A DNA stretch of 25,560 bases from a virus, in the IMG/VR virus record IMGVR_UViG_3300033388_000304, positions 1 to 25,560 of that record. One strand, written 5' to 3'. Shown piece after piece: positions 1-25,560 of the stretch; within the stretch, counting starts at the first letter, position 1; every line of letters begins with the position of its first letter. The notes beneath the pieces were generated by a model. It did no database searches, was not told where the DNA came from, and worked only from the letters and a program-made list of their open reading frames with translations. A program made the translations under genes and the position numbers.

Positions 1-2
1 TA

Positions 3-149
3 GAAGATGATGGATACTTTATTCATCACCCTGCTGAACCAATAACTAAAGAGATATTAGAAGACTTAAGAGAATACTTCAGCAGTATTGAAGAGTACGA
101 GAAGTGTTCGGCAATATTAAAATATATAAAGGATGAGTTTGATGATTGA
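3..149 (+). CDS. 3' end of an unidentified acidic protein (partial)
   Basis: The frame starting at base 3 is open from the left edge of the window to a TGA at 147-149, giving 48 residues that end in IKDEFDD. The other two plus frames hit stops quickly, and this frame leads with a 17-nt overlap into the next gene at 133, matching the overlapping style of the rest of the operon. The visible part is acidic and probably helical (EILEDLREYFSSIEEYEK). The 5' part lies outside the window, so no function can be assigned. It could be the C-terminus of any replication or metabolism gene. Confidence rests on frame and context only. Confidence 0.6.
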   Translation, partial: EDDGYFIHHPAEPITKEILEDLREYFSSIEEYEKCSAILKYIKDEFDD

Positions 150-378
150 CTTTGAGGGTAAAGGATTTAATGATTCTGAATGCTTAGAGCAAGTTAAGAT
201 ACTAAAGAAGGTTATGTTCAAGACTCACGAAGTCAAGACAGGCAGAGGCAAAAAAGCAATTGTAACACATGAATTTATTTATAACACAGAGGAAGACGAA
301 GAGACAAGGGCTAAAATAATAAACACTATAAAACACTATGAAGCTAAGTTGGAGACCATACCAAACACGAATAATTAA
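133..378 (+). CDS. Hypothetical 81-aa charged protein
   Basis: ATG at 133 is preceded by an A-rich stretch ending AAAGG. The product is small and rich in Lys and Glu, with no signal peptide or membrane segment. A central hydrophilic stretch (HEVKTGRGKKAIVTHEF) is followed by an acidic, probably helical C-terminus. I do not recognise a family. It overlaps the upstream partial gene by 17 nt, and its last 41 nt overlap the start of the helicase gene, so the two are probably translationally coupled. Position just ahead of a helicase is compatible with an accessory DNA-metabolism factor, but that is context only. Confidence 0.6.
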   Translation: MSLMIDFEGKGFNDSECLEQVKILKKVMFKTHEVKTGRGKKAIVTHEFIYNTEEDEETRAKIINTIKHYEAKLETIPNTNN

Positions 379-1573
379 TAAGGCACGAGAAGTTCTATAC
401 AAGTATAGGTTTGTATACCTTGCTATGGAAGTAAGAACAGGAAAGACTTTAACTGCATTGGGTACAGCACAAGCATGTGCTTTCAGGAATGTAGTATTCT
501 TAACTAAGAAGAAAGCTATCTCTTCTATAACTCAAGACTACGAGTTGTTGAATCCTAACTTTAAGTTTGATGTAATCAATTACGAGTCAATGCATAAGCT
601 GTTATTAACTCGTTGTGATTTCTTAATACTTGATGAGGCACATGGCTTGGGTGCATTTCCCAAACCAAGTAAGAGAGCTAAGGCAGTAAAAGATTTTATT
701 AAGAAGTTTGATTGTGCAGTATGCTTGATGTCAGGCACACCAACCCCTGAAAGTTACAGCCAAATGTATCATCAGGTTTATGGTATACCTGCCAATCCAT
801 TCAATCATTTCAAAAACTTCTATGCATTTGCTACTGACTATGTTAAAGTATCAAGAAAGAAAATAAACTCTTTGTATATAAATGACTACAGCAATGCGAA
901 GACAAGTGTGTTACGAACCATGGAACCATACACCATAAAGTATACGCAGAAAGAAGCAGGCTTCAAAGTTCAAACTACTGAAAAGGTTTTACATGTAGAG
1001 ATGAACGATGCGACTTATCAGATTACAAAGAAGCTGAAGAGACATAACATCGTTGAAGGTAAAGAAGAAATAATATTAGGAGATACCCCGGCTAAACTAA
1101 TGAACAAACTTCATCAGCTTTATTCAGGTACAATAATATTTGAATCCAACAATGCTACTACCCTTGACTTGAGCAAGGCAGAGTATATTAAAAAATATTT
1201 TAAAGGAAAGAAGATAGCAATCTTTTATAAGTTCAGACAAGAATTGAAAGCTTTGAAGGAAGTTTTTAGTGGTGCTTTAACTACAGAGCTTGATGAATTT
1301 AATTCTACTAATAAAAGTATTGCTCTTCAGATTGTTAGTGGGAGGGAAGGGATAAGTTTATCTCAAGCTGAATGTCTAGTTTATTACAACATAGATTTTT
1401 CAGCGACCTCCTATTGGCAATCAAGAGATAGGATGACAACCAAAGAGAGATTGAAGAACAATGTGTATTGGGTGTTCGCTAAAGATGGTATTGAAAATGA
1501 TATATACAAGACTGTGATTAAGAAGAAAGACTACACAGTAAATCATTTCAAGAAGGATTTGTTATCTTTGTAG
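338..1573 (+). CDS. SF2 (SNF2-like) DNA helicase/ATPase
   Basis: A 411-aa protein with superfamily 2 helicase motifs in the right order. A Q-type motif lies at residues 5-9 (WRPYQ). The Walker A motif is EVRTGKT, with the lysine at K36, in the shortened form typical of phage SNF2 helicases. Motif II is DEAH at 99-102 and motif III is SGT at 132-134. The second RecA lobe carries SGREGISL (334-341, motif V) and a motif VI-like QSRDR (361-365). It should use ATP to translocate on or remodel duplex DNA in replication, recombination or repair. The length is close to that of minimal phage SNF2-type helicases, with no added domains. The ATG at 338 lies inside the upstream gene and is the first one ahead of the Q motif. 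The next gene begins 1 nt after the stop. Confidence 0.92.
   Translation: MKLSWRPYQTRIINKAREVLYKYRFVYLAMEVRTGKTLTALGTAQACAFRNVVFLTKKKAISSITQDYELLNPNFKFDVINYESMHKLLLTRCDFLILDEAHGLGAFPKPSKRAKAVKDFIKKFDCAVCLMSGTPTPESYSQMYHQVYGIPANPFNHFKNFYAFATDYVKVSRKKINSLYINDYSNAKTSVLRTMEPYTIKYTQKEAGFKVQTTEKVLHVEMNDATYQITKKLKRHNIVEGKEEIILGDTPAKLMNKLHQLYSGTIIFESNNATTLDLSKAEYIKKYFKGKKIAIFYKFRQELKALKEVFSGALTTELDEFNSTNKSIALQIVSGREGISLSQAECLVYYNIDFSATSYWQSRDRMTTKERLKNNVYWVFAKDGIENDIYKTVIKKKDYTVNHFKKDLLSL
1563..1570 (+). promoter_or_regulatory. TATCTTTG (TAnnTTTG) motif, possible internal promoter
   Basis: A perfect match to the Bacteroidetes -7 element TAnnTTTG lies 4 nt before the ATG at 1575. It falls inside the last codons of the helicase (Leu-Ser-Leu-stop), and no -33 TTTG was seen at the expected distance, so chance is a real alternative. 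It is listed because the same octamer with nearly the same spacing precedes the cupin-like gene on the other strand. Confidence 0.2.
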
Positions 1574-1574
1574 T

Positions 1575-1781
1575 ATGAGGTTCATTAAGTTTTTGTTAGT
1601 GTGGATAAGCCAAAACTTAGCAATTCCTTTTTGGGTTGTGGGTCACATACACTTATCAATTCACAGCTTTCATGAACTCTACGAGCTACTAAGTTCAATA
1701 GCCTTGAACATTGTAGTAGCCGTTGGATTTTTAATTGACTACAATAATGACCGAACAACAAATACAAAAGAAAAGGATTAA
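1575..1781 (+). CDS. Small membrane protein with two transmembrane helices
   Basis: A 68-aa product with two hydrophobic segments, about residues 4-23 and 38-54, and a polar charged C-terminal tail (NDRTTNTKEKD). His and aromatic residues in the loop (GHIHLSIHSFHELYE) are notable. It begins 1 nt after the helicase stop and overlaps the nuclease gene by 35 nt from the nuclease ATG at 1747. Size and topology would fit a class II-type holin or an inner-membrane host-modifying protein, but its place in the replication operon gives no direct support for lysis. No family recognised. Confidence 0.6.
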   Translation: MRFIKFLLVWISQNLAIPFWVVGHIHLSIHSFHELYELLSSIALNIVVAVGFLIDYNNDRTTNTKEKD

Positions 1782-1986
1782 ACAATTAGAAGAAGAAGGG
1801 TACTACGTTATCAAGTTGACAGTAACAAACAAGAACGGAATCCCTGACCTGATTGCAGTACCAAAAGATTCTGAAGTGTTATTTGTTGAATGTAAAAGAC
1901 CGGAAGGAAAACTTTCCGAGTTGCAAAAATATAGATTAAAAGAATTAAAAGACTATGCTAAGACAGAAGTATATAGGGGACATTAA
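1747..1986 (+). CDS. VRR-NUC domain nuclease
   Basis: A 79-aa stand-alone VRR-NUC domain of the PD-(D/E)xK nuclease fold. The catalytic signature is visible: G31-I-P-D34 followed by the core strand V-E48-C-K50, then LSELQ with the conserved Q60. Family members are small phage nucleases or the nuclease module of proteins such as FAN1 and are implicated in cutting branched DNA. An in-frame TTG lies 12 nt upstream (1735), but ATG at 1747 is the more likely start and leaves only a short lead before the first helix. The gene overlaps the upstream membrane protein by 35 nt and the next gene by 32 nt. Placement next to an SNF2 helicase suggests a shared DNA-processing role. Confidence 0.9.
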   Translation: MTEQQIQKKRIKQLEEEGYYVIKLTVTNKNGIPDLIAVPKDSEVLFVECKRPEGKLSELQKYRLKELKDYAKTEVYRGH

Positions 1987-2308
1987 ACATTACGAGGTAG
2001 ATGATTATTTTGTAGATAGAATCAGAGAACTACCAACCAAGATAGGAATTGATGTAGCCAAACAAGTAGACCTAGTAGCTTCTGACTTACCACAAAAAGA
2101 TTTTTGGGAACAACAAATTGCCTTAGTATCACACCCTTATTATTTTGTGGTGGATTACATACACTCTGAAGAAGTGGCTCCAATATTTTTAGACTTACAC
2201 GAAATAGATGTTGATGAATATCTAGACTATTACAATGAAGACCAAGCAATTAAATTAAATGACTATGATTACAGACGCACAGATAAAATACCTCAGAAAG
2301 ATTATTAA
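1955..2308 (+). CDS. Hypothetical 117-aa acidic protein
   Basis: Start ATG at 1955 lies inside the VRR-NUC gene. The product is acidic and rich in Asp, Glu and Tyr, especially the C-terminal half (LHEIDVDEYLDYYNEDQ). No membrane segment, metal-binding Cys cluster or catalytic motif is evident. I do not recognise the family. It overlaps the following DnaA-like gene by 50 nt, the longest overlap in the operon, which argues that both frames are under coding constraint. An acidic DNA-mimic or protein-binding role is possible from composition alone but is speculation. Confidence 0.6.
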   Translation: MLRQKYIGDIKHYEVDDYFVDRIRELPTKIGIDVAKQVDLVASDLPQKDFWEQQIALVSHPYYFVVDYIHSEEVAPIFLDLHEIDVDEYLDYYNEDQAIKLNDYDYRRTDKIPQKDY

Positions 2309-2687
2309 TAATGAATTCAATGTAGACATACTTTCCAAAAGCCGAAAGCAAAATTATGTAAATGCAAGATTAGTTTACAGCTATATTCTAAGACAGAAAG
2401 GAGTAGGCTTAGTCAGAATAGCAACCTCCTTAAATAAAAACCATGCCACAATTCTTTACCTCTGCAACAACGCACCATTCTACCTCAAGCAGGACATTGA
2501 TTTAAACAATAGATATGAGAACTGTTTATCTCTGTTTGATAGTGAGCATCTACCTGTAGTAGAATACACTCGTAGAGAGCTTCTAAAGGCTTATCTCCAC
2601 CTAGAAACTAAGTACGATAGACTCCTACAAACCAATAGGAATCTAAAAAAAACCATAGAAGAGCTAGAATTATCCAAAAATTATTAA
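2259..2687 (+). CDS. DnaA domain IV-like DNA-binding protein with C-terminal coiled coil
   Basis: A 142-aa protein whose central part (about residues 25-75) follows the pattern of the DnaA C-terminal (domain IV) helix-turn-helix. It runs SR..NYVNARLVYSYILRQ, then GLVRIATSLNKNHATILY, in the place of the usual AR-x6-L ... IG..-GRDHTTV signature; the H-A-T-I-L segment sits where DnaA reads its box. There is no AAA+ ATPase domain, so this is a stand-alone binder. Residues from about 105 onward are charged and heptad-like (LETKYDRLLQTNRNLKKTIEELEL), suggesting a dimerising coiled coil. It may mark the phage origin or bind host DnaA boxes. The ORF has ATGs at 2259 and 2265; the first is used here. 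Confidence 0.8.
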   Translation: MTMITDAQIKYLRKIINNEFNVDILSKSRKQNYVNARLVYSYILRQKGVGLVRIATSLNKNHATILYLCNNAPFYLKQDIDLNNRYENCLSLFDSEHLPVVEYTRRELLKAYLHLETKYDRLLQTNRNLKKTIEELELSKNY

Positions 2688-2703
2688 TATTTTAGACATC
2701 AAT

Positions 2704-2934
2704 ATGGAATATACCATAAAAGATATAGATAAGATAGCAGAGTTTAAAAGTTGGAGTGTCAAAAAAAAGTTAGATGAACTCCTAAGAATAGACTGCCATC
2801 AATATACAAATCTAGGATGCGACTCTAGTAAATCAGAAAGAGAAGAAGTTAGAAAAACTTCACGCAAAATTTACCGACTAATTAAAACGATAGATAAGGA
2901 GCTAGGTTCTAAGTTTCTTAATTGTATGGACTAA
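2704..2934 (+). CDS. Hypothetical 76-aa helical protein
   Basis: ATG at 2704 follows a short 16-nt gap. The product is charged and apparently all-helical, with two Cys (in RIDCHQY and NLGCDS) and a Ser/Lys/Glu-rich middle (SSKSEREEVRKTSRK). No family is recognised. The pattern Asp...Tyr...Cys-Asp...Glu..-Arg-Lys resembles that of the next gene product, so the two could be diverged paralogues. It lies in the replication operon, 5 nt before the next ATG. Confidence 0.55.
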   Translation: MEYTIKDIDKIAEFKSWSVKKKLDELLRIDCHQYTNLGCDSSKSEREEVRKTSRKIYRLIKTIDKELGSKFLNCMD

Positions 2935-2939
2935 TAGAT

Positions 2940-3125
2940 ATGATAAGTGGATTAGAGCATGAGAGGTTAAGTTACATCAACAGGTTGATGGACGACCTCC
3001 ACTCTGACCATTTAGATATTTATGAATCTCTGTGTGACCGAGAGTACTCGGAAACTAGAAAGGCAGTATGTAGCCTGCAGGAAAAGTTAAAGTCTTTAAG
3101 CGAATCTCTTCAGGATGAAATCTAA
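2940..3125 (+). CDS. Hypothetical 61-aa helical protein
   Basis: The frame can be opened at a TTG (2922) inside the upstream gene, but ATG at 2940, 5 nt after the upstream stop, is the more likely start and gives 61 residues. The product is predicted all-helical, ending in a coiled-coil-like segment (CSLQEKLKSLSESLQDE). Residues DREYSETRKAV can be laid against KSEREEVRKTS of the previous protein, but the match is weak. It overlaps the HNH gene by 11 nt. No function assigned. Confidence 0.55.
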   Translation: MISGLEHERLSYINRLMDDLHSDHLDIYESLCDREYSETRKAVCSLQEKLKSLSESLQDEI

Positions 3126-3507
3126 AACCTGTAGAAAATGTAAAGAAGAAAAACCTGAGACTGAATTTTTTTTTAGTGGTCATGTTACTTTGGCAGGTAA
3201 AAAAATTAGAGACACCTTATGTAAAACATGTAAGGTAGTTTACAAACGAGAGCAAAGGCAGAAGATAAGAGATTGGATTAAAGAGTTAAAAGCAGATAGT
3301 GGTTGTGCAAAATGTGGATATTCAAAAGAGACACACCCATCTTTCAAAGTATCAGCTTTAACCTTTCATCATGCTCAAGACAATAAAGAGTTTTGGATTG
3401 CTGATTCCCCAAATCGTGGGTACTCTAGAAAAACAATACAAAAAGAAATAGATAAGTGTGTGCTTATTTGTGTAAGATGCCACGCTGAAATACACAGCCA
3501 TGAATGA
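3115..3507 (+). CDS. HNH endonuclease with N-terminal zinc ribbon
   Basis: A 130-aa protein with two zinc modules. The first is a treble-clef/ribbon of C6-x2-C9 and C36-x2-C39. The second frames the HNH core: C64-x2-C67, then LTFHH with H85/H86, and the closing C119-x2-C122-H123-AEIH. The spacing and the final C-V-R-C-H-A-E-I-H element are typical of phage HNH nucleases. It is expected to nick or cut DNA; phage relatives can be homing enzymes, packaging-associated nickases or anti-host nucleases. The location in a nuclease-rich operon, not beside a terminase, makes a packaging role less likely here. It is not inserted inside another gene, so free homing is not evident. ATG 3115 overlaps the previous gene by 11 nt. 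Confidence 0.9.
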   Translation: MKSKTCRKCKEEKPETEFFFSGHVTLAGKKIRDTLCKTCKVVYKREQRQKIRDWIKELKADSGCAKCGYSKETHPSFKVSALTFHHAQDNKEFWIADSPNRGYSRKTIQKEIDKCVLICVRCHAEIHSHE

Positions 3508-3592
3508 CAAATACAAGAATAAAATGAGAGCTTTGTTCATTAGTTACCTTGGTGTAATAGTAACTTTGCTCTACGTTTTTCTGACAAGATGA
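3500..3592 (+). CDS. 30-aa single-span membrane peptide
   Basis: A short frame starts at ATG 3500, overlapping the HNH stop by 8 nt, and ends at TGA 3590-3592, overlapping the next ATG in a 4-nt ATGA junction. The peptide has a basic N-terminus (MNDKYKNKMR) and one uninterrupted hydrophobic segment (ALFISYLGVIVTLLYVFL) closed by Thr-Arg. Without it the operon would have an 81-nt hole between HNH and the next nuclease, so the frame fits exactly in the gap. An internal ATG at 3524 would give 22 residues. It may be a regulatory or membrane-perturbing micro-protein. The overlaps at both ends are the main support. Confidence 0.55.
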   Translation: MNDKYKNKMRALFISYLGVIVTLLYVFLTR

Positions 3593-4002
3593 GATTTGAA
3601 AATGACAAAGACTTAACTCGAGAAAGGAAAGCTATTGATTACTTTGTTAAAAGATTCAATGGCTCCTACAAGAAGCTTGGTCCTAATGATATAGATTACA
3701 AAGTCTTTGATGAGAAAGGAATTCTAATAGCTTACGCTGAGGTAAAGGGTAGATACAAAACTCTAGCTAATTGTTTTCCTTTACCGATAGCTTGTAGAAA
3801 AGTAGTAAAGCTTTGTGACAAAAGATTAAACCCTGTAATAATATGGGCATGTGACGATGGTATAGTATACGGACAGCCATCACAGATTCATGGCGTGGTA
3901 AAGTGGGGAGGTAGAGCACCAAGAGATGGAGCTGTTAACGACCAAGAGTTAATGATATACTACGACAAACAAAAAACAATTAGATACTTTAGATACTACT
4001 AG
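3589..4002 (+). CDS. Putative PD-(D/E)xK-type endonuclease
   Basis: A 137-aa protein with a credible PD-(D/E)xK nuclease core. An N-terminal helix (TRERKAIDYFVKRF) is followed by N33-D34-I-D36 on a beta strand, a hairpin, and the strand A-Y-A-E51-V-K53-G-R, which supplies E-x-K. A C-terminal half with strands around VIIWACDDGIVYG would complete the fold. The length is typical of single-domain phage nucleases. It starts in an ATGA overlap with the membrane peptide and is the last gene of the plus-strand operon. Its TAG stop shares the CTAG at 3999-4002 with the convergent gene. Alternatives are a Holliday-junction resolvase-like or host-DNA-degrading enzyme. Confidence 0.7.
   Translation: MRFENDKDLTRERKAIDYFVKRFNGSYKKLGPNDIDYKVFDEKGILIAYAEVKGRYKTLANCFPLPIACRKVVKLCDKRLNPVIIWACDDGIVYGQPSQIHGVVKWGGRAPRDGAVNDQELMIYYDKQKTIRYFRYY
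3999..4002. other. Palindromic CTAG shared by two convergent stop codons
   Basis: Bases 4000-4002 are the TAG stop of the plus-strand nuclease, and bases 4001-3999 read on the minus strand are the TAG stop of the 51-aa basic protein. The replication and structural arms therefore meet with overlapping stop codons and no intergenic DNA. I see no hairpin with a U-run here, so any terminator for either arm would have to lie within coding sequence. Confidence 0.8.
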
Positions 4003-4154
4003 CGTCCATATCTTTTCTTCGGTCTTAAACCACGAGGTTTCTTAGGGGACTTTCTGAAACCATCAGTCGCATAGTATAACCTCACTTGTTTCTCAGTAAA
4101 GATTCTACCACTCGGACTCTTATATTTATTATCTCCTATCTTAGTAAAAGGCAT
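3999..4154 (-). CDS. 51-aa highly basic protein
   Basis: A minus-strand frame from ATG at 4154 to TAG at 4001-3999 begins 2 nt after the stop of the giant ejection protein and fills what would otherwise be a gap of about 150 nt. The product is strongly basic, above all at the C-terminus (RKSPKKPRGLRPKKRYGR). The N-terminal half (MPFTKIGDNKYKSPSGR) looks like a compact beta-hairpin. The composition suggests DNA or RNA binding, perhaps a packaged or head-associated peptide. No named family is assigned. Good start placement, exact fit in the gap and non-random composition support it as real. Confidence 0.7.
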   Translation of the reverse strand: MPFTKIGDNKYKSPSGRIFTEKQVRLYYATDGFRKSPKKPRGLRPKKRYGR

Positions 4155-4156
4155 GG

Positions 4157-7100
4157 CTATCTGATTGGTTTAAAGACATCACTCTTGCTGAGGTTAGTGC
4201 TTTGCCTTTTGAGTCTTTGTTGCTGTTTATTGTACTCTGCATTTTGTTCAGCTACAGATTTAGTTTTAGAAGATTTCTTTTCTTTAGGTCCCTCAATCAC
4301 ATAAGGAGAGTAGTTGATTAGTCTAAGCAAATCTTTTCCTATGTCACCTTCTTTACCTAGGTCTTGCATGTTTCTCACAAACCTTCTTATTTGTTCTGCA
4401 GGAAGAGAGGTAATAGATATTGTTTCTGCTATAGCTTTCTCGTAAGCTAACGCTTTCTTTTCAGGGTCTTTAGTATTGGCAGCTCTTTCAAACAATTCAA
4501 ACACTCTTCCAACTGTCATGAAAGGAGCTATGTTTCTCCATCGTTTCCCTGCATAAGGTTTGTCTTGTATGTAATCAGCAGCTACATTTACAATGTCCCC
4601 TATAATAAACAATGCGTTTAAGTTACCAAGTATTGCAGCTCTAATCATATCTTCCTCGTCATCATCACGCACAGGTCTGAGAATGCCCGGCAATCCTAAT
4701 GCAACAAATTGGAACAATGACGGAGCTACCAAGTGGTAGGTAAGAAATGTTCTTATGTTTTCAGCTAGTGTACCCTTACCTGCATTTCTATCCCACGCTT
4801 TTAACTTTCTGTATAAGTTTCTCGTTGATTGAATTTCTTTTCTCAAGTATTGTTTTGGTGTAGTCAAGAACATATTCAGTCCCCTTGCTAGTGCTGAGGA
4901 AGTTTGGAAGTAATCTCTATCCTGTAAGTCCATAGACTGCTGAGTTCTCTTTGTATCTTTTTCAAACTTAAGTATAGCTTCTTGCTTTGCTTGTTCTTCA
5001 GATAACCCACGCTTCAAAGCTTGGTCTTTGTAGTACAAGTAGTTAGGCATACCTCCTAAATAGATAGCTGCTTTATCACCAAACTTAGTGGTGTACATAA
5101 TAAAGTTTACATAGGAATCCCAATACTGATTAGGCACAAACTCCACCATGTTGTCTTCACTATAGGATTCTATTATCCTTGTGATAGATTGTCTGTTTCT
5201 ATCCTGCATGTACACAGAGTTCTCTGATATTTCATTAAAGGTCTTTTTGATTTGAGGAATATTCTTTAAAGAATACTTCAACCAATTTCCATAACCAATA
5301 TCATTAGCATAGGTAATCATAGAGGTTAACTGCTTTATCATAACCGTTGGATTCAAACCAATTTTAGAAAAGATAAAGAGGTTGTTAGTGAAGTTTACTA
5401 ATCTATCTGCCGCAGTATTTCTAACTCCCTTGTTAGCAATCTTCCCTATCATATCGTTAATCAGCTTGTTGACATAGTCTCCATGGATAGCACTAATAGC
5501 TTCACGCACCTGTTTGTTACTGAATATTTTGTGTATGTCCCTGATAGTTTCACCATAAGCTGCAAAGTATTCCATGTCTCTTAGATAAGTCGCCATAGTA
5601 TTCATTGCATTCATCTTTCTAATAGGTAAATTGTTTTGTACTCTTACCTTAGTAGATGAAGCTCCTACGGATGTGCCTCTAATAGATTTGTCTGATAACA
5701 AATCCAAGGTTTCTTGCTCTATTGGATTGCCTTGAGCATCGTTTCTATAAATCATACCTGAATAAAATCTATTCCAAGGCATGTTGGTTCTATACAAAGC
5801 TCTATATGTTTTGTTGTAATGCTCATACAAGGAAGGATAGAATTCATTTACTTGCCAATCAGCAAACTCTTTTGCAAGAGGGTCCATCTTAGATTCTATT
5901 TGCTCCATGATTTGTGCGTAGTTTTCTCCAAACGTAGCTTCAAATGAACCCCTGTTAGCAGGGTCCTTATATAAGTTGTAGTAATAAATCATCTCATTTT
6001 GAGAAAGATGTACTTCGTTTTCAGATAAAACTTGTTTGAGGTTTTGTTTATTCTCAAGGCTTGGGTCTTGCTCGTATGCTTTCTTGGCATCCTCTACAGC
6101 TTTAGCGTCTAACAAATAAGTTGCTTCTACCTCCGGTTTGTTATGAGACCTAACTTTATTTCTCCACTTCTTACCATACAACTCTTCAAACTTCTTAGCA
6201 AGAACCTCTTCTTGTTGCATCATTCTTCCCTTGAACATTCTTGTTGAGGCATCAACCTTTGCTGTTACTAAATCTTGTAGCCTACCACCAAATAATTCAC
6301 CGGGCATTTTAGATATTAAATCCATCAAACCATCTAACGCTTCTGTATAATTGAAAACCTTTTTGATACTTGTACTTAACTTAGTTAAGAAAGCATTCAT
6401 TTTGTTCTTCAGCTTATTCCTCTTTGCATTAAGTCGTTTCTGATTTTTTAGATTTACTTCAGTACGAGTATCTTTATCTCCTAAGTCTACTTTGTCTCCG
6501 GTTACTTCTTCATATGCAACAGAAGCTTCTTCATTGTATTTATTGTGAGCATCTTCAAGCTGTTGCTTCAATTCACTTCTACCTATCTGAATCATTTCTT
6601 CGAGGGTAGCAAGAGCTGTATCCAATGCACCTGTTTTATTAACGTCATTGTTCTCCATTAACAATGAGTTGTTTAGGTTGATAAGGATTTGCAAGTCAAC
6701 CATTCTATCAAAGTCTCCTTCAGTTGTAATAGATTGACCGGCTATCTTGTTGAACTCTTCAGTCAACATTTGATTTTCTTTTTCAATCTCCTCTGCTGTA
6801 GCAGTTTTGTTTAGTCTATCCTTTTTTATTCTTTCTATTCTTTCTTTTATCTTCAAGCTAATCTTGGCAGCTTTCTTTCTACCTGACTGCTTAGTCTCAT
6901 ACTTTCCATTCAGAATATTTTCAATCTTTCTTTCAAGCCTTGCGTTGTTCTTTTCATTTACAAACTCGACAACCTCATCAAATATGTTTTCTATATTAGA
7001 TTCATTGGCATTCGTAACCTTTCTTACTAAGCTCATTACTTCACTACGAGTATATATATCTGCAGGTAAAGACTTTCTAATAAAGTTTCTAATAGAAGCT

Positions 7101-10100
7101 TTAACTTGTTGAAGGTCTCTTGCACCACGCTTTCTTTGTTGTACCATTCTACGAGCAGCAGTAAGTTTTTCTTGAACACTTTCACTTGTTCTTGTACCTA
7201 CAGCTCTTTGGAATTCAACCTGAAGCATAGCTTGTTTTGTAGTCAGGCTATTAGTACCATCACCTTCATTAATATATTCAGGTTGTTTCTGTAAGAACTC
7301 TATAGTTTGGTCTGCGATTTGTTGCTCTGTAAGCTTGACCTTTCTTCTCTTGTTACTTTTGATAAGTTTTTGTTCGAAAGCTTTTACTCTTTTAAATAAC
7401 TTGATACCTGCTTCCATACCACCTTTTATGTTGGCGAAAGTTTTTGGTAGGGTGTTAAATAAATCGACATCAATATTCATTAGCTTGTTAACCACGCTTG
7501 CAGGATATCCCTTAACTCTTACCAAATAATCTTTGATAAGTTCATCTCGGAAATTGTATTCAGTTCTACCTTCTACAATTATGTCTACTATTTCTTTTTG
7601 CTCTCTACCTCTAGGAGTATCTGTAATCTTTTCTGTAATGGTTTCAAACAATGGTAGTTTAGATTGAGCAATCATGCTGACAGCATTTGCTTTACCTACT
7701 ACCATCAAGTCTTTGTTTCTATTTTTAAACTCTACTTTGTTTACACCCTTGAGGTCAGTATAAGTTCGTTGGTCTAAAGGTTTACCTTCAATCCTTTTAG
7801 GTTGATAGAACTTGTCATCTTGATATTGTTCTCTTACTCTTTCATTTATTTCTTCGGTCTTCGTCTTGTCACCTATCAAAGTATCAGGCATATAGGGTTG
7901 TAAAGAGTTAGCCACGCTGTACAATCCATCAAATATTACAGCAGAGTTAGCTTCTGAAGGAACTTTACCTACGAAGAAAGGATGTGTAAACCCTTTATCT
8001 TGTACACCATCAACTAATTCCTCGGTGTTTTCAGGTACTACATATGTAAAACCACCTACTACATATCCACCTTTGTTCTCTTTTAAAAACTTCTCTCCTA
8101 ATAAAGCTTTATCTCCAAACTCTAGATTGAAATCTTGAGTGTTGGTTCCGTTCTCTAGCAAAGCTTTTTTATATGCAGGAGTAGACTTGTTAGTTTTTAA
8201 GTTAGGGTTGTCCGGTATAATACCTGTCATATAATATCGTCTTCTGTCAAAGTTTTCATTCTTCATTGCATCAACGAAGTCAGTTTCAGACACAGAGCTT
8301 GGGTCGATAATCATATCTTGCAGTTCCTGAGAAAGTTGTCCACCCATTCTATTGTTCTTATAAGCAGCCATATCTTTAGAAAACTTCTTATAAGCAGCAG
8401 GGTCTTTCTTTTGTAAGTCCTCTAAGGCATCATATAAAAACTCTGCACCATACATGTTTCCATACATAGCATCAGGAGTTTGAATCATTACTGCTACCCC
8501 TACTCTTTCTCCGGCTTTAAATTTCTTTTTAAGTTTATCCATGTTACGAAGAGCTGTACCCTTGTCAAGTGAAGCAAAGCCTACTCCGTTCTCGTTATTA
8601 TCTTTCATTGCTGCATAGCCAAACCCACCATACAATCCTGCATCAGGGTCAAAAGCTGTAGCATCTGAAGTAATTACATATATATTTCCGTTGTGTTGTG
8701 CAGCAAAATCATTCAGGGTTGTAGTGGGCAGGTCAGAAACCATATCTCCTTTAAACACCTTTTGTTCTCTTCCCGGTACCTTCTCAGCTTTAGACTTAGG
8801 GTTAACAGTAGCTGCCGTTCCTTCTGTATACGGCTCGGATTTTTGAAGAGTCTTTAAGTCATTGGTAAATATCTCTTGTCCTGTAGCTACCTTGTCAGCC
8901 AATGTGTTAAGAAGTTCGATAACAGCTACATCATCTTTGCTTACTATTGGACCAATATCTACAAGCTTATCTAAGCCTAATGTTTTTGCTACAGATTTTA
9001 CGAAGTTTAAAATTGCACTTCTAGCAGGTGTATCTAGTTGCTGATATCTTCCTGCCATCATACCAAATAGTTCAGCTAGTCTTTCTTCATTTTGAATGGT
9101 GGCTCCTTGGTCTTTATAAGCTTTGGCAAATGCATCAGCTTTTTTGTACAGCATAGTGTTCTTATCCACACCATTCATAATACCACGAGTTAATTTACTC
9201 ACGGCTGCACCTATATTTTTTTCCCCTAATGTTTGATATAAAGCTGCGTGAAACGCTTCGTGTGCTACGGTAGTTTCATTAGCCTTATTCATATCAATGT
9301 GAATAGTATTGTTATCGAAGTCATAGAACCCTCTACCACTTCTGCCTGTAGCTTTATTGAACTCATCAGAAGATTCATGTAATACTATCTGCGTCTTTAA
9401 AGTGTTAGCTAAAGACTTAGCTGCTCTTACAGCTTTGTTTATAACCTTGTTACGCATAGATACTTGCTCCTTATCTAATGCACCTTCAGGCTTACCCTTT
9501 CTATTAAAGAATAAATTCTCTTGCGTTTGCTCTGTTTCTGTCTCGGTACCAAAAGCTTCTTCAATATCTTGTCTTTCTTCAACAGATATATCACCGTCCT
9601 CATCTAGTTCTTCTGTGGTTTCAACCTGTGTTTTGGTTGTTCCAAACTCAGGTATTCTAGACTCAGCATCTAATGCATCTTGCTGTTCTTTTGCAGCGAT
9701 GGTTGTGATGTCCTCAAGCTGTTGATTTATTTCTTGAATTCTCGCTTGGTCTTTTTTAGTTAGCTCTTTGCTTTTGCCATCAATTTTATTCTCTAGGTTT
9801 TGTTTTTCTAATAACAAGTTTAAAGCTAGTCTTGATTGCTGAACTGTATAATCACTAGGAATTTGTGGCATCAATGCTTCTATCTGATTATAGTTAGCTA
9901 GTAAACCATCGGCACCCTCTTGAGTTAGTGGGTCATTAGGGTCAGCAACTCTTTGTTTTAGATTGGTAACAAAAAACTTTTTGTACTGAGGGTCTTTAAG
10001 CATCTCTTGATACCATGAAAAAGCCTCGTCAGTAACTAGGTCTAAGTCATTAGGGTCGCTTGCCATTGCAGATATAGCAGTTGGAACAGCCATGATTTTC

Positions 10101-12613
10101 CCACCAAGAGCTTCCAAGTAACCTTGATAAACCACCTCACCTAAGAAATCTTGTATTGATTCAGGAGTATAAAACGCAGCATCTTTTCCTTGGAACTTCT
10201 CTCTAATTAAATTATATATATACTCTGAACCTAGTTCAGCTACAGATTGCAAAGCTCCTGTTTCAAATTCTGCTGCAGCACCGGCTGCTAAAATACTACC
10301 ACCTTGAGCAGCCATGATTGAAAGGTCACTCTTTCCTGACTGACGCATCAAGTTTTTTAAATCTTTTCTTATATATTCTGCAAAGGTTCTGCTTGTTGTT
10401 GATTTGTTACTTCTGTTTAATGCTCTACCTACAATACCATTTAACAAACCTTGAGAGTTAATAATGTTTCTAAAACCTAAATCTTCTAATACAGCCGTAG
10501 CAATAGCAACAGGGTAAGCTATTAATCTTTTTTCTCCTTCATCAATGTTGTCAAAGTTTGGATTCTTTGACATCTTTTCTAGTTGTGCCTCATTACTTTG
10601 AGCCAAGAGTCTGATAATACGGCTAGTCTTGTTTACTTTCTGCCTGTTTTTCAACAATTTTTTACCCAACTCAGGACCGTATTTTAAAGTAAGCTCCGTA
10701 GCTTTTTTACCTCCTGTTTTTACTACTCCTATAAAAGCCGGTACAGAATATGCTACCCCATGCATAGCCTTTTGAAAATCATTACCATTATTTTTGTAAG
10801 CTTTTCGTAGCATCTCATCCGGTAAAGTTTCTTGCCCTACATATCTTGATAAAACTTTTCTAAATTGTTCTCTACTTCCTTCTTCTAAATCTCTACCTAT
10901 TATATTGGCTCTACCTGTGTAAATATTTTGATTGAAAGCATCACCCATCGTAGCACTCTTAGCTCTCTCATAAGCACCGATAGATTGCTCTTCGCCATCC
11001 ATTAAAATTTTAACATCACCTTCTCCTACTGCTGATTTACTAAGACCAAATGGGTCACCTGCATATTCTCTAAATGCTTTTTCAGTTGTTTGTTCAATAG
11101 CATTAGATGTATACTCTACGAGGTCTCCTTCAGAATCGCTTGTGATGTTGTCAAATACTACTGCTAAATCTTGTGGTCCTATTTCAAGGAATAAATTTTC
11201 TAATCTTTTTTGGTCTAACGCATCAAGGTCTCCTTTATTTAAAATTTCTTTTATGTCTTGAAGTTCATCAGCATATGCTTCTCCTAATAGATTAACATCA
11301 TCTAGTTTGTAGTTGCCATCTTTGTTTTTTGACAATCTATCTACAGCAAAATCTATATGTTCAAAGAAACCTGTTGAGTCATCTACACCGGGAGCATTAA
11401 AACCTAGCCCTGTTGTCCTCATTAAACTTCTAAATCCTGCAGCTAGTTCTTCAGGTACTGATGCACCTGCACCACCTATACCTTCTAGGAAAGAATTAGA
11501 AAGCCTTTCTAAAAATAACATTCCACCTCTTGCTCCTTGCTTACTTATATTGGTACGCATATCAACATAAGACCCTACCATTTCATCAAACTCTTTACCT
11601 TTTTTAATAAAAGTTTTTTGACGATTCTGTAGATTTTTTCTCACCATATCAAGACGTTCTGTTGCCATCATATAGTTGTTGTAATTGGGGTCGGCAGATA
11701 GTTCTTGAGGAGTTTTTCCTCCAAAAGCATTCCTGTATATTCGGTCAAGTCTAATTTTTTCTGCAGAGTATCCTTTAACATCTTCGGCAAACCTGTCTAC
11801 CTGTGTATTAAATAATGTGTTTAAAGCCTTCAGTTCTTTTTCATTTTGAATTTTGTTTAGCTTGGCTTCTTCTTTTCTAAGACCTGCATTAAAAGCTTTT
11901 TCAGACTCTTCTTTGTTTTCTCTTAAAAATTCTACGAGTTTATTAGCTCTTTTTTTAGCTCCAAACTCTAGACCCTCTACAAAAGGAACTCCGAAAGCAT
12001 CTAATGGCACACTAATTTCTTTATCATTAGACGACCTTACTATCATTCTATCTCCTCCTCCTGTTTCTTCAAAAGTAAAACCATACTGATTGAACTTATA
12101 GTTCATCTCAGGTATAACTACTTCTTCTTCCCTATCACTAGTAAGTTCTTCATCAATAGAGTTGATGCTTGCCTCGAAAGTATTTTGCCCTAAATTTTTA
12201 GAGTAGTCGTCTGCTAAGATTGTTTGTGCAAACGGGTCAGTTGTATCAAACTGAGACTGTGTTATAAAAGATTCCGATGTAATATCGTCTCCGGTTAAAC
12301 CTGAAGGAGATTCCGAAGAAGGTTGAGAGGGGAGGTTCGGATTTTTTTTTTCTCCTGTTTCAAAATTAATACTACCCATTGGGTCAGTTATTACATCCTC
12401 AACTATCTCATCGTTAGAAACAACTGTATCACCGGGACCATATTGAGTAAAGAACTCTTCTTGGCTTTTAGTATACAAGCCCTGATTACTTACAACATCA
12501 AATACTTTTTGTCTGTAAGACTCGTCTTGATATTGTTGTTCAAATTCATCATAAGACTTAGTGTAAAGCCCTTGACTTGTTAATACATTATAAAGCTTTT
12601 GTAGTTTCTCCAT
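4157..12613 (-). CDS. Giant 2818-aa polyvalent ejection (internal virion) protein with zincin-like domain
   Basis: The largest gene, with ATG at 12613. Visible layout: residues 1-60, two tandem repeats of about 31 aa each carrying QGLYTKS; an acidic Ser/Thr linker to about 150; a helical region with hydrophobic stretches near 617-630, 766-785 and 837-850. A metallopeptidase-like domain follows, with H1118-E-A-F-H1122 preceded by a strand and a Thr-rich lead (NETTVA), plus a likely third ligand E1181 in RLAELFG. An unassigned alpha/beta domain spans about 1305-1390 (IYVITSDA, GGFGYA), with another near 1500-1560. A long basic coiled-coil region covers about 1720-2070. The C-terminal part has membrane-type helices at about 2627-2645 and 2658-2682 and a basic tail. 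This mosaic fits phage polyvalent proteins that enter the cell with the DNA, and the gene sits where T7 encodes gp16. Peptidase activity is inferred from the motif alone. Confidence 0.85.
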   Translation of the reverse strand: MEKLQKLYNVLTSQGLYTKSYDEFEQQYQDESYRQKVFDVVSNQGLYTKSQEEFFTQYGPGDTVVSNDEIVEDVITDPMGSINFETGEKKNPNLPSQPSSESPSGLTGDDITSESFITQSQFDTTDPFAQTILADDYSKNLGQNTFEASINSIDEELTSDREEEVVIPEMNYKFNQYGFTFEETGGGDRMIVRSSNDKEISVPLDAFGVPFVEGLEFGAKKRANKLVEFLRENKEESEKAFNAGLRKEEAKLNKIQNEKELKALNTLFNTQVDRFAEDVKGYSAEKIRLDRIYRNAFGGKTPQELSADPNYNNYMMATERLDMVRKNLQNRQKTFIKKGKEFDEMVGSYVDMRTNISKQGARGGMLFLERLSNSFLEGIGGAGASVPEELAAGFRSLMRTTGLGFNAPGVDDSTGFFEHIDFAVDRLSKNKDGNYKLDDVNLLGEAYADELQDIKEILNKGDLDALDQKRLENLFLEIGPQDLAVVFDNITSDSEGDLVEYTSNAIEQTTEKAFREYAGDPFGLSKSAVGEGDVKILMDGEEQSIGAYERAKSATMGDAFNQNIYTGRANIIGRDLEEGSREQFRKVLSRYVGQETLPDEMLRKAYKNNGNDFQKAMHGVAYSVPAFIGVVKTGGKKATELTLKYGPELGKKLLKNRQKVNKTSRIIRLLAQSNEAQLEKMSKNPNFDNIDEGEKRLIAYPVAIATAVLEDLGFRNIINSQGLLNGIVGRALNRSNKSTTSRTFAEYIRKDLKNLMRQSGKSDLSIMAAQGGSILAAGAAAEFETGALQSVAELGSEYIYNLIREKFQGKDAAFYTPESIQDFLGEVVYQGYLEALGGKIMAVPTAISAMASDPNDLDLVTDEAFSWYQEMLKDPQYKKFFVTNLKQRVADPNDPLTQEGADGLLANYNQIEALMPQIPSDYTVQQSRLALNLLLEKQNLENKIDGKSKELTKKDQARIQEINQQLEDITTIAAKEQQDALDAESRIPEFGTTKTQVETTEELDEDGDISVEERQDIEEAFGTETETEQTQENLFFNRKGKPEGALDKEQVSMRNKVINKAVRAAKSLANTLKTQIVLHESSDEFNKATGRSGRGFYDFDNNTIHIDMNKANETTVAHEAFHAALYQTLGEKNIGAAVSKLTRGIMNGVDKNTMLYKKADAFAKAYKDQGATIQNEERLAELFGMMAGRYQQLDTPARSAILNFVKSVAKTLGLDKLVDIGPIVSKDDVAVIELLNTLADKVATGQEIFTNDLKTLQKSEPYTEGTAATVNPKSKAEKVPGREQKVFKGDMVSDLPTTTLNDFAAQHNGNIYVITSDATAFDPDAGLYGGFGYAAMKDNNENGVGFASLDKGTALRNMDKLKKKFKAGERVGVAVMIQTPDAMYGNMYGAEFLYDALEDLQKKDPAAYKKFSKDMAAYKNNRMGGQLSQELQDMIIDPSSVSETDFVDAMKNENFDRRRYYMTGIIPDNPNLKTNKSTPAYKKALLENGTNTQDFNLEFGDKALLGEKFLKENKGGYVVGGFTYVVPENTEELVDGVQDKGFTHPFFVGKVPSEANSAVIFDGLYSVANSLQPYMPDTLIGDKTKTEEINERVREQYQDDKFYQPKRIEGKPLDQRTYTDLKGVNKVEFKNRNKDLMVVGKANAVSMIAQSKLPLFETITEKITDTPRGREQKEIVDIIVEGRTEYNFRDELIKDYLVRVKGYPASVVNKLMNIDVDLFNTLPKTFANIKGGMEAGIKLFKRVKAFEQKLIKSNKRRKVKLTEQQIADQTIEFLQKQPEYINEGDGTNSLTTKQAMLQVEFQRAVGTRTSESVQEKLTAARRMVQQRKRGARDLQQVKASIRNFIRKSLPADIYTRSEVMSLVRKVTNANESNIENIFDEVVEFVNEKNNARLERKIENILNGKYETKQSGRKKAAKISLKIKERIERIKKDRLNKTATAEEIEKENQMLTEEFNKIAGQSITTEGDFDRMVDLQILINLNNSLLMENNDVNKTGALDTALATLEEMIQIGRSELKQQLEDAHNKYNEEASVAYEEVTGDKVDLGDKDTRTEVNLKNQKRLNAKRNKLKNKMNAFLTKLSTSIKKVFNYTEALDGLMDLISKMPGELFGGRLQDLVTAKVDASTRMFKGRMMQQEEVLAKKFEELYGKKWRNKVRSHNKPEVEATYLLDAKAVEDAKKAYEQDPSLENKQNLKQVLSENEVHLSQNEMIYYYNLYKDPANRGSFEATFGENYAQIMEQIESKMDPLAKEFADWQVNEFYPSLYEHYNKTYRALYRTNMPWNRFYSGMIYRNDAQGNPIEQETLDLLSDKSIRGTSVGASSTKVRVQNNLPIRKMNAMNTMATYLRDMEYFAAYGETIRDIHKIFSNKQVREAISAIHGDYVNKLINDMIGKIANKGVRNTAADRLVNFTNNLFIFSKIGLNPTVMIKQLTSMITYANDIGYGNWLKYSLKNIPQIKKTFNEISENSVYMQDRNRQSITRIIESYSEDNMVEFVPNQYWDSYVNFIMYTTKFGDKAAIYLGGMPNYLYYKDQALKRGLSEEQAKQEAILKFEKDTKRTQQSMDLQDRDYFQTSSALARGLNMFLTTPKQYLRKEIQSTRNLYRKLKAWDRNAGKGTLAENIRTFLTYHLVAPSLFQFVALGLPGILRPVRDDDEEDMIRAAILGNLNALFIIGDIVNVAADYIQDKPYAGKRWRNIAPFMTVGRVFELFERAANTKDPEKKALAYEKAIAETISITSLPAEQIRRFVRNMQDLGKEGDIGKDLLRLINYSPYVIEGPKEKKSSKTKSVAEQNAEYNKQQQRLKRQSTNLSKSDVFKPIR

Positions 12614-12672
12614 CCTTCAATTTAATTTAATCAAGGAGACCGCCTCCACTTACTTGCTGTCTTCCTACCTTA
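12614..12672 (-). other. Short intergenic spacer upstream of the giant gene
   Basis: A gap of 59 nt between the 635-aa gene and the giant gene. Read on the minus strand it holds a small imperfect hairpin (GGAG-GCGGT-CTCC) followed by an AT-rich stretch up to the ATG. There is no U-run, so it is not a convincing terminator, and no TAnnTTTG motif. It could modulate translation of the giant protein relative to its neighbours. Confidence 0.3.
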
Positions 12673-14580
12673 CTATCTAAAATAAGCTTGTTGTCCATCT
12701 GCTTCGGCTGCAGTAGTATTTCCTTTAACAAAATTCAATAAGTTGTCTAGAGCTTGTTGCCCACCATCTGTTTCAAAAACAAATGATTGGTCACCTTTCG
12801 TAACTTTGATTCTGTACATAGAAGCTCCTGTTTGCTCAACCTTAAAGCCGAATGGAGATAAAAGAGGAACTAACACTTTCTCAGCAGGGGTTTCCTTCAA
12901 GCTACCATCTGATAATTTCGATGTTAGTACAGCATCATAGTATCTATTAGCTTGCGCTAAAGAAGTTTCAGGAGCTACTGTCCCTGCACCTCCACCTGTT
13001 GGTGTCATAGAACTTAGCTGAATAGTTTTACCTATTATATAGTCATCAGATTTAGGCTCGTTAAACTTATCGTCAGTAATCATTTCTCCCGGACCAAGTT
13101 TTCTTGACTCTTTTCTTCCACCTTCAAACTCAAATATTACATTCTCAGGATTGTCAGGGTCAGATACTACCGATTTAACTACTCCTGTTTGTATACCACC
13201 TGCTAGGTCAACACTATCTGCAATGTTAGATACTCCTGTTAACAATACTGCAGATTCTGCAAATGTATCAAATGGCATCAGATTACCTGCTGAATCAAGT
13301 AATGGTACTTCTTTGGTGTTTCCTTGAGCATCAGTAACAAATATTTTGTTTCCTGATTTCTTAACAGTTTGAGCTCCTAACAGGTCTCTAAAATAAGTTT
13401 CGGCTGCTGCCACCTCTGTAGCATCACCATAATACATGTCACCCAACATGCTAAATGTTTTCTGATTCTTTTTACCTGCTTCTCCTTGAGCTATTTTAGT
13501 AGCTGAATCACCCGGAGTTCTTAATGTTGAGGCTTTGATTTGTTTATCTACTGAGTCGTTAAGTCTTTCTGTGATAGCACCTTTTACTGCAGCTTTTTGT
13601 TCTTCAGTAAATTCAGGTTGACCACCCATATCATTTTCTCGGTTTAAATATATTTCATTAGGCTTTCTTTTGCTAGGGTCAGGCTCATAGGTAAAAGTAT
13701 AAGGAACTTTTTTACCATCCACTTCAACCATTAAGTTTTCATTTGTTAGAATTGAAGTTACATTAAAAGGGTTAGCCATCATTGCATCTGCTGTATAACC
13801 TAGCCACTCTTTATAATTCTTTAATACTTCAGGGTCTCCACTATATTTTCCACCTTGTGAGGTAGTAGTAATCACTTGGTCTAATCCTCCTTCATAACCG
13901 GACATTGATACAGCTAATTCATCAATCATTCCAAGGTCATCGACTGCTGTGTTGATTGCTTTTCTTACATCATAATAATTATAAGTGCCTTTTAGATTAG
14001 CCATTAATTCAGGCACAGTTTGGTAGCTTGATGGGTTAGTATCCATTTTTCCATCCTTCCATAGTCCAATTGAAACCACCCCGTTATTAGGATTTATTAG
14101 TGCTTTTGAATTTCTTAAGTTATATAATCCTTCAGCTTGCTCCATCTTCCATGGCTCTAAAGCTTGAGACCTAGTAGCAGGGTCAGCCGAATTCATTCTT
14201 TCCATCTTAAGTTTGTATGCTTCCTGATAAGCTTCACCCAACTTGAACATCATTTTGTTAGAGTCGTTAAGGTTAGCTCTTACTGTAGCATACTCCCTTG
14301 GATTTAAAAGTCCTTGCTTTAATAGTCTGTCTTGAGTTAACAAAATTTGTTGTGCGTCATTGGCATATGAAGAAACAAATTGGTTACCATCTACATAATC
14401 TCCGGTAGGAGCATTCTGTAGAGTTTCAACCATTTCTCTAGAAGCTTTATCAATCTCAGCTTTTTGGTCTTCTCTAACTTGAGCTTCAGCACTAAGTATA
14501 TCAGTAAACTGCGTAGCTACTGCTGCCCAATTTACCTGACTTGTTGCATCTCTTTTAACGTATCCAAATTTTGTTGCCAT
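12673..14580 (-). CDS. Putative internal virion/ejection protein (T7 gp15-like position)
   Basis: A 635-aa soluble protein with a charged, helical N-terminal third (AEAQVREDQKAEIDKASREM) and a more mixed alpha/beta C-terminal part containing a strand-rich stretch near 560-610 (YRIKVTKGDQSFVFE). No signal peptide, strong membrane segment or catalytic motif is visible. It lies between a gp14-like coiled-coil protein and the giant protein, separated by 9 and 59 nt, so the three form an apparent ejection cassette. In T7 the matching middle gene encodes gp15, an internal core protein that forms the periplasmic tunnel. The role is assigned by position and character, not by recognised sequence similarity. 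Confidence 0.6.
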   Translation of the reverse strand: MATKFGYVKRDATSQVNWAAVATQFTDILSAEAQVREDQKAEIDKASREMVETLQNAPTGDYVDGNQFVSSYANDAQQILLTQDRLLKQGLLNPREYATVRANLNDSNKMMFKLGEAYQEAYKLKMERMNSADPATRSQALEPWKMEQAEGLYNLRNSKALINPNNGVVSIGLWKDGKMDTNPSSYQTVPELMANLKGTYNYYDVRKAINTAVDDLGMIDELAVSMSGYEGGLDQVITTTSQGGKYSGDPEVLKNYKEWLGYTADAMMANPFNVTSILTNENLMVEVDGKKVPYTFTYEPDPSKRKPNEIYLNRENDMGGQPEFTEEQKAAVKGAITERLNDSVDKQIKASTLRTPGDSATKIAQGEAGKKNQKTFSMLGDMYYGDATEVAAAETYFRDLLGAQTVKKSGNKIFVTDAQGNTKEVPLLDSAGNLMPFDTFAESAVLLTGVSNIADSVDLAGGIQTGVVKSVVSDPDNPENVIFEFEGGRKESRKLGPGEMITDDKFNEPKSDDYIIGKTIQLSSMTPTGGGAGTVAPETSLAQANRYYDAVLTSKLSDGSLKETPAEKVLVPLLSPFGFKVEQTGASMYRIKVTKGDQSFVFETDGGQQALDNLLNFVKGNTTAAEADGQQAYFR

Positions 14581-14589
14581 ATTTTTATT

Positions 14590-15630
14590 TTAGCTATTCA
14601 TTAGTAGTTGCAACTCAGCTTGTTCTTCTAGAGTTAATCCTCCACCAAAACTCATTTTATTCATAAGCTCTTTTTTTCTATCAAAAGTAGCCATGTTACC
14701 ATCTTGTGGAACCATTGCAGGGTCGCTAGGAATAACCGGATTAGGAGGTGGTGTACCTTGACCTTGACTTTGATTTTGTGTAAACAATTGTTGGTTTGCA
14801 GATAACCCCATAGCATATTGGTCTTGATATGATTGGTTACCAAATAATAAGTTTCTTTGATTAGTATCTAGACCTCTTTTGAATTGTCTAAACTCTCTGT
14901 TAGACATACCCGGAATGGTACTTAAATCTAAATTAGTAAAGCCCTCACCTGCTTCAGCACCCATACCTGTCTTTACATTACCAATAGCTGCAAACTCATC
15001 AGCAGTTAATTGTGTGTTTCCTAAAGCGGCTTTTTGTAGTGCAGTATTTTGTGCGTATAAAGGAACTAAACTTAAACCTGATTGCAGAGCACTACCTACA
15101 CCTTGCATACCTTGTGCAGTAGCGGCTGCAGCAGCCTTCTCAGCATCAGCAGCAGCTTGTTGAGCTCCTTGTATTTCCCCTAAATCTAATTGTACATTAA
15201 GGTCTCTAAGTCTTGAGTCTTCTTTTGCAACAGCCTGTTCAATAGTTTGTAGTTCTTGACCCATAGCTGCCCTTACTTTTCCTTGAGCTGCGTCAGCCAC
15301 TTGTCCAACTCTACCTGCTGCGGCAGCAGCTCCTCTTTGGTCTCCTTCACGAGCCGCATCTAAAGAGGTAGAAGCACTAACTAATAAAGCTTCTCTTTGT
15401 AATTCATATGGTTCTTTCTTAATAGAAAGTTGCTCCATATAATTTTTGTCTAATCTTTTACGAGCTTTTTGCATCATCATATCTGCCTCAGATTCTGCAT
15501 CTCTCATGTCTCTTTTACTTTTTGCAGCTTGACTAAAAGAGACTCCTGCCTGACCTAAAGCTATAGCTGTTGACCCAATTGCCAACCACCCTGATAATCC
15601 TATTCCTACTGCTGTTGCGACTCCTGCCAT
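14590..15630 (-). CDS. Putative internal virion protein (T7 gp14-like): hydrophobic N-terminus and Ala-rich coiled coil
   Basis: A 346-aa protein with a hydrophobic, Gly/Ala-rich N-terminus (about residues 4-32, VGIGLSGWLAIGSTAIAL). A basic helix (SKRDMRDAESEADMMMQKARKRL) follows, then a long Ala/Gln-rich coiled coil (about 85-185). The C-terminal part is Gln/Asn/Pro-rich and probably disordered. This layout recalls T7 gp14 and P22 gp20/gp7-type ejection proteins, which leave the virion and embed in the host envelope to help DNA cross. Position supports this: it precedes the two larger presumed ejection proteins. The ATG at 15630 lies inside the upstream cupin-like gene (25-nt overlap), implying coupled translation. 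Confidence 0.7.
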   Translation of the reverse strand: MAGVATAVGIGLSGWLAIGSTAIALGQAGVSFSQAAKSKRDMRDAESEADMMMQKARKRLDKNYMEQLSIKKEPYELQREALLVSASTSLDAAREGDQRGAAAAAGRVGQVADAAQGKVRAAMGQELQTIEQAVAKEDSRLRDLNVQLDLGEIQGAQQAAADAEKAAAAATAQGMQGVGSALQSGLSLVPLYAQNTALQKAALGNTQLTADEFAAIGNVKTGMGAEAGEGFTNLDLSTIPGMSNREFRQFKRGLDTNQRNLLFGNQSYQDQYAMGLSANQQLFTQNQSQGQGTPPPNPVIPSDPAMVPQDGNMATFDRKKELMNKMSFGGGLTLEEQAELQLLMNS

Positions 15631-16145
15631 ATTTTTTTAATTTTTTTTATGACCTTTTTAGGAAGGTCTTTATAGTTATTTGTATAAACATCTGCCTCAG
15701 CTTCTTCGAAAGTTTTAGCATTTGTTTTATATACACAACACCAAGTTGTATCTTCGTGTATGTATAGTACTCTTTGGGTGCCTATCTTAGTAAAAATTTT
15801 GTGTGGACCTTTTACTGTTTGGACTACACCCTTGTCATCCAAGTAAGATACCACACCTTTTAATACAAAAGAAGGATGGTCTTGTTTGTGTATCATACTC
15901 ACAACCACCATTCCTTTCGGCATAAATATTTCACGAGTATACAAACCCCCTTCTAAATGCTGTTTTAAAGGCAGTTGTTCTTGCAGCTTTTCGCTTTGCT
16001 TTTCCCCTGCCTTATGGTTCATCACCCCCTCAATAGTATTCAGCTTATCTTGAAAAACTTTGATTTTATCCCACATTATACCTGTTAACTGAGGGATGCC
16101 ACCTAATACTTGTTTTGCAAGTACTGAGTCTTGTTCATCAACCAT
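15606..16145 (-). CDS. Cupin-like phage protein
   Basis: A 179-aa protein with an N-terminal helical part (residues 1-60) and a beta-rich core that reads like a cupin barrel. The core has LYTREIFMPKGMVVVSMIHK, with the His of MIHKQDHP in the usual first cupin motif region. It continues with FVLKGVVSYL, then GPHKIFTKIGTQRVLYIHED, where the G-P-H and I-H-E-D residues would form the second motif. Similar small cupin-like proteins occur near tail genes in other phages, from memory. The function is unknown; it may be structural rather than enzymatic. The C-terminus is Lys-rich. It starts 18 nt after the previous gene, behind a TATCTTTG motif, and may head a separate transcript for the ejection cassette. 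Confidence 0.65.
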   Translation of the reverse strand: MVDEQDSVLAKQVLGGIPQLTGIMWDKIKVFQDKLNTIEGVMNHKAGEKQSEKLQEQLPLKQHLEGGLYTREIFMPKGMVVVSMIHKQDHPSFVLKGVVSYLDDKGVVQTVKGPHKIFTKIGTQRVLYIHEDTTWCCVYKTNAKTFEEAEADVYTNNYKDLPKKVIKKIKKIWQESQQQ

Positions 16146-16149
16146 ATAG

Positions 16150-16157
16150 CAAAGATA
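16150..16157 (-). promoter_or_regulatory. TATCTTTG (TAnnTTTG) putative -7 promoter element before the cupin/ejection genes
   Basis: A perfect TAnnTTTG octamer lies in the 18-nt gap between the 283-aa gene and the cupin-like gene, 4 nt before the ATG. With the usual -7 spacing, transcription would begin at or near the start codon, so the mRNA would be nearly leaderless. I do not see a clear TTTG at -33, which weakens the case. Confidence 0.35.
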
Positions 16158-16163
16158 CTAAAT

Positions 16164-17015
16164 TTAAGGAAAACTTTTCATCACCTCTGATTCTACCGCA
16201 AACAGCTCAGAAGGTGCATCAGATTCTAATGTTAGTTCAAATACGCAATAATGACCTAAAATTCCATGTGATTCTGCTACAGGGTTTTTAATAAACCACC
16301 AAAACTCATTGGCTGTAGGAAGAACTGTAGGTTGAATTGAAAGAGGTGTCGAGTCAATAGTGATTTCATAAACATTTCCGTTTCTCACAATACTTGTCAG
16401 TATACCTGTAAAGTTCGCAGTAGTTCCGAAGTACATATAATCACCTACACTAATAATACTTCCCGGCACAACACCCGGAGGAAACGTAATAATTATATTA
16501 GCAGGATTGGTTGTATCAAACGTATCGCTTTCTCCAATACCATTTACACTTCTTAGCTCCCATTGAGTGGAGTTTGTATTTGGTCCGGTTGGACCATCGT
16601 TTCTAACAAAAGCAAACCATGCTCCTTCTTTTTGTTCAAAGTATGAAGCATCTATTACACCATCTAATTGTATATCTGATTGAAGAGTTGCAGACCAAGC
16701 ATCGTCTCCTTCAAGATTTAAAGTCTTAAATATTTTATTTTGTAAAGGAGCTTCATTAAAGACACTTGTAATTCTAGATGGATATTGGTCTCCATAATAT
16801 TCATTACGAGTGTCATTTGTATTGTGTCTCCATAGATTACCTCCCTTAAATGTATATAGGAATTGATTCATTCCTTTTATAAATTCAGGGCAATAGGTAT
16901 AGAATGAAGGGAATCCTTTAGAATCTTCACTATATGTTATGGTACATTTATTTTCTTCTGTTATTGGTATCATGGGCAATTTATTATTGAAGTTATCTTC
17001 TGTTATTGGTATCAT
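16164..17015 (-). CDS. Phage structural/tail-associated protein, 283 aa
   Basis: A beta-rich protein whose N-terminal region TYSEDSKGFPSFYTY, then GMNQFLYTFKGGNLWRHNTN, resembles a segment I associate with large Bacteroidetes-phage tail proteins; the family is not named here. The C-terminal half (IIVTF-type strands, GSIISVGDYMYFG) is also beta-rich. ATG at 17015 forms a 4-nt ATGA overlap with the stop of the 310-aa gene. The frame can be opened 6 nt earlier at a TTG (17021), and a second equally placed ATG lies 42 nt downstream (16973) because the start region is tandemly duplicated. Products of 283 or 269 aa are thus both possible. Probably part of the tail tip or adhesion apparatus. Confidence 0.7.
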   Translation of the reverse strand: MIPITEDNFNNKLPMIPITEENKCTITYSEDSKGFPSFYTYCPEFIKGMNQFLYTFKGGNLWRHNTNDTRNEYYGDQYPSRITSVFNEAPLQNKIFKTLNLEGDDAWSATLQSDIQLDGVIDASYFEQKEGAWFAFVRNDGPTGPNTNSTQWELRSVNGIGESDTFDTTNPANIIITFPPGVVPGSIISVGDYMYFGTTANFTGILTSIVRNGNVYEITIDSTPLSIQPTVLPTANEFWWFIKNPVAESHGILGHYCVFELTLESDAPSELFAVESEVMKSFP

Positions 17016-17038
17016 GGGCAATTTATTATTGAAGTTAT
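16954..17038. repeat. 42-bp perfect tandem duplication across a gene junction
   Basis: Two copies of a 42-bp unit (16954-16995 and 16996-17037) are identical, and one further base also matches. The unit is 14 codons long, so it keeps frame. The copy on the 310-aa gene side contains that gene's last codons and stop; both copies contain an ATG start for the 283-aa gene (17015 and 16973). In protein it gives two copies of PMIPITE, with EDNFNN between them. Exact identity suggests a recent event. Confidence 0.95.
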
Positions 17039-17944
17039 AACTCCATTAGCATCTATTACTATTTGCTTTTTAGCCGAAGGAGGATTAATAGTATAGTTTC
17101 CTGCAGGATACTTAATAGCTCCATTGGCATCAGCAAATGCAAACTCATGTATTGCAGGCTCCCCTGCAGTTCCTCCATTGTTTGGAGCTACATAAAATAT
17201 ATTATCAAATATGTCAACACAATCTCCTCCTATGGGACTTATAGGGGTAGAGGTTAAAGGGTTTGGACAATTTATTTTTAAATCCCAAGAAGTACCACAA
17301 AAACCTGCTATCTCAAGTAAACAACTATTAGCATTATTATTAATCCTTGGTATTACCATAGTACAATAATCCGGTGGTCCTGCTGTCAACACAACATCTG
17401 TTCCTGCTCCTGTTACAACACCTGAGTTTCCGGTCAAGTCAAAACTGCTTGTGCTAGGATTGTATTGATACTGAGCTAAGTTACTATATCCTCCACCGTT
17501 TAATGTGGTAGCAATTGAAGGTGTACAATCTGAGCCACTAGAACCTGTAATAGTATAATTACCGGGAGTAGCTGAAGCCAAGTATCCAAAGGGAGGACTT
17601 GTCAACTCATTATATGTAACACCATCATACACAGCTCTGAATGCATCAGGAACTGCTTGAGCTCTAAAGTAAATTATCATAGCACCCAAAACATTACCTG
17701 TAGCAAAGTTAACCGTATAAAGTCCTGTAGTACCTCCTGCATTTATAATTGAACTACAATCAGTTTCACAAGAAGGACAAAGTATAGCAGGTAGTAACAC
17801 ACAATTGAATTGTTGTCTTACATAAGTTCCGTCAGAGTAAAATCCGTCTGCTGCACACACCGTTAGATTCACATCATCAAAAACTGCTGTTGATGTTAAT
17901 AATGTTGGTCCGTCTAAAAAATAATTTCCTAAAGTTGCTGCCAT
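17012..17944 (-). CDS. Putative tail fibre/adhesin-type protein with paired cysteines, 310 aa
   Basis: A beta-rich, Gly/Asn/Thr/Ser-rich protein with many Cys, including CPSC-x3-DC and later C-x-FCGTSW and INCP. The N-terminus (LGNYFLDGPTLLTSTAVF, then DGFYSDGTYVRQQ) and the block AVPDAFRAVYDGVTYNEL match a pattern I recall from tail genes of environmental Bacteroidetes phages. No signal peptide. It directly follows the 1829-aa tail protein (10-nt gap) and overlaps the next structural gene by 4 nt. Expected role: distal tail or receptor-binding component, with the Cys perhaps forming disulfides or metal sites outside the cell. Evidence is composition, context and remembered similarity. Confidence 0.6.
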   Translation of the reverse strand: MAATLGNYFLDGPTLLTSTAVFDDVNLTVCAADGFYSDGTYVRQQFNCVLLPAILCPSCETDCSSIINAGGTTGLYTVNFATGNVLGAMIIYFRAQAVPDAFRAVYDGVTYNELTSPPFGYLASATPGNYTITGSSGSDCTPSIATTLNGGGYSNLAQYQYNPSTSSFDLTGNSGVVTGAGTDVVLTAGPPDYCTMVIPRINNNANSCLLEIAGFCGTSWDLKINCPNPLTSTPISPIGGDCVDIFDNIFYVAPNNGGTAGEPAIHEFAFADANGAIKYPAGNYTINPPSAKKQIVIDANGVITSIINCP

Positions 17945-17954
17945 ATCTTAATTT

Positions 17955-20900
17955 TTAACCTGTACATCCACAATTATAGAATGTTACATTGAATTGTTGT
18001 GGTTGAGTAAATGATTTAATACATCTAATTGCTACTGCTGTTGGGTTGAGCTGTACCGTTTGTACTACGTCATTACAATCAGTATAGAAGAACGTCCTAG
18101 TCTCTGTGCCTGATGGATTCTCTATAAAGTATTCATTACATTCACACTCAATTACTGTTGTATTTACTGTAGAATCTGCTGCATTATTTGATGATTGAAT
18201 AACTTCAAACGTACATGCTCCTTCACCTGCTAAGGTTACTATATCTCCGACCTGTATAATACCATCTTGAGGAATGTAAAACACAGGTGGTGTTCCGGTA
18301 TCTTCAATCTGACATCTTTCAACTTCCCACGAAAGAACACAAGAACATTGTGCTTGTGCTATAATGTTGGTGTTAGTGAAAGACCTAGCACAAACCGTTA
18401 TAGATTGTCCTTGTGTCAACTCAGCCGTTACATTTTGACCACTACAATCTATGTAGTCATATGTACCACCACCCACATCACCGGTAAAGGTGTAAGTAGT
18501 ACAAACTTGGTCACAATCTGTAACAGTTACTAAAACACTATTAATTGCTGCTGTAGGGCTGTTTATAGTTTCTGCACCCACAACATAAACACAAGTTGGT
18601 TGAGTAGTAGTTGTTATAAATGTACCTGCTGTAACTCCTGATTGAGGTGGAACTACTACTTGTATAGGTACACCTGCAGGAGCTGATGCGCCTGATTCAA
18701 TACATAAATCTGCAACTCTATTTTGGCTTGGAACAGTTCCTCCACAATCACAACATGCTTCTTCTTCTGAAATATCAGAATAACAAAGCTCCACCGGAGT
18801 AGATTTTCTGTAATCCCATATTAAATATAGTTTACTATCCGTAGTATTAGGCATTGGGAAAGTAGCATCGTATGTATTTGGTCCACCTGTTATAGGAGTA
18901 GCAGCTTGAGTTCCGGGGTCAGCAAGTAATGCTGCCACAGAAGTAGGGCTGTTAGTATAAACCGTATTTGTTCTTAAATACTTAAAGTTGTTTGATGCAG
19001 GGTCAAATATAAAGTCATCACCATCAGCAGGAATCTTATTACTTATCATTCTTACTGCTGCATTATTAGCCGGAACTAGGTTACCACCTTGTGGAGCTTG
19101 AGTCTGAGTAAACTGAGAAACAATCAATCCGGTTCCATTATCAAACAAAACTTGTTCTGACTGAAGAGAGCTTATAAATGCTCCATCAGTCCATCTATAT
19201 TCATTATGAATTAATTGACCTGCTTCGTTTGCTGATGTCACACATACCTGAATGATATCAATAAGTTGAGCATCAGGACATTCTACTGTAGTGTCTACAT
19301 TTACAGGATTAGATTTTGTGCCCGGTACATCTTTAAGTATTAACAATAGTTCAGTTGCTGATACAGAGCTTTTGTTAAAGGTAAAAGTAAATGTGCCATT
19401 AGAACTTAAAGTGGTTTGAATCACATTTATACCATTGTAAACTGCAAGAACAGGTATCGGTTCACCATCATAATTGCTTACAATAAATGTTACATCTACA
19501 TCCCCAACGCTAGCTCCAAGGTCATATACATATTCAATTTTATTTCCTACCCATACAAGGTTTTGAGTTATACCACAAGGTATCTCAGGTATCTCTACCG
19601 GCTGTAAAATGTTTGAGTTGTGTAATACATACTCATTCATGTAGGGGTCATAACCACCTTTTTTAAATGTATTAAAGCTGCTGATAAAGTAGTCTCTAAA
19701 GAAAGACCTCATTCCTGTTTCGGAAATTATTATTAGCTGCTCATTTTGTGCTGCGCTACCTTTAAGTTGAAGGACAGCTCCACGCTTGGCATCAGTAAAG
19801 AATTTATCTCCACCCCATTGAACATAGCTTTCAGGATTATTACTATTACCATAATCTTCGATTCGTGCAATCTGAGTACCTAATACTTCAGGTACAGAGG
19901 CAATAGAACCTCCACCCACAGAATCAGATAATAAGTTTTTGCCTGTAAGAACATAAGATATTTTATCTTCCTGTAATGTAAGAATGTCTGTCTCTCTACC
20001 ATCCAATACAGTAATAGGTCCATACTTGTCTTCAAGTGGTTTAAAGTTTAGGAGACCTAAATTAAATACGTTTAATCTGTTGAGGTTTGTTTCATCATTA
20101 AATACCCCACTATAAGTTATATCTGCAAACCTGTGTGCTTCTTGATAATCTACTTCAAGTGTAGTTGTTACCCTATTACCAAGCGTCAAAGGTTTACCTA
20201 TAATTGAATCTTGTATTTTAAAACTTTCAACACCATTACCAAAAGAATAACAATTAAAAAACTCTGTATCTATTATAGCAGGTTGTGTAGTTGTTTGGTT
20301 TTGTACGTTTCCTTGGTGAATTGAAGTATTTAATGGAACATTAGTAATAGTTATATTTATTTGAGCATCAGGAGGGGTGGATTGACTAACTGCTGCCGAA
20401 CCACAATCCCCATATACAGTTTTAACTGTACCCGGATTTACTGTTACACTAAACGCAACACCGTCAACTGTGTAATCAAACACCAATGGTGAAGATTCAG
20501 CTATGTCAACTCCAATTCTTATTTCACACTCTTCAGAATTTACTGCATAAGTTTTAGGAGACTCATACCATACATCAGGTAAAGCATCTTGTGGGTCTGA
20601 TTCAAATATTATTAAAGTATTTGTTCTGACAATGGTTATTTCTACGTCCAATACAGACCTTCTGTTTCTGTTACTACCACACCCTTTAGTACCTGTGAAA
20701 GCCAATCTTTGTTGACCTGAGTTATCAGGGTCAGTACCATTGTAGTCTAAGAATCTTATATGATTAGTTCCAAGGTCACAAGGCAGGTCACTTGTTGTAA
20801 TTACAAAAAGACCGAAAGCCGAAACAATATCAAACGAACCAAGGGAAGAATCGTAAGCAAAAACTGAAGGTTGGTCATTGGTATCAGTTCTACATTCCGA

Positions 20901-23444
20901 TTGGCTTGTCAAACCAAATATGTTATCGCCATCCCAAAAAGCTTTTACACTAGGGTAGTCTTGAGAAGCAACGGCTGTAGTTTCCCATATACACTCTCTC
21001 AATTCACATTTGTTTCCACTACCACCATTTCTTCTATTGAAATATTTAATCTGCATAGTAGAACCTTCAGGAATATCTATAGGAATAAACGCTTGATTGG
21101 TTGGAGATACAGGTTGAGTGTTGTCATAGTCCGGATTTGGAATCGTACATACATTCATAAACACTTCAGGACAATCGCCATTATTACCCCTACCACTTTC
21201 TTCGCCTGTAATAACAGGATTTTCACCAAGCTCTGTAGCAATTTGATTGGTAGCGATTCTCATGTAAGTTCCTGAAGGAACGAGAGCTACATTACCTGCC
21301 TCATCCACAGGAGGAGGGTTGATAAAATCAGACTCTTTGGCTTCCTTATCTAATACAACTACCTCAGTACATCTAAGTTTTGGACCATTGGTATCAGTCT
21401 TTACAAAAAGTTTGTCCCCAACTTCTATCTTTTGAGAGTTCTCTCCACTCAGCAAAAACCATGTAGATGACAAGCTGTTGTCTCTAAAAAATAAATTACT
21501 ATATATAACATCGTAATTTTCTTTATCAGGCTTTATACAAAACTTATAATACTTTGCAAAAGCAGGTGGTTGTTGAGTAGGTGGTATTTCTACTCTAATT
21601 TTGTTTTGTGTTATGGACCTATCACATGCCACATATTGTGAGTTGTTTGGACTAACAAGAGCCGTGCTTGCTCTCATGTATTCATCCAAATAAATGATAC
21701 CTATTTCATATCCTCTATTACTTTTTAAACTTGTAGCGTTGGCAACTTTAGTATACTCAGCAGCTCCCAAACTGATGTTTAAATATTCATAAGCAACATT
21801 TGCAGGATTAGTACTGTCTGTATATTCTGCAGCGTTAATCTGTATTAAAAGAGTTTCAGGGTTCCCCGGGGCTTGAGTGGTTATAAAGAATGGTTCATTA
21901 ATACCTGTTATACCTGTTCCTGTTTTTTCATAGTTAGTATCTAGCGTTAATTGTAAAGCACAATTAAACTCATCAGTTAAGGATGTGCCATCACAAGCAT
22001 CAGCAAATACAGGCTCTAGTAATTGTATAGCATCTATAAAATTTTGGTCATTTATTAAATCAATCAAAGATGGATAGTCTTGTGTAAGAATGTAAATGAA
22101 TGTAAGCTCAATATTTCCATTGGTTTGAGTTAATTGTTGTCCACTCGCATCAAATGAGTTGTGAACTAAATCAAACTCAATAGCAATACTTGCACCTGCT
22201 ACTAAATCTACTGATGAAAAATCTACCTCAAGTACCGTATCTGCAATATTCACAGCAGCACCACCGGCAATAGTATATCCTCCGGGTGAAAGTTGCACAG
22301 GCAGTTCTTGAAACTCTATAGGCTCACTTAATAGTTCAGTAGTATATTCAAGTTTTATAGCTGTGCCATTCTCATCTACTAAATCATAACCTTCAAAATA
22401 ATTTCCATACATCAAGCGATTACCCATCAAGGTTTGTGCTTTGGCTTTTAATGGAACATTATCATAGAGCCTTAAAATTTCAGAGTCAGGAAGAATAGTA
22501 AAAATTTTGCTATTACTAAAAGTGTATACTTGGTCTTGATTGTTTGGGATACCTAGGTCAAACTTGTTAAGCTTTTCAATAACCTTTATGATTCCGTTAT
22601 TCATATCTTTAAATAAGATATCTACACCTACTACTAATTCACCTCCCGATTGATAAGTAATCTCAGCAATGTTAGTAGAGTTAAGCATACCTGCATTTAA
22701 AAAAGTAGAGGTATCAAAATTAAAAGGACCCGGAATAAAAGATGGGGCTGAAAAGGGAGATGTAGCAGAATATTCGTTATCTGCATATCTATATCTGTAA
22801 CCAAAACAAACAAACCTGTCTTCTAAAAAATTGTTTTGTCCACCGGACAAAGGTGTAATTAAAGGAGCTGTATAAGGAGGTCTCTTGATTACTAAAAGAG
22901 CTTCAGCACTAAATTGGTCAATGAATGTTGTAGCATCAGGGTTTTCGTAATTACGATTAGTGTTTATAAATCTTGGAGGATTATTGTTGTCTGTAAAGAA
23001 TAATAAGCCGTCTACAAAATCTACACCAAGAACCAAGAACAATGGGTCAAAGTTTAAAGTAGTGTTTACACCCCCACCATCATCAATACTTACTACATGA
23101 TAAACTGTTACTAGAGTGTTGGTATTAAACGAGACAATCATGTCTAATTTTTTTGTAGCACCAAAACCAAAGTCAGGGTCGTGCACAAACCAAAACATTG
23201 TCTCTTGTTCACCTAAAGCAAAAGCTCCAATACAAACAGCAGAATCAGATAAAGCAGTACCTTGATACTCAAGCGCACTTAACTGCTCGTTTCCACGAGA
23301 GTTTTCTACTGCACCTATTTCCGTGGTCTCAGTAGAACCCAAGCGAACATTAACAGCATCAATATACTGTCCATTAGGTAAGAGCCTTTCATCAAGACCC
23401 TTGTTCATTTTACCTGCTACAAAGTTTCTACTTGTGTTTGCCAT
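17955..23444 (-). CDS. Large 1829-aa tail protein with Cys-rich C-terminal repeats
   Basis: ATG at 23444. The N-terminus (TSRNFVAGKMNKGLDERLLPNGQY, then AVNVRLG, IGAVEN and FVHDP) resembles phage tail hub or DNA-stabilisation-type proteins that begin with a beta-propeller-like fold. The rest is mostly beta, rich in Asn, Thr and Asp. The C-terminal 230 residues hold two long repeats, about 1598-1722 and 1723-1829. Each runs from a P-Q-x-G-x3-G strand through a Cys pair to a Y-x-D-C motif and ends in a C-x-C pair. A related V-x-V-x-P-G-x-V-x-T-V-x-G-D-C element appears mid-protein. Likely the tail nozzle/hub carrying host-contact domains at its end. It lies downstream of two probable adaptor genes and upstream of the fibre genes. 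Confidence 0.75.
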   Translation of the reverse strand: MANTSRNFVAGKMNKGLDERLLPNGQYIDAVNVRLGSTETTEIGAVENSRGNEQLSALEYQGTALSDSAVCIGAFALGEQETMFWFVHDPDFGFGATKKLDMIVSFNTNTLVTVYHVVSIDDGGGVNTTLNFDPLFLVLGVDFVDGLLFFTDNNNPPRFINTNRNYENPDATTFIDQFSAEALLVIKRPPYTAPLITPLSGGQNNFLEDRFVCFGYRYRYADNEYSATSPFSAPSFIPGPFNFDTSTFLNAGMLNSTNIAEITYQSGGELVVGVDILFKDMNNGIIKVIEKLNKFDLGIPNNQDQVYTFSNSKIFTILPDSEILRLYDNVPLKAKAQTLMGNRLMYGNYFEGYDLVDENGTAIKLEYTTELLSEPIEFQELPVQLSPGGYTIAGGAAVNIADTVLEVDFSSVDLVAGASIAIEFDLVHNSFDASGQQLTQTNGNIELTFIYILTQDYPSLIDLINDQNFIDAIQLLEPVFADACDGTSLTDEFNCALQLTLDTNYEKTGTGITGINEPFFITTQAPGNPETLLIQINAAEYTDSTNPANVAYEYLNISLGAAEYTKVANATSLKSNRGYEIGIIYLDEYMRASTALVSPNNSQYVACDRSITQNKIRVEIPPTQQPPAFAKYYKFCIKPDKENYDVIYSNLFFRDNSLSSTWFLLSGENSQKIEVGDKLFVKTDTNGPKLRCTEVVVLDKEAKESDFINPPPVDEAGNVALVPSGTYMRIATNQIATELGENPVITGEESGRGNNGDCPEVFMNVCTIPNPDYDNTQPVSPTNQAFIPIDIPEGSTMQIKYFNRRNGGSGNKCELRECIWETTAVASQDYPSVKAFWDGDNIFGLTSQSECRTDTNDQPSVFAYDSSLGSFDIVSAFGLFVITTSDLPCDLGTNHIRFLDYNGTDPDNSGQQRLAFTGTKGCGSNRNRRSVLDVEITIVRTNTLIIFESDPQDALPDVWYESPKTYAVNSEECEIRIGVDIAESSPLVFDYTVDGVAFSVTVNPGTVKTVYGDCGSAAVSQSTPPDAQINITITNVPLNTSIHQGNVQNQTTTQPAIIDTEFFNCYSFGNGVESFKIQDSIIGKPLTLGNRVTTTLEVDYQEAHRFADITYSGVFNDETNLNRLNVFNLGLLNFKPLEDKYGPITVLDGRETDILTLQEDKISYVLTGKNLLSDSVGGGSIASVPEVLGTQIARIEDYGNSNNPESYVQWGGDKFFTDAKRGAVLQLKGSAAQNEQLIIISETGMRSFFRDYFISSFNTFKKGGYDPYMNEYVLHNSNILQPVEIPEIPCGITQNLVWVGNKIEYVYDLGASVGDVDVTFIVSNYDGEPIPVLAVYNGINVIQTTLSSNGTFTFTFNKSSVSATELLLILKDVPGTKSNPVNVDTTVECPDAQLIDIIQVCVTSANEAGQLIHNEYRWTDGAFISSLQSEQVLFDNGTGLIVSQFTQTQAPQGGNLVPANNAAVRMISNKIPADGDDFIFDPASNNFKYLRTNTVYTNSPTSVAALLADPGTQAATPITGGPNTYDATFPMPNTTDSKLYLIWDYRKSTPVELCYSDISEEEACCDCGGTVPSQNRVADLCIESGASAPAGVPIQVVVPPQSGVTAGTFITTTTQPTCVYVVGAETINSPTAAINSVLVTVTDCDQVCTTYTFTGDVGGGTYDYIDCSGQNVTAELTQGQSITVCARSFTNTNIIAQAQCSCVLSWEVERCQIEDTGTPPVFYIPQDGIIQVGDIVTLAGEGACTFEVIQSSNNAADSTVNTTVIECECNEYFIENPSGTETRTFFYTDCNDVVQTVQLNPTAVAIRCIKSFTQPQQFNVTFYNCGCTG

Positions 23445-23561
23445 TCTATTTTATCCATTTATCTCTCCCTCTTAGATTCATTAATAATCTACCGGGATGT
23501 ATATTGCTAATTCTAATTTTTGCATTTCGTAATAGAGAAGCTTTCTTTTTTCTTACTCTGT
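23445..23561 (-). other. 117-nt gap upstream of the 1829-aa gene, with a possible 40-codon frame lacking ATG
   Basis: This is the longest gap in the window. On the minus strand one frame is open to a TAG at 23448-23446, just before the tail-gene ATG. From an ATT at 23568 it would give 40 very basic residues (IVNRVRKKKASLL..., ending RGRDKWIK). The only in-frame ATG is 11 codons from the end. No TAnnTTTG promoter or intrinsic terminator is obvious. It could be a leader, a decayed gene, or a gene with an unusual start. Confidence 0.3.
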
Positions 23562-24356
23562 TTACAATATACCAACTTTGGAACTTAGAATAGCATATTC
23601 GATATATGCATAAATATAATCTTCAAACAATTTATTGACACTAACTTGTGAGTCATTACCATTTTCCATACCATCAGATACATATTCTAAAATACACTTT
23701 TCATTAGCCATACCTGAACTAAAGTTTATTACTCCTCCTTTTCTGTTAATCGAAAAGGTAGGATTGGCATTTGCTGTTTCAGTATTCAAACCAAATCTTG
23801 CACCTATTGCATAATCAAAGTACCAATACCCATCACAACACCAACCTTCATAACCATAGAAAATACTATTTTTATTTAGGTAAATACTTTTAAGACCTGA
23901 TGTAATTCTTTCAAAATCTAAATTAGAATACTCAGGCTTTAATACGTTGCCATCTTGGTCGAATAATATTCTACAATTGTTGTCTTGCAAATAAGCATCA
24001 CTATAATTAGTTTGAATATTTTCTGTTAAAGGATATAGTAATCCATCTCTAAACACCGATATTCTTACCCAATTAACAAAGTCATTTGGAAGAACAAAAC
24101 GCAGGTTGTTACAAACATCTAGTTCTAATATTTTTATTTCTTTAAAGGCATCATAGTTTAGCTCTTGTATTCCTCTTTTAGCATGGAATAAAATTTTATA
24201 TCTCTCTTCGTTGTTCACTAAAGAGTGATTCCCTGAATACATTAATTGAAAGTTAGTTACAATATCTTTTAAGCTGACATATTGATATGAACCCCAATTA
24301 GCATCTTCAGGTGTGTTGCCTCCGTTTTCGTAATATTGATATGGTGTTATATACAT
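23562..24356 (-). CDS. Putative neck/tail adaptor (ring) protein, 264 aa
   Basis: A mixed alpha/beta protein. An N-terminal aromatic stretch (MYITPYQYYENGG) and helices around NNEERYKILFHAKRGIQELNYDAFKEI are followed by a beta hairpin (LRFVLPNDFVNWVRISVF). The helix-then-hairpin plan, and a position after the head genes and before the large tail protein, match head-tail adaptor or tubular proteins of short-tailed phages (T7 gp11 or P22 gp4 type). No recognisable named family. It starts 6 nt after the stop of the 251-aa gene, so the pair are co-expressed and probably co-assemble. The C-terminus is acidic and aromatic (EDYIYAYIEYAIL). Confidence 0.55.
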   Translation of the reverse strand: MYITPYQYYENGGNTPEDANWGSYQYVSLKDIVTNFQLMYSGNHSLVNNEERYKILFHAKRGIQELNYDAFKEIKILELDVCNNLRFVLPNDFVNWVRISVFRDGLLYPLTENIQTNYSDAYLQDNNCRILFDQDGNVLKPEYSNLDFERITSGLKSIYLNKNSIFYGYEGWCCDGYWYFDYAIGARFGLNTETANANPTFSINRKGGVINFSSGMANEKCILEYVSDGMENGNDSQVSVNKLFEDYIYAYIEYAILSSKVGIL

Positions 24357-24362
24357 GTGCTA

Positions 24363-25118
24363 TTATTTTTCTTCTTGATTTTCTAGGCTCTCTAATCCTT
24401 GTCCAAACTGAACAGCTTGCAACTCTCTAATTGACATGCCTGCAAATTGTAATATTTTTAATACCAAAGTTGGTTCGTCATCCAATGGTAATTCAAAGTT
24501 TTGAAACGATGGGTTTGATTGGTTGAACACAGGTTCACCCCCTGCTAAGGTAGTATAAGTCCATTGAGGGTCTCTTGGATATCTAATATACTGACACCAT
24601 ATATTATCCTGCTGTAATCCGGTAGGACCAAACACAGTCATAGTTTCACCTGCAGTCACATATGCAGGATAAAGGTCATTAGGAGAGGTAAGCAGAGATG
24701 AGTTTAGTAACGTAATTTTTTTGTTAGTTACTTTCTCTACCTCTACAAAATCTGTTGCTAATGCTCCTGCACCTATAGCCGCAGAAGGACTATACAAAAC
24801 TTTATTTATAAAATAATAATCCGATGCAGTAGTGGCTACCGATGGCAGATTATAAAATTGAGTACCATTAAAAGTTAATGGAAGAAATTCAGAGAATAAA
24901 TCTATAACCTCTTCATAACCTTCTTTGATATCTGCGTATCCTGTGCCTGACTGTCTTGCATTTTCTTTTTGAACTTGGTAATTATACTGATAAAAATAAT
25001 CTTCGAATATATCTAACTGAGCTTGTTTAGCGTAAAGATTAAAATCTTGTGGTGATATGTATCCGTAATTATTTTTGTTGAGTATAGCCAAGACCGTATT
25101 TCGGACTGAGTTTATCAT
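24363..25118 (-). CDS. Putative head-tail connector/tail structural protein, 251 aa
   Basis: A soluble 251-aa protein. The N-terminal helices (NTVLAILNKNNYGYISPQDFNLYAKQAQL) are followed by a long aromatic helix (DIFEDYFYQYNYQVQ), then a beta-rich middle (FYNLPSVATTASDYYFINKVLY; VEKVTNKKITLL). Similar sequences occur, from memory, next to tail genes in Bacteroidetes phages, usually annotated only as structural. Being first after a terminator and promoter motif, it opens the tail operon. The acidic C-terminus (LESLENQEEK) looks disordered. Assignment is by position and fold impression. Confidence 0.55.
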   Translation of the reverse strand: MINSVRNTVLAILNKNNYGYISPQDFNLYAKQAQLDIFEDYFYQYNYQVQKENARQSGTGYADIKEGYEEVIDLFSEFLPLTFNGTQFYNLPSVATTASDYYFINKVLYSPSAAIGAGALATDFVEVEKVTNKKITLLNSSLLTSPNDLYPAYVTAGETMTVFGPTGLQQDNIWCQYIRYPRDPQWTYTTLAGGEPVFNQSNPSFQNFELPLDDEPTLVLKILQFAGMSIRELQAVQFGQGLESLENQEEK

Positions 25119-25134
25119 CTATAAATCTTTTTTA

Positions 25135-25142
25135 CAAAGATA
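25135..25142 (-). promoter_or_regulatory. TATCTTTG (TAnnTTTG) putative -7 promoter element of the tail operon
   Basis: A perfect TAnnTTTG octamer lies 16 nt before the ATG of the 251-aa gene and just beyond the U-run of the intrinsic terminator. This is the expected place for a promoter restarting transcription after the head genes. A TTTG at the usual -33 distance is not evident; the region is occupied by the terminator T-run. Confidence 0.45.
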
Positions 25143-25145
25143 AAC

Positions 25146-25178
25146 AAAAAAAAAAGAGGGTTGAAAAATCAACCCCCT
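25146..25178 (-). terminator. Intrinsic (rho-independent) terminator
   Basis: Bases 25156-25164 pair with 25169-25177 around a 4-nt loop. This is a 9-bp GC-containing stem with one wobble pair on the minus strand (GGGGGTTGA / TCAACCCTC), extended by one A-T pair at 25155/25178. On the minus strand it is followed at once by ten T (25155-25146). It lies 28 nt downstream of the 114-aa gene and should stop transcription coming from the head module. Confidence 0.85.
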
Positions 25179-25205
25179 AGTCACTATTCTAAATGTGCGC
25201 CTGCA

Positions 25206-25550
25206 CTACGATAAATGTTTTTCTAAATACTCTAGTTTTTCTACACCTTCATCAGTTTTGAAGTAAGAAGCTATCACATAAAGTGGGTCTTCTCCATAAG
25301 GAATAGTTAGAAGTCTCTTTTTATTAGAAGGCAAATTAAAGTATACATCTTTATTTTTGTTTCTGTATGCCAATAACCTTTCATCAAAAAACTTCTGAAT
25401 AGTTGAGTGTAACTTTAACGAAGGGTCATCAAGAGCTTGTAAAAAATCAGCCGGATAATTACGAGCATATACTAACATATCTCTTTTTAATTCAGCCGAT
25501 GACATCTTAGTAACATCACCATTAAGTAATACTCTACCTACAGACTCCAT
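25206..25550 (-). CDS. Hypothetical protein at the end of the upstream module (possibly partial)
   Basis: A frame of 114 residues from an ATG at 25550. It remains open to the window edge at 25560 (Leu-Glu-Ala precede the Met), so the true start may be further upstream and this may be the C-terminal part of a larger protein. The product is helical and charged (SSAELKRDMLVYARNYPADFL; STIQKFFDERLLAYRNKNKD) and ends KLEYLEKHLS. It may belong to the capsid/neck gene set upstream, because the terminator follows directly. I do not recognise it. Confidence 0.6.
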   Translation of the reverse strand: MESVGRVLLNGDVTKMSSAELKRDMLVYARNYPADFLQALDDPSLKLHSTIQKFFDERLLAYRNKNKDVYFNLPSNKKRLLTIPYGEDPLYVIASYFKTDEGVEKLEYLEKHLS

Positions 25551-25560
25551 TGCTTCTAGA

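Follow-up and report, generated by a model that had tools for sequence, protein, structure and literature searches.

Giant phage proteins that carry a peptidase have been described in several systems. For polyvalent proteins with a metallopeptidase (MPTase) domain, Iyer et al. proposed in 2017 that the chain is divided into units by its own MPTase (PMC5512222). A cutting motif was not found named in the main text of that paper, nor in the literature that we searched. In phi-crAss001, virion cargo is encoded by gp45-gp46-gp47 behind the muzzle, and gp47 (262.5 kDa) was detected in virions by MS (PMC10172136). Two further points of comparison are the N4 vRNAP (gp50), an injected giant with a zincin in its C-terminal metallopeptidase region, and the core proteins of T7 (gp16) and PhiM1.

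The 2818-residue protein analysed here shares features with each of these. Like the MPTase-containing polyvalent proteins, it is a giant phage protein with a zincin and with accessory domains that vary among relatives; unlike them, it combines a fixed, putative ejection chassis with one defined slot and repeated clade-specific linkers. Its gene occupies a position equal to that of gp47 in the gene order behind the muzzle. The protein resembles T7 gp16 and its PhiM1 counterpart in being the product of a third cassette gene, in a weak structural alignment within the C-terminal half and in its hydrophobic C-terminal helices. However, it is twice the size of T7 gp16 and has a zincin and cargo instead of a transglycosylase; a Pfam match to a transglycosylase, which is a feature of T7 but not of P22-like proteins, was not found in it. 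The N4 protein differs in having an RNA polymerase module and in being reported as unprocessed (PMC5512222). We read the giant as a gp16-type ejection protein turned polyvalent carrier, in which the zincin would cut the linkers and free the cargo, and assign this reading a probability of about 0.5. Polyprotein processing as an idea dates back to 2017; the new element is the linkers and the exchangeable cargo slot on the chassis.

The window, i.e. the whole stretch of DNA analysed, is the complete 25,560-base virus record IMGVR_UViG_3300033388_000304, which may be a fragment of a larger genome. The open reading frame reported in the initial annotation does exist, running uninterrupted on the minus strand from its ATG (12613 to 4157; Table 1). 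It is the final gene of a minus-strand virion block, in which two small virion proteins are followed by the 1829-aa muzzle-like protein, two further proteins, a short tail-fibre protein, the 346-aa and 635-aa proteins and the giant. The two small proteins (251 and 264 aa) match phrog_14543 and phrog_13977 and, by analogy with phi-crAss001, are possibly ring proteins. When the muzzle is compared, the nearest named phages turn out to be ctfjg026, Pachyviridae of Cellulophaga and Elemovirus; therefore the tail is of the crAss-like kind, and the cassette behind it looks ejection-type. We infer that the virus is a crAss-like-tailed podophage of marine Bacteroidota, the host group included. The crAss muzzle C-terminal domain PF25729 was detected (5.7e-19) on the ORF at 16164-17021 (-), which encodes one of the two further proteins of the block. 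This domain sits on its own ORF despite the 1829-aa muzzle-like ORF upstream. Plus-strand genes at 133-4002 converge on the virion block, and reading of their sequences suggests helicase-like (338-1573), VRR-NUC-like, DnaA-C-like, HNH and PD-(D/E)XK-like products.

The suggested T7-like cassette needs a qualification. The giant does come third in an ejection-type cassette that follows the muzzle genes, but the tail is crAss-like, as indicated by PF25729, and not plainly T7-like. A cassette of the T7 gp14-gp15-gp16 type is plausible. The order of the three genes is identical in all full loci (the window and L005-L009), and Gundel, Elemovirus and ctfjg026 share it, the giant again closing a three-gene cassette beside the tail genes. 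The syntenic giants of Elemovirus and Gundel are annotated as 'structural protein', and the phi18:3 counterpart, gp123, which has no detectable homology to the giant, was annotated so by MS/MS. Elemovirus, a phage of Flavobacterium sp. BAL314, has a giant of the MP type with the zincin. Judging from synteny and from these annotations, the giant is probably present in the virion.

Table 1. Features of the giant protein and of neighbouring virion genes in the window
Feature	Residues	Positions	Strand	Basis
Muzzle/tail-tip-like virion protein, 1829 aa		17955..23444	-	phrog_14478
346-aa protein, cassette member 1		14590..15630	-	phrog_13764 virion structural
635-aa protein, cassette member 2 (middle)		12673..14580	-	phrog_35506
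Putative giant ejection/polyvalent protein, 2818 aa		4157..12613	-	ATG start, without internal stop; ~70 relatives
Two tandem ~38-aa repeats, ..QGLYTKSYDEF.. / ..QGLYTKSQEEF..	1-60	12434..12613	-	Sequence reading
Chassis domain N1	144-349	11567..12184	-	HMM common to most giants
Chassis domain N2	665-984	9662..10621	-	HMM common to most giants
Zincin metallopeptidase domain MP	1052-1257	8843..9460	-	HMM, structure model, conservation
HEAFH	1118-1122	9248..9262	-	Conserved 41/41
E1176-E1177, one of them the likely third zinc ligand	1176-1177	9083..9088	-	Conserved 41/41
Linker 1, VPGREQK, candidate processing site	1279-1285	8759..8779	-	Family linker comparison
Cargo module class A, without Pfam match	1286-1663	7625..8758	-	Unrelated module replaces class A in L007
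Linker 2, PRGREQK, candidate processing site	1667-1673	7595..7615	-	Family linker comparison
Helical/coiled-coil region BC	1675-2050	6464..7591	-	HMM and structure model
C-terminal all-alpha region C	2087-2690	4544..6355	-	HMM, structure model and T7 gp16 alignment
Hydrophobic helices, possible membrane segment	2622-2683	4565..4750	-	Hydrophobicity

Searches of viral contigs returned six orthologs, near full-length or partial, and subsequently 71 loci containing the C region. A profile alignment was made of the unique giants; the resulting set of ~70 relatives comes mostly from IMG/VR, and its complete giants range from 2301 to 3859 aa. Most of them share N1, N2, MP, the slot, BC and C in this alignment. 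In a smaller group MP is not matched, and HEMGH or HEFGH occurs just ahead of BC; an alternative linker type was sought in these members, and no clear motif emerged. With the patterns used, no prophage or bacterial relative was found via the C region, and searches of the giant against Pfam and NCBIfam gave no match above the cut-off. The initial annotation described a mosaic of many domains. This applies to one exchangeable cargo slot, which holds a single module in the window, whereas the rest is one conserved chassis consisting of the N-terminal domains, the zincin, the slot itself, the coiled coil and the helical C-terminus. Repeats resembling residues 1-60 also open other giants, e.g. L043 and ctfjg026.

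According to structure modelling, the C-terminal half is likely gp16-like. The model of residues 1676-2818 is all-alpha (mean pLDDT 81), and a second-look alignment matched it to the T7 core protein (Z 5.0, 214 residues) and to the PhiM1 ejectosome protein (Z 5.3, 217 residues). Both matches are located at positions 412-724 of the model, corresponding to residues ~2087-2399 of the giant (aligned stretch 2090-2397), and involve residues 515-859 of T7 gp16 and 548-907 of the PhiM1 protein; the T7 region falls within gp16-C (domain limits from PMC8954989). A Foldseek search of the PDB with the C-half model gave nothing significant, and a profile search of PDB sequences revealed no similarity to T7 gp16. 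A gp16-type C-terminal half is in this way backed by a weak but concordant structural match to two core proteins. Two candidate homologs of this half were rejected: no homology was detected for phi18:3 gp123, and phi-crAss001 gp47 had no significant profile similarity to it or to the giant. The long basic coiled coil of the initial annotation corresponds to a long helical region (1675-2050), but this region is only mildly basic (K+R 70, D+E 63). The membrane-type helices correspond to two C-terminal segments of moderate hydrophobicity (2622-2648 and 2656-2683).

HEAFH lies at residues 1118-1122, as originally reported. It is the only HEXXH in the giant, and composition predicts 0.0066 HEXXH per such protein; the motif is present in 48 of the 49 complete giants. 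The one complete giant without it, L090, has HEILAH at residue 1797, and this HEXXXH form fits a variant noted by Iyer et al. (PMC5512222). H1118, E1119, H1122, E1176 and E1177 are identical in all 41 aligned MP domains. E1181, which had been named as a likely third zinc ligand, is kept in only 38 (Q in two, V in one), and therefore the earlier assignment was probably misplaced, likely by four or five residues. On conservation grounds, the ligand is more probably E1176 or E1177. The MP model displays beta strands, a HEXXH helix and a downstream helix bearing glutamates. Many zincins are among its second-look structural neighbours: PPEP-2 matches with Z 6.0 over 130 residues and anthrax LF with up to Z 5.0, and jannalysin/selecase and IrrE are also present. 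In addition, residues 2124-2363 of the N4 vRNAP, the region in which Iyer et al. placed its metallopeptidase (PMC5512222), align to the model (Z 4.8, also by second-look alignment). Foldseek against the PDB gave nothing significant for the MP model, and profile searches of PDB sequences gave a weak IrrE-type match only; several family members show weak metallopeptidase matches. The structural neighbours are individually weak (Z 5-6), and it is their concordance that serves as evidence. Together with the invariant HEXXH and the topology of the model, they support a zincin domain at the place where it had been proposed.

Between MP and BC lies the cargo slot, ranging from 35 to 1713 residues, the content of which varies among relatives. 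Class A cargo is present in the giant of the window and in L005, L006, L008 and L009, while L007 has a different class (B) at the same position. Further modules are present in L008, where the addition is weakly ParB-like, and in L009. In these close orthologs both the swap (window and L005 versus L007) and the insertions (L008, L009) are flanked by GREQ linkers. Cargo is exchanged on a fixed chassis. Profile comparison connects classes A, C, D, E and F through class C, whereas class B is unconnected. Modules of classes A, B, C and D were tested against Pfam and gave no confident match, and in the search for the fold of the cargo module the structural matches covered the peptidase part only. 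The relation to polyvalent proteins seen by the initial annotation is borne out by the slots of relatives, which contain ART-PolyVal (5e-17), LPD23 (3e-9), a second metallopeptidase (DUF6782), an L5 gp82-like domain and a weak GNAT. The slot of L044 (residues 149-854) contains a DUF6782/M91-like metallopeptidase with HELQH, LPD23 and a ParB-like DGRHR segment.

The modules are flanked by a short peptide, [KR]-x-Q-[KR], which is alike within a protein and different between clades. Most cargo pieces in the giant and its relatives have such a linker on both sides. In the clade of the window, the junctions read VPGREQK and PRGREQK (window), SREQK (L007) and GRES/GRET (L006, L009); other clades have EKAQK, EKNQK, RRQQR, REQK, RFQK and others. 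[KR]-x-Q is matched by the final site ahead of BC in 40 of 41 proteins, among them L050, whose slot is essentially empty. Of the module edges, 28% have a site no more than 8 aa away, compared with 16% when the sites are shifted (p=5e-4). In the window alone the two GREQ copies are unremarkable (generic exact 4-mer test, p=0.71), and so the case for the linkers rests on the family. We compared left and right linkers of the small GF module, which is found in 29 proteins, using 27 of these. Their similarity within a protein was 20.2 against 14.9 on permutation, with p=5e-5, an optimistic value, as are those of the other linker tests, since the test sets contain related sequences. Tested individually against polar-matched windows of each protein, the left-right match is significant (p<0.05) in 17 of the 27 proteins and absent in 10. 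In L074, PEPRRE is found on both sides of the GF module, without Q and with different codons; at the E1181 position this protein has V. No linker of this kind turned up when four other giant or polyvalent-type phage proteins were scanned ab initio for repeats. The linkers are conserved as peptides at module borders, and they are probable candidates for self-cleavage sites of a polyvalent ejection polyprotein.

If the giant is a gp16-type carrier, its C-terminal half would be the DNA-ejection part and its N-terminal half would bear the zincin protease, with the cargo slot between them. The chain would be packed in the capsid and would exit via the tail with or before the DNA. The zincin would cut the linkers, here at GREQK 1281-1285 and 1669-1673, and the cargo (1286-1663) would be released from both the protease half and the ejection half. 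A broader version is possible but held more tentatively: the whole ejection-protein family would be a self-cleaving polyprotein, in which every cargo module would be flanked by a clade-specific [KR]-x-Q-[KR] code recognised by the zincin, and effectors could be added in evolution as module plus linker.

It might be argued that the linkers are flexible spacers, or binding tags used in packaging or in unfolding during ejection, and that the protein stays a single uncut chain. The N4 vRNAP contains a comparable metallopeptidase domain and is reported to be packaged without processing (PMC5512222). The linkers are rich in K, R, E and Q, and both linkers of the window fall where the model has low confidence and the chain is probably exposed. 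However, plain spacers should not repeat the same 5-6 residues at unrelated junctions, and polar-matched windows do not: GF linkers score 20.2, and windows of matching polarity taken from the same protein score 12.1 (p=2e-4). A tag, in turn, would be unnecessary once per module. We consider this explanation unlikely.

Somewhat more doubtful still is that the linkers are cut by another protease, either a phage prohead protease or a host one, with the zincin acting as an effector or in some other step. For such metallopeptidases, Iyer et al. name auto-processing as well as action as effectors (PMC5512222), and the L044 slot holds a second metallopeptidase. Linker type is also tied to the whole chassis no less than to the zincin: linker similarity correlates with MP distance when C-domain distance is controlled (partial r=0.23, p=0.0005), but more strongly with chassis distance (partial r 0.53). 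This covariation with the zincin is weak. On the other hand, a protease with several virion targets should have left the linker in other ORFs of the loci; among the ORFs of 16 loci, the clade linker is confined to the giant, save for one unrelated DGRET in the muzzle. Moreover, the linker goes with the MP-type zincin and is absent with the other peptidase type, as the site at the BC border occurs in 42 of 44 proteins of the former kind and 0 of 10 of the latter, a contrast confounded by phylogeny. We regard the zincin as the candidate cutter and another protease as less likely.

That the linkers are mere remnants of DNA-level cassette recombination via short repeats is very improbable: exchange is evident and the linker is doubled where modules were inserted in L008 and L009, but linker copies agree in their synonymous codons in 214 of 359 cases, against 193 expected. 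This is close to independent choice, which argues for selection at the level of peptide rather than DNA, and the two RRQQR copies of L048 share zero codons.

For the processing idea, the linkers supply exact sites and clade variants. If the proposed cleavage is true, they would also show where effectors start and end in giant proteins that are hard to read otherwise, and would direct attention to injected domains that still lack a name, among them the cargo superfamily of classes A/C/D/E, which has no Pfam match. The way in which linkers bracket the modules hints at a route by which a virus could inject several tools as one chain and then separate them. As a separate observation, gp47 of phi-crAss001 (L103:22120-29145), at the gene position of the giant, has HEAFH at residue 2157, near its C-terminus.
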